Shown here in pieces: positions 1 to 64,000 of a stretch of 64,000 bases of DNA. The stretch is taken from positions 248,001 through 312,000 of the forward strand of contig JAFUDT010000004.1 in NCBI GenBank assembly GCA_017464285.1, read 5' to 3'. How positions within the stretch are numbered: position 1 is the first letter of the stretch; the number at the start of each line of letters is the position of its first letter. A program made the translations under genes and the position numbers. Origin of the DNA: Bacteroidales bacterium (lineage in GTDB: Bacteria; Bacteroidota; Bacteroidia; Bacteroidales; UBA1402). The notes beneath the pieces are model-generated. The model was not told where the DNA came from. It did no database searches and worked only from the letters and a program-made list of their open reading frames with translations.

Positions 1-2365
1 TAAGCAGCAGAAGGCCGGAATTGAGTAACTGGGCAAAACGCTGGTTGGCATCCGGAACTTTGGTCCCTGAGGCTGTGGTAACGCGCTGGAAAGCATCAAC
101 ATAGATTTTATTGACCATAAATTCGGGATGTTGCAGCTTGACAGTCTCGGCCAGGTGGTCTGCATGTTCGGTATGGAGATTGTCGTCACCGTCGTCACCT
201 AGGAAGAGCAGTGTGTTTTTCCAGACTCCTTTGTCTTTGTTCTGCATGTAGTTGAGCGTCTTGTCGACGGCGGTTCTGGCTTCGACGACCGTGCGGACAG
301 GAAAACGGCCTACACCGATGTCCAGTTTGTCCGAGCTCAGGTCACGTCCTTCCGTATCGTCCAGGAAACCGAAATAGTCGTCGGTGACGTAGGAGGCGGT
401 ACCTTCGAGGGTGACAGTCGACTGGTAGGTGAGCAGTTTGTCGGGACGGGTATGGCTGCCGGAGAAGTTTTTCGTAACCAGGCGGTTGTCGTAAACCCCG
501 TCACCGAAAAGCAGTAGCGACTGTGGCAGGTCTTCTTCTTTTTCAGCACGGTCGTAGAACATTTTCATGAACCGGCGATAGGCGGTGGCATCGGGTGTTC
601 CCGATGAAAACTCATGATACACCTGAGGAGCGGCCACCACGACACAGCGGAGGCTGTCCTGGCGGCTGTGGGCCTCGGCCAGTTCATTGGCCAGACTCAG
701 AAAATCGGGATGGGTGATGATGACGTAGTCTGCCTGAGGCAGGGCATGCAAATCCTGATTGTCGATACGGCCTTCGATGGTGGGATGCTTGATATCTCCC
801 CCAAGATTGACGGCAACAAATTCTTTCAATTCGTCGGCCGAGGCGATGAACAGGCAGTTGCCCTCTCCGTCAAGCCGGCTTGGCATAATGAGCGGACTGT
901 CAGGTCTGGTGACATCCATGACCAGCGTCTGGGCATCGGCTCCCCCCAGCTGATACTCGACTTGACCGCCACCTACGGAAGCGGGATCTCGGAAACAGAG
1001 TGAAGGACCGTTCAGTCGAAGGTTTTTACGCAGATTTAGAATGATATAGTCCAGATGGGCGGCTTTGACGCTGCCACTGCCGTTGTACTTCAGACCGATG
1101 TCCAGGGAGGACTGTCCGGGTTGGAAGTCAAGGGTAATTGAGCGGTTGTAGCCGTAAGTATAGGAGTTATCGGCCGAGATGGCCGGAAAAGTCATTTGTC
1201 CTTTGTGTTCCCCGTCCAGTGTCATGGCACAGGAGGTCACTGCGTTGCTGCGTGCCACAAATTCGACGGCAATGCGTGAACTCTGGTCTGCAACGACATC
1301 GGTCATGTCGAAAAAGAAATGCTGGTCGTTCATGGAGGAAAAATCTTCGCCGTAGCATTCCCGGCCTGTAGCCCCCAGATTGTAGAATTCTTTTTCGTGC
1401 AGGACTAAACCGGTGTAGTGCCGGGTCTGGCGAGTGGGAGCGTCGAGAACTTCGGCCGTCTCCATTTCCAGACTGCCTTCGGCTCTTTCCCCGATAAAGT
1501 AATAGCCACGCTGACTGTAGTGATTCTGTTCGCGCATGAACAAAGAGCGCGAGTTGTCATAATACCAGCGACAGGGACCAAGGGCATAGAACAACAGGTA
1601 TTCTTCCTCTTGGTTACGGAAAACGGGCACCGGTGGGAGGTCGTCGACATAGGGCTGGCTGAAATCTTCCGGTAACAGGTGCCCTCCATAACCGTAGATC
1701 TGAGCCTTCTGGGGATCAATACCCTGTTTGCGCAGTTCGTTGTAAGTGATTTTGTAAACATCGGTTTCCCCGACGCTGATCTTGATCCATTTCCCTTCCT
1801 TGAGGCGGGAGTGGGCGGCATAGCGTCCGGCAGCATTGCCTGCGACAGCCTGTCTGGCAGTATAATTGGCGGCCGTATGCTCGGCCAGCACCAGAGAGGT
1901 CCCCCCTGTCCAGGCCCATTCAAAGGAAAGCAGCCGGAAATAGCGGTTGCCCCGGCGTATAAAGGGGTAAAAGCTTACATCCCAGCATAGTTTCTTGCGT
2001 TGGTATCCCTGTCTGACCTGAAGCGTGATTTCTTCACCGACGGGACTCTTCTCGAGCATCGGCCTCATGGTTTTCAATGCCGCTCCCTTGATTTCTTCAA
2101 AAACGGGGAACTGGATGCCAATTCCGTCATAGCTGGCCTGTGGGTACAGGCTCTCGGTATAGCACGCAAGGGCAAGGCTGTCCTCATGCCATGCTCCGTC
2201 GAAAGTCCAGATCAGTCCCTCTTGTGCAGTATCTGAGAGCTTGCATTGTTCCCATGCGAGCTCCACTGCTTGAAGAGGCAGGACCGGAAGCAGCAACATC
2301 AGTACGGCCCGGAGCAGGCCAGGGCGGCTCCGATGGCGGTGATATGTCTTTGTGCGCCGTATCAT
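1..2365 (-). CDS. porU: PorU, T9SS C25-family sortase/signal peptidase (3' end outside window)
   Basis: I translated the complement from the ATG at 2365 and found an uninterrupted frame to the left edge (788 codons). It opens with a basic signal peptide (MIRRTK..., then an LLRAVLMLLLPVLP core). The middle is a beta-rich region. Near the right place for a gingipain-like fold are LLLFGDGVYDNR, TDDYFGFLDD and FLGDDGD, the typical PorU/C25 landmarks. The frame leaves the window at GLLLL, just where the NYTGHG motif with the catalytic His is expected, so the catalytic His and Cys cannot be checked. In the family, PorU removes the C-terminal sorting domain of T9SS cargo at the cell surface and attaches the cargo to A-LPS, working with PorV, PorQ and PorZ. 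It lies 26 bp after the FAH-family gene in the same direction (rex-FAH-porU). porV is often the next gene, which would be off the left edge. Confidence 0.92.
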   Translation of the reverse strand, partial: MIRRTKTYHRHRSRPGLLRAVLMLLLPVLPLQAVELAWEQCKLSDTAQEGLIWTFDGAWHEDSLALACYTESLYPQASYDGIGIQFPVFEEIKGAALKTMRPMLEKSPVGEEITLQVRQGYQRKKLCWDVSFYPFIRRGNRYFRLLSFEWAWTGGTSLVLAEHTAANYTARQAVAGNAAGRYAAHSRLKEGKWIKISVGETDVYKITYNELRKQGIDPQKAQIYGYGGHLLPEDFSQPYVDDLPPVPVFRNQEEEYLLFYALGPCRWYYDNSRSLFMREQNHYSQRGYYFIGERAEGSLEMETAEVLDAPTRQTRHYTGLVLHEKEFYNLGATGRECYGEDFSSMNDQHFFFDMTDVVADQSSRIAVEFVARSNAVTSCAMTLDGEHKGQMTFPAISADNSYTYGYNRSITLDFQPGQSSLDIGLKYNGSGSVKAAHLDYIILNLRKNLRLNGPSLCFRDPASVGGGQVEYQLGGADAQTLVMDVTRPDSPLIMPSRLDGEGNCLFIASADELKEFVAVNLGGDIKHPTIEGRIDNQDLHALPQADYVIITHPDFLSLANELAEAHSRQDSLRCVVVAAPQVYHEFSSGTPDATAYRRFMKMFYDRAEKEEDLPQSLLLFGDGVYDNRLVTKNFSGSHTRPDKLLTYQSTVTLEGTASYVTDDYFGFLDDTEGRDLSSDKLDIGVGRFPVRTVVEARTAVDKTLNYMQNKDKGVWKNTLLFLGDDGDDNLHTEHADHLAETVKLQHPEFMVNKIYVDAFQRVTTASGTKVPDANQRFAQLLNSGLLLL

Positions 2366-2391
2366 AATGTAATAACGGAGTCCGTAGCGCT

Positions 2392-3006
2392 TTATTTTAT
2401 ACGTAGTTGCAAGAGTCTCTCTTCGTTGTCCAGGCCGGCTTCCAGACAGTCACCGATGTGGACTGGCCCCACCCCGAGGGGAGTGCCGGTGAAAATCAAG
2501 TCACCCGTCTTGAGGGTGAAAAAGTGGCTGGCATAGGAGACGATACGGTCAATGCTGAAAATCATGTCACCCGTGTATCCCCTTTGGACGGTCTGGCCGT
2601 TGATGTCGAGATGAAAGTGAATGTCCTGGATGTCTCTTTCTCCGACGGGGAGGAAGCGTCCGACAATAGCAGACTGGTCGAAGCCCTTGCTGACAGCCCA
2701 AGGGAGGCTTCTTTCCCGAGCCTTGCGTTGCAAATCGCGGGCGGTCATGTCCAGCCCGACGGTGAACTCTTCATAGTAGCGGTGGGCAAATTTTTCGGCA
2801 ATGTTCTTGCCCAGCTTGGAGATTTTAACGACAATCTCGGTCTCGTAATGGATTTCCTGGGAAAAGTCAGGCAGGAAAAAGGGCAGCTTGTCGCCAGCCA
2901 GCGCAGAATCGGGTTTAAGGAACAGCACTGGCTCGCTCGGTTCCTGGCTCTCGTCCAGTTCCAGGAGGTGCTTCCGATAATTCATGCCAACTGCGATAAT
3001 CTTCAT
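2392..3006 (-). CDS. Fumarylacetoacetate hydrolase (FAH) family protein
   Basis: 204 residues from the ATG at 3006, chosen because it overlaps the rex stop as ATGA and gives the usual N-terminus MKIIAVGMNY. This is the short single-domain FAH form (YcgM-like, about 200 aa). The metal-binding residues are present: HYETEI supplies E55 and E57, and GLDMTARD supplies D86. The later FTGTPLGVGP motif is also there. Family members are Mg-dependent C-C hydrolases, decarboxylases or tautomerases (acylpyruvate hydrolase, oxaloacetate tautomerase), acting in the cytoplasm. The exact substrate cannot be read from sequence. Translational coupling to rex suggests co-regulation with redox state. No signal peptide. 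Confidence 0.88.
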   Translation of the reverse strand: MKIIAVGMNYRKHLLELDESQEPSEPVLFLKPDSALAGDKLPFFLPDFSQEIHYETEIVVKISKLGKNIAEKFAHRYYEEFTVGLDMTARDLQRKARERSLPWAVSKGFDQSAIVGRFLPVGERDIQDIHFHLDINGQTVQRGYTGDMIFSIDRIVSYASHFFTLKTGDLIFTGTPLGVGPVHIGDCLEAGLDNEERLLQLRIK

Positions 3007-3635
3007 TCTGTTCCGTACTCTAAACGGTTGAACATAACTGCCAGGTGGGCATAAATGGAGGTGTTCTGCACTACAATATGCTGCGGGACGTTGATGCGGA
3101 AAGGAGTAAAATTCCAAATAGCCCGGATGCCGCCGCGAATAATATAGTCGGTGGTCTCTTGGGCTTTCTGTACAGGGACGGTCAGAATGCCGATGGAGGC
3201 GGGCTGCTGTTGCTGGCGCTGGAAGTATTCATCCAGATGATAGACCGGAATACCGTTGACCTCATGGCCGACCAGGTCTGGTCTGACATCAAAGCCGGCC
3301 AGAATTTCCATACCATACTGCGAAAGCCCTTTGTCGTGAAGCAGGGCTCCGCCCAGGTTGCCGGCACCGAACAGGTAGGCCTGGTGGACACGGCCAAAAC
3401 CGAGAAAAGACTCCAGTACCTCGATGAGTTTGTGTATGTCGTATCCGATGCGTGTCTTGCCGCTGATCCGGATAAATGAGAGGTCTTTGGCAATTTGCGA
3501 GGCGCTGACATTGATCGCCTGGGCAATCTGGGTGGAGGAGATGACCACCTCACCCTGGGCGGCGGCCATTTTCAAATAAGCCAGATACCAGGGAAGTCGC
3601 CGTAGTGTGGGCTCTGGAACTTTCATTTCGCTCAT
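3003..3635 (-). CDS. rex: Redox-sensing transcriptional repressor Rex
   Basis: 210 residues, the normal Rex length. The N-terminal winged helix (about 1-80) carries TLRRLPWYLAYL and the recognition helix SASQIAKDLSFI. A Rossmann NAD(H) domain follows, with LFGAGNLGGAL at 88-98 and an acidic residue at the end of the second strand (FDVRPD, D116). The last part is the domain-swapped helix. Rex represses fermentation and respiration genes when NADH/NAD+ is low and releases DNA on binding NADH. A TATTTTTG -7 box on the complement (3661-3668) lies just upstream. The gene overlaps the FAH-family gene by four bases and is divergent from the SUI1 gene. Confidence 0.96.
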   Translation of the reverse strand: MSEMKVPEPTLRRLPWYLAYLKMAAAQGEVVISSTQIAQAINVSASQIAKDLSFIRISGKTRIGYDIHKLIEVLESFLGFGRVHQAYLFGAGNLGGALLHDKGLSQYGMEILAGFDVRPDLVGHEVNGIPVYHLDEYFQRQQQQPASIGILTVPVQKAQETTDYIIRGGIRAIWNFTPFRINVPQHIVVQNTSIYAHLAVMFNRLEYGTE

Positions 3636-3703
3636 GGTCTCAGTTGTGTCTTCTCGAATGCAAAAATAAGCATTTTTTTTGTGTCGGCAAGAGAGCGGAC
3701 CGT

Positions 3704-3734
3704 TTTGCGTTTTGCCGGCTTTGTCTTATCTTGC
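3704..3734 (+). promoter_or_regulatory. Bacteroidota-type promoter for the SUI1/YciH gene
   Basis: TTTG (3704-3707), a 19-bp spacer, then TATCTTGC (3727-3734), close to the Bacteroidota consensus TTTG-N19-TAnnTTTG. It predicts a transcript start near 3741, about 37 bases before the ATG at 3778, and supports that start over in-frame codons further upstream. Confidence 0.6.
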
Positions 3735-3777
3735 AGCGCATTTGACAAGATCTGATAGTTTTTTCCCGCGTAGTAAG

Positions 3778-4098
3778 ATGGATTGGAAAGAGCAGTTGGC
3801 AGCTTTGGCGGCCAAAGAAGGACAAGAACCCTTGAAAGATTTACAGGTCACCGGCCCTGTAAAAAAACAAACCCTGTGCCTTCGCTATGAAAAGCGCAAT
3901 GGGAAGCCGGTTACCATCGTCAGTGAATTCGAGGGTTCGGAGCAGGAACTCAAGGATTTGGCCCGTCGTCTGAAATCGACGCTCGGCATCGGCGGCTCGG
4001 CCAGAGACGATGAAATCCTGCTGCAGGGTGATGTCCGTCAAAAATCGGCCTCCTTGCTGCAGGCCTGGGGCTATCGGCTCAAGGGAGAAGTCCGCTGA
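3778..4098 (+). CDS. SUI1/YciH family translation factor
   Basis: 106 residues from the ATG at 3778 (MDWKEQLAAL). The frame stays open upstream to 3679, but the promoter-like boxes at 3704-3734 and normal family length favour 3778. The C-terminal SUI1 core is clear: LRYEKRNGKPVTIV, a central acidic segment, LKSTLGIGGSAR and ILLQGDV. Bacterial homologues (YciH) resemble eukaryotic eIF1 and influence start-codon fidelity or stress-time translation. Their role in Bacteroidota is not well established. A strong hairpin terminator follows at once. Confidence 0.9.
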   Translation: MDWKEQLAALAAKEGQEPLKDLQVTGPVKKQTLCLRYEKRNGKPVTIVSEFEGSEQELKDLARRLKSTLGIGGSARDDEILLQGDVRQKSASLLQAWGYRLKGEVR

Positions 4099-4116
4099 GG
4101 CGGAAATTACGAAAAA

Positions 4117-4148
4117 AAAGCCCGGAGACCTGGAGGTATCCGGGCTTT
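4117..4148. terminator. Bidirectional intrinsic terminator between SUI1 and tsf
   Basis: AAAGCCCGGA (4117-4126) pairs with TCCGGGCTTT (4139-4148) across a 12-base loop. It is flanked by A-runs on the left and T's on the right, so it can end both the rightward SUI1 transcript and the leftward tsf transcript. Confidence 0.85.
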
Positions 4149-4167
4149 GGTATGAGAGAAAGTCAAG

Positions 4168-4989
4168 CTATTCCTGATTCAGGGTGACACGCTTGAAATC
4201 AATCGGGGCCAGTTGAGCATCAGCCTGCTTGAGATACTGGGCTACAGAAATCTTGGACTCTTTGATGAAAGCCTGCTCCAACAGGGTCGATTCCTGATAG
4301 AATTTGTTGAGGCGCCCCTGGGCAATTTTGTCGAGCATGTTCTCGGGCTTGCCTTCTTCGCGGGCTTTCTCACGGCCGATTTCCAGTTCTTTGGCCACTA
4401 CGTCGGCGGGAACAGAAGCTCTGTCCAGGGAAATGGGGTTCATGGCGGCAATCTGCATGGCCACGTCGCGAGCCACCTGGTAGTCGGCTTCCTTGTTGAA
4501 GGCAACTATCGTAGCCAGTTTGTTGCCCGGGTGGATGTAGTCCATCACATAGGCTCCCTTGACGAAGCTGTAGAAATCGAGTTCCATCTTTTCACCCGTG
4601 ACACCGCTACGCTCGGTAATGCGCTCGGCAACACTCAGTCCGTCCATATCCAGGGCCAGGAGTTCGTCCTGAGTGGCCGGCTGTTTGGCCAGGGCCAGAT
4701 CCAGGACCGACTTGGTCAGAGCGATAAAATCGGCATTCTTGGCAACGAAGTCGGTTTCGCACTTCAGAGCCAGGACGGCAGCAAAACCACCGTTCATGCC
4801 AGCCAGGACACAGCCTTCAGAAGCCTCGCGGTCACTGCGTTTGGCAGCAATTGCCTTACCCTTCTTGCGGATAATCTCAATTGCTTTCTCCATATCGTTG
4901 TTGGCTTCAGCCAATGCATTCTTGCAATCCATCATACCAGCACCGGTCATCTTGCGCAGATGCTGGATTTCAGCCATTGTAACTGCCAT
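4168..4989 (-). CDS. tsf: Translation elongation factor Ts
   Basis: 273 residues. The N-terminal UBA-like domain is followed by the invariant core motif TDFVAKN (79-85), which inserts into EF-Tu to release GDP. The N-terminus (ITAEIQ-like, then LRKMTGAGMMDCKNAL) is standard. It is the last gene of the rplM-rpsI-rpsB-tsf operon, 23 bp after rpsB, and is followed by the shared terminator at 4117-4148. Confidence 0.98.
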   Translation of the reverse strand: MAVTMAEIQHLRKMTGAGMMDCKNALAEANNDMEKAIEIIRKKGKAIAAKRSDREASEGCVLAGMNGGFAAVLALKCETDFVAKNADFIALTKSVLDLALAKQPATQDELLALDMDGLSVAERITERSGVTGEKMELDFYSFVKGAYVMDYIHPGNKLATIVAFNKEADYQVARDVAMQIAAMNPISLDRASVPADVVAKELEIGREKAREEGKPENMLDKIAQGRLNKFYQESTLLEQAFIKESKISVAQYLKQADAQLAPIDFKRVTLNQE

Positions 4990-5012
4990 AGTAATTTAGG
5001 ATTAGTGGGTTA

Positions 5013-5870
5013 TTATTCTTCGTCTTCTTTGGAGAACTTGCTGGTGGCACGAGCCTTCATGGCTTCTTCATCTTCCTTCTGGATGCGTTCTCTGCGCTGG
5101 CGGGGACGACGTTCCTTCTTGGGAACTTCAGCTTCTTCGCTGTCTTCCTGAGCGGCAGCAGCGTCGGCATCGGCCTTTTCTACTTTGCGTTCTTCCAGTC
5201 CTTCGTTGATGGCTGCACAGATAGCATCCAAAACGGCTTCAATCGACTTGGTGGCATCGTCGTTGGCGGGGATGACATAGTCGATGGGAGTGGGGTTGGA
5301 GTTGGTATCAACCATGGCGAATACGGGAATACCCAGACGGTTGGCTTCATGTACGGCGATGGCTTCTTTCATGACATCGACGACGAACAGGGCCGAAGGC
5401 AGACGGTTCAGGTCGGCGATACTGCCCAGGTTCTTCTCCAGTTTGGCACGCTGGCGGGAAATCTGCAGACGCTCTCTCTTGGAAAGGTTCTTGAAGGTGC
5501 CGTCAGACTCCATCTTGTCGATGGTTGCCATTTTCTTGACTGCCTTGCGGATGGTCGGGAAGTTGGTCAGCATACCGCCGGGCCAGCGTTCGATAACGTA
5601 AGGCATTCCAACGGAGGTGGCTTTCTCGGCAACAATTTCCTTGGCCTGCTTCTTGGTGGCGACGAAGAGAATCTTCTTGCCGGACTTGGCGATATTTTTC
5701 ATGGCTTCGGCAGCCTCGTCAATAGCGGCGATGGTCTTGTGAAGATCTATGATGTGGATACCGTTACGTTCCATGAAGATATAGGGAGCCATGGCGGGAT
5801 TCCATTTTCTCTTGAGGTGTCCGAAATGTACGCCGGCTTCCAGTAACTGATCAAAATTTGTTCTTGACAT
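5013..5870 (-). CDS. rpsB: 30S ribosomal protein S2
   Basis: 285 residues from the ATG at 5870 (MSRTNFDQLLEAGVHFGH). The frame extends upstream to 5915, but the conserved S2 N-terminus begins here. Core S2 motifs include KRKWNPAMAPYIF, FVATKKQAK, WPGGMLTNF and the DTNSNP loop. The last 50 residues or so form an acidic then basic tail (DADAAAAQEDSEE... RRPRQRRERIQ) longer than in E. coli (241 aa), as is common in Bacteroidota. It lies upstream of tsf in the same operon. Confidence 0.98.
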   Translation of the reverse strand: MSRTNFDQLLEAGVHFGHLKRKWNPAMAPYIFMERNGIHIIDLHKTIAAIDEAAEAMKNIAKSGKKILFVATKKQAKEIVAEKATSVGMPYVIERWPGGMLTNFPTIRKAVKKMATIDKMESDGTFKNLSKRERLQISRQRAKLEKNLGSIADLNRLPSALFVVDVMKEAIAVHEANRLGIPVFAMVDTNSNPTPIDYVIPANDDATKSIEAVLDAICAAINEGLEERKVEKADADAAAAQEDSEEAEVPKKERRPRQRRERIQKEDEEAMKARATSKFSKEDEE

Positions 5871-5995
5871 AATGGTGTTGTTAAAATCGTTTACATTCTT
5901 TTGGGGCTCACTCAATCTACGGGTAGTTTCAGCTGAAAGTCTCGCAGATTTAGATACTAAACGTCTCTATTTTATGAGCAGTGTAAATAATCTGA
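5871..5995 (-). other. 125-bp rpsI-rpsB spacer (possible leader)
   Basis: The only sizeable gap in the ribosomal operon (rplM-rpsI is 2 bp, rpsB-tsf 23 bp). It is AT-richer than its flanks and holds no ORF. S2 mRNA leaders are autoregulatory in several phyla, so it could carry an S2-binding structure or an internal promoter. I did not find a convincing long helix by eye. Confidence 0.35.
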
Positions 5996-6382
5996 TTAAC
6001 GTTTGCTGAACTGGAAACGTTTGCGGGCTTTCGGACGACCCGGTTTCTTACGCTCGACAGAGCGGGAGTCACGTGTCATGAAGCCTTCGGCTTTCAAAGC
6101 GGGCTTGTCGTCCGGATTGATTTTGACCAGAGCGCGGGCAATACCCAAACGGGCGGCTGAGGCCTGTCCGTTAAAGCCGCCGCCGACCAGGTTGATGGAG
6201 ATATCATACTTGCCGGCCACATCCAAGGTGTTGAGGGGCTGCAGCACTACATACTGCAACAGCGGAGACGGGAAATAGACTTTCAGGTCTCTGTCGTTGA
6301 TGGTAATGTTGCCAGATCCTTCTTTGATGAAGACGCGGGCGATAGCCGCTTTTCTTCTTCCTACTGCATTTACAACTTCCAT
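5996..6382 (-). CDS. rpsI: 30S ribosomal protein S9
   Basis: 128 residues, typical S9 length. It begins MEVVNAVGRRKAAIARV and ends with the basic tail KKPGRPKARKRFQFSKR. That tail reaches the P site in the ribosome, and the universal C-terminal SKR is intact. The gene follows rplM after 2 bp, the classic L13-S9 pair. Confidence 0.98.
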   Translation of the reverse strand: MEVVNAVGRRKAAIARVFIKEGSGNITINDRDLKVYFPSPLLQYVVLQPLNTLDVAGKYDISINLVGGGFNGQASAARLGIARALVKINPDDKPALKAEGFMTRDSRSVERKKPGRPKARKRFQFSKR

Positions 6383-6384
6383 AA

Positions 6385-6840
6385 TTAGCTAAGTGTGTTT
6401 AAATCGATTACTTTAGGATTCTGTGCCTGATGAGGATGCTCACTGCCGACATACACATGCATGTTGTTGATGAGGGCTTCTCCCAGACGATTCTTAGGAA
6501 GCATGCCTTTGACCACCTTGCGATAGAGGTCTTCGGGATTTTTTGCCATCAATTTGGCGGGGGTGGTTTCGCGCTGGCCGCCGGGATAACCCGTATGGCT
6601 CAGATAAACGCGGTCATTCCATTTCGAACCGGTAAGCTTGACTTTCTCGGCGTTGATGATGATGACATTGTCACCACAGTCAACATGCGGAGTGAAGCTC
6701 GCTTTGTACTTACCTCTCAGCAACTTGGCCACCTTCGTCCCCAAACGGCCTAACGCCTGATCGGTTGCATCGACTACAACCCATTCTTTCTGCGCTGTTG
6801 CCTTGTTTACAGAAATGGTTTTGTAACTCAAACTGTCCAC
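6385..6840 (-). CDS. rplM: 50S ribosomal protein L13
   Basis: 151 residues with the L13 signatures WVVVDATDQALGRLGTKVAK, GDNVIIINAEK, GMLPKNRLGEALI and the C-terminal GSEHPHQAQNP. It is the first gene of the rplM-rpsI-rpsB-tsf operon, transcribed from the promoter at 6921-6951. Confidence 0.98.
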   Translation of the reverse strand: MDSLSYKTISVNKATAQKEWVVVDATDQALGRLGTKVAKLLRGKYKASFTPHVDCGDNVIIINAEKVKLTGSKWNDRVYLSHTGYPGGQRETTPAKLMAKNPEDLYRKVVKGMLPKNRLGEALINNMHVYVGSEHPHQAQNPKVIDLNTLS

Positions 6841-6920
6841 TGCTTTTAAGTTTAATAGTTAATAAAATGAATATTACAGCGAATTGGGCGGATTAATCAC
6901 AATCGTCCAAAATCGGGCTG

Positions 6921-6951
6921 CAAAGGTAGTAAAAGCCGAGTGAAATCCAAA
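6921..6951 (-). promoter_or_regulatory. Strong promoter of the rplM operon (shared promoter block)
   Basis: On the complement: TTTG (plus-strand CAAA 6948-6951), exactly 19 bp, then TACCTTTG (plus-strand CAAAGGTA 6921-6928), a perfect Bacteroidota housekeeping promoter. The 50-bp stretch 6921-6970 recurs at 19804-19853 in front of tRNA-Pro with about 46 of 50 positions identical, including the spacer GATTTCACTCGGCTTT. AAATCCA/TGGATTT inverted arms flank the -33 element. The expected start lies near 6914, some 70 bases before the rplM ATG. Confidence 0.85.
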
Positions 6952-7173
6952 AATTTTTTTGATGGATTTTGCACGGTCGGGCTGGACAAAGCTCGCTTTG
7001 GACAGACTGGGCCGTACAAAATCCATAGGGCAAACGGAGTTTGCCGGATTTCCGAGGCGCATTGACCTTCTGCGCTGCGGCCTGACGGCCGCGGCGCGAA
7101 AGGTAGTGAACGAAGAGGCAAGACGGAGGCGTAATAACCTTCTGCGCCGTGGCCGTCAGGCCGCAGTATCCCC
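6952..7173. repeat. Intergenic region with nested palindromes and a 23-bp inverted repeat
   Basis: This gene-free stretch lies upstream of the rplM promoter and immediately after the ROK gene stop. Short perfect palindromes occur around 6986-7000 (CAAAGCTCGCTTTG) and near 7030-7044 (GCAAACGGAGTTTGC). Larger arms at 7075-7097 and 7144-7166 are reverse complements with one mismatch over 23 bases (CTGCGGCCTGACGGCC...). They flank a 46-base loop and could form a very stable stem just past the ROK stop. It may act as a terminator or a REP-like element. No ORF of note. Confidence 0.6.
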
Positions 7174-8271
7174 TTAATCCAGGTGACTCAATGCAAAAGT
7201 ATAGGCCCCTATGGCGGTGGCACGGCTGGTACCGAGTTTTGAGAATACCAGCCCAGTGCGTTTGACCGGATCGTAATCGACCGTCCGGTCGGTGCCGGGC
7301 ACGGGAATCTGCTGTACGGTGTTGGTGCAGAACGCCTTGAAACCTTCTTCGTCGTCAAGGTTGTACACTTTCATTTCCAGACGGTCCTTCGTACCGTCCA
7401 GTGTGGCAATCTTCCCGTTCAGTTCGCGCATCATGGCCGGGAGAAAGTATTTCCTGTTGCCGCAGAGTCCGCCGCCCAGGACGATGAGCCCGTCCAGGAG
7501 GGTCATGGCCTGGGCAATACCGTCGGCAGCGACGGCCCCGAACTCTTCGAAAGACTTGAGGGCGGCTTTCCGGTCGCCTGTCAAACTCCCTTCGGCGATA
7601 TGGAGAATATCCAGCGGCGAGAGTTCTCTGGAGTCGTTGCAGTGTTCATGATAGACCCGCTGGACGGCTCTGATGCTCACACCTTCCTCCACGATGATTT
7701 CGTGCTGATAGCGGTGACGAAGCAAGAGGATTTCGCCGGCCGAACTGTTGTCTCCCACGTAGAGTTGGCCGTTGTGAGTGATACCGCAGCCGAAACCCGT
7801 GCCGAAAGTAAAGCCGATCAGGTTGCGGAATTGTTTTGGACAGCCTGCCTGGGCCAGCCGGCGGTTGGTTTCCGGCAACGCTCCGGCCATACACTCGCCG
7901 AAGGTGAACATGTCGGCGTCGTTGTTGATGAAGACCGGCAGATGGAACTGCGCCTCGAGAAAAGCCTTCAAAGGGACGCCGCCGCGGAAGGCCGGCATGT
8001 TGTTCAGATCCATGATAATGCCTCGGGTATAGTCGGCCGGGCCGGGAAAAGCGAAGCTGATGGCTACAGCCTGCAGCCCCTTTTGCCGGAGCTGGTCCAG
8101 GATGTTCTGGAAGCCCTGGCGCATGGTCTCCAGGCAAAGCGGAAGCGAATGGGCCTGTGACGGCAAGGTCAGCGGACGGACAACTTCCTGGCATCTTTGA
8201 ATGGCGGAAAAGACGAAGTTGGTGCCGCCGGCATCGAGCGTGAGTACTGTCCTCTGGTCGTTCTCGTACAT
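7174..8271 (-). CDS. ROK family sugar kinase (glucokinase-like)
   Basis: 365 residues. The N-terminal phosphate loop LTLDAGGTNFVFSA (11-24) and the sugar-binding segment INNDADMFTFGE, with its catalytic Asp, are present, as are FTFGTGFGCGI and LIVLGGGLCGN. The usual ROK zinc cluster (CxCGxxGC) is not seen; that region reads EILLLRHRYQHEIIVEEG. No DNA-binding helix precedes the kinase, so it is an enzyme and not a NagC-type repressor. ROK kinases phosphorylate glucose, N-acetyl-hexosamines, fructose or allose at the expense of ATP. The substrate is not evident. It is 10 bp downstream of the CotH-family gene. Confidence 0.85.
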   Translation of the reverse strand: MYENDQRTVLTLDAGGTNFVFSAIQRCQEVVRPLTLPSQAHSLPLCLETMRQGFQNILDQLRQKGLQAVAISFAFPGPADYTRGIIMDLNNMPAFRGGVPLKAFLEAQFHLPVFINNDADMFTFGECMAGALPETNRRLAQAGCPKQFRNLIGFTFGTGFGCGITHNGQLYVGDNSSAGEILLLRHRYQHEIIVEEGVSIRAVQRVYHEHCNDSRELSPLDILHIAEGSLTGDRKAALKSFEEFGAVAADGIAQAMTLLDGLIVLGGGLCGNRKYFLPAMMRELNGKIATLDGTKDRLEMKVYNLDDEEGFKAFCTNTVQQIPVPGTDRTVDYDPVKRTGLVFSKLGTSRATAIGAYTFALSHLD

Positions 8272-8281
8272 GAAAAAAAAG

Positions 8282-10726
8282 TTATAGTCTGATATATTTC
8301 AGGCTGCCTGCCGCCAGCTGCTCATGGCCGCTGTCCGACAAGAAGCAGTATTTGACAAGATATATTCCACGAACCATCGCCGGCGACTCAATGACGGCGT
8401 TGCGGGCCGGTCCGGCTTCGAGCCGGAAACTGTGACGGCTCAGCAGTCGGCCGCTCAAATCGTGGACAGACACTTCAAGCTGTCCGCTGCAGGGCAGATC
8501 GCAACGGAATTGCATTACAGAGACATCGGCCGCCAGGCGCAGGTGGAATTCGTCGTGGCGGAAGCCGTCGGAGATGCTGTTCAGAGGAGTCTGCGGGACT
8601 GGAATCCGCAGGCAGGCCTGGGTCAGAGCACTCCAGGTACCATCGTGGAAACTGCGGGCTGCGAGATTCAGACAGCTGTCCTCCAAAAACGTTTCGGTCT
8701 GCCATATACGGGCTTCAGGCCGCAGACGGCCCTGTCCGTCACTTTCCCAGCGGACAGGATCGCTGCCGTCAGTCATATAGTAAATCTTGCCTTGTGTTGT
8801 GCTCAAAGCCAACCGGTCCCCCAGGGCAAATGTGTCGGTGATCAGTACCTCCCCGTTCAGGCTGACGACCGGGGCATCGATGTCCGGAAAGAGCCCCAGT
8901 GAGCGCATCTGCCCGATAAAGACATCGCGTCGTCCCGGAAGAATCTCGGTCAGCATTTTTTCCTGCAGGGGGTCGTAATGCGAGGTTTTCGTGTACAGTT
9001 CATAGGGAGCGATGTTCCAGCGGTGTACGTCGCGCCGGTAGTCTCCCCAGCGGGCTGCCTCGCAGTCTAAAGCCTGATATATCTCCTCGGAGAGTGAGAT
9101 CCATACGGCAGCGGCCGACTGGGGAGTCAGAACGCCGCTTTGGTAGCAATGGCGCTGGATGCGATCTCCGACCAGGCGGACAAAGCCCGGATTCTTCATC
9201 AGGTTGCCAAACAGGAGACTGGGGCAGAGTTTCCGCTTCTCTCCATATCCGACATTCTCCTTGAGGCTCTTGAGAACATGCTCCGAGTCCCAGCAGAGCA
9301 TCTTGAAACCGCTGCCCGGCGTGACTCTGTTGCGTACCGCCAGCCAGTTGTGTCGGTCCCAGTCGGTGTTACCGCCATATATGTTGATGATCATGTAGTC
9401 GATAAAATTGACCACGTCGAGCAGCGGTCGGCCATTGGGAATTCCGTCCTCCATTCCCAGGATGCGCTGATAGACTCTTTCATCGGAGGCCTGGCTGCTC
9501 AGGTCAAACAGTTCCTGCCAGGCCTCCATATTGCCATCGCCGGCCATAACTGTCTGAGGATTGTCTTCCACCTTGATGACATCGTATTCTTCTTCGGCAC
9601 CATTGAGGTATTCCTCACACCATTTTGCATCGATGCGTTCAGTAGGATTGTATAATCCCCAGTAGATGCCGTTGAGAAAGAGGTGGGCAAAGCGTTGGTG
9701 GGAAGCCGGGTGTCCCATCAGCCGCTGTATTTCCTTTGCCCAGGCATCGCGTGTATAGGCAGCGTTGTTGCGTTCGGTACTGTTGGCATGGACCCAGGTG
9801 TTGCAGAATCCGGCGCGCAGGACAATGTTGTCGAGCTTTTTGGCTTGAGTCTCGCCGAAGATATTGACCTTCTTCAGTTTCTTGGATCCGTATTTTTCCT
9901 TGAATACCAGCCGGAAAGAGTGTTTAGGAGTCTTTTCGGCCAGGCGGCTGTGACCACCGTGGAGTCTCAGACCGCAGTCGGCCTGCCAGGAGATCTCTCC
10001 TGCAGCATCGAACATTTCGACAGAAGCTGCCCGCAGCCATTTGGTTCCGGGATCGATATCAGGGAAATGGGAATAGCCGGTGGGCGGGTCTGTATAGTAA
10101 TAGATGCCGCCTTTCTCCGGATCATTGACGGCACTGAAGAGATTGTCCCTGTCGGTAACTACTGAGACTACCGGCAGCGAGAGAAGGCCTTGGCGGACTT
10201 TTTCCGCATAAACGGGATCGTTGCAGAGCTCGGGATCCATCTCATAGTCGGCTTTGGCGTATCCACTGAGTTGGGCATAGGGTCCCCATTTGACCGGATA
10301 GCCTTCGGGCGTTTGACTTTGCTGCAGGATATCATCGATAAACAGATAGGTCCTGGTGGTGATGCGGCTGTTTTCGATACCTTCCTGGTCGGAAATCAGG
10401 CAGGCCCTGACAACGCTGGTCCCGGCGATTCTGACAGGCTCTGTGTACCGGATGCCGTGTTCCACCCCCGGGTCGCCCCCGTCGAGCGTATAGACAATGG
10501 CTGCCTTTTCGTATCCTTCGGCAGGCTGGATGACCAGAGAAAAAGCCTCATCGTAGAAACCGTGTTCCTGACTGAAAACAGGAGCGGGGAGCCGCAGCGA
10601 ATCCAGCCGGCTATCGTAGGCCGAGCCGCTCTGGGCAGAGACAAAGACGGCATAAAGCAAGCCGAGACAAAAAAACAATGTCCTGAAGGCAACGGATGAA
10701 AGGCGGCTGTGGCTAGGACGGATCAT
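8282..10726 (-). CDS. CotH-family surface protein with T9SS sorting domain
   Basis: 814 residues from the ATG at 10726. A signal peptide ends at FVSAQ. Residues of about 45-130 form a chitobiase C-terminal-like beta-sandwich (YTLDGGDPGVEHGIRYTEPV). The centre is a CotH kinase-type domain (LRLHGGHSRLAEKTPKHSFRLVF, FLNGIYWGLYNPTERID, NWLAVRN, MLCWDSEH). A second TDGSDP sandwich follows. The last 90 residues are a type-A T9SS sorting domain (FRCDLPCSGQLEVSVHDLSGRLL, GIYLVKY). CotH proteins are atypical protein kinases. In Bacteroidota they are frequent T9SS cargo of unknown role. The expected fate is cell-surface display via PorU, PorZ and PorKLMN. Confidence 0.87.
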   Translation of the reverse strand: MIRPSHSRLSSVAFRTLFFCLGLLYAVFVSAQSGSAYDSRLDSLRLPAPVFSQEHGFYDEAFSLVIQPAEGYEKAAIVYTLDGGDPGVEHGIRYTEPVRIAGTSVVRACLISDQEGIENSRITTRTYLFIDDILQQSQTPEGYPVKWGPYAQLSGYAKADYEMDPELCNDPVYAEKVRQGLLSLPVVSVVTDRDNLFSAVNDPEKGGIYYYTDPPTGYSHFPDIDPGTKWLRAASVEMFDAAGEISWQADCGLRLHGGHSRLAEKTPKHSFRLVFKEKYGSKKLKKVNIFGETQAKKLDNIVLRAGFCNTWVHANSTERNNAAYTRDAWAKEIQRLMGHPASHQRFAHLFLNGIYWGLYNPTERIDAKWCEEYLNGAEEEYDVIKVEDNPQTVMAGDGNMEAWQELFDLSSQASDERVYQRILGMEDGIPNGRPLLDVVNFIDYMIINIYGGNTDWDRHNWLAVRNRVTPGSGFKMLCWDSEHVLKSLKENVGYGEKRKLCPSLLFGNLMKNPGFVRLVGDRIQRHCYQSGVLTPQSAAAVWISLSEEIYQALDCEAARWGDYRRDVHRWNIAPYELYTKTSHYDPLQEKMLTEILPGRRDVFIGQMRSLGLFPDIDAPVVSLNGEVLITDTFALGDRLALSTTQGKIYYMTDGSDPVRWESDGQGRLRPEARIWQTETFLEDSCLNLAARSFHDGTWSALTQACLRIPVPQTPLNSISDGFRHDEFHLRLAADVSVMQFRCDLPCSGQLEVSVHDLSGRLLSRHSFRLEAGPARNAVIESPAMVRGIYLVKYCFLSDSGHEQLAAGSLKYIRL

Positions 10727-10805
10727 CAGGCAGTTAATGAAACAGCGACAAAAATAATCCACTTATGTCAGAGTTTCAAGCCCCCTGTGAAAAAACTGAA
10801 CTCAG

Positions 10806-12191
10806 TCAGGCAAGCTGAGCTTCAATTTTCTGGATATCGGAGCGCAGGTTTTTGTCGGTCTCCATCCAGCCTTCGACCGCCTTGCAGGCATAGATGACCG
10901 TGGCATGGTTGCGGTTGCCCAGTACAAGACCGATATGAGCCAGCGAACTGTCGGTGTGTTTTTTGGCCAGGTACATGGCTATCTGCCGGGCCTGAGCCAC
11001 TTCCTGTTTTTTGCTGCGCGAGTGGATCAGGTCCCTGTCTATATGGTAATAGTCGCACACTTGCTGTTCGATAGCTTCAACGGAAAGTTTATCGTCTTCG
11101 CCGACCTGAACGGAACTCTCCACTATCTGGCGGCAAAGCTCCATGTCGATATTGCGTCCGTTGATGATGGAGTGGGCCATCAGGGAAGTAATGATACCTT
11201 CCAGGTCGCGGACATTGTCTTTGGCGTGACGGGCAATGTATTCGATGACCTCCTGGGGAATGCCTTCCACACCGTCCTGCTGGATTTTGTTTTTGAGAAT
11301 GTCGACCCTAAGCTGATAGTCGGGCTGCTTCATCTCTGCGGTCAGGCCCCATTTGAATCGGGTAAGCAGGCGCTCTTCCACCCCTTGCAGATCCTTGGGG
11401 GCACGGTCGCAGGTGAATACGAGCTGTTTTCCGGTCTGGTGCAACTGGTTGAAAATATGAAAAAATACATTCTGGGTGCCGGTTTTGCCGGAAAGCTCGT
11501 GGATATCGTCGATAAGCAGGACGTCAAGACTCTGGTAGAAATGGATGAAGTCGTTGATCTTATTCTGCAGATAGGCTTGTGAGTACTGCACCTGGAACAG
11601 ATGGGACGATATATAAAGAACACGGGCCTGCGGGTTTTTCTCCAGGGTGGCATTGCCGATGGCATGTAACAGGTGGGTCTTGCCGACCCCCGATTTCCCA
11701 TGGACGAACAAGGGGTTGAAGATGGTCTTGCCAGGATTGGCTGCGATGGACAAGCCTGCCGTGCGCGCCAGACGGTTGCTTTCACCAGCTACGAAATTGC
11801 CGAAATGCAGAGAGGGACTCAGTTGGGGATCCAGACGTTGCAAGGCAGGTCTGAAAAAGGACAGTCCGGACGGTCGCCCGGGTATGACAGGCTGGCTGCC
11901 GACGGTTTCCCGTAGGGAACTGACCGTTACAGAGGTATCGGAGATGCTGACCTGATACATCAGCTTGGTGGGACTGCCCGTTACCCGGTTGAGTGTCTTG
12001 CCGATAAGATCGGAATACCTATTTTCGAGCTGCTCCACATAGAAGTAGGAGGGTACCCGGATCCAAAGGCAGTTGTTTTCATACTTGAGAGGCTCGATGG
12101 GGGCAAACAGGTATACGTACTGCTCATTATCCACATTATCCCGGATAACGGCAGCACATTTTTCCCACAAAGCATTGACTGATAACCTCAT
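10806..12191 (-). CDS. dnaA: Chromosomal replication initiator DnaA
   Basis: 461 residues with all four DnaA domains: the N-terminal DnaB-contact domain, a short linker (about 90-125), the AAA+ ATPase with Walker A GKSGVGKT (165-172) and Walker B VLLIDD (224-229), and the C-terminal helix-turn-helix with its signature GLVLGNRNHATVIYACKAV. It begins MRLSVNALWEKC. One exact DnaA box, TTATCCACA, occurs at 12127-12135 inside the coding region near the start. The surrounding intergenic DNA has no box cluster, so oriC is probably elsewhere. Confidence 0.98.
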   Translation of the reverse strand: MRLSVNALWEKCAAVIRDNVDNEQYVYLFAPIEPLKYENNCLWIRVPSYFYVEQLENRYSDLIGKTLNRVTGSPTKLMYQVSISDTSVTVSSLRETVGSQPVIPGRPSGLSFFRPALQRLDPQLSPSLHFGNFVAGESNRLARTAGLSIAANPGKTIFNPLFVHGKSGVGKTHLLHAIGNATLEKNPQARVLYISSHLFQVQYSQAYLQNKINDFIHFYQSLDVLLIDDIHELSGKTGTQNVFFHIFNQLHQTGKQLVFTCDRAPKDLQGVEERLLTRFKWGLTAEMKQPDYQLRVDILKNKIQQDGVEGIPQEVIEYIARHAKDNVRDLEGIITSLMAHSIINGRNIDMELCRQIVESSVQVGEDDKLSVEAIEQQVCDYYHIDRDLIHSRSKKQEVAQARQIAMYLAKKHTDSSLAHIGLVLGNRNHATVIYACKAVEGWMETDKNLRSDIQKIEAQLA

Positions 12192-12530
12192 TTTCCTCTA
12201 CAAGAATTGAACGGATTCTGTCCCGCAAATTTTTGAAGAAAAAATGTATTCTGCAAGTGTGAGAACATGCAGAAAAAAGCTGGAATGAGGTATGTCGTTT
12301 AAACTCAATGTTCTAAATGTAATATATTGAATATTAATGAGTTGTACTTTCTTTGACGGGCCAATGGCCTAAGGAATAAGCCTTTGTAATTCTGTCAGGT
12401 TGAGGCCGCATTTTTGTCAGTTTTGTTGCAAAGGCTTTATTCATGCGGAAGAACCGTTCGATGTTATTTTTCCGTTAAATCTTGCGGCTTGGATTTTTAT
12501 TCAAAGCCTATGCGGACGGCTTGCATTATT
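12192..12530. other. AT-rich intergenic region between dnaA and the amidase gene
   Basis: 339 bp without a supported gene. It holds the upstream region of dnaA and the 3' flank of the amidase gene, both transcribed leftward. AT-rich runs such as AATATATTGAATATTAAT lie at about 12320-12340. No repeated DnaA boxes, tRNA or clear terminator were found. The rightward reading frame starting at 12414 is mostly antisense to the amidase. Confidence 0.5.
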
Positions 12531-13646
12531 TTACGGCTGGCTTTCAGCCCTGGCCTGAGTCAGCGGGATGCGTACCCCGTCCTTAAGGGCGATGACAAAG
12601 GCGTCGGGGAAGCTTTTCTTCAACTCGTTTTTCCGGGCGATGGCCTCCTTCTCAGTCAGATACGATCCACAGCAATACTTGAACAGGTCTTTTTCTTTGT
12701 AACAGATGACATCTCTCTGGCCTTTGAACTGCCGGTCATTGGCCTTGATTTCGCTGCGGGCCGTCAGTATCTGGACAGAGTAGCGGATGCCTGAGACCGG
12801 CTGGCCGTTTTCTGAAACTTCTTCGGAACCAGCCTGAGAGACTTGTGGCTGTGAACCCAGGTTCTTGACCGAAGCACGCAGTTTGTCATGCTCTTTTTTA
12901 TAGGAGCAGATGGCCTGGTAGATGCTTTCGGCCAGTTCATTCTGCCCTTTTTCACTGTTCATGTATTTCTCTTCCTCCAGATTGGAGATAAAGCCCAGTT
13001 CGATGAGGACTGCCGGCATACTGGTCCGGTGCAGCACCCAGTAAGGCGCCTGTCGGACACCTCGGTCCGTCCTTTTTTGGGCTACCAGGTTGTTCTGGAT
13101 GTATTTGGCCAGCTTGATGCTGTTTTCCATATTGACATTCTGCATGAGCTCGAAGATGATGTAGGACTCGACCGAGGAGGGATCGAATCCGGCGTATTTC
13201 TGCTGATAGTTGTCTTCAAGCAGCATGACGCTATTCTCTCTCTTGGCCACTTCCAGGTTCGATTTCTCTTTGTTCATACCCATGGTGAAAGTGCCTGCCC
13301 CGTGGACTTTCTTGTTGTCCACGCAGTCGGCATGGATGGAAATGAATATGTCTGCGTGGGCGTTGTTGGCAATCTTGGCCCGCTGTTCCAGTTCGATGAA
13401 GACATCTTTGTCACGGGTGTAGATGAGCCGGATGTCTTTGGAATGGTTGTCCTGCAGCCGTTTGCCTACTTTTTTGGCGACAGAGAGCACAATGTTTTTC
13501 TCCCGGGAGGTCTTGCCCAGGGCACCGGGATCTTTGCCTCCATGCCCTGGGTCGAGCACTACGGTAAAGCGGTCATCCTCTGCCATGGTCGGGAGGGAGA
13601 GCAACAGAGCTGTTGAAACTACGAGAAGGCGATGTAAAAAGTTCAT
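12531..13646 (-). CDS. N-acetylmuramoyl-L-alanine amidase with SPOR domain
   Basis: 371 residues. A signal peptide (1-22) is followed by an Amidase_3 domain with VLDPGHGGKDPGA (zinc His35) and the later FISIHAD and ELGFISN motifs. Residues of about 290-360 resemble a SPOR domain (RYSVQILTARSEIK ... YCCGSYLTEKEAIARKNELKK), which binds septal glycan stripped of stem peptides. Amidases of this type cut the bond between MurNAc and L-Ala and separate daughter cells. It lies 33 bp after the NamZ-type muramidase gene in the same direction, so the two probably work together in wall turnover. Confidence 0.93.
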   Translation of the reverse strand: MNFLHRLLVVSTALLLSLPTMAEDDRFTVVLDPGHGGKDPGALGKTSREKNIVLSVAKKVGKRLQDNHSKDIRLIYTRDKDVFIELEQRAKIANNAHADIFISIHADCVDNKKVHGAGTFTMGMNKEKSNLEVAKRENSVMLLEDNYQQKYAGFDPSSVESYIIFELMQNVNMENSIKLAKYIQNNLVAQKRTDRGVRQAPYWVLHRTSMPAVLIELGFISNLEEEKYMNSEKGQNELAESIYQAICSYKKEHDKLRASVKNLGSQPQVSQAGSEEVSENGQPVSGIRYSVQILTARSEIKANDRQFKGQRDVICYKEKDLFKYCCGSYLTEKEAIARKNELKKSFPDAFVIALKDGVRIPLTQARAESQP

Positions 13647-13679
13647 GTTGTAGTTTAGATGCTGATTCGAACAAAAGGT

Positions 13680-14870
13680 TTAGGGGTATAGCAGATAGAC
13701 GGCACGCATCTGCCGATATTCAGACAAAGAGGCCTGCCAGCTCTGACGGATGCTCTCCTGGTCGAGCCCTTCGAGAATCTGCTGCCGAAGAAGCGGTGTG
13801 CCGGCCAGCAAGTCGAAAAAGCGTGCATTCTTGAAAAACTGATCTTTGTCGGGGCTGCGCCGGTACATCTCCAGCAGCCAGCGAAGGGAAAAGCCGCAGG
13901 TTGTGGTGTCCTGTCTCAGATCGATACCGAAGCATGTCTGATTCCGGTACATAGGGCGGCTGTCAAAACCCGGCAGCGAACGGGGGACGAACTGGAAGTC
14001 TCCCAGCGTCTGGTCCGGGGCACCGATGATCTCAAATGGCGTTGTCGTGCCCCGGCCGACACTGATTGAAGTGCCTTCGAACAGGCATAGCGAGGGATAG
14101 AGCCGGACAGCTCTGTCGCTGGGCAGGTTGGGCGAGGGCTTGACAGGGAGAGAGTAAGGCTGTCCGTGCCGCCATCCCTTGACCGTGACCACTTTCAGTG
14201 AACATCGCCGGCCTTCTGCCAGCCAGCCTTGGCCGTTGATCATGCCGGCCAACTCACCCAGGGTACAGCCGTGGAGTATGGGAATGGGATGCATCCCGAC
14301 AAAGGAGCGGCATGAAGCTTCCAGCAGGGGCCCGTCCACATAGTCGTCAGGATTGGGACGGTCGAGCAGGATGAGGGTCTTGCCGTTTTCAGCGCAGGCC
14401 TCCATAACGTAGTGCAGGGTGCTGAGGTAAGTATAGAAGCGGCAGCCGACATCCTGAATATCAAAAATCAGGTAGTCAAGCCCCTCCATTTGTTCAGGCG
14501 AGGGTTTCTTGTTGTTGCCGTAAAGAGAAAACACCCTCAGACCGGTCTGCGGGTCTCGTCCGTCGGCGATGGCCGCCCCTGCATCGGCCGTGCCCCGGAA
14601 GCCGTGTTCGGGTGCGAAGATGCATTGCGGACGCAGGCCGGCCCGGCAGAGCGTGTCGGCCAGGCTGACCCCGTCGATTTGGGAAGTCTGGTTGATGACC
14701 AGGGCAAAACTCTTGTCTGCCAGCCAGGGGAAATAGACTTCGGTCTGCTGTGCCCCGGTGAGCAGAGGCTCGGCTGCTGCCGTCTGAGAGCTCCGCCGGG
14801 CTGCCCCCTGGCAGGAACAGGCCAGCAGGCATATCAGGACAGAGGTGTACAACTGTAGTTTTTGGCCCAT
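13680..14870 (-). CDS. namZ: NamZ-like exo-beta-N-acetylmuramidase (DUF1343/GH171) lipoprotein
   Basis: 396 residues with a lipoprotein signal (LLAC, Cys18) followed by a full DUF1343 domain: FAPEHGFRGTADAGA, LDYLIFDIQDVGCRFYTYLSTL, LLDRPNP, LFEGTSISVGRGTTTPFE. This family was characterised as exo-lytic beta-N-acetylmuramidase (NamZ, GH171), which releases MurNAc from the non-reducing ends of peptidoglycan fragments. The lipid anchor would place it at the outer membrane or in the periplasm. A TATTTTTG box on the complement (14905-14912) is a likely -7 element. It precedes the SPOR amidase gene, forming a peptidoglycan-degradation pair. Confidence 0.9.
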   Translation of the reverse strand: MGQKLQLYTSVLICLLACSCQGAARRSSQTAAAEPLLTGAQQTEVYFPWLADKSFALVINQTSQIDGVSLADTLCRAGLRPQCIFAPEHGFRGTADAGAAIADGRDPQTGLRVFSLYGNNKKPSPEQMEGLDYLIFDIQDVGCRFYTYLSTLHYVMEACAENGKTLILLDRPNPDDYVDGPLLEASCRSFVGMHPIPILHGCTLGELAGMINGQGWLAEGRRCSLKVVTVKGWRHGQPYSLPVKPSPNLPSDRAVRLYPSLCLFEGTSISVGRGTTTPFEIIGAPDQTLGDFQFVPRSLPGFDSRPMYRNQTCFGIDLRQDTTTCGFSLRWLLEMYRRSPDKDQFFKNARFFDLLAGTPLLRQQILEGLDQESIRQSWQASLSEYRQMRAVYLLYP

Positions 14871-14942
14871 ACCGTAAAAACTGTGGAGCTGAAAATTGGC
14901 GAGACAAAAATAAATAATTTCCTTTGCATGACAATTAGCATC

Positions 14943-15479
14943 ATGGATCCACGGGTACTTTTACATAAACACATTGACCCCAACGAGGAATTGTACGAGA
15001 TTATTTACCGTCACAGCCGTGCCGTGGCCGATATGGCCCTGGCTATATCGGACCGACATCCGGAATTGCAGGCCGACAGGCGGTTTTTAGAGGAAGCTTC
15101 ATTGCTGCACGACATCGGTTGCGTCAAGACCGATGCTCCGGTGATATGCTGTTACGGGACGGAACCCTATATCCGTCACGGCATTCTGGGAGCTTCCATC
15201 CTGCGTGGGGAAGGTCTGCCCCGGCATGCCCGGGTTTGTGAGCGTCATACGGGAACAGGACTTACTATAGAGGCCATTGACAGCCAGCATCTGCCTTTGC
15301 CCCGACAGGATCTGAGTCCGCAGACCATTGAAGAGGAAATCGTCTGTTTTGCCGACAAATTCTTCTCCAAAACCAGACTTGAGATTCAGTACAGCCCTGA
15401 GCAGGCTCGCCGGAAATTGGAAAAATTCGGTTCGGAGTCGCTTCGGCGCTTTGATAATTGGTGTAAAAGGTTTTTATAA
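14943..15479 (+). CDS. HD-domain phosphohydrolase (HDIG type)
   Basis: 178 residues from the ATG at 14943; an in-frame ATG at 14928 is an alternative start. The HD metal residues are visible: H24 in YRHSRAVAD, and H56-D57 in LLHDIG. A further His lies in IRHGILGASIL, and FADKFFSK carries the last Asp. These small cytoplasmic HD proteins act on nucleotides or phosphate esters. The substrate is unknown. The gene is divergent from the namZ-like gene and 44 bp upstream of lptD. Confidence 0.85.
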   Translation: MDPRVLLHKHIDPNEELYEIIYRHSRAVADMALAISDRHPELQADRRFLEEASLLHDIGCVKTDAPVICCYGTEPYIRHGILGASILRGEGLPRHARVCERHTGTGLTIEAIDSQHLPLPRQDLSPQTIEEEIVCFADKFFSKTRLEIQYSPEQARRKLEKFGSESLRRFDNWCKRFL

Positions 15480-15523
15480 TCACATCCATTTGTTGTAATT
15501 TTGTCGGCTTATAAACTAAGGTA

Positions 15524-18304
15524 ATGTCGAGATTACAGCATAAGATAATGAACTGCTCCCTCCTGAGAAGCTGCCTGGTCGTATGGTTGGCAATGCTTCC
15601 CTTTTTGGCTGTGGCTCAGTATGTTGATGCCGATTCGACGACCTTGGCTCCCGGCATTGTCCCCATGTCGGTAAGAGATACGGTGATAGCCCTGGCTGCC
15701 GATTCCCTGTCGGTTGAACAGCCCGCTGACAGTTCGGCTGCCCCTAAAAACGATCTTTCCTCCCTGACGGAAATCATCACTTTCAGTGCCTTGGACTCCA
15801 TGACCATCGATGCCGACGGTATGGCCCATCTCTACAATGAAGGCCGGGTGATTTACGGCGAGATGGAACTGACCGGCGGTTATATCGTGATGAACATGGA
15901 CAGCTCGAATATCTACGCCACCGGCCTGCGTGACACCTCGGGCACTGTGTCCGGCCTTCCTGTATTCAAGGATAAGAGCGGCGAATACGAAAGCAAAGGG
16001 CTGCGGTACAATTTCAATACCCAGCGCGGTATTATCTTCGATGTGGTCACCCAGCAGGGGGAGGGCTATGTGGTAAGCGGACGGACCAAGAAAATGGAGG
16101 ATGATGCCATGTACATGACCGACGGCAAATATACCACCTGCGACGACCACGACCACCCGCATTTCTACCTGTCGCTGAGCAAGGCGAAAATCCGACCGGG
16201 CAAGAACATCGTCACCGGTCCCGCCCATCTGGTTGTCGAGGATGTGCATCTGCCTCTGGTCATACCCTTCGGCTATTTCCCCTTTACTTCCGAGTACTCT
16301 TCGGGTATTATCATGCCAACCTACGGCGATGAGCTTTCCCGTGGTTTTTATCTCCATGACGGCGGTTATTATTTTGCCTTCAGCGATTATGTCGATCTGG
16401 CTGTCACCGGCGAGATCTACTCCAAGGGATCCTGGGGGATAAAGGGCAGGAGCAATTACCGCAAGCGCTACAAGTATTCGGGCAATTTCTCGGTCTCCTA
16501 CCTTTTGACGGCCAACAGTGAAAAGCGCCTGCCTGACTATTCCGAGTCCAAGAACCTGAATGTGGTCTGGAGCCATGCCCAGGATGCCAAGGCCAATCCG
16601 TACCGGACATTCTCGGCCAGCGTCAATTTCGCCACCAGCGGTTATTCACGCAATGATCTGTATGCCTATTACAATACCGAAGCATTTTCACAGAATACTA
16701 AGAGCTCAAGCATCAGCCTTTCCCAGCGATTCCCCAATTTCCCGCTGTCCATCAGTGCCAGTATGAGCGTGTCGCAGCGCAGCAAGGATTCTACTCTGAC
16801 CGTCTCGCTGCCCAACATGAGCCTGAGTGTGTCGCGGTTCTATCCCTTCAAGCGTAAAAACGCTGTCGGCAGGGAGCGTTTCTATGAGAAAATCAGCATG
16901 AGCTATTCGGGAACACTGGCCAACAGCATCAGCGAGGTCAAGGAGCGTGATTTCTTTCATAAATCGCTTGTCCGCGACTGGCGTAACGGGATGCGCCACA
17001 GTATTCCCATCAGCGCCACCTTCACTGTGCTGAACTACATCAATCTCACCCCTTCGCTGAATTATACGGAGCGTTGGTATACCAGCGCCGTCGACCGCAA
17101 CTACGACCCGGTGCTGGATCAGGTGGTGGCCGATACTCTCTGGGGCTTCCACCGTGTCTGGGACTATTCGGCCAGCCTGAGTGCCTCGACCAAGCTCTAT
17201 GGTTTTTTCCAGCCCTTGCCTCAGCTCTTCGGCACGAAGGTGAACATGATCCGGCACGTGCTCACTCCGACCCTGTCGTTTTCCTATCGTCCCGACTTCG
17301 GCCAGGCGAAATACGGTTACTACGAGACGCTGGAATACACTGATGCCAGCGGCAAGGAGCATTCGACCACCTATTCCCACTACGCCGGCTCGCTGTATGG
17401 TACGCCCGGCTCCGGCCGATCGGGTATGGTCAATTTCAGTGTGGCCAACAACCTGGAAATGAAAGTGAGAAATGACCGTGACACCACCGAGGAAAATGCT
17501 TTCAAAAAAATCAGCCTGATAGATAATTTCTCTTTCGGATCGTCTTACAATCTGGCAGCTGACAGCCTGAACTGGAGCAATATATCGGCCAATATCCGTA
17601 TCAAGCTGGGGTCGAAATATACCCTGAACCTGAGCGGGCAGTTCGACCCCTACACCTATGTGCTGAACAGCTCCGGCAATCCGGTGCGGGTCAACGTGAC
17701 CCAGTTCAGGAAATACGGTATCCCGGGCAGGCTCATCAGCACGGGTACGTCGTTTTCCTATACCATCAATAACGACACCTTCAAGAAGAAGGATAAGAAA
17801 GATGCCAAAAAAGGGGGAGGAGCCACTTCAGACCCTGCCGATGGAGGTGAAATGTCTGCCGAAGGAGAGTCCGGGGCTGAAAAAGTGCCTGTTCCGGAAA
17901 CCAAGCCCGACCCCGAAGCGGCACTCTATAAGGAGTATTCGATTCCATGGAGTCTGTCGCTGAACTATACGCTGCGCTATGCGCGCTCTACTTTCAATAA
18001 AGAACGTCTGGAATACGACCACAAGCTGACGCACAACCTGAGTTTCAACGGAACGCTTTCCCTGACCGAGAAGTGGCATTTCACTGCATCGAGCAGCTAT
18101 AATTTCGACGTGCGTAAACTGACGACCATGAGCTGCTCGGTGAGCCGTGACCTGCACTGCTGGACCATGTCGGCCAGCTTCATCCCCATCGGTATGTACA
18201 AGTCCTACAACTTCTCGATCCGTGTCAAGGCCGGTGTGCTGCAGGACCTCAAATACGAGCAGCATCAGAATCCCCGCGACAATGCCATCTGGGGTGTCCG
18301 CTAA
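15524..18304 (+). CDS. lptD: LptD-like LPS assembly outer-membrane protein
   Basis: 926 residues. The signal peptide core LVVWLAMLPFLAVAQ follows a basic N-terminus; an in-frame ATG at 15548 is an alternative start. Residues of about 85-230 are an OstA/LptA-like beta-jellyroll (MAHLYNEGRVIYGEMELTGG, YMTDGKYTTCDD). A large barrel of alternating strands follows (IIMPTYGDELSRGFYLHDGGYYFAFSDYVDL). A Lys/Glu-rich loop (about 750-800, KKKDKKDAKKGGG) is probably extracellular or unstructured. In Bacteroidota this protein takes LptD's place in inserting LPS at the outer leaflet. LptB is also in the window. A TAATTTTG box at 15496-15503 may be its -7 element. Conventional LptD disulfide pairs were not verified. 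Confidence 0.88.
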   Translation: MSRLQHKIMNCSLLRSCLVVWLAMLPFLAVAQYVDADSTTLAPGIVPMSVRDTVIALAADSLSVEQPADSSAAPKNDLSSLTEIITFSALDSMTIDADGMAHLYNEGRVIYGEMELTGGYIVMNMDSSNIYATGLRDTSGTVSGLPVFKDKSGEYESKGLRYNFNTQRGIIFDVVTQQGEGYVVSGRTKKMEDDAMYMTDGKYTTCDDHDHPHFYLSLSKAKIRPGKNIVTGPAHLVVEDVHLPLVIPFGYFPFTSEYSSGIIMPTYGDELSRGFYLHDGGYYFAFSDYVDLAVTGEIYSKGSWGIKGRSNYRKRYKYSGNFSVSYLLTANSEKRLPDYSESKNLNVVWSHAQDAKANPYRTFSASVNFATSGYSRNDLYAYYNTEAFSQNTKSSSISLSQRFPNFPLSISASMSVSQRSKDSTLTVSLPNMSLSVSRFYPFKRKNAVGRERFYEKISMSYSGTLANSISEVKERDFFHKSLVRDWRNGMRHSIPISATFTVLNYINLTPSLNYTERWYTSAVDRNYDPVLDQVVADTLWGFHRVWDYSASLSASTKLYGFFQPLPQLFGTKVNMIRHVLTPTLSFSYRPDFGQAKYGYYETLEYTDASGKEHSTTYSHYAGSLYGTPGSGRSGMVNFSVANNLEMKVRNDRDTTEENAFKKISLIDNFSFGSSYNLAADSLNWSNISANIRIKLGSKYTLNLSGQFDPYTYVLNSSGNPVRVNVTQFRKYGIPGRLISTGTSFSYTINNDTFKKKDKKDAKKGGGATSDPADGGEMSAEGESGAEKVPVPETKPDPEAALYKEYSIPWSLSLNYTLRYARSTFNKERLEYDHKLTHNLSFNGTLSLTEKWHFTASSSYNFDVRKLTTMSCSVSRDLHCWTMSASFIPIGMYKSYNFSIRVKAGVLQDLKYEQHQNPRDNAIWGVR

Positions 18305-18311
18305 AAAAGGA

Positions 18312-18345
18312 AATCTCTGCCAGGCTTAGCCGACAGAGATTCTTT
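18312..18345. terminator. Intrinsic terminator between lptD and serS
   Basis: AATCTCTG (18312-18319) pairs with CAGAGATT (18334-18341) and is followed by CTTTG. Convergent lptD and serS transcripts meet here, so the hairpin may serve both. Confidence 0.65.
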
Positions 18346-18370
18346 GTATTCGTGTGACGGGGGTATCTTT

Positions 18371-19645
18371 TTAGTCAATCATATCGAAACCACAGTAGGG
18401 AACCAGCACCTTGGGAATGCGGATACCCTCGGGGGTCTGGTTGTTTTCGAGCAGGGCGGCCACGATTCTGGGCAGGGCCAGAGCACTGCCGTTGAGCGTA
18501 TGGCAAAGCTGAGTCTTGCCCGTTTCGGCCGAACGGAAACGGCATTTGAGGCGGTTGGCCTGGTAGCTCTCGAAATTAGATACGGAACTTACTTCCAGCC
18601 AGCGTTTCTGGGCTGCAGAGAAGACTTCGAAGTCGAAAGTCAGGGCCGAAGTGAAACTCATGTCGCCGCCGCAAAGACGCAGGATGCGCCAGGGTAGTTC
18701 CAGGGCTTCGACCAAGGTCTGTACATAGGCGACCATCTGGTCAAGACGTTCATAGGAACGGTCTGGATGCTCGATGCAGACGATTTCCACTTTGTCGAAC
18801 TGGTGCAGGCGGTTCAGACCGCGCACATCCTTGCCGTAGGCACCGGCTTCGCGGCGGAAGCAGGCAGAATAAGCTGTGTTCTTGACAGGCAGATCTTTTT
18901 CATCGAGGATGACATCGCGGTAGAGATTGGTCACCGGCACCTCGGCCGTGGGAATCAGATAGAGGCCGTCCAGATTGGCCAGATACATCTGACCTTCCTT
19001 GTCGGGCAGCTGTCCGGTGCCGTAACCCGAGGCGGCATTGACCACGTAAGGCGGCTGGATCTCCAGAAATCCCTGTTCTCTGGCTCTGTCCAGGAAGAAT
19101 GAAATCAGGGCACGCTGCAGGCGGGCCATCTTGCCTTTATAGACAGGGAAACCGGCGCCGGTAATCTTGGCCCCCAGTTCGAAATCGATCAGATCATATT
19201 TTTTGGCCAGATCCCAGTGGGGGAGGGCCTCTTCTGGCAGGTCGGGAACAATGCCGCCCATACGTTCCACCTTGTTGTCGTCGGCACCGTAGCCTTCAGG
19301 TACGCTGTCGTGCGGTAGGTTGGGAATCAGCACAAGCAGTTCCTGAATCTTGTCTTCGGCTTGTTTTTTCTCGGCTTCAAGTGCTTTGCCTTTTTCTTTC
19401 AGTTCGGATGTGCGGGCTTTGGCAGTAGCGGCCTCGTCCTTCTTGCCTTCCTTCATCAGCTGGCCGATGGATTTAGACAGCTGGTTCATTTCTGCGGCGC
19501 AGGCATCGGCCTGGACTTGGGCGTTGCGGCGCTCTGCATCGAGCGAGAGAATCTGTTCGATGATTTCCTTGGCGTCAAAATGTTTCCTGGCCAGTTTCCT
19601 GATGGCCTCTTCCTTGTTTTCGCTGAGATACTTGAGTGTCAACAT
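18371..19645 (-). CDS. serS: Seryl-tRNA synthetase
   Basis: 424 residues, the normal length. The N-terminal long coiled-coil arm (about 30-105, rich in Lys/Glu) binds the tRNA-Ser variable arm. The class II catalytic core has TAEVPVTNLYRD, motif 2 FRREAGAYGKDVRGLNRLHQF and motif 3 GSALALPRIVAALLENNQ. It attaches serine to tRNA-Ser and tRNA-Sec in the cytoplasm. It is followed on the complement by the lptD-serS terminator and preceded by tRNA-Pro. Confidence 0.98.
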   Translation of the reverse strand: MLTLKYLSENKEEAIRKLARKHFDAKEIIEQILSLDAERRNAQVQADACAAEMNQLSKSIGQLMKEGKKDEAATAKARTSELKEKGKALEAEKKQAEDKIQELLVLIPNLPHDSVPEGYGADDNKVERMGGIVPDLPEEALPHWDLAKKYDLIDFELGAKITGAGFPVYKGKMARLQRALISFFLDRAREQGFLEIQPPYVVNAASGYGTGQLPDKEGQMYLANLDGLYLIPTAEVPVTNLYRDVILDEKDLPVKNTAYSACFRREAGAYGKDVRGLNRLHQFDKVEIVCIEHPDRSYERLDQMVAYVQTLVEALELPWRILRLCGGDMSFTSALTFDFEVFSAAQKRWLEVSSVSNFESYQANRLKCRFRSAETGKTQLCHTLNGSALALPRIVAALLENNQTPEGIRIPKVLVPYCGFDMID

Positions 19646-19715
19646 TGCCTTTTGAATAAAATCTCTATAAGCGTCGAAGGCCGTCTCGAAGACAGCCCTC
19701 CTTTAAACTAAAATG

Positions 19716-19789
19716 TCGGGATGAGAAGACTCGAACTTCCGACCTCCACGTCCCGAACGTGGCGCGCTAGCCAACTGTGCTACATCCCG
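19716..19789 (-). tRNA. tRNA-Pro (anticodon CGG)
   Basis: The complement folds as a 74-base cloverleaf. The acceptor arm CGGGATG pairs with CATCCCG, with A as the discriminator. The anticodon arm is CCACG-TTCGGGA-CGTGG, so the anticodon is CGG, reading CCG proline codons. The T-loop is TTCGAGTC. CCA is not encoded. Transcription is from the promoter at 19804-19834. Confidence 0.95.
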
Positions 19790-19803
19790 ATTAAAATCGG
19801 CGA

Positions 19804-19834
19804 CAAAGGTAATGAAAGCCGAGTGAAATCCAAA
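19804..19834 (-). promoter_or_regulatory. Promoter of tRNA-Pro (shared promoter block)
   Basis: On the complement: TTTG (plus-strand CAAA 19831-19834), 19 bp, TACCTTTG (plus-strand CAAAGGTA 19804-19811). The -7 box ends about 15 bases before the tRNA 5' end. The surrounding 50 bp (19804-19853) match the rplM promoter block at 6921-6970 almost base for base, including the spacer and the AAATCCA/TGGATTT arms around the -33 element. Confidence 0.85.
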
Positions 19835-19945
19835 ATATTTTTTGATGGATTTTCGAGGCACCTCTTAGCTCCTGCGCCTGCCAGTCTAAACCCGTCAATT
19901 TGGTTCAATCGTAAGACCGTAATCTGACAGCCAAATTCGGCCGTA

Positions 19946-19989
19946 GGTTCTTTGAAGGTTCTTTGTGGGTTCTTTGAAGGTTCTTTGTG
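19946..19989. repeat. Four 11-bp tandem repeats
   Basis: GGTTCTTTGAA, GGTTCTTTGTG, GGTTCTTTGAA, GGTTCTTTGTG in perfect register, that is, two copies of a 22-bp unit, each made of two near-identical 11-mers. They lie between the divergent tRNA-Pro promoter and tRNA-Phe, about 100 bp upstream of the latter. One repeat per helical turn suggests a protein-binding array or a slippage product. Confidence 0.8.
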
Positions 19990-20088
19990 GTAAGATAGTA
20001 GTAAGGTAGAGAATAAACAAAAAAATCACATCGCTGTTGCGTAATTGAAAAACCCGTTGTACTTTTGTGCCCGTCAAAATAAACCGAT

Positions 20089-20161
20089 GGTGCCATAGCT
20101 CAGTCGGTAGAGCAAAGGACTGAAAATCCTTGTGTCCCTGGTTCGATTCCCGGTGGCACCA
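20089..20161 (+). tRNA. tRNA-Phe (anticodon GAA)
   Basis: 73 bases folding as a standard cloverleaf. The acceptor GGTGCCA pairs with TGGCACC, with discriminator A. The D arm is AGCTCAGTCGGTAGAGC. The anticodon loop CTGAAAA gives anticodon GAA, and the T-loop is TTCGATT. CCA is not fully encoded. A strong terminator starts two bases later. Confidence 0.97.
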
Positions 20162-20162
20162 C

Positions 20163-20196
20163 AAAAAAGAGAGACCCCTAAGAGTCTCTCTTTTTT
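20163..20196. terminator. Bidirectional terminator after tRNA-Phe
   Basis: AAAAAAGAGAGAC (20163-20175) and GTCTCTCTTTTTT (20184-20196) form a 13-bp stem with an 8-base loop and an A/T-rich base. It can stop both tRNA-Phe and the convergent lipoprotein gene. Confidence 0.9.
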
Positions 20197-20217
20197 CATA
20201 TATATGTCGTTACTTGG

Positions 20218-21318
20218 TTAGAAGCAGTATCTGATTCCGGCCGAAAGGGACAAATGGGCGAGGCTTTCGTATTCTTCTTTGTCAAGGTCGACATGGGTAT
20301 GACGGTTGCCTGAAATCAGGTCATAACTACTCAGAACTCCGGCAATATAGTTTAGCGAGGCACCGAGCAGGAAGTGTTCGGAAATCCTGTAGTCGTAACC
20401 GAAATGTATGGCGGTGCCGATGGTCGATCCGCTTATTTTGCCGGTTATCCCTTCGCAAATAACGTCCGTATATCCCAGATAGCCGACGCTCCAGTCCAGA
20501 TAGAAATAGTTCTGTCTCTTGGCACTTTCGGAGCGAAAGCCATAGGTGAGTCCGAGAAAAATGATGTCAATATCGTCTGAAATATAGCTTATCAGGGGTG
20601 TCCCGTCGCTAAGTTGAACAATATTGGTCAGATTGCTGTAGGCGTTGAACTTGTGGAATTTGATCCCGACACCGGATTCTTCCCCGTTGCCATACGGCCA
20701 TAGATAGGCTAAAATGTCGGCCCCGTAAGAAAATCCCCCTCTCAGTTTGTTCATGTACTTGCGCTCGTCAGGAGTCAATCCTTTGGCCAGCTTGGCTGTT
20801 CTCATGCCGTATCCTTCGTGGATGGCGGCACGGTATTTCCTGTGGGTGTATGGGGAAGTACTCCTGGCCTGGAGGTCAACGACAGCAGCCTCGTGTGTTG
20901 CCTGTTCCCTGAAGACTCTTTCGTCTTTGATTTCGGTCTCTTCACCGGACTGGGTATAGGTGGAGTCTTGCAAGTAGTACATATTGGCACTGATGCGATG
21001 AATGGAACTGACAAAGTCGGGCTTGCGATGTTCGGTGATTTTCAAGAGATTTCCGCCGGCTTTGCGGGTCTCGTCTTTGGCGGTTGCCAAGATAAATTCA
21101 TAGTCGCCCCGTGTGGAGAAACCTGTGTCACCAATACGCAAGTCCCCGAGGAACTCGGCTTCTTGCGGGACATTCTCTGAAATCTCATAAACTGCCACCT
21201 CGGACGTCTCATCCAGTGGGGGAAGCCTCTTGTAAAGATGGGTGGTCACTTTAGGCATGCAGGAGGTGAATCCTATACATAGTGCCCCAAATACCGCATG
21301 GGAGAATAATCTTTTCAT
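20218..21318 (-). CDS. Outer-membrane barrel lipoprotein of unknown function
   Basis: 366 residues from the ATG at 21318 (MKRLFSHAVFGALCIGFTSC), with a lipobox-like FTSC. The N-terminal half (about 25-130) is a mixed domain with EISENVPQEAEFLGDLRIGDTG and ETRKAGGNLLKI, reminiscent of the small fold found in some stress or heavy-metal proteins. The C-terminal 180 residues alternate aromatic strands (YFYLDWSVGYLGY, AIHFGYDYRISEHFLLGASLNYIAG) and end in F (AGIRYCF), as outer-membrane beta-barrels do. No named family recognised. Role unknown. Confidence 0.75.
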   Translation of the reverse strand: MKRLFSHAVFGALCIGFTSCMPKVTTHLYKRLPPLDETSEVAVYEISENVPQEAEFLGDLRIGDTGFSTRGDYEFILATAKDETRKAGGNLLKITEHRKPDFVSSIHRISANMYYLQDSTYTQSGEETEIKDERVFREQATHEAAVVDLQARSTSPYTHRKYRAAIHEGYGMRTAKLAKGLTPDERKYMNKLRGGFSYGADILAYLWPYGNGEESGVGIKFHKFNAYSNLTNIVQLSDGTPLISYISDDIDIIFLGLTYGFRSESAKRQNYFYLDWSVGYLGYTDVICEGITGKISGSTIGTAIHFGYDYRISEHFLLGASLNYIAGVLSSYDLISGNRHTHVDLDKEEYESLAHLSLSAGIRYCF

Positions 21319-21365
21319 AATGGCGGTTGTTTGGCGCAAATATACAAACTTATTGCAAAATAGTA

Positions 21366-21400
21366 ACAAGCCTCCTGCGGAATTTCCGCAGGAGGCTTGT
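21366..21400. terminator. Strong hairpin terminator of pckA
   Basis: ACAAGCCTCCTGCGGAA (21366-21382) and its exact reverse complement (21384-21400) form a 17-bp arm pair around a one-base centre. On the complement it is followed by T-rich sequence, fitting termination of the leftward pckA transcript. Confidence 0.9.
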
Positions 21401-21425
21401 CTGATAGCTGGGTAAAACGGGTTTC

Positions 21426-23039
21426 TCAGAGCTTCGGACCGGCTGCCACCAGAGCCTTGCCGGCCTGGTTGCCCGTGTATTTAACGAAGTTCTTGATGAA
21501 ACGTCCGGCCAGGTCTTTGGCCTTTTCTTCCCACTGGGTAGCATCGGCGTAGGTGTCGCGGGGATCCAGGATCTTGGGATCTACACCGGGCAGAGCTGTG
21601 GGCACTTCGAAGTCGAAGTAAGGAATCTTCTTGGTGGGAGCCGACTTGATGGATCCGTCCAGAATGGCGTCGATGATGCCGCGGGTGTCGCGGATCGAGA
21701 TACGTTTGCCTGTGCCGTTCCAGCCAGTGTTGACCAGGTAGGCCTTGGCTCCGCTCTTTTCCATTTTCTTGACCAGCTCTTCGGCGTATTTGGTCGGGTG
21801 CAGTTCCAGGAAGGCCTGTCCGAAGCAAGCCGAGAAGGTCGGCGTGGGTTCGGTGATGCCGCGTTCGGTGCCGGCCAGTTTAGCGGTGAATCCGCTCAGG
21901 AAATAGTATTTGGTCTGTTCCGGAGTCAGGATGGAAACGGGAGGCAGTACGCCAAAGGCATCGGCACTCAGGAAAATGACGTTCTGAGCGTCAGGACCGG
22001 CGGAAACGGGGTTGACGTTCTTGACAATCTTCTCGATATGTTCGATCGGGTAGCTGACGCGGGTGTTCTCCGTAACACTCTTGTCGGCGAAGTCGATTTT
22101 GCCGTTTTCATCTACAGTGACATTTTCCAGCAGGGCGTCACGACGGATGGCGTTGTAGATGTCGGGTTCGCTCTCCTTGTCGAGATTGATGACCTTGGCA
22201 TAGCAGCCGCCCTCGAAGTTGAACACACCGTTGTCGTCCCAGCCGTGTTCGTCGTCGCCGATAAGCAGGCGCTTGGGATCGGTCGAAAGAGTGGTCTTGC
22301 CCGTACCGGACAGACCGAAGAAGATGGCGGTGTTCTTGCCCTGCATGTCGGTGTTGGCCGAGCAATGCATCGAGGCGATGCCCTTCAGGGGCAGATAATA
22401 GTTCATCATGGAGAACATACCCTTCTTCATTTCGCCGCCGTACCAGGTGTTCAGGATGACCTGTTCGCGGCTGGTGGTGTTGAAGGCCACGCAAGTCTCG
22501 CTGTTCAGGCCGAGCTCCTTGTAGTTCTCGACCTTGGCCAGAGAGGCGTTGTAGATGACAAAGTCGGGCTCGAAGCTTTCGAGTTCTTCGGCCGTGGGCT
22601 GGATGAACATGTTCTTGACGAAATGAGCCTGCCAGGCTACTTCGACGATGAAGCGGACGGCCATGCGGGTGTCCTTGTTGGCGCCGCAGAAAGCGTCCAT
22701 GACATACAGGTTCTTGTTGCAAAGCTCTTTGACGGCGAGGCTTTTGACTTTGGCCCAGACTTCTTCCGACATGGGGTGGTTGTCGTTTTTGTATTCATCG
22801 GAAGTCCACCACACAGTGTTCTTCGAATTTTCGTCCATGACGATATACTTGTCCTTGGGCGAGCGTCCGGTGTAAATACCGGTCATGACATTGACGGCGC
22901 CGAGTTCGGTTTCCTGACCTTTTTCGTAGCCGGTCAGCGTTTTCTTGGTTTCTTCCTTGAACAGATAGTCGTAAGAAGGGTTGTGTGCAATCACGGTAGC
23001 CCCGGTGATGCCGTACTTTGTTAAATCTAAACTTTTCAT
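21426..23039 (-). CDS. pckA: Phosphoenolpyruvate carboxykinase (ATP)
   Basis: 537 residues, the usual ATP-type length. Key motifs: the P-loop [14 protein letters not shown], the metal-binding segment [36 protein letters not shown] near the N-terminus, and [17 protein letters not shown]. In succinate- and propionate-forming Bacteroidales it mainly runs from PEP plus CO2 to oxaloacetate with ATP gain. A TATCTTTG box on the complement (23117-23124) is a plausible -7 element, giving a leader of about 70 bases. It ends at the 21366-21400 hairpin. Confidence 0.98.
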
Positions 23040-23247
23040 CTTTAATTGGTTGTTATGGTTTTACGAATTATTCTCAACGTGAATCGGAATTCGGAAATCG
23101 CATCCTGTCCCCGATGCAAAGATATAAACAAAAATCATCCCGTGGAAAATATTAAAGAAAAATTTCCTTAATTCTTTGGGCAAGGCATAGATGATCTCCG
23201 CCAAATACGGACGAAAACATAACAGCTTGCAAAAAGCCCGAAGGAGC

Positions 23248-24465
23248 TTACAGCTGCCGGTTGAAGAAATCCAGCACTTGCTGCTGCATTTCCCGGTTGA
23301 AGAAATGCGGACTGTCCCAGAGTTCGGTTTTCAGCTTCCAGCCGGCATCCTGGCTGTCCCAGACCTGCCGCATGATCTTGTAGGCATCCTCAACGCCTTC
23401 GACAGGAAAGAGTTTGTCCTGGCGCCCATTGATGAAATACATGGGCTTGGGGCAGGCAATGGAGGCCACGTCGGGATAGTCCAGGTAGCGGCGGATGTCG
23501 GGCAGCAGCATGGAGTAGGCGCTGCCGCCTTTGTTCTGGTTGTTGGTGGCGGTCATCAGGTATTCGGTAGTGTTCATCCAGCAGATGGCTGCTCCTGCCC
23601 TGACTTTTTCGCTGGCCGCGGCCAGCATCCAGGCTCGGTGACCGCCCATGGAATGGCCATAGACACCGATACGCCGGGCATCGACAAAAGGCAGTCGGCT
23701 CAGGAACTCGACGCTCTGCATATCGTCATAGGTAATCAGGCCGCACCAGTTCATGCCCAGTTGGAACAGATTGGAGGCAAATGCCTGCTGAGCTTCGTAA
23801 GAGGCACCTTCGCGACGGCCCCGCTCACCCCAGAAAATGGCGTCGATACTGAGAACCACGTAACCGTTACGGGCAAAAAAATCGCCGGTGAAAACCCCAT
23901 CGTAGCAACTGACCGTCCAGTCTTCGGCTTCCTTCATTCTGACTGAATCGGCTTGAACGGGCCGGATCATCTTTTCCTTGCCGATGCTAAAACGGGCGCC
24001 GTGGTCGTGCAGGGCCACCAAGGCCGGAAAACGGCCCTGTCCGTCGGGCACCAGCAGGTAGGCCGGGATGCGGCAATAGGCGGAAATGTCAAAGACAATC
24101 TTCAGGGCCTGGTAACCGTCTCGCTGCTCACGCTCCAGGATCAGATAGTCGAAATTGCCGCTTTCAGGAGGCAACTGTCCCATACAGTCGAACAGACGGT
24201 TGCGGGCGGCTTTGCGCCAGCGGCCGAAATCCTTGTAACCGCTGTTGCGCCAGGCCATCGGGAAATCCAGGTCGTGCCTGATTTCCTGCAGAAATGTGGG
24301 CATCGTGTTAATCAGGCCGTAGGGCTCATAATCGGGCAGGTCGCTCTCACCCACTAGGAGCGTTTGCTGCGACTGGTTGAGCGGAGCGTTCTTTTGTGAC
24401 TGCAGGGAAACAATCCCCAGCCACCAAAGTAGGATGGTCAATGTTAATGGAAGAAGGGCTCTCAT
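23248..24465 (-). CDS. Secreted alpha/beta-hydrolase esterase (dienelactone hydrolase/CE7-like)
   Basis: 405 residues from the ATG at 24465, chosen because it starts a signal peptide (MRALLPLTLTILLWWLGIVS) and leaves the upstream gene free. The catalytic triad can be placed: Ser272 in GVYGHSMGG, Asp349 in INGRQDKLFP, His386 in WDSPHFF. The oxyanion region VALHDHGARF and a lid segment (WGERGRREGASYEAQQAF) resemble large bacterial esterases related to acetyl-xylan esterases (Abhydrolase_7 type). It probably de-esterifies plant polysaccharide or oligosaccharide in the periplasm or outside the cell. It follows the GH43-like lipoprotein gene by 34 bp, suggesting joint action. Confidence 0.82.
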   Translation of the reverse strand: MRALLPLTLTILLWWLGIVSLQSQKNAPLNQSQQTLLVGESDLPDYEPYGLINTMPTFLQEIRHDLDFPMAWRNSGYKDFGRWRKAARNRLFDCMGQLPPESGNFDYLILEREQRDGYQALKIVFDISAYCRIPAYLLVPDGQGRFPALVALHDHGARFSIGKEKMIRPVQADSVRMKEAEDWTVSCYDGVFTGDFFARNGYVVLSIDAIFWGERGRREGASYEAQQAFASNLFQLGMNWCGLITYDDMQSVEFLSRLPFVDARRIGVYGHSMGGHRAWMLAAASEKVRAGAAICWMNTTEYLMTATNNQNKGGSAYSMLLPDIRRYLDYPDVASIACPKPMYFINGRQDKLFPVEGVEDAYKIMRQVWDSQDAGWKLKTELWDSPHFFNREMQQQVLDFFNRQL

Positions 24466-24499
24466 GGGATGAACGCTTGAGATGCCGGCCGTGGCGGGC

Positions 24500-25495
24500 T
24501 TATTGTCTGGCTGCAGCCTTTTGCAGTGCACGCAGCTGCCGACGGGTAATTTTGACAATGGTACCGTGTTTATGGCCTTTCGGTACGGAGATGCGGTCGT
24601 CGGCCGGCGTAAAGGTCTGGAAATCCTTGGTAGCCGTAGCTCCGTAGCGGCCTTCGCGATAGACATCGTAGTAGATGATCCATTCATCGCCGATTCTCAC
24701 TACGCAGGGCCCTTCGGAATAGGTCGGGGCAAAAGTCTGCGATGGGTTGCCGAAGGGCCCTTCCGGGCTGCTGGCATAGGCGCAGAACAGGTTGCTGAAA
24801 CCGGGTTTTCGGTTGTCTTTGATGACCAGTACGTAGTCGTCTTTGGCCCGTTTGACCAGATAACCGTCGATGCTGTTGAAGCCGCAGTCATAATAGGGCC
24901 GTGCCGGCGTAAATGTCTGGAAGTCTTTGGTCTTGGTGTAGTAGGGGCGGTGGCAGCCGTTGGTGCCTAAGCGGTCGGCCTCGGTATAATCCCTGGGATG
25001 GATGGCTGAAGACCAGATGATGAGAAATTCGTCCTTTTCGTCATCATAAAAAAGTTCCGGTGCCCAGACGTTGTTGGTGGCGGTATCGGGCATGACTTTG
25101 ATTTCGCGTTGCTCGCTCCAGTGGATCAAATCCTTGGATGAAGCATAGCCGAAGCCTCTGCTGCCGCTCCAGGCGGTAGTCCAGACCAGATGGAAGGTGC
25201 CGTCCGGCCCCTGAATGACCGATGGGTCGCGCAAGACATGGGTCGGGCAGAATTTCGGTGTGACCTGACGGCCCGAAAAGGCGTCGATATAGGGTTCCTC
25301 GTTACCGATCTGGGGAGCCATCCACACACCTCCCAGGGTGTCCCAGTGGAAACCGTCCAGACTGTAAAGATACTGCATGCCTTGAACGGAAGGCTCACGG
25401 AAGGAGGTGAAAATGTAGGCCTCTCCTTGGGGGGTACACGCGCTGAAAACAGCGGTCAATGCCATGGCGGCGAAAAGCAGGCGAAATACTTTCAT
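24500..25495 (-). CDS. GH43-like five-bladed beta-propeller glycosidase, lipoprotein
   Basis: 331 residues from the ATG at 25495. The signal ends FSAC (Cys20), a likely lipoprotein. The propeller repeats carry family-43-style motifs: HVLRDPSVIQGPDGTFHLVWTTAW, YASSKDLIHWSE, WAPELFYDDEKDEFLIIWSS, SIDGYLVKR, EGPCVVRIGDEWIIYYD. The Asp, Glu and Glu positions fit a GH43/GH-F clan active site, but the exact family and the sugar (arabinose, xylose, galactose) are uncertain. It sits 17 bp after korB and 34 bp before the esterase gene. Confidence 0.8.
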   Translation of the reverse strand: MKVFRLLFAAMALTAVFSACTPQGEAYIFTSFREPSVQGMQYLYSLDGFHWDTLGGVWMAPQIGNEEPYIDAFSGRQVTPKFCPTHVLRDPSVIQGPDGTFHLVWTTAWSGSRGFGYASSKDLIHWSEQREIKVMPDTATNNVWAPELFYDDEKDEFLIIWSSAIHPRDYTEADRLGTNGCHRPYYTKTKDFQTFTPARPYYDCGFNSIDGYLVKRAKDDYVLVIKDNRKPGFSNLFCAYASSPEGPFGNPSQTFAPTYSEGPCVVRIGDEWIIYYDVYREGRYGATATKDFQTFTPADDRISVPKGHKHGTIVKITRRQLRALQKAAARQ

Positions 25496-25512
25496 AATGA
25501 TTCGGTTATAAA

Positions 25513-26526
25513 TTAAGCGATCTCCCAAGTCTCAAGGGTTTTGAAAAAGTCGTTCAGACTTTTTACCTGTGGACGTTTGGCTTGAACCTCTTCTACCTGA
25601 CGACGTACTTCTTCTTCGTAGGTGGGTGCCTCGACATCGCGAATGACCCCCAGGGCTACGGGGAAGTCGGGTCCCGTCATGGCGGCCAGTTTGAAATGGA
25701 GGGTGTTGTCGGAGCAGTGGGCGTCGTGGGAGAGGATGTCGTCCTCGGTGATGCCGTTCTGGCCGATGGTGACCACCTTCAGCTGAAAACCGTCGAGTAC
25801 CAGTCCCTTGTCACGGTTTTTGCCGAAGATCATCTTCTCGCCGTGGCGCAGATAGATAGTCCGGTCGGAGCGGAATTCTTTGTCCTGGATGTCGCGGTGG
25901 GTGCCGTCGTTGAAGATGACGCAGTTGACCAGGGCCTCGACCACCGAACAGCCTTTGTGACGGGCTGCTGCCACGAGGGTCTCCTGGGAATTCTTCAAAT
26001 CGACGTCGAGCAGGCGGGCGAAAAACTGTCCGCGAGCACCCAGGCAGAGTTCGGCCGGACGGAAGGGCTCTTCGACGGTGCCGTAGGGCGAGGATTTTGA
26101 AATGAAACCTTTGGGCGAAGTGGGTGAATACTGTCCTTTGGTCAGGCCGTAGATGCGGTTGTTCATCAGGATGATGTTCAGATCGACATTGCGGCGTACG
26201 GCATGAATAAAGTGATTGCCGCCGATGGCCAGACAGTCGCCGTCGCCGGTCACCTGCCAGACGGTCAGGTCGGGATTGGCGGTTTTCAGACCGGTGGCGA
26301 TGGCAGAAGCCCGGCCGTGGATGGTATGGAAACCGTAGGAATTCATGTAATAGGGCAGACGCGAGGAGCATCCGATACCTGAGATGACGGCCATCTGGTC
26401 GGGAGCGACGCCCAACTCGGCCATGGCTTTGTGCAGAGTGTTCAAAACGGCATGGTCTCCGCAGCCGGGACACCATTTCACTTTGCCGCTGCTTTTATAG
26501 TCCTGAGGGGTATAGTTTGTTTCCAT
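25513..26526 (-). CDS. korB: 2-oxoacid:ferredoxin oxidoreductase, beta subunit
   Basis: 337 residues from the ATG at 26526 (METNYTPQDYKS). The N-terminal WCPGCGDHAVL and the thiamine-diphosphate/Mg site GDGDCLAIGGNHFIHAVRRNVDLN...NNRIYGLTKGQ are the beta-subunit signatures. With KorA it decarboxylates 2-oxoglutarate (or a related 2-oxoacid) to the acyl-CoA and reduces ferredoxin; in reverse it is a step of the reductive TCA branch. It is 13 bp downstream of korA. Confidence 0.94.
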   Translation of the reverse strand: METNYTPQDYKSSGKVKWCPGCGDHAVLNTLHKAMAELGVAPDQMAVISGIGCSSRLPYYMNSYGFHTIHGRASAIATGLKTANPDLTVWQVTGDGDCLAIGGNHFIHAVRRNVDLNIILMNNRIYGLTKGQYSPTSPKGFISKSSPYGTVEEPFRPAELCLGARGQFFARLLDVDLKNSQETLVAAARHKGCSVVEALVNCVIFNDGTHRDIQDKEFRSDRTIYLRHGEKMIFGKNRDKGLVLDGFQLKVVTIGQNGITEDDILSHDAHCSDNTLHFKLAAMTGPDFPVALGVIRDVEAPTYEEEVRRQVEEVQAKRPQVKSLNDFFKTLETWEIA

Positions 26527-26539
26527 AGTGGCAGGTAAG

Positions 26540-28381
26540 TTAGAATTGTGAGAGAACAGCCTCCCTGACTTCTTCGACCGAGAAGGGCTGGGCCTGGACT
26601 TTGTCGTACTGGCGGATGTCCAGGCCTGCTGGCATCTTTGAGCGCAGGTAGGCGGCAAACTGGCCGCTGTTCAGTTCGCAGACAACGATTTTCTTGTACT
26701 GGGACAGCACCTCCGCGGTGTTGGCCGGCAGCGGGTTGATGTAGTTGAAATGAGCCAGGGCGGTCTTTTTGCCGGCAGCATTGAGCTCTTCGACAGCAGC
26801 GTAGAGATGGCCGTAAGTGCCTCCCCAGCCGACCACCAGCATGTCGGCATCGGGATTGCCTTCCACCTTGAGCGGCGGAATGACCCGGGCGACGGCCTCG
26901 ACTTTCTGCCGGCGCAGGTCGGTCATGCGCTGATGGTTTTCGGGATCAGTCGAAATGGCACCCGTGAGTCCGTCCTTTTCCAGCCCGCCGATGCGGTGGG
27001 CAAAGCCCTTGCGTCCGGCCACGGCCCAATAGCGGACGAAGTTTTCGCTGTTACGCAGATACGGTGTCCACTGTCCCTGCATTTCTTCGGGGACAAAGGG
27101 CGGTCGGATGGCGGGATAGTCGTTCATGTCGGGAATCCGCCAGGCCGATGATCCGTTGGCCAGGAAAGCGTCGGTCATCAGGATGACGGGGGTCATGTGC
27201 TCCAGGGCAATCTTGGCGGCTTGGAAAGCGTAGTCGAAGCAATTGGCCGGCGTGCTGGCGGCAATGACCACACAGGGCGATTCGCCATTACGGCCGTAAA
27301 GCGCCTGCAGCAGGTCGGTCTGCTCGGCCTTGGTGGGCAGTCCGGTCGAGGGGCCGCCCCGTTGTACGTCGATGACCACGAGCGGCAGTTCGGCCATGAC
27401 GGCCAGGCCGATGGCTTCGCTCTTGAGGGCGATGCCCGGTCCGGAGGTGGAAGTGGCCGCCAGATTACCTCCGAAAGCCGCACCGATGGCGGTGCATACG
27501 CCGGCAATTTCATCTTCTGCCTGCACGGTCTTCACGCCCAGCTCCTTGCGGGCGGCCAGCTCGTGGAGAATATCGGTGGCCGGAGTGATGGGGTAACTGC
27601 CCAGGAACAGCGGCAGACCGGATTTTTCCGAGGCGGCAATCAGTCCCCAGGCAGTGGCCTGATTGCCTTTTACATCGGTATAGGTACCTTTTTCCATCTT
27701 GGTCGGATTGACCGTGTAGGTGGAGACGGAGGCGTGGATGTTGTGTCCGTAGTTGTAGCCGTCGGTCATCACCTTGAGGTTGGCCTCCAGCAGGGTCGGC
27801 TTCTTGCCGAATTTGTTACCCAGCAGGTGCTCGGCCTCTTCGAGGGGCTTGTTGAACAGCCAGCACACGAAGCCCAGGGCGAACATGTTTTTGCAGCGCA
27901 GTATGCTCTTGTTGTCCAGTCCGCTGTCGGAGAGACTGCTCTTGGTCAGCGAGGAAATGGGCACGGACAGAATCTGCGCGCTCTCTATGTTGAGTTCTTT
28001 GAAGGGATTGCCGGTTTTGAATTCGGCTTTTTCCAAACCGCTCTGGTCGAAAGTGTCTTCATCGATGACAATGACGGCGTCGCGCTTGACATTCTTGATG
28101 TTGGTCTTCAGGGCGGCCGGATTCATGGCAATGAGTACGTCGGCCAAATCGCCCGGGGTATAGATTTTCTGGGCACCGATGTGGACCTGGTAACCAGATA
28201 CTCCACTCAAGGATCCTTGCGGGGCACGCATCTCGGCCGGATAGTCGGGAAAGGTGGATATTTCGTTCCCGAAAACGGCCGACAGGGTCGAAAACAAAGT
28301 GCCGGTAAGCTGCATTCCGTCGCCCGAGTCGCCACAGAAGCGGATGACAGCCTTGTCCAGGGTTTTGTTCTTTACAATCAT
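26540..28381 (-). CDS. korA: 2-oxoacid:ferredoxin oxidoreductase, fused gamma-alpha subunit
   Basis: 613 residues. The N-terminal gamma domain (about 1-190) begins VIRFCGDSGDGMQLTG and contains SLSGVSGYQVHIG. The alpha (pyrimidine-binding) domain follows with GSYPITPATDILHELA, AEDEIAGVCTAIGAAFGG and TSTSGPGIALKSEA. The C-terminal third has VVGWGGTYGHLYAAVEEL. The gamma-alpha fusion is typical of Bacteroidales Kor enzymes. A TACCTTTG box on the complement (28425-28432) is a good -7 element. It is the first gene of korA-korB, with two carbohydrate-active genes close behind. Confidence 0.95.
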   Translation of the reverse strand: MIVKNKTLDKAVIRFCGDSGDGMQLTGTLFSTLSAVFGNEISTFPDYPAEMRAPQGSLSGVSGYQVHIGAQKIYTPGDLADVLIAMNPAALKTNIKNVKRDAVIVIDEDTFDQSGLEKAEFKTGNPFKELNIESAQILSVPISSLTKSSLSDSGLDNKSILRCKNMFALGFVCWLFNKPLEEAEHLLGNKFGKKPTLLEANLKVMTDGYNYGHNIHASVSTYTVNPTKMEKGTYTDVKGNQATAWGLIAASEKSGLPLFLGSYPITPATDILHELAARKELGVKTVQAEDEIAGVCTAIGAAFGGNLAATSTSGPGIALKSEAIGLAVMAELPLVVIDVQRGGPSTGLPTKAEQTDLLQALYGRNGESPCVVIAASTPANCFDYAFQAAKIALEHMTPVILMTDAFLANGSSAWRIPDMNDYPAIRPPFVPEEMQGQWTPYLRNSENFVRYWAVAGRKGFAHRIGGLEKDGLTGAISTDPENHQRMTDLRRQKVEAVARVIPPLKVEGNPDADMLVVGWGGTYGHLYAAVEELNAAGKKTALAHFNYINPLPANTAEVLSQYKKIVVCELNSGQFAAYLRSKMPAGLDIRQYDKVQAQPFSVEEVREAVLSQF

Positions 28382-28523
28382 TTATATCGTTGTTTAGATG
28401 GTTTGAGACTTCTGAAATCAGCATGCAAAGGTAATGTATATTTTCATAACCTGTTGTATCCTGCATTAATTTTGATGCTGATTTTAAGAATAAAATTACC
28501 GGGAAATCAAAACTGTATATTTA

Positions 28524-28535
28524 ATGTATATACAT
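28524..28535. promoter_or_regulatory. 12-bp perfect palindrome between korA and nadA
   Basis: ATGTATATACAT lies in the 254-bp divergent intergenic region (28382-28635). The korA -7 box is at 28425-28432, and a TAACTTCG near 28581 is a candidate nadA -7 element. The palindrome is about 50 bp upstream of the latter. A regulator site is possible, but AT-rich palindromes of this size also arise by chance. Confidence 0.35.
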
Positions 28536-28635
28536 ATGTGCAAACATCTGTGCCTAACCTTGTCAGGATGTTGTTTTTTCTGTAACTTCGCCTCGTGAAA
28601 ACAGTCTGTATTACCGACATCAAGTTTCTGGTTCA

Positions 28636-29583
28636 ATGGAAAAAGCATTCTTAAGGAGCGAAATCGACCGGTTGCGCCGGGAGAAAAATGCGGTCATCAT
28701 GGCCCATTACTATCAGGAAAAAGATATTCAGGAGATAGCCGATTTCATCGGCGACAGTCTGGCGCTGGCCCGACAGGCGGCCAAGACCCAGGCCGACATC
28801 ATCGTCCTGTGCGGGGTGCATTTTATGGGCGAGACGGCTAAAATCATCTCCCCCGGGAAAAAAGTGCTGATCCCCGATATGGCTGCCGGCTGCTCCTTGG
28901 CCGACAGTTGTCCGGCTCCGGCGCTGGAAGCCTTTATCAAGGCCCATCCGGGTCATACGGTCATCAGCTATGTCAATACTTCTGCCGCGGTCAAGGCCCT
29001 GACAGACGTCGTCGTCACCTCGACCAATGCCGTACAGATAGTCAACAGTTTTCCCAGGGACGAGAAAATCATTTTCGGCCCGGACCGTAACCTGGGCAGC
29101 TATATCAACAGCTTGACCGGTCGGCAGATGCTGCTCTGGGATGGGGCTTGCCATGTCCATGAACAGTTTTCACTGGACAAAATCATCGCCCTGAAGCAGC
29201 AGTATCCCCAGGCCGAACTGATCGCTCATCCGGAATGCAAGCAGTATATTATCGAATTGTCTGATTTCGTGGGCTCGACGGCAGCACTTATCAAGCATGT
29301 CCGGCAGTCTGCGTCACAACAGTTCATCGTGGCTACGGAGTCGGGCGTGCTCTTCGAGATGCAGCGCCTGTGTCCCGACAAGGAGTTTATTCCCGCTCCG
29401 CCTGAGGACAGCTCCTGCGCCTGCAACGAATGTTCCTATATGCGTCTGAACACGCTGGAGAAACTGTACCTGTGTCTGAGAGATGAAACGCCTGAGATAC
29501 AGGTCGACAAAGAAACAGCCCGTAAAGCTTTGCGTCCGATTCAGCGGATGCTGGATATTTCAGAAAAAAACCATCTGTCATGA
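28636..29583 (+). CDS. nadA: Quinolinate synthase
   Basis: 315 residues. Motifs: [27 protein letters not shown] at the N-terminus, [19 protein letters not shown]. The three 4Fe-4S cysteines expected for NadA can be assigned to [18 protein letters not shown] and the CACNECSYM region. It condenses iminoaspartate with dihydroxyacetone phosphate to quinolinate in de novo NAD synthesis. nadB and nadC are not in the window. It overlaps rdgB by four bases (ATGA). Confidence 0.96.
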
Positions 29584-30161
29584 AAAAACTGGTATTTGCC
29601 ACGCATAACAGCCATAAGACCGAAGAAGTTTCGGCCGTACTCCGGGGTAAGGTGGAACTGGTCAATCTCTCCTCCCTGGGCTTCCACGAGGATATTCCCG
29701 AGACTTCCGACACACTGGAAGGCAACGCCCTGCAGAAGGCCCGTTACGTTTACGAACGTTTCCACCTGGATTGTTTTGCAGATGATACGGGATTGGAGGT
29801 GGAGGCTCTCAACGGCGGTCCCGGAGTCTATACGGCCCGCTTTGCCGGTCCGGGCTGCGATTTTGACAGCAATGTGGCCAAACTGCTCAGGGTACTCGAA
29901 GGAGTATCCGACCGGCATGCCCGTTTCCGCACGGTGGTGGCCCTGATCTTGGACGGCAGGGAATACCTTTTCGAAGGAGTGATAGACGGAGAGATCACCA
30001 CAGAACGCCGTGGCGACAAGGGCTTTGGTTATGATCCTGTTTTCCGGCCGGAAGGCTACGACCTGACATTTGCCCAGATGGGAGCCGATGCCAAGAACCG
30101 GATCAGTCATCGGGCGATAGCCGTCAGGAAACTGACTGATTTTCTGACAAAGGAAAAGTAA
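29580..30161 (+). CDS. rdgB: Non-canonical purine NTP pyrophosphatase (RdgB/HAM1)
   Basis: 193 residues. The N-terminal substrate loop is [12 protein letters not shown]. The metal-binding [36 protein letters not shown] and [10 protein letters not shown] are the standard HAM1 signatures. It hydrolyses ITP, dITP and XTP to monophosphates and so keeps deaminated purines out of DNA and RNA. It is coupled to nadA by an ATGA overlap and precedes porZ by 6 bp. Confidence 0.96.
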
Positions 30162-30167
30162 GTCCCC

Positions 30168-32549
30168 ATGAAGAGTCCTGCCCTTCCCCCCTTATTGCGG
30201 TACAGGTTGTCGCTTATCGGCCTGATGCTTATCTGCCTGTCCGTTAATGCGGCTGAGCCGGCTCTTGGAGAATGGCGGTGTCATTTCTCTTTCCGCAATG
30301 TGCAGGATGTGGTCGTGGCAGGTGACAAGGTGTATGCTGTGGCCAAGGGCAAGCTGTTTTCATACGAACCCTCATCGCAGCTCATCGAAGACTACAATGT
30401 CCTGACCGGTCTGCACGGCAGCGACATTGCCCACATGGCCTGGCATGAGCCCAGTAAGACCTTGCTGCTGGTCTATTCCGACGGCAATATGGATCTTTTG
30501 CAGGAGGGCTATGTCACCGGCCTGTCGGATTATCGGGACAAATCCATCGCAGCAGACAAGACGGTCAACCGTGTGAGAATATACGGTGACTATGCCTGTC
30601 TGGCCACCAACGTGGGTGTTTTGCTGCTGCACATGGGCAGGCAGGAAATCAGCGAGACTTTCATGCGTCGCAGTCCGGTCGGAGGATATGATCCGGTGCT
30701 GGATTTCGCCATGCTGGGCGATGACTGTTACCTGCTTTCGGCAACGGGCCTTTTCCGGGGGAACAGGAAAGACAACCTCTCTGATGCCGACAACTGGGAA
30801 CAGCTCAGTTTCCCTTCTTCCCTGATTCCTGAGCGTCTGATAGTCTGGCGTGACAGACTCTGGGCCTCGGCCGGCTCTGATATCTACAGCCTGGAAACGG
30901 ATGGCTGGCTGCGGAAACTGCATTATTCCGTCAATCTGGACGAACTGAAGGTCTCGGCCGGCTGTCTGGTAATCCAGGCAAGGGGCTCTGTCGTCGAATC
31001 GCGCGATGCAGACGCGCAGCTTCTGAGATTTGGACAGAATACGCTTTCATCGGGGCTGGTCAGACAGACAATATCGGTCGATCCCCGTAGTGGAAATGTC
31101 TATGCAGCTGCCGGAAATAACGGCTTGGTTGTCTATGAAAAGAATACGTCGGACGGCCTCTATTACCCGACGGCCAGGGACCTGTATCCCAACGGACCGC
31201 AGGTGGAGGTGGCCTGGAAGATGTTTGTACAGGGAGATGCTCTGTATGTTTCCGGAGGCGGCCGTTGGGGAGACCGTTATTATTTCCCCGGCGGGGTAAT
31301 GTGCTACAAAGACGATGAGTGGACTTCCCTGGTGGAATCTTCCGCCCAGATCCGGGAAAAGACCGGCTTCCCGTTTTACGACATCCTGAACATCGCCGTC
31401 GATCCGCTCGATGAGAAACATCTCTTTGCCACTTCCTGGGGAGAGGGTCTGTACGAGTTCTACGACGGATCACTGGTCAAGTTGCATAGTCTGGACAACA
31501 GTCCGTTGGTGTCCTGTCTGGCCTCGAATCCTTATCGTTATGTGCGGGTGGACGGTGCTGCATACGATGCCCAGGGCAATTTGTGGGTGCTCAATTCCGA
31601 CCCGACTTTCGGCCAGGCAGGCATTCATGTCCTCAAGGCGGACGGACAATGGTTCTCTCCACACTATGCCGATTTCCCCACCTCGGCTCCTTCGCTGGAC
31701 GACATCCTTTTCCGCCGGAACGGGCAGGTCTGGATCAACTCGGAACGCAGCGGCAGCGGCCTGTTTGTACTGGATACCAACGGCAGTCTGGAAAACCTGG
31801 CGGACGATCGCAGTCGCTGGATCCGGACTTTCATCGACCAGGACGGCCGGACGGTCGATATTTTCACTGTCCATTGCATGGCTGAAGATCTTAACGGCGT
31901 CTTGTGGGTCGGCACCACGCACGGCCCCTTGCTGTTGTACAATTCAAGTGATATTTTCAACACTTCACCGGTGTTTAACCGGGTCAAAATCCCCCGTAAC
32001 GACGGCACCAACGAGGCAGACTATCTGCTGGACAATGCCCGGGTGCATGCCATAGCAGTGGACGGTGCCAACCGTAAGTGGATAGGTACGGACAACGACG
32101 GGGTCTATCTCCTGTCACCGGACGGTATGGAGACTGTACATCACTTTACCAAGGACAACAGTCCCTTGCCTTCGGATGTGGTCTATTCGGTGGTCGTACA
32201 TCCGCGTACCGGGGAAGTGTTTATCGGTACTGAACTGGGGCTGGTCTCTTACAGGAGTGACGCCACTCAGGGAGCGGAAGACTTTTCTGAGGTGCATGCC
32301 TTCCCCAATCCTGTACGTCCGGGCTATGTGGGAGATGTGGTTGTCTCAGGTCTGAAAGAGGGGTCTCAGGTTAAAATCACGGATCTTGGCGGCCGGTTGC
32401 TGGCAGCCGGCACTTCGCTGGGCGGACAGTTCATCTGGCATCTTGGCACAGCCGACAACAGGCATGTAGCCAGCGGGGTGTACCTGGTATTGGTGGCCGA
32501 TGGAGACGGCACGACGGGAGTGGCTACCAAAATAATGGTAGTCAGATAA
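30168..32549 (+). CDS. porZ: PorZ, T9SS surface attachment-complex protein
   Basis: 793 residues. A signal peptide (core LIGLMLICLSVNA) is followed at once by GEWRCHFSFRNVQDVVVAGDKVYAVAKGKLFSYEP, the characteristic PorZ opening. Two beta-propellers run to about residue 700, with regulator-type repeats such as DGVYLLSPDGMETVHHFTKDNSPLPSDVVYSV. The last 85 residues are a T9SS sorting domain (VHAFPNPVRPGYVGDVVVSGL ... LGGRLL ... GVYLVLV). In P. gingivalis PorZ joins PorU, PorV and PorQ and helps present A-LPS to the sortase. It lies in nadA-rdgB-porZ with almost no spacing and is convergent with the PL11 gene. Confidence 0.9.
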   Translation: MKSPALPPLLRYRLSLIGLMLICLSVNAAEPALGEWRCHFSFRNVQDVVVAGDKVYAVAKGKLFSYEPSSQLIEDYNVLTGLHGSDIAHMAWHEPSKTLLLVYSDGNMDLLQEGYVTGLSDYRDKSIAADKTVNRVRIYGDYACLATNVGVLLLHMGRQEISETFMRRSPVGGYDPVLDFAMLGDDCYLLSATGLFRGNRKDNLSDADNWEQLSFPSSLIPERLIVWRDRLWASAGSDIYSLETDGWLRKLHYSVNLDELKVSAGCLVIQARGSVVESRDADAQLLRFGQNTLSSGLVRQTISVDPRSGNVYAAAGNNGLVVYEKNTSDGLYYPTARDLYPNGPQVEVAWKMFVQGDALYVSGGGRWGDRYYFPGGVMCYKDDEWTSLVESSAQIREKTGFPFYDILNIAVDPLDEKHLFATSWGEGLYEFYDGSLVKLHSLDNSPLVSCLASNPYRYVRVDGAAYDAQGNLWVLNSDPTFGQAGIHVLKADGQWFSPHYADFPTSAPSLDDILFRRNGQVWINSERSGSGLFVLDTNGSLENLADDRSRWIRTFIDQDGRTVDIFTVHCMAEDLNGVLWVGTTHGPLLLYNSSDIFNTSPVFNRVKIPRNDGTNEADYLLDNARVHAIAVDGANRKWIGTDNDGVYLLSPDGMETVHHFTKDNSPLPSDVVYSVVVHPRTGEVFIGTELGLVSYRSDATQGAEDFSEVHAFPNPVRPGYVGDVVVSGLKEGSQVKITDLGGRLLAAGTSLGGQFIWHLGTADNRHVASGVYLVLVADGDGTTGVATKIMVVR

Positions 32550-32559
32550 GGTGTTTCCC

Positions 32560-34473
32560 CTATTCTCCTATGTAATAACTCAGATGGGGCGGAATGTTGT
32601 AGGCGACATTCTGCCAGACGAGGCCCAAGCGGTAAACCGGGTCTTGCAGCAGTGTGACCAACCGGTAAGGACTGGGAATGGTGGTGCTGTAAATGCGCAG
32701 CTCCCGGTTGTCGCGGGTACGGAAAATGACTTCCTCACGCCAGTCGCCCCACAGATCGGCGCTCAGTGCGGGCGTGGACTTGCTGCCGTTGTTCGAGACG
32801 CATCCGTCGGCCCGGAAAATCTCTTCCAGCTGTTCGTCCTGCCAGTTGTATTTGAAGATCTGATTGCGGTCGAGCAGCTCACGTTGCAGGTCTCCGTCCC
32901 ACCAGATACCGAAATTGCAGGAGCGGGGATTCCTGTCGGAAATCTTCTCCCCACGGCAGGTGTACAGTCCGCTGATACCGCCGCCGAGTACCCAGCACTC
33001 GGCTCCACGATAGCGGGGGTCGATGTCGAAGGCGGCTACCCGGCCGGGGCCTTGGGCTTTCCTTTCTTTGGATACAGCCACACTGTCGGTGGGGACATTC
33101 CAGTAGATTTCGCCTGTGCCGGCGTGGCGGAAATTCATGCCGTAGGCCCCGACGGGTTCCTGAGAATTGAACACTTCCAGACCGGGACGGTCCGGATCCA
33201 GGTCGCTGACATGCATGGCATCGGCATGACCGATGCCAGTAGAGTAGAGCCCCCGGCCGTCATTATTGACGACCATATTGCCGTAAATGATTTCATCGCA
33301 ACCGTCCCCGTCCACGTCCGCCACACTGAGATTGTGGTTGCCGTTGCCTCGGAAGACGCGGTTCTCAGGATGCAGAGGATCGTCGCTGTCGAAAGTCCAG
33401 ACAGGCACCAGCCGGCCGTCCTGAAAATTCCAGGCGGCCAGCACGGTACGGGTATAGTAGCCACGGCACATGACCAGACTCGGCCGTTTCCCGTCCAGGT
33501 AGGCTACACAGGCCAGGTAGCGGTCGGAACGGTTGCCTTTGCCGTCACCCCAGATGGCCTGCAGTTCCTCGGTGGTGGGTCGGATCTTGTCTGGGTGACG
33601 CGGGGGATTGTAGGGAACAGTGGCCAATGCCTTGCCACTGGCTCCGTCGAAGACAGTCAGATATTCAGGCCCGCTCAGAATATGGCCTTGGTAAGGCGGC
33701 TCCAGCTCTCTCCAGTCGGCCTCGGGATCGCCGATAACCCCGCCTTGTCCGTCTATAGTGCCGTCTGCCGTCTTGCAGGCCACTTCGGCACGGCCGTCCC
33801 CGTCCAGGTCGTAAACCATGAATTGGGTATAGTGCGCCCCTTCACGGATGTTTTTCCCCAAGTCGATACGCCAGAGCATCGTGCCGTCCAGCCGATAGGC
33901 TTCCAGTTTGGTCTGGCCCGTGATACCGTTATGGGAGTTGTCGCGCGGCATCATCTCCTGTTTGACGATAATCTCAAACTGTCCGTCACCGGTCAGGTCG
34001 GCTACCGAACAGTCGCCCGGAGTATGGCCGGGCAACGTCTGCAATGGAATGGAAATATAGTTCAGTCCGCTACGGCCGGCCGGCAGTGTATAACAGCTGC
34101 CGGGCTCTATATCTTCCGACTGCGGGCTGGCAGGCACAGGGCGCTTGTGGGCACTCACGTAGTAGGTGACTGTCCGGGAGGCATCATACTCAAGATCGGT
34201 AAAGTTGGTGCCGTCTTTCAACGGACGGTCGTTGAGTCTGACAAAGCGACCGTCCTCGTATTTGTACACATCAAAGGCCAGTCGGTCGTCGTCACTGCAA
34301 AGCATGCGCCAGGAGAGGAAAGCTTCACGGTCGCTGACAGCCGTTGCATAGAGTCCTCTGCCCAGCATTTCGGCCTGACGGGGTGACTGCGGCCTGATCT
34401 GGCGGGTGGCTGTGTCTTGGCAACTGCTGCCAAGACACAGCAGTATCAACGGAAACAGTTTCAGGGGATTCAT
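32560..34473 (-). CDS. Rhamnogalacturonan lyase, PL11 family, lipoprotein
   Basis: 637 residues. The signal ends LGSSC (lipobox-like). An N-terminal beta-sandwich (about 30-140) contains GRGLYATAVSDREAFLSWRML. The eight-bladed propeller has repeated Asp-rich calcium loops: SVADLTGDGQFEIIVKQ, MVYDLDGDGRAEVACKTADGT, VADVDGDGCDEIIYGNMVV, STPALSADLWGDWREEVIFRT. These match YesW/YesX-type PL11 enzymes, which cut the rhamnose-galacturonate backbone of pectin RG-I by beta-elimination. It lies 38 bp downstream of the corrinoid methyltransferase fusion gene, in the same orientation. Confidence 0.93.
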   Translation of the reverse strand: MNPLKLFPLILLCLGSSCQDTATRQIRPQSPRQAEMLGRGLYATAVSDREAFLSWRMLCSDDDRLAFDVYKYEDGRFVRLNDRPLKDGTNFTDLEYDASRTVTYYVSAHKRPVPASPQSEDIEPGSCYTLPAGRSGLNYISIPLQTLPGHTPGDCSVADLTGDGQFEIIVKQEMMPRDNSHNGITGQTKLEAYRLDGTMLWRIDLGKNIREGAHYTQFMVYDLDGDGRAEVACKTADGTIDGQGGVIGDPEADWRELEPPYQGHILSGPEYLTVFDGASGKALATVPYNPPRHPDKIRPTTEELQAIWGDGKGNRSDRYLACVAYLDGKRPSLVMCRGYYTRTVLAAWNFQDGRLVPVWTFDSDDPLHPENRVFRGNGNHNLSVADVDGDGCDEIIYGNMVVNNDGRGLYSTGIGHADAMHVSDLDPDRPGLEVFNSQEPVGAYGMNFRHAGTGEIYWNVPTDSVAVSKERKAQGPGRVAAFDIDPRYRGAECWVLGGGISGLYTCRGEKISDRNPRSCNFGIWWDGDLQRELLDRNQIFKYNWQDEQLEEIFRADGCVSNNGSKSTPALSADLWGDWREEVIFRTRDNRELRIYSTTIPSPYRLVTLLQDPVYRLGLVWQNVAYNIPPHLSYYIGE

Positions 34474-34511
34474 CGTTTCTTATGGTTTCTATCGTAGTCT
34501 CGGGCTGTTGT

Positions 34512-37418
34512 TTATTTGCCGAGCAGCCGACGGGCGAGATCCACGGCACTGTTGGCATTGTCGCTGTAGCCGTCTGCCCCTATCTTGTCGGCAAACTGCT
34601 GGCTCAGGGGGGCTCCGCCGATCATGATCTTGACCTTGTCCCGAAGCCCGGCTTCTTTGACAGCCTCGATGACTTCAGCCATATAGTCCATGGTGGTAGT
34701 GAGCAGAGCACTGATGGCCAGGATGTCGGCTTGGTTCTCTTTGACTGCCTCGACGAATTTCTCCTTAGGAACGTCGATGCCGATGTTGATGACTTCAAAA
34801 CCACAGCCTTCAAGCATGGAGGCAACCAGGTTCTTGCCGATGTCATGCAGGTCGCCTTTGACTGTCCCGATGACGACTTTGCCCAGGGATTCCACCTGAT
34901 GGCCGACCATCAGGGGCTTGAGCAGCTGCATGGCTCCCTTCATGGCGCGTCCGGCCATCAGAAGCTGGGGAACGAAGACCTTGCCGTCCTGGAACTGACG
35001 GCCTATCTCGCTCATGGCCCGGATCATCTGGCCGTTGATGAGCGTCTGCGGCTCGATGCCGGCATCCATGGCCGCTTGTGTGGCAGCCTGGGCCTCGGGT
35101 AACTTCCCTTTCAGTATGGCGGTAAAGAGTGCGTCGTCATCTGAGGTGACCTGGCCGCTTTTCGGACTGGTCTCGGCCCGGGATCCTGTATCATCGGTCC
35201 GGGGTGCTTTTTCTTCGGACTCGGGGGCCTTGTCGACCTGGGTTGCCGTTTCCTCCTCTACGCCCTGCGGACCGGCCGGCTGGCTTGAAACCGCTGCGCC
35301 GGCAGCCTGTCTGGAGGGGCGATGCGGGCTCAGCCAGATATCATCGTCGGTCTTCACCAATTTGGCAATCTCGCGGATATGGGTGTCGTCCGTGCCGCAG
35401 CAGCCGCCGATGATATTGACCACATGGTCTTCGATGAGCGGCCAAACGACCCGCTGCATCATTTTGGGCGTCTGGCTGTACTTCCCGTCCTTGTCGGGCA
35501 GACCGGCATTGGGGAAGGCAATGATGCGGAAAGGGACTTCGGCGGAGAGACGGCGCAGGAAGGGCAGCATCATCTCGGCTCCCAGCGAGCAGTTCAGGCC
35601 GACACAGGTGACTGGTTCTCCTTCGAGAGACTTCATATAGGCGAGCAGGTCTTGTCCGAGCATGTTGAACCCTTTGGGATCCTTCATGGTGAAGCTCATG
35701 ATGACAGGCACTTCACGTCCGGTTTTTTTCATCATGGCCTTGGCGGCTTCCAAAGCGATGCCGGCATTGGCCGTGTCGAAAATGGTCTCGACGAGCAGGG
35801 CGTCCACGCCACCGTCAATCAGGGCAAGTATCTGCTCTTCGTAGGCGGTCTGCAATACAAGAGGACTAATCTCCTGCAGGCTGACACATTTGGCTGTCGG
35901 ACCGATCCCGCCGGCGACATAGACTGGTCGGTCGGCTGCATACAGACCGACAGCAGCGCGGGCGATGACAGCAGCGGAAATATTGATTTCACGAGCTTTG
36001 GTCTCCATGTGGAAGCCTTGCAGGGAAATGCGCTGTGCATTGAAGGTATTGGTCGTGATGATATCGGCGCCTGCCTCGATGAAGCGGCGATGGATGTCGG
36101 CCACGACGGCCGGCTGCGTCAGGCAGAGCAGATCGTTGCATCCTTTCAGGTCGGTACTGTTGTCGCGGTACTGTGGCCCGCGGTAGTCGGCTTCGCCCAG
36201 ATGATATTGCTGTATGGTCGTGCCGGTGGCTCCGTCCAGGACGAGAATCCTTTTTTCCATAGCCCGGGTCAGGCTCTCCCGGTTTGTCGGGGCAGGGCGC
36301 TCTATCTTGATGACCGGCTGGTCATGGTGACACTGGCAGCTGTTTTTGGGCCGGTATTCTTCAACGATTTTCATGGCTTGCTCGATTTCCTGTTCGTTGT
36401 GGAAGTTCATTTCGAGATGGACACCGTCCGGTCCGACGGTATCCAGCAGCGGTTTGATCTCGTCCACTTCGACCCAGCAGGCCATCAGGCTCTTGCCTCC
36501 GGCAAGGATCTTCTTGTAAAGATCGTACCATTTGGGCGAACCGCCCTGAGGCTCGCCCACGCCGGGCGTCCACTGGATGGCGTTGAGCTCTTCGATTTCG
36601 AGCAGGGCCGGCAGATGACGCATGGCTCCCACTCCGTCGAGATGATAGAGCGTGTAGGGGATCTTCCGGCATTGTTCCCGGATGTAGGGCTGGACAAAAC
36701 GCCGGTAGTCTTCTTCGGAAATCATGGTGGAAATGTCGCACTGGAGTTTGCTCATCTTGCCCGGGGCCCAGGACGAGAAATAGCAGAAAGCCATTTCGTC
36801 TCCTTCCCGGATGATTTCGTAAAGCTCGTCGAAGACACGGAAATAGATGTCATTGATGCGTTGCAGCTGCTCTTCCACCCATTCGGGCTGTATGAGCAGA
36901 TCTTCCAGAATCTTGTCTGTGCCTTTCAGGGCGGCCAGTATGTCAAGGCCTTCCATCAGGTCGGGCATACCTACGTAGTAGTGGCCCTGAGCCTTCTGTT
37001 TGCAGGCATTGAGCAGGTCTTTGTGCAGTTTCCAGTTGGGGTGGTTCTCGTCAAATCTGACCTGGCCGTCGAAATGGGGATCGGGATGAATCCAGATAGT
37101 GTCTTCGCCACCTTCCAGCACACCTCCCAGGATGGCTGCCAGCGAACCTGGCCCGAGCTGGGTGTTGGCTACCGGCAGGATGTCCGCTTTGAGACTGCTG
37201 TGGGCGACGTACCAGTCAAGATAATCGGCTCTCCACTGCGGGTCGAACCATTTCTGGTTCAGGTCGGCAGGACCGGCCGGCCGGGGAATGTCGGCATGGG
37301 GCGTGACCCCCTGCTGAAGATGCTCCCACATGTTCAGAATGATACCTTTATGGTTCCACCAGTCGATATATCGTTGTTTGGTAGTCTCAAGATCGGGCTT
37401 CCACATTTTTGTTGTCAT
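34512..37418 (-). CDS. Three-module corrinoid methyltransferase: URO-D-like, homocysteine S-methyltransferase, B12-binding
   Basis: 968 residues from the ATG at 37418 (MTTKMWKPDLE). Residues 1-358 belong to the uroporphyrinogen-decarboxylase superfamily, the fold of corrinoid methyltransferases such as MtaA; YHLDGVGAMRHLPALLEIEELNAIQWTPG (257-285) marks a subgroup where HLDG replaces the usual His-x-Cys zinc site. Residues of about 388-690 are a homocysteine S-methyltransferase domain with LDGATGTTIQ and zinc cysteines C610 (LNCSLGA) and C673-C674 (GGCCGT). An acidic Pro/Ala/Ser linker spans 700-760. Residues 762-968 are the helical cap and B12 domain with GDLHDIGKN (cobalt-ligand His858) and IGGAPLS. 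MetH's folate and SAM-reactivation modules are absent. Likely role: methyl transfer from a non-folate donor through cobalamin to homocysteine. The donor is unknown. Cytoplasmic. Confidence 0.88.
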   Translation of the reverse strand: MTTKMWKPDLETTKQRYIDWWNHKGIILNMWEHLQQGVTPHADIPRPAGPADLNQKWFDPQWRADYLDWYVAHSSLKADILPVANTQLGPGSLAAILGGVLEGGEDTIWIHPDPHFDGQVRFDENHPNWKLHKDLLNACKQKAQGHYYVGMPDLMEGLDILAALKGTDKILEDLLIQPEWVEEQLQRINDIYFRVFDELYEIIREGDEMAFCYFSSWAPGKMSKLQCDISTMISEEDYRRFVQPYIREQCRKIPYTLYHLDGVGAMRHLPALLEIEELNAIQWTPGVGEPQGGSPKWYDLYKKILAGGKSLMACWVEVDEIKPLLDTVGPDGVHLEMNFHNEQEIEQAMKIVEEYRPKNSCQCHHDQPVIKIERPAPTNRESLTRAMEKRILVLDGATGTTIQQYHLGEADYRGPQYRDNSTDLKGCNDLLCLTQPAVVADIHRRFIEAGADIITTNTFNAQRISLQGFHMETKAREINISAAVIARAAVGLYAADRPVYVAGGIGPTAKCVSLQEISPLVLQTAYEEQILALIDGGVDALLVETIFDTANAGIALEAAKAMMKKTGREVPVIMSFTMKDPKGFNMLGQDLLAYMKSLEGEPVTCVGLNCSLGAEMMLPFLRRLSAEVPFRIIAFPNAGLPDKDGKYSQTPKMMQRVVWPLIEDHVVNIIGGCCGTDDTHIREIAKLVKTDDDIWLSPHRPSRQAAGAAVSSQPAGPQGVEEETATQVDKAPESEEKAPRTDDTGSRAETSPKSGQVTSDDDALFTAILKGKLPEAQAATQAAMDAGIEPQTLINGQMIRAMSEIGRQFQDGKVFVPQLLMAGRAMKGAMQLLKPLMVGHQVESLGKVVIGTVKGDLHDIGKNLVASMLEGCGFEVINIGIDVPKEKFVEAVKENQADILAISALLTTTMDYMAEVIEAVKEAGLRDKVKIMIGGAPLSQQFADKIGADGYSDNANSAVDLARRLLGK

Positions 37419-37528
37419 GTACTTGTCGGTTTGTTTTTCGGTAATGGATGATGACCAGGGTCTGTCTGACAGACGGCTACAAAAATACTTCTTTTCTCTG
37501 AATATCCTTCGGTGAGTGTCCATGTTTA

Positions 37529-37560
37529 TTTGCGATTACGTCCGACTTGTGTTACTTTTG
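37529..37560 (+). promoter_or_regulatory. Bacteroidota-type promoter of lptB
   Basis: TTTG (37529-37532), 20 bp, TACTTTTG (37553-37560): a near-perfect promoter. Transcription should begin near 37567, about 15 bases before the ATG at 37582, which settles the start codon of lptB. The divergent fusion gene has a TATTTTTG box on the complement at 37480-37487. Confidence 0.8.
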
Positions 37561-37581
37561 CCACCGGATTATCGAACGAGT

Positions 37582-38385
37582 ATGATGGAAATCGAAGACA
37601 GTGGACTGGTGTTGCGGACGGAGAATCTGGTCAAGCGTTACCGTAAGCGTACGGTGGTCGATCATGTCTCCATTGAACTGCATCAAGGCGAAATAGTCGG
37701 TCTGCTGGGCCCCAACGGAGCAGGCAAGACAACGACCTTCTACATGACCACAGGGCTGGTGGTACCCAACGAAGGCAGGATTTTCCTGGGTGACCAGGAT
37801 ATCACGGGCTATCCCGTGTATAAGCGTGCTCAGGCCGGTATCGGCTATCTTGCCCAGGAGGCTTCTGTTTTTCGGAAAATGACGGTCGAGGACAATATTT
37901 TCTCCGTGCTTCAGATGACCCGCCTCTCGCGCGAAGAACAAAAAGAGCAGCTCGAAAGCCTGATTTCCGAGTTCCATCTCAATAAGGTCCGCAAAAACCT
38001 GGGTGACCGTCTCTCGGGCGGTGAGCGGCGCCGGACCGAGATTGCGCGCTGCCTGGCCATCAGTCCGAAGTTCATTATGCTTGACGAGCCTTTTGCCGGG
38101 GTGGACCCTATTGCCGTGGACGATATTCAGTCGATAGTCGCCAGTCTGGTCAAAAAGAACATCGGCATCCTCATCACCGACCATAATGTCCGGGAGACCT
38201 TGTCCATTACCGACCGTGCCTATATGCTGTTCGACGGTAAGATCCTCTTTCAGGGCACACCCGAGGAACTTGCTGCCAACGAGACGGTCAGACGCAATTA
38301 CCTTGGTGTCAATTTTGAACTGACACGCAACCGGGCAGTTGAGCGTGATGAACAAGGCAACCGCCTGCGTCGTAAGGAGGATTGA
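37582..38385 (+). CDS. lptB: LPS export ABC transporter ATP-binding protein LptB
   Basis: 267 residues from the ATG at 37582; the frame is open to 37516 but the promoter at 37529-37560 excludes that. Complete ABC ATPase: Walker [17 protein letters not shown]-loop LAQEASVF, signature [16 protein letters not shown], Walker [15 protein letters not shown]-loop [10 protein letters not shown]. The FYMTTGLV and TDHNVRETL wording is specific to LptB. It powers LPS extraction from the inner membrane by LptFG. LptD for the outer membrane is also in this window. Confidence 0.95.
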
Positions 38386-38409
38386 CTGTGATTCCGGAAA
38401 AGACGGACG

Positions 38410-39486
38410 CTAAACGAACTCGTCGCCGAATTTCATGCCGGCATCGATGACAAACTGCCTGATTTCCTGCTCATCTTCTTTTTTGCATATCATCAGCACA
38501 TTGTCCGATGAGGTGATGATGTAGCCGTCCATTTTCTGAATCACCGCCAGCTGGTTTTCGGGCAAGGAGACAATCGTGTCGTGACTGTCGTAGAAAAGAG
38601 CTCTGCCCTTGAGGACGGAATTGCCTTTGTCGTCCTTGTCGGCCAGCTCGTGCAAGGATCCCCAGGTCCCCAGATCCGACCAGCCGAAATCCCCCATCTG
38701 CACATAGACATTGTCGGCTTTTTCCATGATTCCGTAATCGATGGAAATGTTGGGACAGGCAGGGAAAATCTGATTGATAAAGCTCTTCTCCCGATCGGTA
38801 TTGAACAGTTCGAGGCCTGAGTTGAAGGGAGTGGCCACTTCGGGCAGCAGACGGTTGAAAGCCTCCAGGATGGTCTGGACGTTCCAGATGAAAATACCGG
38901 AGTTCCAGAAGAAGTCGCCGCTGGCCAGAAATACTTTGGCCAGCTCCAGATTGGGTTTTTCGGTGAAAGCCTTCACTTTGGTGAAGTTGCCGAGTTTGTC
39001 ATGGGAAGCCTGGATGTAGCCATAACCCGTTTCCGGCCGGTTGGGACGGATGCCGAGAGTAAGCAGCACCGGTTCACGGGCGACAAATTCCAGCCCGTCG
39101 CTGATACAGGAAAGAAACTCTTTTTCTTTGAGAATGAGGTGGTCCGAAGGCGCTACTATGATATTGGCCTCGGGATTGATGGCCCTGATATGGTGGGCGG
39201 CATAGGCAATGCAGGGAGCCGTGTTGCGTCGGCAGGGTTCCAGAAGAATCTGTTCGGGCCTGATCTCGGGCAGTTGCTCCAGCGTGAGCTTGTCGTACAG
39301 CTGGTTGGTGGCGATGAAGATGTTCTCCACGGGAACGACCTGTTTGAAACGGTCGAAGGTCTGTTGGATAAGCGACCGGCCTGTGCCGAAGAAGTCGAGG
39401 AACTGCTTGGGATATGAACTGCGGCTGGCCGGCCAGAAACGGCTTCCGATGCCGCCGCTCATAATGACGCAATAATTGTTGTTCAT
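38410..39486 (-). CDS. manC: Mannose-1-phosphate guanylyltransferase
   Basis: 358 residues. The nucleotidyltransferase signature is MSGGIGSRFWPASRSSYPKQFLDF. It is followed by IIVAPSDHLILKE, RPNRPETGYGYI, VKAFTEKPNLE and GDFFWNSGIFIW, all standard for GDP-mannose pyrophosphorylase. It lacks the C-terminal isomerase domain, so it is the short single-function form. GDP-mannose feeds O-antigen, capsule and protein O-glycan synthesis. It is convergent with lptB across a 24-bp gap. Confidence 0.94.
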   Translation of the reverse strand: MNNNYCVIMSGGIGSRFWPASRSSYPKQFLDFFGTGRSLIQQTFDRFKQVVPVENIFIATNQLYDKLTLEQLPEIRPEQILLEPCRRNTAPCIAYAAHHIRAINPEANIIVAPSDHLILKEKEFLSCISDGLEFVAREPVLLTLGIRPNRPETGYGYIQASHDKLGNFTKVKAFTEKPNLELAKVFLASGDFFWNSGIFIWNVQTILEAFNRLLPEVATPFNSGLELFNTDREKSFINQIFPACPNISIDYGIMEKADNVYVQMGDFGWSDLGTWGSLHELADKDDKGNSVLKGRALFYDSHDTIVSLPENQLAVIQKMDGYIITSSDNVLMICKKEDEQEIRQFVIDAGMKFGDEFV

Positions 39487-39547
39487 AGACGTGTCAAAAA
39501 GTTCGACAAGGTACGAAATCTTTTGTATAAAAATACCAGCGGCCCTA

Positions 39548-40507
39548 TTATTTCTTTTTGGAGGCTTTTTCCTGTTGTCTGGCCGATTTTTCCCTTTCGA
39601 TGACTTGGCTATGAGGTTCTTCCCACAGACCTTCGGTCATGTTGTGCAATTCCTTTTCCAGACGTTGCTGCTCAGCGGCAATTTCTTCCGGAGTGCTGCA
39701 GTAGTCCATGATGTTTTGATTGAGCAGGTTGGATACTTTGTAGATATCTCCCTGATACTGGTGTCTGACAAAATAGTCATAGACGGTCATGTTGTCCAGG
39801 GCATTGTAGCTGCTGGTGCGCAGGCTGTTGGCGGCCAGCAGGGAACAGGCCTCGTCAAAGGGTACCCAGAAGAGCGGATATTTTCTGGTCTCCCCCGTTT
39901 CATCTTCACGTACCAGTACGGGGCAGAAGCTGATGATCCTGGTCCGGATGGAGGAAGTGTTCTTGTCCAGGTACCAGAGTTCCTTGATGTAGTACAGGGT
40001 GACTTCGTTGCTGGGGATATCCGCAGTCTCGACAATATAGACCGTGTCTTTGGGGTTCTTGGCATCTGGTTTGGTCTCATAGGGGATCCAGAAGCGGTTG
40101 AGCAGTTCGTCGAACTTCACTTTGTATTCATCGTTGAAAACTTCCTTGCCGTCGAGGTAGTCGTAGACCTTCAGACGGCCGTTGGAGACTTCCTCGAAAA
40201 GCAGTGAGAAAAGATTCTTGTGCTGTCCGTCGGGCTGCGGCGGATAATATAGCGGGGCGTTTTTCTCGTTCTTGAGGTCCAGCATGCGGAAAACTTCACG
40301 CTGCCAGGTAATCTGGTCGGGAGAAAGCTCTCTGGCAGACGGAACAATGCTATTCTGCATCGTTGGGGCAGGCTGGACCCCGGTCGTTGCGGCCCTGCTC
40401 GGCTGAGGTGTCGCAGCAAGGCTCTGCCGCGATCTTGGCTGGGCCTGCAGCAGGCTGATACCCATTATCATGAGGGAAAGACTGATAAGCAGATTTCTGG
40501 TTTTCAT
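39548..40507 (-). CDS. porN: T9SS ring component PorN/GldN
   Basis: 319 residues. The signal peptide is MKTRNLLISLSLMIMGISLLQAQ. A variable Ala/Pro/Thr-rich segment follows, then the GldN/PorN domain (ITWQREVFRMLDLKNEKNAPLYYPPQP, LFSLLFEEVSNGRLKVYDYLDG, WIPYETKPDAKNPKDTVYIVE). PorN binds the lipoprotein PorK to form a large periplasmic ring under the outer membrane. The Lys-rich C-terminus (QQEKASKKK) is common in the family. It is the last gene of porP-K-L-M-N, 11 bp after porM. Confidence 0.94.
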   Translation of the reverse strand: MKTRNLLISLSLMIMGISLLQAQPRSRQSLAATPQPSRAATTGVQPAPTMQNSIVPSARELSPDQITWQREVFRMLDLKNEKNAPLYYPPQPDGQHKNLFSLLFEEVSNGRLKVYDYLDGKEVFNDEYKVKFDELLNRFWIPYETKPDAKNPKDTVYIVETADIPSNEVTLYYIKELWYLDKNTSSIRTRIISFCPVLVREDETGETRKYPLFWVPFDEACSLLAANSLRTSSYNALDNMTVYDYFVRHQYQGDIYKVSNLLNQNIMDYCSTPEEIAAEQQRLEKELHNMTEGLWEEPHSQVIEREKSARQQEKASKKK

Positions 40508-40518
40508 AGGAGTGATGC

Positions 40519-42084
40519 TTAGTTGATGATTATTTCCATGGGGGAGAGCGTCTGTTCGATCTTATCCGGTCCGATGGCGCGGATGCGGGAGATGAAGAAA
40601 CGCTTGCCGCGTCCCAGGGCACGTATCTGAGATTTCTGTCGGGCTGAGAAGTTGGCACCCTGCGAGACTTCGACATTGGTGTTGCCCATAGAGTCATATA
40701 TAAGGGTCTCGAAGGAGAGCACCGTGAAACTGACGTCCAGCAGATCGTCGTCCAGGGCGGCGATAATGCCGGGTGCATCCATGATGTTCTTTTTGGCGAA
40801 GGCCGTACCGCCACGGTATTTCCTGACCACACCGCTTTCGTCTTTGTATTCGATGAAGGCGCGGGGTTCAGGCAGCGGACGCACGCGGAAAGGCATGCGG
40901 GCAACATTCTGGCTGCGGCCGTCCATGACAGCATTGACAGTGACCAGACATTCCTTGTTGATGTCGGTCGGAGTGGCAATCCAGACATTGCCGGCCCGGC
41001 GGAGCGTGCCGTTGTTGACCGAAGCCTGTACCTGCTGATCGGGCACACCCGGCACGGAAATGCTCAAACGGTTTTCGATACCGGCATAGAGCACGTTCAT
41101 CATGGTGTTCGAAACCGTAGCGGTGGGCTCGACCACCGTATATTGCTCGTCGAAGGTGTAGGTGCGGACCGATCCGTCGCCGTGCTGCAATTCGATACGG
41201 CCTTTGACGGGGAAGGTCCCGACCGAAGTGGTATGGATTTCGTACAGACCGTTCTTGTCGAGGGGCAGCTGCTGGCCGTTGACAAAGATATGGGGTCGCT
41301 GTGTGGAGTCCTCGGCCGACAGGACGATGTTGGCCCGGTAGGTGTTGCCTCGGACAATGTTCTGTGAATTAGGTATCACATAGGCCTTGATCTGGTTGAC
41401 CCGGAAGTCGCCTACGTCGATGTTGCTTGTCAGCGTATGGAGCACTTCCCCTTCGGCATAGCGGATGTCGTTCTGAAGTTTGGAGAAGAAGGTGAGGACG
41501 GCGCTGACGGGCATGTTGTCGAACATGGAAGTTTCCCAGTTCAGGCCCTGGGCCTTGGCTTTCGCTGAGGGTTCGGTCGAGAAATTGTCCATGATGACTT
41601 TCTGCTTGAGACTATCGGTAATCATGGCCGTCATATCTGTACGGAAACGTTCCATGGATTCGGCCAGCTGACGGCCGGCATGTCCCGTGGGCGGCAGCAT
41701 GACATAGGCAGGCGCATTGACGTCTTCCTGCTTTTTGATATGATAGATGTCTGCATTTCGGCCGTCGGCTTTGCGGGCGATCTGCCATTTCAGGTCATCT
41801 ACATACTGATACATGGAGTCAGCCATGGCTTTGAGCTCCTGGGCTCTTTCATACCATTCTCCGCTCTTCTCGGGATTCTGTTCATAATAGGCCGTCAGGT
41901 CGTCGTAGAGCGACTGGTTCTGGGCCTGGGAGTTCTGCGTACTCCGCAAAAGACTGTCCTCGACCATTTCGAAACCTCCCAGTACATCCGATGATACGTT
42001 GAGTGCCAGCATGCAGAGCAGCATGATGTACATCAGTCCGATCATTTTCTGTCTCGGGGTCTCCGGTGCATTTGTTGAAGGCAT
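40519..42084 (-). CDS. porM: T9SS motor protein PorM/GldM
   Basis: 521 residues. The N-terminal membrane helix is KMIGLMYIMLLCMLALNVSSDVLGGF; the rest is periplasmic, with a helical D1 region then beta domains (GDFRVNQIKAYVIPNSQNIVRGNTYRANIVLSAED; LSISVPGVPDQQVQASVNNG). With PorL it forms the proton-driven inner-membrane motor whose dimeric shaft reaches up to the PorK/N ring. The length matches GldM (about 510-520 aa). It is 24 bp after porL. Confidence 0.95.
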   Translation of the reverse strand: MPSTNAPETPRQKMIGLMYIMLLCMLALNVSSDVLGGFEMVEDSLLRSTQNSQAQNQSLYDDLTAYYEQNPEKSGEWYERAQELKAMADSMYQYVDDLKWQIARKADGRNADIYHIKKQEDVNAPAYVMLPPTGHAGRQLAESMERFRTDMTAMITDSLKQKVIMDNFSTEPSAKAKAQGLNWETSMFDNMPVSAVLTFFSKLQNDIRYAEGEVLHTLTSNIDVGDFRVNQIKAYVIPNSQNIVRGNTYRANIVLSAEDSTQRPHIFVNGQQLPLDKNGLYEIHTTSVGTFPVKGRIELQHGDGSVRTYTFDEQYTVVEPTATVSNTMMNVLYAGIENRLSISVPGVPDQQVQASVNNGTLRRAGNVWIATPTDINKECLVTVNAVMDGRSQNVARMPFRVRPLPEPRAFIEYKDESGVVRKYRGGTAFAKKNIMDAPGIIAALDDDLLDVSFTVLSFETLIYDSMGNTNVEVSQGANFSARQKSQIRALGRGKRFFISRIRAIGPDKIEQTLSPMEIIIN

Positions 42085-42108
42085 AATCTATTGGGTTTTT
42101 GCTGGAGA

Positions 42109-43107
42109 TCAGTTGTTTTCTTTTTGTTCGTCCCCGTTGCCGTTCTCGGGATGGATTCCCGTGAAAGCCTGGCCGGCCATCATGGCCTGCAGCATGCGGG
42201 TGTAGATCTGGTTCAGACTGGTCAGGTTGCCGGCCATGGCTTCCGTCTCCTTGATGAAGCGGTCGCTGTCGTCGGCCGAGCCTTCGTACATGTCCTTGAT
42301 GTTGAGCAGGCTCTTGTTGATGCAGTCGATGGTGTGTATCTGCGAGCTGATGTCCTTGAGCTGGATTTCGTAGATGGTGTTGAGGCCTTTCAGGTGGAGG
42401 TTGAGTCTGTCCATCTGCTCAGCATATTCCTTAAGGCTGTTTTCCAGCGTTTTGGTCTCTTCTTCGCTGATGTTGATCTGCGGAATGCTCCATTCGGCAT
42501 TCTCCTGGTGGTAACCCTTGGAGACGGCGGCGCGGATTTCTTCCTCTATGTCGGAAGCCTGCAGGCCTTCGGCGGGAACCTCAGCCGGGTGAGTTCCGAC
42601 CGGAACACCCGGCTGGCTGCCGACGGGCACACCGATTACCTGTACCACGGTCTGTCCGCCTGAGACGGCAGGAGCGGATCCTGAGGCAGCTGGCGCAGAC
42701 CCGGCAGTGGGAGAAGCGGGCTGTGGGGCGGGAGAAGCGGGCTGCGGGGTGACAGCCCCGGCCATGACACTGCCGGCCATCGGCACATTGGCCACCGGTC
42801 CGTTGATCAGAGCTTCATTGCCGATGAAATAGGGCATATCCTGCGGATTCCCGCTCTTGAGGATGGGGAAGACCGTTTCCCAGTGGTAGTTACGGAAGGG
42901 AGGCTCGAAAGCCGAGATGGCGAACATCAGGACTTCTGTACCCAGTCCCACGGCCAGCATGACATTGGCGCCGTCGAGGTGCAGGATTTTGAACAGAGTA
43001 CCCAGGATGGCGATCGAGGCGCCGAATCCATAGAAAAAATTGAATAAAGTCTTGCCGCGGTAGCTGGCCAGGAACTTTATGAAGGCGGATTCTTTTTTTT
43101 CTGACAT
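42109..43107 (-). CDS. porL: T9SS motor protein PorL/GldL
   Basis: 332 residues from the ATG at 43107 (MSEKKESAFIKFL). Two membrane helices lie close together near the N-terminus (FNFFYGFGASIAILGTLFKIL and MLAVGLGTEVLMFAISAF), followed by FEPPFRNYHWETVFP. The cytoplasmic tail contains a Pro/Ala/Ser/Gly-rich stretch (about 125-190) that looks disordered, then a helical segment (ETKTLENSLKEYAEQMDRLN) and a Glu/Asn tail. PorL forms a pentamer around the PorM helices and is thought to conduct protons. A TACCTTTG box on the complement (43132-43139) in the 39-bp gap after porK might be an internal promoter. Confidence 0.95.
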   Translation of the reverse strand: MSEKKESAFIKFLASYRGKTLFNFFYGFGASIAILGTLFKILHLDGANVMLAVGLGTEVLMFAISAFEPPFRNYHWETVFPILKSGNPQDMPYFIGNEALINGPVANVPMAGSVMAGAVTPQPASPAPQPASPTAGSAPAASGSAPAVSGGQTVVQVIGVPVGSQPGVPVGTHPAEVPAEGLQASDIEEEIRAAVSKGYHQENAEWSIPQINISEEETKTLENSLKEYAEQMDRLNLHLKGLNTIYEIQLKDISSQIHTIDCINKSLLNIKDMYEGSADDSDRFIKETEAMAGNLTSLNQIYTRMLQAMMAGQAFTGIHPENGNGDEQKENN

Positions 43108-43146
43108 GATATTTGACTGTTTTATTATCGACAAAGGTAGTAATGC

Positions 43147-44574
43147 TTATCGGCTGCTGCCCCCTCCAATCTGGCTTCTGACACAACGGAAGCCGATATA
43201 GGAACGGGTTTCGTTCTGGTATTCATAACTGCGGGTGCTGACCTGGATAAACTGGGCAGCGTCTTTCCAGGATCCGCCTCTGACCACCTTTCGTGTAGTC
43301 TGGTAAGGGTCGGTCGGCCTGCTGGTACGGCTGTATTCGGGATTCAGGTCATTCATTTCCTCGTAGGCCGAGGCGCTCCAGGCGGTCGAGGTCCATTCGG
43401 CCACATTGCCGGCCATGTCATAAAGACCGTACTCGTTGGCCGGGAAGGAGGCTACCTTGGCCGGTATCAGGCTGCCGTCCCGGGTATAGTCACCTTTCTG
43501 GGGCTTGAAGTTGGCGTAGTAGCAGCCTTTTTCCGTATCGGCATAATCTCCTTTCCAAGGAAAACGGGTCTCTTTTTTCTGACCGCGGGCGGCATATTCC
43601 CATTCAGCTTCGGTGGGCAGGCGGTATTCCAGCACTTCCTGCCCCTTGGGAATCAGTACCCGGTTCAGATTGCGCGTGCGCCAGTGGCAGAAGGCGCGTG
43701 CCTGTTCCCAGGATACGCCGACCACGGGATGAGCCACATAGCCCGGATGGGAGAAATAGTTCTTCAGGTAGGGCACATTGTAGCTGTTGTCGAAGTCGTT
43801 CACCCAGACGGTGGTATCGGGATAGATCTCCACAATGTAGGTGTTCAGGAAGTCATAGCGCGAGCTGAGCGGACGGGTGATGGTCTGCCGTACCACCTGG
43901 CCGTTTTCGTCAATCCAGGCGGTGTCCTTGGTGATCATCACCTCCGGCAGGGAGTTGGCGTCAATGTCGGTGTTACGGGTTCGGCGGGCTTTGTCCAGCT
44001 GATTGGCCCGACGGGCGGCCTGTTCGTAGTCGAACCATTCATAACGGTAGGTGACCCGCTCGGTCCGAAGTCTGACACCGCCCAGAATGGGATCGTATTC
44101 GCGCAGGTAATTCAGCGCCGAGAGTTCTTCTTCGGTGGCACGCTTGCGATCGGGAATGGACAGCTTCCAGTTGAGATAGGGAGTGATGGGTTCACCTTCG
44201 GCGTTCTCGGTAATCATGTATTCCTCGTTGCCGCCATAGGCCGGGTCGGCCAGTTTTTCACGGGTGATGGAGTCGCATACCCATTTGATGAACTGTTTGT
44301 ACTGCCCGTTGGTGATTTCGGTTTCGTCCATCCAGAATGAACCTACTGAGATGGACTTAGAGGGTGTCTGAGTGCCCCAGACACTGTCGGGAGCGGACTG
44401 TCCCAACTCGAAGGATCCTTGTTTGATGAGTACCATGCCGTAGGGATTGGGCTCGCTCCAGGAGGAGGATTCCACGCCGGTCAGCTCACCGTTGTCATAG
44501 AACGAACCGCAACTGCCCAGCAACAGGCCGGACAGCAGGATACTTCCTATGGTCAGCTTCTTTTTCATAATCAT
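43147..44574 (-). CDS. porK: T9SS ring lipoprotein PorK/GldK
   Basis: 475 residues from the ATG at 44574, which overlaps the porP stop as ATGA. A lipobox LLLGSC follows the signal. The body is a formylglycine-generating-enzyme-like (FGE-sulfatase) fold: GSFWMDETEITNGQYKQFI, YRLPTEAEWEYAARG, NEYGLYDMAGNVAEWTS, VVRGGSWKD, IGFRCVR. In T9SS this fold is structural; PorK is anchored in the outer membrane and pairs with PorN in the ring. It is the second gene of the operon. Confidence 0.95.
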   Translation of the reverse strand: MIMKKKLTIGSILLSGLLLGSCGSFYDNGELTGVESSSWSEPNPYGMVLIKQGSFELGQSAPDSVWGTQTPSKSISVGSFWMDETEITNGQYKQFIKWVCDSITREKLADPAYGGNEEYMITENAEGEPITPYLNWKLSIPDRKRATEEELSALNYLREYDPILGGVRLRTERVTYRYEWFDYEQAARRANQLDKARRTRNTDIDANSLPEVMITKDTAWIDENGQVVRQTITRPLSSRYDFLNTYIVEIYPDTTVWVNDFDNSYNVPYLKNYFSHPGYVAHPVVGVSWEQARAFCHWRTRNLNRVLIPKGQEVLEYRLPTEAEWEYAARGQKKETRFPWKGDYADTEKGCYYANFKPQKGDYTRDGSLIPAKVASFPANEYGLYDMAGNVAEWTSTAWSASAYEEMNDLNPEYSRTSRPTDPYQTTRKVVRGGSWKDAAQFIQVSTRSYEYQNETRSYIGFRCVRSQIGGGSSR

Positions 44575-45530
44575 AATATACGAATACTTTTCTGTTTCTT
44601 GTTGATTCTACTGGTATCTATCTTTTTACGGTAACCGATGAATACTTCATGCGAACCGCTGGTGGGCACCATCGTGATATCGTAGGAGTAACCCACCGAC
44701 AGCCCGAAGTCGAAAGTGGTCCCGATCAGGATGCCCAGGGTGCTCCCCGGCCTGTAATCCAGACCTCCCCAGTATTTGTCGGCGTAGCGGAGGACGGCCG
44801 ACAGGTCTGTCTGGACGGCTACCAGGTCGCTCATCACCAGCAATGAGGGCTGTAGCGACAATAACGGATTCCGGAGTCGGATATTGTATCCACCCGTCAA
44901 ATAAAGTGTGCGCGACACGTTGAACCGGGTCTTTTCACTTTCGGCGTCACCCTCTTTCTGCTTGAGACTGATATCTCCGCCCAACAGATGTGAGCAGGAC
45001 AGCCCGGCATACCATTGCGAGCGGGTGAACCAGGCTCCCAGGCTGAAATCGGGAATCATACCGTCGATCGTGCCGCTGGGAATGGAGGCATCGGCCGAGG
45101 TGTGGTAGTCGCTGCTGGGGATATAGATACGGCTGGCATCGAAGTTTTCCTGCAGCAGTCCGCCTTGCAGACCCAAGCTGAGCTCCCCGCCAAGGATTTT
45201 TTTCTTGTAGGCATACTGCAGCTGCAGCCATTGTGTGCGGAACAGGCCGATGTTTTCGTTGAGCATGATCAGGCCGATGCCGCTTACCTGATTGCCTATG
45301 CGCAAGGGAGAGCCTACATGCAGGCCGAATGTGCTGGGGGCGTTCTTGACGTCGGTCCACTGTTCGCGGAAGGTCAGATGGACGTTCAGGTCGCTGTTGA
45401 GGCCTACGGCCCCGGCATTGTAGAGTCCCGGGTTGAGCATATACTGCGTCCACTGGCCGTCAAACTGGGCTCGGCTGCCCAGGCAGCAGCCCAGCACGGT
45501 CAGCAGGAGAATCAGCAGTTTTCTTTTCAT
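44571..45530 (-). CDS. porP: T9SS outer-membrane protein PorP/SprF
   Basis: 319 residues from the ATG at 45530 (MKRKLLILLLTVLGCCLGSRAQFDGQWTQYMLNPGLYNAGAVG). The motif QFDGQWTQYMLNPGLYNPA-like after the signal peptide is the hallmark of the PorP/SprF family. A barrel of alternating strands follows, with SVGYSYDITMVPTSGSHEVFIGYR near the end. PorP links the PorK ring to the outer membrane, and homologues also dock surface adhesins. It is the first gene of porP-K-L-M-N and is divergent from the DUF805 gene. Confidence 0.95.
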   Translation of the reverse strand: MKRKLLILLLTVLGCCLGSRAQFDGQWTQYMLNPGLYNAGAVGLNSDLNVHLTFREQWTDVKNAPSTFGLHVGSPLRIGNQVSGIGLIMLNENIGLFRTQWLQLQYAYKKKILGGELSLGLQGGLLQENFDASRIYIPSSDYHTSADASIPSGTIDGMIPDFSLGAWFTRSQWYAGLSCSHLLGGDISLKQKEGDAESEKTRFNVSRTLYLTGGYNIRLRNPLLSLQPSLLVMSDLVAVQTDLSAVLRYADKYWGGLDYRPGSTLGILIGTTFDFGLSVGYSYDITMVPTSGSHEVFIGYRKKIDTSRINKKQKSIRIL

Positions 45531-45715
45531 TGCCACAGGACTTGTTTTCGTTGCGTTTTGTCTGTCACGACGAGCCCGATACCGGGACCGCGAGATTAAT
45601 AAACGCAAGACCCGCGGAAAAATTGTGCCGGCCATCCGAAAGAAGATGGCCGATGCGTGGAGTTTCGGAAGAATTGTCTATTTTTGCTCTGTCAATATCT
45701 TTAATTTGTTTTGTA

Positions 45716-46039
45716 ATGGAAAAATTCAATCTCTACTTCAAGGATGTGATCCTCAAGCAGTATGCCCAGTTCCAGGGCAAGACTCCGCGGGCCGGTTTCT
45801 GGTACTATGTCTTGTTCTATCTCATTTGTGATGTCATACTGGGCATTATCGATTCAATCCTGGGTTGGAACGGCCTGCTGCCTGGCATTCTGGACCTGGC
45901 CATCCTGGTGCCCACACTGGCCATCGGTGCACGTCGTCTGCACGATATCGGCAAGAGCGGCTGGTGGTGGCTCATCGGTCTGGTGCCGGTGGTCGGCTGG
46001 ATTGTGCTGATTTATTTCTGGGTGCAGAAATCCAAATAA
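45716..46039 (+). CDS. DUF805 (YhaH-like) membrane protein
   Basis: 107 residues from the ATG at 45716. The DUF805 pattern is clear: FQGKTPRAGFWYYVLFYLI, then ARRLHDIGKSGWWWLIGLVPVVGWIVLIYFW. Three or four membrane helices. Function in the family is unknown. A TATTTTTG box at 45679-45686 is a likely -7 element. It is divergent from porP and closed by the hairpin at 46061-46092. Confidence 0.9.
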   Translation: MEKFNLYFKDVILKQYAQFQGKTPRAGFWYYVLFYLICDVILGIIDSILGWNGLLPGILDLAILVPTLAIGARRLHDIGKSGWWWLIGLVPVVGWIVLIYFWVQKSK

Positions 46040-46060
46040 GCAGGAGTATCCTTAAAATGG

Positions 46061-46092
46061 ACAGGCCGTGATGAACACTCATCACGGCCTGT
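46061..46092. terminator. Bidirectional hairpin after the DUF805 gene
   Basis: ACAGGCCGTGATGA (46061-46074) and TCATCACGGCCTGT (46079-46092) form a perfect 14-bp stem with a four-base loop. It lies between the convergent DUF805 and flavodoxin genes. The T-tract is weak, so termination is likely but not certain. Confidence 0.75.
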
Positions 46093-46096
46093 GTAT

Positions 46097-46124
46097 TAAG
46101 ATTGGAACCGTAAGATTGGAACCG
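46097..46124. repeat. Two-copy 14-bp tandem repeat
   Basis: TAAGATTGGAACCG occurs twice in direct succession right after the DUF805 hairpin, downstream of both converging genes. It is probably a simple duplication. No function is evident. Confidence 0.8.
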
Positions 46125-46140
46125 CAAGCTTCGGCAGCGT

Positions 46141-46701
46141 CTATTGCAGCGACTTGACCCAGGCGGCGATGTCTTCCTTGGTGGCTCCGTTCAGGGTCTT
46201 GCCGTCCTTCCAGTGGATTTTGGGATAGTTCTCGCGGAACAGGGCGTTGGCGTTGTCCAGGGTGCTGCTGCCCGAGGTGGCGAACAGAATCACCGTCTTA
46301 CCGGAAAAGTCGTAGGTCTCCAGGAAAGTGTTGATGATGGTGGGGGCCGTGTACCACCAGACGGGGAAGCCGAGATAGACGGTGCCGTACTGGCCGGCAT
46401 CCTTCAGGTCTTTGACCATGGCCGGGCGTGAGGTCTTGTCTTTCATCTCTACAGAGCTGCGCGACTGACGGTTGCGCCAGTCCAGATCGGCAGCGGTGTA
46501 GGGTTGGACAGGTTTGATCTGATACAGGTCGGCGCCTGTGACGTCGGCCAGCTTCTTGGCGATGGCCTCGGTGGTTCCGGTAGCGGAAAAATACGCAACA
46601 AGTGATTTCATTTTCTTTGTCTCCTGTTTTTTCTGGCCAGACTGCGCGCAGACGCTCAATGCGAGGAGGGCGGCAGCAGTCAGTAAGATGATTTTTTTCA
46701 T
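46141..46701 (-). CDS. Exported flavodoxin-like protein
   Basis: 186 residues. Residues 1-20 form a clear signal peptide (MKKIILLTAAALLALSVCAQ, cleavage expected after VCA). The flavodoxin fold follows: YFSATGTTEAIAKKLA is the FMN phosphate loop, then YLGFPVWWYTAPTIINTFLE and LFATSGSSTLDNA. Cytoplasmic homologues lack the leader. Flavodoxin_4-type proteins carry electrons or act as small FMN reductases. An export signal implies a periplasmic redox role with an unknown partner. Monocistronic, convergent with the DUF805 gene. Confidence 0.88.
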   Translation of the reverse strand: MKKIILLTAAALLALSVCAQSGQKKQETKKMKSLVAYFSATGTTEAIAKKLADVTGADLYQIKPVQPYTAADLDWRNRQSRSSVEMKDKTSRPAMVKDLKDAGQYGTVYLGFPVWWYTAPTIINTFLETYDFSGKTVILFATSGSSTLDNANALFRENYPKIHWKDGKTLNGATKEDIAAWVKSLQ

Positions 46702-46820
46702 AGGATGTGGAATTATGGCAGCGAAGTTAAGGCAAATCCCTGATATTTTATTGAAAAAACGGGAACATATTCGGATTTTTGATATTTTTGCGGTGTCAAT
46801 ATCCCAAATTATTTCAAGCT

Positions 46821-47414
46821 ATGAAGAAAGCTATTACCCTCTTGTCGGCACTTTCGCTGATGTCGGTCTTTGCGCTGAATGCCCAGATCATCAACTATGA
46901 CCAGATCGATTCTGTCGTGATGCAGAACCAGCAGATGGCCGATCAGGCCAGCCAGAATTTCAAGGATCAGGCCCAGTCGGGCGGTCGTGAAGTGAGCCGT
47001 CTGGAAAACCGGATCAACGAATCCCAGAAAAGGATCGACCTGCTCAAGGACGAGACTCGGCAGATCAAGGAGAATGTCAAGAAGTTGGAATCGGTCAAGA
47101 AACTGAAGGTCGAATCCAACAAACTGCAGAAGAAAGCCCTGGCATTGGACGGCCTGAGCCGCGAAGACAAGACGGCCATCAAGCAGATGAAGCAGGAAGA
47201 GAAGAAGGCCCAGGAGGACGTTGCTGCGGAGAAAGCCAAGATCTCGAAAGTAAACAAGGCCATTGCTGCCAACAAAAAAGATATTTCGGCAGCCAAGAAA
47301 GAAATCGCGAAAATCAGAAAAGGCATCAAGTCTGCTGAAAAGGATGCCAAGGAAAGCGAGAAGGTGCTGAAAGAAAGCAAGAAGCTTCAGAAGGAAATCC
47401 AGAATACGCTGTAG
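46821..47414 (+). CDS. Periplasmic coiled-coil protein of unknown function
   Basis: 197 residues from the ATG at 46821. The signal peptide ends ALNAQ. From about residue 55 to the end the sequence is a nearly continuous, Lys/Glu-rich heptad coiled coil (RLENRINESQKRIDLLKDE, KKLKVESNKLQKKALAL, KAIAANKKDISAAKKEIAKI). No enzymatic motif or cysteine after the signal. Similar secreted coiled-coil proteins occur in Bacteroidales but I do not recognise a named family. A TATTTTTG box at 46783-46790 is a good -7 element. Confidence 0.75.
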   Translation: MKKAITLLSALSLMSVFALNAQIINYDQIDSVVMQNQQMADQASQNFKDQAQSGGREVSRLENRINESQKRIDLLKDETRQIKENVKKLESVKKLKVESNKLQKKALALDGLSREDKTAIKQMKQEEKKAQEDVAAEKAKISKVNKAIAANKKDISAAKKEIAKIRKGIKSAEKDAKESEKVLKESKKLQKEIQNTL

Positions 47415-47435
47415 CGGCCGTCTGTCGGAGCCGGG

Positions 47436-49034
47436 TCAGTCGGTTCCGACGATGACCAGTATGTCTCCGGCTTCCAATACGGTGTCGCCGTTGGGGATGA
47501 CATTGCCGGAGGCTCTCTGGATCATGATGACGAGCTTGTCGGAGAATTGGGGGCAGTCGCCAAGGCGGCTGCCCTTCCATTTGCTGTTTTCTTTGATGGT
47601 CTGTTCTTCAAGGTAGGTGTGGCTGTCTTCAAAAGTCTTGGTGACGGTCACTACCTGGTCGCCTTCGTAGAGCCGGGTCTGTCCATTGGGAACGATGCGC
47701 TCATTGCCGCGCAGTACCAGGGCGATGAGCATGTTCTTGGGAAGGTTGAGCTCCATGATCTGCTGTCGGTTCCATACACTGTCAGCAGTGATTTCTATCC
47801 TGCCGAATTGCATTTCTGTGCCTTCCGAGTAATCGTTGAAGGTTTTCATGACATCGTTGCCCAGGTCGATCATGCCCAGTTTGCGGGCAACTAACGGCAG
47901 GAGCGATCCCTGTAGCGAGATGGAAAGGAGTACCAGGCAGAAGACAATGTTGAAGAGGTCGTGTTGCAGGAACTGGTTGTCGGTAGTGGCCATGATGGCA
48001 AACACAATGGACGCGGCTCCTCTCAGTCCTGCAAAGGAGACCAGTGTCTGCTGACGGAACCCGTATTTGCGGAAGGGCGTCAGCACTGTAGCTGTGGCAA
48101 GGGGTCTGGCCGCTATCAGCATAAAGAGGAAGACGGCAGCGGCCGGCAGAACAGCTTTGTGCAACAGGGCCGGATGGGCCAGCAGTCCCAACAGGAAAAA
48201 GATGATGACCTGCATCAGGCCGGTGATGCCGTCAAAGAAGCTGACCAATGTCTTTTTGCCGCCAAACTCGACATTGCCCAGATAAATGCCTACCAGATAG
48301 GCACTCAGGTAGCCGTTGCCTCCGATCAGGTCGGGGATGGCGTAGGAGGCCATGGCGACAGCCAGCATGAACAGCGAATCAAAACCGGATGTCTGGATGT
48401 GGATTCTTTTCAGCACCAGCTCGGCCAGTTTGGCGATGCCTATGCCGCAGCCGATGCCGAAGGCTATCTGGGTAAACAGCATCCAGGCGATGCTGCCGGC
48501 GCCGCTTCTGCCTTGCATGACGGAGAGCATGACGACAGTCAGCATGTAGGAAAAGGGGTCGTTGCTGCCGCTTTCCACTTCCAGCAAAGGCGCTGTGTTG
48601 TTTTTCAGTCCCAGTTTACGGGAACGGAGGATGGAAAAAACCGAGGCGGCATCGGTCGAACTGACCACAGCCCCCAGCAGAAAGCTCTCCGGCCATTCCC
48701 AATGGAGTATGAAATGGCAGAACAGACCTGTCAGGCCGGCTGTCAGAACGACTCCGGCGGAGGCCATCAGCCCGGCTTCGCATATAATCGGCCTGACTGC
48801 CTTCCAGCGGGTACCGAAGCCACCGTAGAACATGATGAAGATCAGCGCCAGGGTACAAGTGTCCTTGGCGAAAAGGTGATTCTCAAAATGTATGGGAAGC
48901 AGTCCGTTGTTTCCGAAAACCATGCCCAGCACAATAAAGGCGAACAGGGTGGGGATGCCTATCCGCAACGAAACATTGCTCAGCCAGACAGAGGTCAGGA
49001 TGATCAGGGTGATGAGAATCAGAAACAGCGTCAT
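47436..49034 (-). CDS. Potassium/proton antiporter (CvrA/NhaP2 type)
   Basis: 532 residues. The N-terminal CPA1 exchanger has about 12 helices, with FYGGFGTRWKAV, GAVVSSTDAASVFSIL (the ion-binding Asp pair region), LEVESGSNDPFSYML and SFAGLRGAASIVFAI. The last 130 residues contain a TrkA-C (RCK-C) domain (RIVPNGQTRLYEGDQVVTVT) and a second such element (VIPNGDTVLEAGDILVIVG). Such exchangers extrude K+ or Na+ in exchange for protons at the inner membrane. It lies in a row with NhaC and a CDF transporter, all leftward. Confidence 0.9.
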   Translation of the reverse strand: MTLFLILITLIILTSVWLSNVSLRIGIPTLFAFIVLGMVFGNNGLLPIHFENHLFAKDTCTLALIFIMFYGGFGTRWKAVRPIICEAGLMASAGVVLTAGLTGLFCHFILHWEWPESFLLGAVVSSTDAASVFSILRSRKLGLKNNTAPLLEVESGSNDPFSYMLTVVMLSVMQGRSGAGSIAWMLFTQIAFGIGCGIGIAKLAELVLKRIHIQTSGFDSLFMLAVAMASYAIPDLIGGNGYLSAYLVGIYLGNVEFGGKKTLVSFFDGITGLMQVIIFFLLGLLAHPALLHKAVLPAAAVFLFMLIAARPLATATVLTPFRKYGFRQQTLVSFAGLRGAASIVFAIMATTDNQFLQHDLFNIVFCLVLLSISLQGSLLPLVARKLGMIDLGNDVMKTFNDYSEGTEMQFGRIEITADSVWNRQQIMELNLPKNMLIALVLRGNERIVPNGQTRLYEGDQVVTVTKTFEDSHTYLEEQTIKENSKWKGSRLGDCPQFSDKLVIMIQRASGNVIPNGDTVLEAGDILVIVGTD

Positions 49035-49107
49035 GTATTTGTTTATAGCCGAGGGCTCCGGCGATATCCGGCGTCTCCTCCTTGACTTAATGCTGCTGCG
49101 AAGTTAG

Positions 49108-50391
49108 TCACTTCCTTGCTGAAAACAAAATGGCCGACACAGCGCAGCCGCCCATCAGAAACGAATAGTACAGAAAGGGGATGATGGCGGTGGGTGAGAC
49201 GGCGGCCAGTCCGGCAGCCATCAGTAGCTGGGCTCCATAGGGAATCAGGCTCTGCATGAGACAGGAAAAAGTGTCCAGCAGGCTGGCTGTCTTTCGGGGG
49301 CTGAGGCCGTACTTGTCGGCGATGTTGCGGGCAATGCCTCCTACTGTGATGATGGCGATGGTATTGTTGGCTGTGCAGAGGTTGGCCAGGCTCACCAGGC
49401 AGGCAATGGCAGCCTGAGCTCCCCTTTTCCCGTTTATGTGACGGGTCAACATCTGTATAATCAGGTTCAGTCCGCCTCCGGCGCGGATGGTTGCCAGCAA
49501 GCCTCCGGCCAGCAGCGTGACAATGATCAGATCGTTCATGCCGGCGATACCTTGGCCGACGGACTGCAGCCAGCCTATCCAACCAAAGTCTCCGCTGAGC
49601 AGCCCGATGGCGGCATTGACCGCGATGCCGATAACCAGAATCAGGGTGACATTCTGCCGGAGCAGTGCCAGGACGATGACCAGCAGATAGGGCAATACGC
49701 GATACCAGGAAGCCGGCGCGACGGGCGTGTCAAAGCAGATGTCCCTGCCCATGAAAAGGTAAAGTACGGTGACGGCAACGAATGCCGGCAGGACGATCAT
49801 CAGGTTGGCCTTGAATTTATCGGCCATTTCACAACCGGCAGCCTGGGTGGCTGCAATGGTCGTGTCTGAGATAAACGAAAGATTGTCTCCGAAGAATGCT
49901 CCACCTACGATGATGCCGGTCATGAATGGCACTGAAATGTCCCCTTGGGCAGCAATGCCGGCTCCGATGGGCACCAGCGCCACAATGGTTCCTACGCTGG
50001 TACCGACAGCCATGGAAATGAGACAGGCTGTGACGAACATCCCGGCCAGCAGTACCTGGGGAGGAATGATGCCCAGCATCAGTGAAACGGTGGCATCGAC
50101 GGCGCCTATCCCCTGGGCTGTATGGGCAAAGGCCCCTGCCAGGATGAAAATCCAGATCATCAGCAGGATGTTGGGATGCCCGGCTCCGCGGGAGAAAACC
50201 TCAATGCGAGTTGTGAGCGGTCCGTGCCCGACGGCTACTGAATAAAGGCAGGCTATCAGAAAGGCGGCGCAGACGGGCACCGCATAGAAGTCGCCGGCCA
50301 GCAGTGATGACACTACATAGACCAACAGGAAAACGGCCAGCGGACTGAGCGCCAGCAGGCCCTGCATACGTGACTTCTTTTCTGAATCCAT
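49108..50391 (-). CDS. nhaC: NhaC-family Na+/H+ antiporter
   Basis: 427 residues, about 11-12 hydrophobic segments. Family motifs: LILAGAFAHTAQGIGAVDATVSLML, SMAVGTSVGTIVALVPIG, GGAFFGDNLSFISDTTIAAT, and ANLCTANNTIAIITVGGIARNIADKYGL. These are NhaC/Na+-H+ antiporter (or closely related amino-acid/H+) signatures. It is 21 bp downstream of the CDF gene. The exact ion pair is inferred from family. Confidence 0.88.
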   Translation of the reverse strand: MDSEKKSRMQGLLALSPLAVFLLVYVVSSLLAGDFYAVPVCAAFLIACLYSVAVGHGPLTTRIEVFSRGAGHPNILLMIWIFILAGAFAHTAQGIGAVDATVSLMLGIIPPQVLLAGMFVTACLISMAVGTSVGTIVALVPIGAGIAAQGDISVPFMTGIIVGGAFFGDNLSFISDTTIAATQAAGCEMADKFKANLMIVLPAFVAVTVLYLFMGRDICFDTPVAPASWYRVLPYLLVIVLALLRQNVTLILVIGIAVNAAIGLLSGDFGWIGWLQSVGQGIAGMNDLIIVTLLAGGLLATIRAGGGLNLIIQMLTRHINGKRGAQAAIACLVSLANLCTANNTIAIITVGGIARNIADKYGLSPRKTASLLDTFSCLMQSLIPYGAQLLMAAGLAAVSPTAIIPFLYYSFLMGGCAVSAILFSARK

Positions 50392-50412
50392 AAAGCGTCC
50401 GGAATAGAAGGG

Positions 50413-51513
50413 CTAACTGTAGTTGTGATCGATGACAACGGTGACCTGCCGGTCGGGGACAATTTCCTTAATCAGAGCGGTCAGTTGCTGTGCATAAGCC
50501 TGGTCGTCCACGATGCTGAGGTCGGGTACGACATCGACCGAGATGCGGTTTTCCTGTTCGAAAAAGCAGAATCCGTGTACTTGGGTGACGTGTTCCTGAC
50601 GGCTGAGAACTTGTAAGACGGCGTTTTGCAGGGCATAATGACAATTTTCCCCGGTGGCCACCGAGTAAATGCCGATGGTCATGACAATACCGTATCGCTC
50701 GGCAAGATATTCTGAAATCCGTCGAGTCAGGCGGTGGATGTCTTCCGCCCCCATCGTGTCGTGGACATTGATATGCAGGGAGCCGATAATGACATTCGGC
50801 CCGTAATTGTGCATGATGATGTCGAAAACACCGTGGACACCCTCAAATTTCATGACATCGGCCTTGATCTGTCTGACGAACTCGGGAGAGATTCTGGTGC
50901 CCAGCAGCTCGTTGACGGGGGAGGCCAGCATTTCAATACCGGATTTGATGATGAAGCAGGAGATGATGACACCGAGGTATCCGTCGACGGAGACCCGCCA
51001 GATAATCATGATAGCTGCGGAAATAAGCGTCGAAAGAGTGATGACGGCATCGAACAGGGCATCGGAACCGGAGGCGATGAGTGCGTCGCTGGACAGTTTT
51101 TTGCCTTGAGCCTTCACATAGCGCCCCAGCAGTAGCTTGACAATGACGGCTACGCTGACAACTACCAAGGTCAGTGTGGAATAGTTCAAATCGCCGGGAT
51201 GGAACAAGTGCTTGACAGACTCGATGAGCGAAGATATACCAGCTCCCAGCACGATGACAGAAATGACGATGGCCGTGAAATATTCAAGACGTCCGTGGCC
51301 GAAAGGGTGTTTGCGGTCGGCCGGTCTCTGCGACAGCCGGGTGCCGATAATGGTGATGACGCTCGACAGCATGTCGCTCAGATTGTTGACGGCATCCATC
51401 AGAATGGCTACCGAGCCGGACAGTACGCCGACTATGGCTTTGAAGGCGGCCAGCAGCAGATTGGTGACCACTCCCGCCAGACTGGTTCGGATAATAGCTT
51501 TAGAACGATCCAT
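50413..51513 (-). CDS. Cation diffusion facilitator family transporter
   Basis: 366 residues. Six membrane helices with the CDF metal site in helix 2 (LMDAVNNLSDMLSSVI) and in helix 5 (ALIASGSDALFDAVITL). The KHPFGHGRLEYF loop is standard. The C-terminal cytoplasmic domain has a ferredoxin-like ACT fold (FEGVHGVFDIIMHNYGPNVIIGSLHINV). CDF proteins export Zn, Mn or Fe against protons. An extra C-terminal region of about 70 residues (HYALQNAVLQVLSRQEHVTQVHGFCFFEQENRISVDVVPD) is longer than in the minimal family. Confidence 0.92.
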   Translation of the reverse strand: MDRSKAIIRTSLAGVVTNLLLAAFKAIVGVLSGSVAILMDAVNNLSDMLSSVITIIGTRLSQRPADRKHPFGHGRLEYFTAIVISVIVLGAGISSLIESVKHLFHPGDLNYSTLTLVVVSVAVIVKLLLGRYVKAQGKKLSSDALIASGSDALFDAVITLSTLISAAIMIIWRVSVDGYLGVIISCFIIKSGIEMLASPVNELLGTRISPEFVRQIKADVMKFEGVHGVFDIIMHNYGPNVIIGSLHINVHDTMGAEDIHRLTRRISEYLAERYGIVMTIGIYSVATGENCHYALQNAVLQVLSRQEHVTQVHGFCFFEQENRISVDVVPDLSIVDDQAYAQQLTALIKEIVPDRQVTVVIDHNYS

Positions 51514-51524
51514 AACGATTGTTT

Positions 51525-52586
51525 TTATTCATAGTGACGGATGCGGACATCAATGCCGTCGCTACGGAGGGCGGCGGGCAGGCGACTGACGTCGGTCTGG
51601 CTGTAATGATAGGGAAACAGCACTTTGGGCCGGACGGTCCGGGCAGCCTTTTCTATTTGGCCGGCGGTCATGGTATAGGGCTGATTGCAGGGCAGAAAGG
51701 CGATATCGATGTCTTTGATCTCTTCCATCTCGGGGATGTCTTCCGTGTCTCCGGCGAAGTAGATTCTTAGGCCGTCGAGTGTTAGCACATAGCCGTTGTC
51801 CCGTCCCCGGGGATGAAACTGGGTGCGTCCCTCCGTGATGTTATAGGCAGGGACGGCCTCTACGGTAAGGTCGTCGGACAGGGTCAGACGGTCTCCGTTG
51901 ACCATGACTTGCCCGTGGCCCAGCTGGTCGGCACAGCGCCGATTGGTGACCAGGAGGGTCCTGTCGTCGGAAAGCGTGGCAAGGGCGGCCTGGTCGAAGT
52001 GATCGTGATGCTCGTGGGTGACGAATATGTAGTCCGATTTTGGAAATGCTGTATAATCGATGCTGCGCTCGCCGAGCCTGCCGACCGGATCGACCGTGAT
52101 TTCCCGGCCGTCAAAGACGATGCGGATACTGGCATGCATCAGCGCATAGATCCGGACTATTTTGCCGCCCGGGGTCCTGAAGACATCGATCTCGGTCGTG
52201 TCGGCGGTGACGGGCTGCCCTTGTTGTTGCCAGGCAACGATGCCGCCGGTCAGGTTGGTTACCTGGTAGCCTTCTTTTGCCAACTGTCCGGCAGCCTGGG
52301 CCGAGCGTCGTCCGCTCCGGCAATAGACGGCCACAGGACGCTCTTTGTCTATCCGGCCGGCAGCCTGTCTAAGAAAGCCGGCCTGCTGGATATCCAGGTT
52401 GATGGCTCCTTCGAGATGGCTCTCTGCGAATTCCTGGGCGGTGCGTACGTCTATGAGCTGGATGCCTGCCGAGTTGAGTAACCCGGAGAACTGTTCGGGA
52501 GCGGCATTTTCGTAAGTCTGTCCTCCGCAGGAGCCTGTCAGGCCCGCTCCCAGTGCCGTAAGCAACATCGAAAGTATTCTCTTCAT
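51525..52586 (-). CDS. Rhodanese / metallo-beta-lactamase fusion lipoprotein
   Basis: 353 residues from the ATG at 52586 (an ATG at 52595 is possible). The signal ends LTGSC (lipobox Cys20). Residues 30-125 are a rhodanese domain with active-site Cys89 in YCRSGRRSA. Residues 135-353 are a metallo-beta-lactamase fold of the UlaG-like type with HEHHDHFD (191-198), FAGDTEDIPEM and the late LFPYHY His. Related cytoplasmic rhodanese-MBL fusions act on persulfides (ETHE1 type, with the opposite domain order); here the order is rhodanese first and the protein is lipid-anchored. A TACCTTTG -7 box on the complement lies at 52608-52615. The substrate is unknown. Confidence 0.87.
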   Translation of the reverse strand: MKRILSMLLTALGAGLTGSCGGQTYENAAPEQFSGLLNSAGIQLIDVRTAQEFAESHLEGAINLDIQQAGFLRQAAGRIDKERPVAVYCRSGRRSAQAAGQLAKEGYQVTNLTGGIVAWQQQGQPVTADTTEIDVFRTPGGKIVRIYALMHASIRIVFDGREITVDPVGRLGERSIDYTAFPKSDYIFVTHEHHDHFDQAALATLSDDRTLLVTNRRCADQLGHGQVMVNGDRLTLSDDLTVEAVPAYNITEGRTQFHPRGRDNGYVLTLDGLRIYFAGDTEDIPEMEEIKDIDIAFLPCNQPYTMTAGQIEKAARTVRPKVLFPYHYSQTDVSRLPAALRSDGIDVRIRHYE

Positions 52587-52711
52587 CCTTGTCATCGTTA
52601 TTTGGGACAAAGGTAAGCTTTTTTATATGCTTTTGTTCGAAAATGGATGGTTGACACAGATTAATTTGTAATTTTGCACACCATTAGTATTAACCGAAAA
52701 CTCAGATTGAT

Positions 52712-53695
52712 ATGATTTCAGGGAATGTCCGTCCGGCCGATATGGAGCGTATTACGACACCGCAGCTGGCACAGAAGTTTATCGAAGAACAGATTGCCGC
52801 ACTCCGTGCGCAGATAGGAAACAAGAAAGTGTTGCTGGCCCTTTCGGGCGGTGTGGATTCGTCGGTGGTGGCAGCCCTGCTTATCAAAGCAGTGGGCAAG
52901 CAGCTGGTCTCGGTCCATGTCAATCATGGGTTGCTGCGCAAGGGTGAACCCGAACAAGTAGTCCGGGTGTTCCGCGATGAGTTGAACGCCAATCTGGTCT
53001 ATGTCGATGCTACCGACCGTTTCCTCGGCAAGCTGGCTGGTGTGGCCGATCCCGAACAGAAACGCAAAATCATCGGCGCCGAATTCATTCGTGTCTTCGA
53101 AGAAGAGGCCCGTAAGCTGGAAGGCATCAGTTTCCTGGCTCAGGGTACCATCTATCCCGACATTGTCGAGTCCGGCCCGGTCAAATCTCATCATAATGTG
53201 GGTGGCTTGCCTGAAGACCTGCAATTTGAACTGGTCGAGCCTATCAAATTGCTCTTCAAGGACGAGGTCCGCGTCGTAGGCAAGGCCTTGGGGTTGCCCG
53301 ACAACATGGTCTTCCGTCAGCCCTTCCCGGGCCCGGGCCTGGGCGTACGCTGCACGGGTGCCATTACCCGCGACCGGCTGGAGGCTCTCCGCGAGTCGGA
53401 TGCCATCCTGCGTGAAGAATTTGCCAAGAACGGCCTGGAAGGCAAGGTCTGGCAGTATTTTACCATTGTCCCGGATTACAAGTCAACAGGAGTCAAGGAC
53501 AACAAGCGCAGCTGGGACTGGCCTGTCATCATCCGTGCCGTTAACACCCGCGATGCCATGACGGCCACCATCGAAGAAATTCCCTATCAGCTGCTGCATC
53601 ACATCACGCAGCGTATCATCACCGAAGTCCCCGGTGTCAATCGCGTACTCTACGACCTGACGCCCAAGCCCACGGGTACGATTGAATGGGAGTAA
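52712..53695 (+). CDS. guaA: GMP synthase ATP-pyrophosphatase subunit (no amidotransferase domain)
   Basis: 327 residues, against about 510 for full-length GuaA. Residues 20-200 are the ATP-PPase domain with the P-loop [15 protein letters not shown] (SGGVDSS at 45-51) and [12 protein letters not shown]. The C-terminal dimerisation domain has [14 protein letters not shown] and ends with the canonical PTGTIEWE. The N-terminal class-I glutamine amidotransferase is missing, and the gene is preceded by a normal intergenic region, so this is not a simple truncation. It must use free ammonia or pair with a separate glutaminase subunit, as archaeal GuaAa/GuaAb do. It makes GMP from XMP. A TAATTTTG box at 52669-52676 is a likely -7 element. 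Confidence 0.93.
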
Positions 53696-53722
53696 TTTAA
53701 ATAGCTGGTCCCTAGTTGATTA

Positions 53723-53760
53723 AAAAGTCCGTCCTTGGATTCTCCAGGGAACGGACTTTT
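53723..53760 (+). terminator. Intrinsic terminator of guaA
   Basis: AAAAGTCCGT (53723-53732) pairs with ACGGACTTTT (53751-53760), with a further short CC/GG pairing in the loop, followed by a run of T. Confidence 0.88.
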
Positions 53761-53784
53761 TTTGTAATGGAATATTTTACGATT

Positions 53785-53817
53785 TGGGAACGGTTTCCCT
53801 TTAAATGGGAACGGTTT
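53785..53817 (+). promoter_or_regulatory. Direct-repeat operator upstream of the broken surface-protein gene
   Basis: TGGGAACGGTTT occurs at 53785-53796 and 53806-53817, exactly 21 bp apart (two helical turns). The first copy continues as GGGAACGGTTTCCC, an inverted repeat. A TACTTTCG at 53833-53840 is a plausible -7 element, which would put the second copy next to or over the -33 region. This is the layout of an activator site. Confidence 0.55.
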
Positions 53818-53882
53818 GTTTCGAATCAGTCATACTTTCGTTCCGGCTAAAAGACATACTTAATTACCTAAACCTTGAAGTG

Positions 53883-55425
53883 ATGAAAAGAAAGACAAAG
53901 ACATGGCTGTCGTTATGACAGTTTTTGCCGTGACCACGGCAATGGCACAACATGCCCCTGTGCCTGTTGAACCGGGATGCAGAGGCGGTCTGCCTGACTT
54001 GCCTCTCGTGGAGGAAGCGGCGCTCGGCCGTTTCGGCGATTTACTGTTGGACCGGGTGACGGAATATATCATCTTTTTCAACGGTACTAAATGGACTACT
54101 AAGGAGGTCTGGCTGAGTTTTTTCCATGGATACAGACTATCGTATCGTGCTGCACGGCGGTCCCATGGACGGTTTTGTCTCAAATGAGATCCACGCCAAG
54201 TATCTGGCGGGCAGCGGCCGGGTCGTATCGACATGGGTTTCGCAACCGGCCGCTTTTCTGGCTGTCGGTGACTCTGTCACGGCACAGCATGTGTCTTCGG
54301 AACGAGTGTGTCCATGGTATTGTCCAGCTGCCGATTACCGCTTCGCTGGCCTACATAGGGGGAGATGGCTTTATCTTGAATACTGAATACATTCTGCCGG
54401 ATCCTTCGAAGAATCTGGCTTTGGGAGAGCCCTGGGGCGGCGGAGAGGCTATTGAGCCTATTCCGAAAACAGCCTTGAGTGTGGAGGCTCCCGGTCAGTA
54501 CAAAGTGCGTATGCCTTTGGATGATTTCGACGGGAGCGACCTGTTTTATGTGGGCCATCAAGGGTACCGCCTGTCATTTGTTTATGATTTTGGCTATTGG
54601 GATGATGTTTTGCAGATATATGTACCTATGTATATCTACCGCGAGGCGCAGCTGATGAGCGAACGTTATAAGAAGCCTCTGAGACTGAACGCCACGTTTC
54701 AGGGACAAGCCTTCCCGGCAGAGATTGATCTCCTGAGAAGGAACATTGACGGGGTGCTGGAGGCTACGACGATTGCGACGGCAGATGATACGACCGAGGT
54801 CTTTGTCTTTGCCGACTCCTGCTATCTGAAGGTCCGTCCGGCAGACCGGACGGCAGAAACCTATTATCCGGGAACACTGCTCTGGAGCGAGGCACTCCCT
54901 GTAGTGCCCGGTTTTGACACGGCTTCATGGACTCCGCTTTTTTTCTCCGTCGCAGCATTGCCGCTCCTGTCCCCGACTGTCGGGATTGGGGTCATAGAGG
55001 GCAAGGTGGATCTGAGCGCGGAAGTGTCAACCAAACCCTTCGGACCGTACAGAACAGCCCGGTCGGCTGGACCCTATACGCTTTATCTGAAAGAAACAGG
55101 CGGGCAGATCATAGCTCAGGCGGTCACGGATGCCGGAGGGTATTATCGTTTTGAGCAACTTCCCTTCGGCAACTACCAAATCCTGCTTAATTGTGAAGGC
55201 TATACGCAGGCTTCGGTTCACGAGGTGAGGTTGACGGCTGAGCAGCCGACTGTCAGCGGTAAGAATTATGTCCTGTTCGAAGGCCGGGCGGTCGCTACGG
55301 CCATCGATATTGTCACTGCCGGACGGACAGGGGAAACATGGTTTGATCTGCAGGGTCGCCCGCAACTTGAAACGCGTCGGCCGGGAATCTACCTTGACAG
55401 TCGTGAAAAAGTGCTGATCAAATAA
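53883..55425 (+). pseudogene. Secreted surface protein gene broken by three frameshifts
   Basis: The ATG at 53883 gives MKRKTKTWLSL then a stop; the signal peptide continues in another frame (VMTVFAVTTAMAQ). That frame runs to about 54120, where reading moves again at a run of six T (54118-54123) into MDTDYRIVLHGGPMDGF. Near 54305 it shifts a third time into the long frame to 55425. The reconstructed protein is about 500 residues with a signal peptide, a beta-rich middle, a carboxypeptidase-regulatory/Cna-B-like domain (AVTDAGGYYRFEQLPFGNYQILLNCEGY) and a short surface-sorting-like end (WFDLQGRP...PGIYLDSREKVLIK). Function unknown. Either a decaying gene or sequencing or assembly errors. Confidence 0.75.
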
Positions 55426-55517
55426 GGCAGGCTTTCCGAGATTCTTTCAGAGAAAAACGGTATATTTGCCGGACAGCGGCTGCCCTTTTCTGCGGCAGCC
55501 GTCTTTGTAGGACTGCG

Positions 55518-57038
55518 ATGAGTGCTGTCTCTGTGGAAACATCTGAAAGAACTTATATTGCCATCGACCTGAAGTCGTTCTATGCTTCGGTGGAATGCGT
55601 GGCCAGAGGTTTGGACCCTCTGACCGCCAATCTGGTCGTGGCCGATGAAAGCCGCACCGAGAAAACCATCTGCCTGGCAGTCTCTCCCTCGCTGAAGGCC
55701 TATGGCATCGGCGGGAGGGCGCGGCTTTTCGAGGTTGTGCAGCGTATAAGGGAGGTGAATCAGCAGCGCCTGGCAGCTCTCCGTCATCCGTTCAACGGCA
55801 AATCCTATATGGCACCGGAACTGCAAGCCCATCCCGACTGGGAGGTGACTTATCTGGCGGCCCCTCCGCGCATGGCCCATTACATGGAGGTGAGCACCCG
55901 TATCTATGAGATTTATCTGAAATACATTGCTCCGGAGGATATCCATGTCTATAGCATCGACGAGGTCTTCATGGATGTGACCGACTATCTGGCGACCTAT
56001 CGGAAGACCGCTCATGAGCTGGCCATGACCATGATACGTGAGGTGCTGGCCCAGACGGGCATTACGGCAACGGCAGGGATCGGCACCAACCTGTATCTGT
56101 GCAAAGTGGCCATGGACATCGTGGCCAAGCACATGCCGCCCGACCAGGACGGTGTGCGTATCGGAGAACTTGACGAGATGACTTACCGGCAGCAACTATG
56201 GGATCATCGCCCCCTGACCGATTTCTGGCGTGTCGGCCGTGGCATTGCCGACAAACTGGCCCTTTACGGTATGGATACCATGGGGGCTGTAGCCCGTCAG
56301 TCGGTTCGCGGAGAAGAACTGCTATACAAACTCTTCGGGGTGAACGCCGAACTGCTCATCGACCATGCCTGGGGTTGGGAACCTTGCACTATTGCCCAGG
56401 TGAAGGCATACAAGCCGGTGAACAATTCCTTCAGCAGCGGGCAGGTGCTCTCTTCGCCCTATGACTGGAAAAAGGCTCGCGTGGTAGTGCAGGAAATGGC
56501 CGACGGGGCTGCCCTGGATCTGGTGGCCAAGAGGCTGGTGACCGACCAGTTGGTGCTTACTGTCTGCTACGATACCGAAAATCTGACCAATCCGCTTATC
56601 CGCGCCAAATACCAAGGGCCTGTCACCCGCGACTACTATGGCCGCCAGGTGCCTAAGCACGCTCATGGAACAGCCAGCCTGGAACGACAGACTTCCTCTT
56701 CATCCCTGATCATCGAAGCGGTCATGGCGCTGTACGACCGCATTGTCAATCCCGATCTGCTGGTCCGTCGGATATATCTGGGCACCAACCATGTGCAGAG
56801 CGAGTCGGCCGTGAGGGACAAGTCGCCTGAGCAACTTGATTTCTTTACAGACTACGAACAACTGGAAAGGAAACGGCAGCAGGAGCAGGCCGCCCTTGAC
56901 AAGGAACGTCGCCTGCAGGAATCCCGCTTGGCCATCAAACGGCGTTTCGGCAAGAATGCCTTGCTCAAAGGCTTGAATTTCAAAGAGGGGGCAACCGCTA
57001 AAGACCGGAATGCCCAGATAGGAGGACATAAGGCATGA
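55518..57038 (+). CDS. Y-family DNA polymerase (UvrX/DinB-like)
   Basis: 506 residues. The palm motifs are intact: AIDLKSFYASVECVARG (Asp17) and YSIDEVFMDVT (D148, E149). It also has the finger segment TICLAVSPSLKAYGI, the HhH region and the little finger. The long insertion after residue 80 (LRHPFNGKSYMAPELQAHPDWEVTYLAAPPRMAHYME) and the tail (DFFTDYEQLERKRQQEQ) match the Firmicutes UvrX/YqjW subgroup, not typical Bacteroidota DinB. It performs error-prone translesion synthesis. It overlaps the YolD-like gene by four bases. The pair is common on mobile elements, so horizontal transfer is likely. Confidence 0.93.
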   Translation: MSAVSVETSERTYIAIDLKSFYASVECVARGLDPLTANLVVADESRTEKTICLAVSPSLKAYGIGGRARLFEVVQRIREVNQQRLAALRHPFNGKSYMAPELQAHPDWEVTYLAAPPRMAHYMEVSTRIYEIYLKYIAPEDIHVYSIDEVFMDVTDYLATYRKTAHELAMTMIREVLAQTGITATAGIGTNLYLCKVAMDIVAKHMPPDQDGVRIGELDEMTYRQQLWDHRPLTDFWRVGRGIADKLALYGMDTMGAVARQSVRGEELLYKLFGVNAELLIDHAWGWEPCTIAQVKAYKPVNNSFSSGQVLSSPYDWKKARVVVQEMADGAALDLVAKRLVTDQLVLTVCYDTENLTNPLIRAKYQGPVTRDYYGRQVPKHAHGTASLERQTSSSSLIIEAVMALYDRIVNPDLLVRRIYLGTNHVQSESAVRDKSPEQLDFFTDYEQLERKRQQEQAALDKERRLQESRLAIKRRFGKNALLKGLNFKEGATAKDRNAQIGGHKA

Positions 57039-57478
57039 CAGACGACTATTCGGACATCATTTCCCTGCCGCACCATCGTTCGCTCAACCATCCGCCGATG
57101 CCTGTGGAGAATCGCGCCGCCCAGTTCGCCCCCTTTGCCGCTCTGACGGGTTTCGGTGCGGCCATCCACGAAACCGCCCGGCTGACGGAATGCCGTATTG
57201 AACTGGATGAATACGGCCACGACCGGCTTAACCGCCAGATGGCTCTGCTACGCGAGCTGTTGCCGCAGCAGCCGGTTGTCACGCTGCTATATTTCCGTCC
57301 TGACAGTCGTAAGCAGGGAGGAACGTATGTTTCTGCGAGCGGACACCTGAAGCGGATTGACGATTACGGGCAGAGACTGGTTCTGACCGACGGACGAACC
57401 GTTGACTTCGATTTCCTGGCGGACATCGATATTCCGGCAGCTGCATCCTTCTGTCAGGATGACGGACAGGGAAAATGA
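57035..57478 (+). CDS. YolD-like protein
   Basis: 147 residues. It starts at an ATGA overlap with the polymerase stop. The N-terminus DYSDIISLPHHRSLNHPPMPVENRAAQFAPFAALTGF matches YolD-like proteins found beside Y-family polymerases in Firmicutes. The C-terminal half (TLLYFRPDSRKQGGTYVSASGHLKRID) is an SH3-like beta region. YolD is thought to be an accessory or control factor of the partner polymerase; the mechanism is not established. Confidence 0.9.
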   Translation: MTDDYSDIISLPHHRSLNHPPMPVENRAAQFAPFAALTGFGAAIHETARLTECRIELDEYGHDRLNRQMALLRELLPQQPVVTLLYFRPDSRKQGGTYVSASGHLKRIDDYGQRLVLTDGRTVDFDFLADIDIPAAASFCQDDGQGK

Positions 57479-57502
57479 CTGCCGACGAATTATTTTGTAA
57501 AA

Positions 57503-57534
57503 TTTGATTAGTCAGATTTAGTTGTTTATTTTTG
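57503..57534 (+). promoter_or_regulatory. Bacteroidota-type promoter of the gtrA operon
   Basis: TTTG (57503-57506), 20 bp, TATTTTTG (57527-57534). The expected start is near 57541, which fixes the GtrA start at ATG 57556; the in-frame TTG at 57532 lies inside the -7 box and cannot be the start. Confidence 0.82.
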
Positions 57535-57555
57535 TCCGACAGATTGTTTGACAGT

Positions 57556-57966
57556 ATGATATCTGCCTTTTATCATCGCAACAAGACTTTGGTTGTCCAG
57601 TTGCTGCGCTACTCAGTGGTGGGCGGTGTGGCCTTTCTGGTAGATTACGGTTCACTGTGGCTGCTGACCGAGGCGGTCGGCCTGCATCATCTGGTGTCGG
57701 CGGCCATCGCCTTCATTTTGGGACTTATATGCAACTATGTCATCAGTACGGCCTGGGTCTTTGGCGAAAGCAAGGTCAATAACCGCCTGGTGGAATTTAC
57801 CGTCTTTTCCATTATCGGGGTTGTCGGACTTGGATTTAACGAGTTGATTATCTATTTTTTCACAGATGTCTGCGGGTTGCACTATATGTTGAGCAAGATT
57901 ATCTCCACGGTGATCATTTTCTTCTGGAACTTCTTTGCCCGCAGATTCATTCTTTTCAAATCCTGA
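57556..57966 (+). CDS. GtrA-family membrane protein
   Basis: 136 residues with four membrane helices and the GtrA signature [34 protein letters not shown] and a terminal [14 protein letters not shown]. GtrA-type proteins are thought to flip polyprenyl-phosphate sugars across the inner membrane. First gene of a three-gene operon with an FAD-dependent oxidoreductase and a GT39/ArnT-like transferase, a context that suggests surface-glycan decoration. Confidence 0.9.
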
Positions 57967-57970
57967 CGAT

Positions 57971-59530
57971 ATGAAGACAGCCATTATTGCCGGGGCCGGT
58001 CCGGCCGGTCTGACAGCGGCCCTTGAACTGCTCAGGCAGACGGATATTCATCCCGTCATCTTTGAGGAAACAGAACGCATCGGCGGAATCTCTGCTACGG
58101 TGCAGTATAAAGGGAACCGCATGGATATCGGCGGTCACCGCTTCTTTTCCAAGAACGACGAGGTAATGCGTTGGTGGCAGGAAATGATGCCTCTGCAGGG
58201 GGCTCCTTCCCTTGACGACATCCTGCTCAACCGCTCCCTGCCTCTCAAGGAAGGCGGCCCCAATCCGCAGCAGGACGACCGGGTGATGCTTTTGCGCGAC
58301 CGTGTGTCGCGGATATTCTTCCTGCGTCATTTTTTTGACTATCCTATCTCGGTCAAATGGGCCACTTTTGCCGGTATGGGGCTGTGGCGGACTGTCAAGG
58401 CTGTCTGCGGATATCTGTGGGCTGCCCTGTTTCCCAAGCCGGAGACATCCCTGGAGAATTTCTATATCAACCGTTTCGGCAGGCCGCTCTATGAAATGTT
58501 TTTCGAAGACTATACGGAAAAGGTCTGGGGCGTTCATCCGAGCAAAATCGGTGCTGACTGGGGCTCGCAGCGGGTCAAGGGACTGTCGGTTCTTGCCCTT
58601 CTGAAAGATGTGCTGACGCGCCCCTTCCGTCGTCGCGACATCGACCAGAAAAAGGTGGAGACCTCCCTTATAGAGCAGTTTATCTATCCGAAATTCGGCC
58701 CCGGTCAGCTGTGGGAGACCGTGGCCGATGAGATACGCCGTCTGGGCGGTGAAATCCATACCGGCTGCAAGGTGACGGGTGTCTGTGTGTCAGACGGCCT
58801 GGTGGAAGCTGTCGAAGTACAGACACCGGAAGGCCTGAAGTCTTATCCTTGCGACCTTTTCTTCTCGACTATGCCGCTCAAGGACCTGATCGGCTCCCTG
58901 CGCAAGGTAGAGGTGCCCCGGCAGGTGGCCCGGGTGGCCGAGAACCTTCCCTACCGTGATTTTATCACCGTCGGGTTGCTCGTGCGCCGTCTGAAGATTC
59001 AGAATACGACCAAGACTCCTACCTTCGACGACCGGGTGCCCGACACCTGGATCTACGTGCAGGAGCGGGATGTCAAGGTGGGCCGGTTGCAGATATTCAA
59101 CAATTGGTCTCCCTATATGGTGGCCGATTACGAGCACACCATGTTTGTCGGCATGGAGTATTTCTGTGACGAGGGCGATGCACTCTGGACTATGGACAGG
59201 GAAGCTTTTATCAAGATGGCTGTTGACGAACTGGTCAAGATCCAGGTGACCGACCGGGAAGATGTACTGGATGCCACCCAGGTGAAGATACGCAAAGCGT
59301 ATCCCGCTTACTTCGGCACATATTATGAGTTGCCGATGGTGCGCGAGTTCCTCGACAAAATCGACAATCTCTACTGTCTGGGCCGTAACGGACAGCATCG
59401 CTACAACAATATGGACCATTCCATGCTGACGGCCATGGAAGCTGTACGCAATATCCGCGACGGTCGCAGTGACAAAGACAATATATGGAGTGTCAATACA
59501 GAAGAATCCTATCATGAAAGTAAACAGTAA
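57971..59530 (+). CDS. FAD-dependent oxidoreductase (UDP-galactopyranose mutase-like/amine-oxidase superfamily)
   Basis: 519 residues from the ATG at 57971, 4 bp after the gtrA stop. The N-terminal FAD loop is [38 protein letters not shown] and [21 protein letters not shown] are shared by the COG1232/Glf-like proteins found beside GtrA and lipid-sugar transferases. The C-terminus has [17 protein letters not shown]. It probably isomerises or oxidises a lipid- or nucleotide-linked sugar; the substrate is unknown. It overlaps the next gene by 17 bases. Confidence 0.86.
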
Positions 59531-61082
59531 TATCCTGCGCTGGGTGCACCTGGCATTGATTGTAGTGGTGTTCGTCATCTCGTTCCGCTATATTTTCACC
59601 GAGAAACTGGATTTGAACGGCGATAATGCAGCCTATATCGAACTGGCCCGCAACCTGGCCCACGGCCACGGCTTTACCAATGAGACCTTGGACGGTGCAT
59701 GGCATCCGCATTCACATTTCCCCGTGGGCTACCCCTTTATCCTCTCCCTGCTGGTATTCTGCGGGCTGGACAACCTGATAGCCTTTAAAGTGCTCAACGG
59801 CCTTTTCCTGTTGGGGGGAGCCGTCCTGTTTTATTTCCTTGTCAGCCGCCATACCAAGAATGTCCATCTGGCCTTGGTCTGCGCCTTGCTGACAGTGGTT
59901 TCGCCCCATGTGCTCAAATTCGCCACCATGGCCATGTCGGAAATGAGCTTCCTGTTTTTCATGATCCTGACCATGTGGGCTCTGTCGCGCTCGGGAGATG
60001 AAAAGAGACCCTTTGGCCCCTGTTTTGTCGTAGCGGCCTTGGGGGCGGCCGCCTGTTATTATCTCAGAGCTGTGGGGGCGGCCGTGCTTTTTGCCAACTT
60101 GGTTTTTTATCTTTTTCGCCGTGAATGGAAACGGGCAGCAGTGGGCACCGGCATCTCAGTGGTTGCCATACTGCCCTGGATGATACGCAACCGACTGGCA
60201 GGCGTCTCTCGTGACTATCTGATGCCGATTCTGGCCAAGAATCCCTGGCGCCCGGAAGAAGGCAATATTGCCTCGGTGAGCGAGTTTTTCCAGAAAATCT
60301 GGACCAACCTGGATGAGACTGCCCTGAGCGGATACCGCCATATCCTGTTCCCCGGCTGGCAGGGTTATGGCAATGGGCCTTCCTCCACCTGGACTCTGGT
60401 GCTGGGGGCTGTCATTCTGCTGGTGGTTCTCTATGGCCTGTGGAATACGGGTAAGATGCGCCTGGCTATCGAAGCGCTGTTCATTGCCAACATCGGATTC
60501 CTGCTGCTGTGGAACGGCGGTAACGGGGTGCGTTATGTGACTCCTTTTATTCCTTTCCTTTTCCTGGGATTCTGGAATGGCGTGTACAGCCTTCTGAGAC
60601 GGCTCTTACAACGCAAATGGAATCTGGATGCCAGGCAGTGGGTGGTGTATCTGATATTGCTGATACTGCCCTCTTTCAAACCTGCCCTGGCAGAGATGCA
60701 TCAGGCAGCCAGTCAGCCGCTGCCCGGGGCTTACGCCAATTACTATCGTATTGCCGAAGAAGTGAACAAACAGTCCAAAGCCGATCATAAATATGTGGTT
60801 TGCTGCCGTAAGCCGGAACTCTTCAAATACTATGCTCCCAACACCCTGACCACGACTTACGCCCGTACCAAGGACAGTGAGAAGCTTGTGCGGGGACTCT
60901 TGCAGAACAAGGTGGATTTCGTTGTGCTCGAGCAGTTGGGCTATAGCTCGACCCCCTTGTATCTGTATCCGGCCATCATGCAGTATCCTGAGCTTTTTCC
61001 GGTCGTCTGGCAGCTGAAAAATCCGGATACTTATCTCTTGCGCTTCGATCGTGAGAAGGCGGCAGCCATGTTGGGGGAATAG
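59514..61082 (+). CDS. ArnT/PMT-like (GT39/GT83) integral-membrane glycosyltransferase
   Basis: 522 residues from the ATG at 59514. The first external loop contains [21 protein letters not shown], which has the catalytic acidic residues of the GT-C fold, and [13 protein letters not shown]. Ten to twelve membrane segments follow, and a soluble C-terminal domain (about 400-522) may be periplasmic. Such enzymes move a sugar from a polyprenyl-phosphate donor to lipid A, protein or glycan in the periplasm. The GtrA protein would supply the flipped donor. Confidence 0.85.
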
Positions 61083-61087
61083 CCGCC

Positions 61088-62563
61088 TTATTTGAGTTTC
61101 TTGGCCATCCTCACGGGATCGGTAGTGAGGCCAATGCCCAGTTTCGACAGCGTTTTGCGATCGACCTCACTCATCATGACCGTTGAATGCACCTGGGTGC
61201 CTGCCAGATTGGGCAGCTGTTCGAGGGCCAGCTTGCAGTTTTCGTCGATCAGACTCATCATCGAGATGGCCACCAGCACTTCGTCGGTGTGCAGCCTGGG
61301 GTTGCGGCCGTGCAGATAAGTCACTTTGGTCTTCTGGATGGGCTGGATCATGGTCTGGGGAATGAGTTTCACATTGTGGGCGATGCCGGCCAGATGTTTC
61401 AGGGCATTCAGCAGCAGGGCTGCACAGGGCCCCAGCAGCGGACTTGTTTTGGCGGTGAGTATAGTCCCGTCGGAAAGTTCTATGGCTGCGGTGGGGACAC
61501 CGATCTTTTCCATCCTTTCCCTGGCGGCCACCGTGGTCTTGCGGTCGGCGGTCGATATTTTTGCCCGCTTCATGAGCAGGGCTATCTTGTTGACTTCGTT
61601 CTCGGTGGCCTTGCCGTCGGCAAAGTTGCAGACGGCTGTATAGTAGCGACGGATGATCTCCTGGTGAGAGGCTTCACGGCAGATTCCGTCATCGCTGATG
61701 CAGTAACCGGCCATATTGACTCCCATGTCAGTAGGCGATTTGTAGGGGGTGGCACCATAGATATCATCGAACAGGGCATTCATCACCGGGAAGATCTCAA
61801 CATCGCGGTTATAGTTGACCGCTGTTTTGCCATAGGCTTCCAGGTGGAAGGGATCTATCATGTTTACATCTTCCAAGTCGGCCGTGGCGGCTTCGTAGGC
61901 CAGGTTGACCGGATGTGTCAGGGGCAGGTTCCAGATGGGGAAGGTTTCAAATTTGGCATAACCGGCTTTGATACCCCGCTTGTTCTCCTGATAGAGCTGA
62001 CTCAGGCAGACAGCCATCTTGCCGCTGCCAGGGCCTGGAGCCGTAACCACGATCAGCGGCCGAGTGGTCTCGACATAGTCGTTCTTGCCGAAACCTTCGT
62101 CCGAGTCTATGAGATCGACATTGTTGGGATAGCCTTCGATGGTGTGGTGATAATAGACCTTGATATCCATGCGTTCCAGACGCTTGCGGTAGGCCTCGGC
62201 ACTTGCCTGTCCGTTGAAATGGGTGATGACAACGCTGTTGACGCTCAGTCCGCGGGCCATGAACTCGTCTCTCAGACGCAGTACATCCACGTCGTAGGTG
62301 ATGCCCAGGTCGCTGCGGACTTTGTTTTTCTCGATATCCATCGCGGAGATGACGATGATAATCTCGGCATCGTCCTTGAGCTGCATCAGCATTTTGAGTT
62401 TGCTGTCCGGTTCGAAGCCCGGCAGAACGCGGCTGGCGTGGTAATCGTCGAAAAGCTTGCCGCCGAATTCCATGTACAGTTTGTCGCCGAAGGTGGCAAT
62501 GCGCTTTTTGATCTGTTCCGACTGGATTTTCAGATATTTTTCGTTGTCGAACCCGTATTTCAT
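61088..62563 (-). CDS. DUF1846 family protein
   Basis: 491 residues, full DUF1846 length. It opens MKYGFDNEKYLKIQSEQIKKRI, a signature of the family, and has VVTAPGPGSGKMAVCLSQLY with a P-loop-like GPGSGK, YHHTIEGYPNNVDLI, GVNMAGYCISDDGICREASHQEIIRRYY and LHGRNPRLHTDEVL. Structures of the family are known but the reaction is not established. A phosphotransfer or nucleotide role is often suggested. A TAACTTTG -7 box on the complement lies at 62592-62599. Cytoplasmic. Confidence 0.9.
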   Translation of the reverse strand: MKYGFDNEKYLKIQSEQIKKRIATFGDKLYMEFGGKLFDDYHASRVLPGFEPDSKLKMLMQLKDDAEIIIVISAMDIEKNKVRSDLGITYDVDVLRLRDEFMARGLSVNSVVITHFNGQASAEAYRKRLERMDIKVYYHHTIEGYPNNVDLIDSDEGFGKNDYVETTRPLIVVTAPGPGSGKMAVCLSQLYQENKRGIKAGYAKFETFPIWNLPLTHPVNLAYEAATADLEDVNMIDPFHLEAYGKTAVNYNRDVEIFPVMNALFDDIYGATPYKSPTDMGVNMAGYCISDDGICREASHQEIIRRYYTAVCNFADGKATENEVNKIALLMKRAKISTADRKTTVAARERMEKIGVPTAAIELSDGTILTAKTSPLLGPCAALLLNALKHLAGIAHNVKLIPQTMIQPIQKTKVTYLHGRNPRLHTDEVLVAISMMSLIDENCKLALEQLPNLAGTQVHSTVMMSEVDRKTLSKLGIGLTTDPVRMAKKLK

Positions 62564-62643
62564 GCGATGGAGGTGTTAATAATACGGGTTACAAAGTTAG
62601 TGTTTCCTCTGCTACCTTCCAACGCCTCCACGGAAAAAAACAT

Positions 62644-64000
62644 TTATTCTACCCGGGCCGGACCGGACTTCCGTGGCGAGGGCCGCGGCCAACGGGGTGA
62701 GTGGAAGTCGCGAATGTAATAGTAGGCTTTCTTGGGCTGGTACCGGGCATCGAAGGGTAGGGGATAATTGTTTTGTCCAAGCCAGGAGTCGCGGTCGCTC
62801 AGGTTCCAGAAAGTGACACAGTCGATGACATTCTTGTGCTTGCGGAAAACCCTGAACAGGCGGGCATACTGGTCGGCCAGATACTGGTCGGTCGTGTCGT
62901 TCACTGCCACCCCCTGACGGCTGAAGCTGAGCTGACCGCCCCTTTCGGTGTTGACCCGTACATCGAGTTCGGTGATGTGGATATGGTCGACCACCTGACT
63001 GTAGAGTTCGATGGCCTTGTCGAGATCCTCTTCAGTGGGACTGTAGATGTTGTAGTGACCTTGCATGCCGATGCCGTCGATGGGTACGCCGGCTTCCTTC
63101 ATCTTTTTGACCATTTCGTAGATGCGCCGGCTCTTGACCGGGTCGCATTCGTTGTAGTCGTTGTAGAAGAGCAGGGCGTCAGGGTCGGCTTCGCGGGCAT
63201 ATTCGAAGGCTTTGGCGATGAATTCGTCACCGCAGAGCCGGTACATGGCCGATTCGCGATAGGGATGTTCAGCGAGCGGGTTGTCGCTGATGGCCTCATT
63301 GACCACGTCCCAGCAGTACACCACATCCTTGTAGCGGCTCACGACAGCCTGGATATGGTTTCTCATGCGCTCGTAGAAAACTTCCGGACTGGGATTGTCC
63401 TCGGTCATCCAGCGTCCGACCTGGGAGTGCCACATCAGGCAGTGGCCGCGCAGCTTGATGCCGTTTTGGCGGGCAAAGTCGGCAATACGGTCGGCCCGCT
63501 CCCAGTTGAATACACCTTGCTGCGGTTCGGTGGGACCGGGTTTCATGTCGTTCTCGCAGGTCATCGAACTGAATTCCTGCCTGATGAGTGCTTGCTGTTG
63601 GGCGTTGGCCACGTTGCGCTGGTTGACGGACACCCCGATGAGGAAGTAATCGCGATAGGCATCTTTCAGGCCCTGAATCCGGGGAAGTTCCACCTGGGGC
63701 TGCAAGGTGGCGCCGGCTCCGGCCTTGACGGCTTGTTCTACCAGGCTGGCTTTGGTCGCCAGGAATTGGTAGGGCGGTGTAAAATATGCCGCCTGGCCGT
63801 GCCGCTGCGAGAGGTCTTTTGCGCCCAGGCAGCCGCTGAAGCGGATGTTATAGTCCATCAGCTCTGGCCTGGAAGAAAGGGGGATCTGGAACAGCCTGGT
63901 CTGCGACGGCCTGTCCACAAAGGCGCAACGGTCAACCAGTACGTTGGAACGATAGCGAGCCTGGATATAGACAGATGCCACACTGCTCGAATACAGGCAG
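62644..64000 (-). CDS. GH10 endo-1,4-beta-xylanase (5' end outside window)
   Basis: The frame is open from the right edge to the stop at 62644 (about 452 codons visible). The (beta/alpha)8 GH10 domain starts near LKDAYRDYFLIGVSVNQRN. Active-site motifs are intact: CLMWHSQVGRW, YCWDVVNEA (acid/base Glu), GIGMQGHYN, HITELDV (nucleophile Glu) and TFWNLSD. About 110 residues before it (YIQARYRSNVLVDRCAF...SGCLGAKDLSQRHGQ) do not look like GH10 and may be the end of an accessory module, possibly a CBM, as in other Bacteroidales xylanases. A GTG at 63981 is in frame but is not needed as a start. It cleaves xylan outside the cell or in the periplasm; the signal peptide would be beyond the edge. Confidence 0.93.
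   Translation of the reverse strand, partial: CLYSSSVASVYIQARYRSNVLVDRCAFVDRPSQTRLFQIPLSSRPELMDYNIRFSGCLGAKDLSQRHGQAAYFTPPYQFLATKASLVEQAVKAGAGATLQPQVELPRIQGLKDAYRDYFLIGVSVNQRNVANAQQQALIRQEFSSMTCENDMKPGPTEPQQGVFNWERADRIADFARQNGIKLRGHCLMWHSQVGRWMTEDNPSPEVFYERMRNHIQAVVSRYKDVVYCWDVVNEAISDNPLAEHPYRESAMYRLCGDEFIAKAFEYAREADPDALLFYNDYNECDPVKSRRIYEMVKKMKEAGVPIDGIGMQGHYNIYSPTEEDLDKAIELYSQVVDHIHITELDVRVNTERGGQLSFSRQGVAVNDTTDQYLADQYARLFRVFRKHKNVIDCVTFWNLSDRDSWLGQNNYPLPFDARYQPKKAYYYIRDFHSPRWPRPSPRKSGPARVE

Follow-up and report, generated by a model that had tools for sequence, protein, structure and literature searches.

In our study we identified a gene in a 64,000-nucleotide stretch of Bacteroidales DNA (the window) whose product probably unites a corrinoid O-demethylase with a methionine synthase in one self-contained protein, with 2-O-methyl-D-xylose of RG-II as its most likely methyl donor. 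The sugar is assigned from the gene neighbourhood, and we infer the direction of methyl transfer and the role of an accompanying activation protein. More tentatively, we propose that in gut and rumen Bacteroidota this one-chain enzyme uses the ether methyl of 2-O-methyl-D-xylose to form methionine anaerobically and without folate, that pectin sugars serve as a direct methyl source in some species, and that the enzyme is one member of a broader group of corrinoid sugar O-demethylases.

The gene (34512..37418, minus strand, as are all features given below) reads from an ATG at 37418 to a stop codon at 34512-34514 and encodes 968 amino acids. The reading frame is uninterrupted and comprises 1007 amino acids from stop to stop; an alternative earlier ATG at 37523 would give a protein of 1003 amino acids. 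An earlier note on this DNA had described a single chain with a URO-D-like, a zinc-type homocysteine and a B12 module, and Pfam matches together with a structure model support this description. The homocysteine S-methyltransferase module (residues 388-690; 35349..36257) matches the full S-methyl_trans profile (PF02574) at residues 392-688 with E=1e-78. The corrinoid module (34521..35135) consists of a helical cap at residues 762-834 (B12-binding_2, PF02607, E=4e-19) and a Rossmann part at residues 846-959 (B12-binding, PF02310, E=3e-29). Between the two lies a low-complexity linker (residues 691-761; 35136..35348), which is unconserved (17-30% identity within the genus) and disordered, with a pLDDT below 50 at residues 705-759. 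The residues to which catalysis had been attributed are all present: the zinc ligands C610 (35589..35591), invariant in 65 fusions and ten MetH proteins, and C673 and C674 in the motif GGCCGT (35397..35402), likewise invariant, as well as the cobalt-ligating His858 (34845..34847), which is invariant in the alignment and part of a D-x-H-x-x-G motif. Moreover, of the homocysteine-site residues shared by all ten MetH proteins, most are retained in the 65 fused modules. As claimed before, the chain lacks folate and SAM-activation parts; the Pfam search gave no match to Pterin_bind and no reactivation domain in the fusion protein. PF01717 (Meth_synt_2) had no match in the fusion protein or in the window genus.

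The corrinoid module resembles the free corrinoid proteins of methyltransferase systems. It was matched by one of these, 1Y80, with 199 bits, compared with 107 bits for E. coli MetH (1BMT), and its B12-binding_2 cap, B12-binding Rossmann part and D-x-H-x-x-G motif are those of methyltransferase corrinoid proteins of the MtgC/MttC kind. Against TIGR02370 the fusion scored 209.6 bits, just below the cut-off of 215.3, and against the NCBIfam model metH (TIGR02082) it reached 487 bits with a cut-off of 1011.

The N-terminal domain (residues 1-358; 36345..37418) is the proposed O-demethylase, or methyl donor, module. Its match to the Pfam URO-D profile is sub-threshold (E=0.025, below the curated cut-off). 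A URO-D-type barrel fold is supported by an AlphaFold model of the domain (pLDDT 78.6, pTM 0.80), for which the top structural match was the methylcobalamin:CoM methyltransferase of Methanosarcina mazei (4AY7; Z 16.5 over 300 residues at 4.2 Å). Uroporphyrinogen decarboxylases matched the model at Z 14-16.5 and the next group at Z ≤12.4; Foldseek returned E 3e-6. Since PDB sequence searches with the domain, its profile included, found no match and a profile-profile comparison with MT2-like URO-D proteins, in which the alignments were shallow (Neff 1.3), gave no sequence support either, the fold assignment rests on the model. For the full-length fusion the model has a pTM of 0.54, so that the relative placement of the domains is unreliable. 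The view that the domain is an MT2 of the methanogen type had to be abandoned: the H-x-C...C zinc-thiol motif of CoM-type MT2 enzymes (MtaA/MtbA) is missing, and, by sequence comparison, an invariant H259-L260-D261 (36636..36644) stands at the place of H-x-C. A separate MT2-like URO-D protein of 336 amino acids, encoded near the fusion in many relatives, has the motif (H230, C232, C312), and its best PDB match is methylcobalamin:coenzyme M methyltransferase. This distribution of motifs favours a donor-side (MT I) role for the fused domain. The URO-D-superfamily enzymes OdmB and VdmB demethylate phenyl methyl ethers (PMC10418091), and this precedent counts in favour of an O-demethylase.

A misassembly of separate genes is ruled out, since dozens of independent assemblies, some of them from isolates, contain the same fusion. 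Within the genus of the window species the fusion is present in five of six species, and the three-domain reading frames of the other four are 69-82% identical. We scanned named genomes with the URO-D domain and obtained 274 related places; the best 80 of these, six of them interrupted by contig ends, were examined and belong nearly all to Prevotella and other gut or rumen Bacteroidales. The full order of URO-D, homocysteine and corrinoid domains, for which the earlier note had suggested a search over Bacteroidota, recurs in at least 59 of the best 80 loci. In about 15 of the best 80, including those of Phocaeicola vulgatus ATCC 8482 and Bacteroides faecis, the URO-D and corrinoid domains are joined and the homocysteine module is missing. 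Identity of the Prevotella proteins to the window protein is about 80% in the URO-D domain, about 70% in the corrinoid and about 47% in the homocysteine module; among 41 relatives the URO-D domain is 77-95% identical. Purifying selection acts on each of the three domains: against the nearest relative, G002, dN/dS is about 0.04 in the URO-D domain, 0.09 in the corrinoid module and 0.14 in the homocysteine module. A pseudogene or a decaying homocysteine module is ruled out by its catalytic residues, the three zinc cysteines being kept in 65 of 65 fused modules. In a phylogenetic tree these modules group apart from MetH with a support of 100; therefore, the fusion may have arisen once rather than by independent events.

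The genomes that carry the fusion are informative on its role in methionine synthesis. In the window genus we found neither MetE nor a MetH-type pterin module, nor any homocysteine module besides that of the fusion. As there is no recognisable MetH, for which a check had been advised, and no MetE, the fusion is the only methionine-synthase candidate of the genus. Sister genera encode a full MetH (about 1229 amino acids) or a short one (783 amino acids). Of 31 fusion genomes examined, 23 also encode a MetH-sized protein, and in the other eight, two of which are the isolates Xylanibacter caecicola and Marseilla massiliensis, the fusion is the sole PF02574 protein and MetE is absent as well. Among genomes that carry the URO-D/corrinoid form, 12 were examined, and each encodes a separate protein of MetH size. 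This distribution fits a working homocysteine module able to replace MetH. Alternatively, genomes with the fusion as their sole synthase may be methionine auxotrophs, a reading favoured by G001 (96% complete), where the fusion, MetH and MetE are all absent.

Independence of methyl-folate in vivo is plausible. G000 and G002 each encode a stand-alone pterin-binding methyltransferase-like protein, which might feed the same cobalamin. A rather unlikely reading, although the strongest of the rivals, is a split synthase in which such a protein would load the corrinoid from methyl-folate and the URO-D domain would be an optional second input, as proposed for MtgBCDE of Ruegeria. The gene for the pterin-binding protein adjoins EtfBA and a corrinoid/MT2 cluster in both genomes, and in the marine MtgCDE system a single corrinoid protein connects demethylation to the synthesis of methionine (PMC12478193). 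Where no other synthase accompanies the fusion, moreover, methionine formation would require a methylated sugar unless another methyl source exists. However, no pterin-binding protein was found in G001, G003 and G005, two of which are only 70% complete, and in relatives the fusion lies in a context of glycan catabolism and not of folate metabolism.

For a chain without its own activation domain, separate rescue of cob(II)alamin had been expected. Accordingly, a stand-alone MetH-type activation protein (PF02965) is encoded in every genome of the window genus, and among the 39 relatives with sufficient flanking sequence, 25 have its gene next to the fusion. These proteins keep the motifs R-x-S-P-G-Y-C and S-V-S-G and have an additional C-x2-C-x4-C motif. 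The RamA-like reactivase that the earlier note had proposed to look for was not found; there is no PF14574 match in the genus, and reactivation of the RamA/RACo type was rejected on this ground.

The neighbourhood of the fusion was analysed in the 39 loci with adequate flanks, which are related to each other and thus are not independent samples. Near the fusion we found GH31 and a sodium:solute symporter (31/39 each), GH141 (29/39), the activation protein (Met_synt_B12) and the MT2-like URO-D protein (25/39 each); all five occur together in 21 loci, in variable order. The cluster GH141 matches BT_1002 (5MQP) over its whole length with E=4e-178. BT1002 acts in an endo manner on side chain A of RG-II, from which it liberates 2-O-methyl-D-xylose-alpha-1,3-L-fucose (review PMC10154630). 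The presence of this type of GH141 in most loci therefore points to methyl-xylosyl-fucose as the source of the donor. No signal peptide is evident in the cluster GH31, whose nearest characterised enzyme is the alpha-xylosidase YicI. Its minus-1 site reads D-T-G-W where that of YicI reads D-C-F-W, which leaves its sugar uncertain. Genes in a few clusters are annotated by sequence likeness as a putative L-fucose isomerase, a fucose permease or an oxidative (non-phosphorylating) fucose route, as would be expected if fucose were a co-product. The donor, called unknown in the earlier note, can thus be narrowed from the GH141/GH31 context to a candidate methylated pectin sugar, while the choice of the specific sugar is drawn from this neighbourhood. 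The MT2-like URO-D neighbour counts against our main reading, since it is hard to see what this protein would do if methyl transfer to homocysteine is carried out by the fusion.

According to the proposed mechanism, a periplasmic GH141 would free methyl-xylosyl-fucose, the symporter would import it and GH31 would split the disaccharide. The URO-D domain would bind 2-O-methyl-D-xylose of RG-II side chain A, either free or as 2-O-methyl-xylosyl-fucose, and the ether methyl group would pass to the Co(I) carried by the corrinoid domain at the C-terminus. The resulting methyl-Co(III) would methylate zinc-bound homocysteine in the middle domain to yield methionine, and the demethylated sugar would become available to ordinary sugar catabolism. 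Should cob(II)alamin arise by accident, the stand-alone MetH-type activation protein would rescue it in trans.

In the window species the surroundings of the fusion differ from those in most relatives. A gene for a family 11 rhamnogalacturonan lyase (PL11; 32560..34473; PF21348, E=5e-203) follows on the same strand after a gap of 38 bp. Homologous PL11 genes lie directly after the fusion in loci L040, L042 and L043, and one that is 85% identical lies beside it in L061. As PL11 adjoins the fusion in the window species and in other members of the genus, the link to pectin stays. The window genome, the assembly of which is 83.5% complete, keeps a GH31 (65% identical) next to the symporter and away from the fusion. 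In sister lineages, stand-alone URO-D homologues (58-62% identical) are flanked by GH31 and the same symporter; this arrangement suggests that the URO-D gene changed its location and acquired its partners. In the clearest GH141 of the window genome, the aspartate corresponding to the proposed BT1002 nucleophile is missing, whereas G001 keeps it. Hence the GH141 link is weak within the clade of the window, where the fusion is paired with the PL11 lyase. The separation of the fusion from the GH31/symporter pair in this clade counts against our main reading, as does G001, which has the pair but lacks the fusion.

These observations bear on the possibility that the chemistry is the same and the donor another pectin component, namely 2-O-methyl-L-fucose of RG-II chain B, a 4-O-methyl-uronic acid or a methyl ester. 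The operon partner in the window is a PL11 lyase and not GH141, the minus-1 site of the cluster GH31 is unusual, and genes of the rhamnosidase families GH78 and GH106 occur in some clusters, all of which would suit a different donor. We nevertheless regard it as unlikely, as the BT1002-type GH141 of the relatives points to methyl-xylosyl-fucose and the unusually high conservation of the fused URO-D domain is consistent with a single substrate shared by the lineages. That the URO-D domain is degenerate or structural, and the protein a truncated MetH fed by free methylcobalamin or another corrinoid protein, would agree with the missing MT2 zinc cysteines and the bare recognition by Pfam, but is highly improbable given that this domain is the most conserved of the three (94% identity to G002 versus 81% for the homocysteine module, besides its low dN/dS) and occurs with a corrinoid domain alone, independently of the homocysteine module, in P. 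vulgatus and others.

The proposed O-demethylase and methionine synthase shares features with several known systems. With MetH (TIGR02082) it has in common the zinc and substrate residues of the homocysteine module, a His-on corrinoid module and, as proposed here, the passage of a methyl group from donor to cobalamin to homocysteine within one chain. Unlike MetH, it has no pterin and activation domains, a URO-D-fold domain stands in front, the corrinoid module is closer to free corrinoid proteins and the metH score stays below the cut-off. The core methionine synthases MesA-D also work without a folate domain; they belong to the MetE superfamily (COG0620), whereas the fusion combines a PF02574 homocysteine module with a built-in donor module (PLoS Genet 2021, PMC7857596). 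The fusion is therefore outside both the MetH and the MesA-D families. By description, it can be likened to the OdmB/VdmB systems (MT I and corrinoid protein, MT II, activase), in which a URO-D-fold donor module and a corrinoid act on a methyl ether (PMC10418091). In contrast to these, the proposed substrate is a sugar and not an aromatic ether, donor, carrier and acceptor modules are on one chain, the acceptor would be homocysteine instead of tetrahydrofolate, and activation would depend on a MetH-type protein instead of RACo/RamA. Type 1 mlp clusters, which carry Ram/RACE activases and are proposed to act on methyl-sulfur or methyl-selenium compounds (PMC10418091), were rejected as a name for the system on account of these activases and substrates; the main text of that paper does not mention Bacteroidetes, Prevotella, sugar or a fusion. 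MtgBCDE of Ruegeria pomeroyi likewise links demethylation and methionine synthesis by one corrinoid carrier and a PF02574 module (PNAS 2025, PMC12478193). It differs in comprising four separate proteins with an MttB-family donor protein acting on glycine betaine, in occurring in aerobic marine bacteria and in the involvement of folate. In the literature searched, no system was described with a URO-D donor, a PF02574 acceptor and a corrinoid carrier on one chain.

Methylated sugars of RG-II are present in all plant foods, and known enzymes release 2-O-methyl-xylosyl-fucose. The literature searched contained no demethylation step for these sugars and nothing relevant on corrinoid sugar O-demethylation in Bacteroidota. 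The only sugar-ether demethylation found there is the P450 route for 6-O-methyl-D-galactose of marine Flavobacteriia, where an O-methyl group of a polysaccharide sugar is also removed beside glycoside hydrolases (PMC10033563). This route depends on oxygen and yields formaldehyde, whereas the proposed route would need no oxygen and would keep the methyl group. If our reading is true, corrinoid salvage of the methyl group into methionine would close the gap in RG-II demethylation for gut anaerobes, which live without oxygen, and would tie B12 supply to pectin use. It would also represent a folate-independent methionine synthase built on the homocysteine module of MetH and account for the survival of several isolates and uncultured species that lack both MetH and MetE. 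With their URO-D and corrinoid forms, Phocaeicola vulgatus and Bacteroides faecis are tractable strains for this chemistry.

In G001, a species of the window genus whose genome is 96% complete, we looked for the three-module fusion, MetH and MetE and found none of them. The genes for the MT2-like URO-D protein and the stand-alone MetH-type activation protein are still present, and we predict that this species is a methionine auxotroph or relies on an unknown synthase. A shorter form of 600 aa, in which URO-D is fused to the corrinoid domain without the homocysteine module, is encoded in P. vulgatus (L062:9992-11791), at L106 and L076 and at about a dozen more loci. The genomes examined that carry this form retain a separate MetH-sized protein. 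The homocysteine module of a Prevotella fusion (L089:6788-9697) lies on a very long branch of the tree (1.19 changes per column) with its zinc cysteines intact; the branch raises the question of an altered acceptor. The entire Bacteroidales-type cluster was found on a contig labelled as a Paenibacillus sp. MAG (JAMPHR010000004.1), which is most likely mis-assigned.

The stand-alone activation protein of P. vulgatus (L062:13694-14389, minus strand) and its homologs share a conserved C-x2-C-x4-C close to the C-terminus. This motif is unexpected in a MetH activation domain and may bind a metal or an iron-sulfur cluster through which electrons are delivered. The cluster GH31 (L157:8273-10483, minus strand; L062:7740-9983, plus strand) belongs to a family with D-T-G-W at the minus-1 site, whereas YicI has D-C-F-W, which may reflect an unusual sugar. 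A close relative, PDB 5F7C, is annotated as an alpha-glucosidase. In the GH141 of the window genome (L161:8020-9924, minus strand), N-Y-S-C replaces the M-Y-D of BT1002-like proteins and the proposed nucleophile is absent.

A second corrinoid system of the window genome (G000:C19:123000-130000, corresponding to L034:4800-11700), also found at L044 and L045, is possibly a further demethylase. It comprises a URO-D-type protein of 375 aa (PF01208, E=5e-9), an MFS transporter, a 225-aa corrinoid protein, an MT2-like URO-D protein and a stand-alone MetH-type activation protein. It is adjoined by a stand-alone pterin-binding protein and by genes that look like EtfB/EtfA. Further sugar-linked corrinoid loci (L046:2441-10075; L037:2738-6571) encode a weakly URO-D-like protein of 359-372 aa. 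They also encode a protein of ~900 aa whose N-terminus, as observed for L046, is weakly GH20b-like, and L046 has a corrinoid protein as well.
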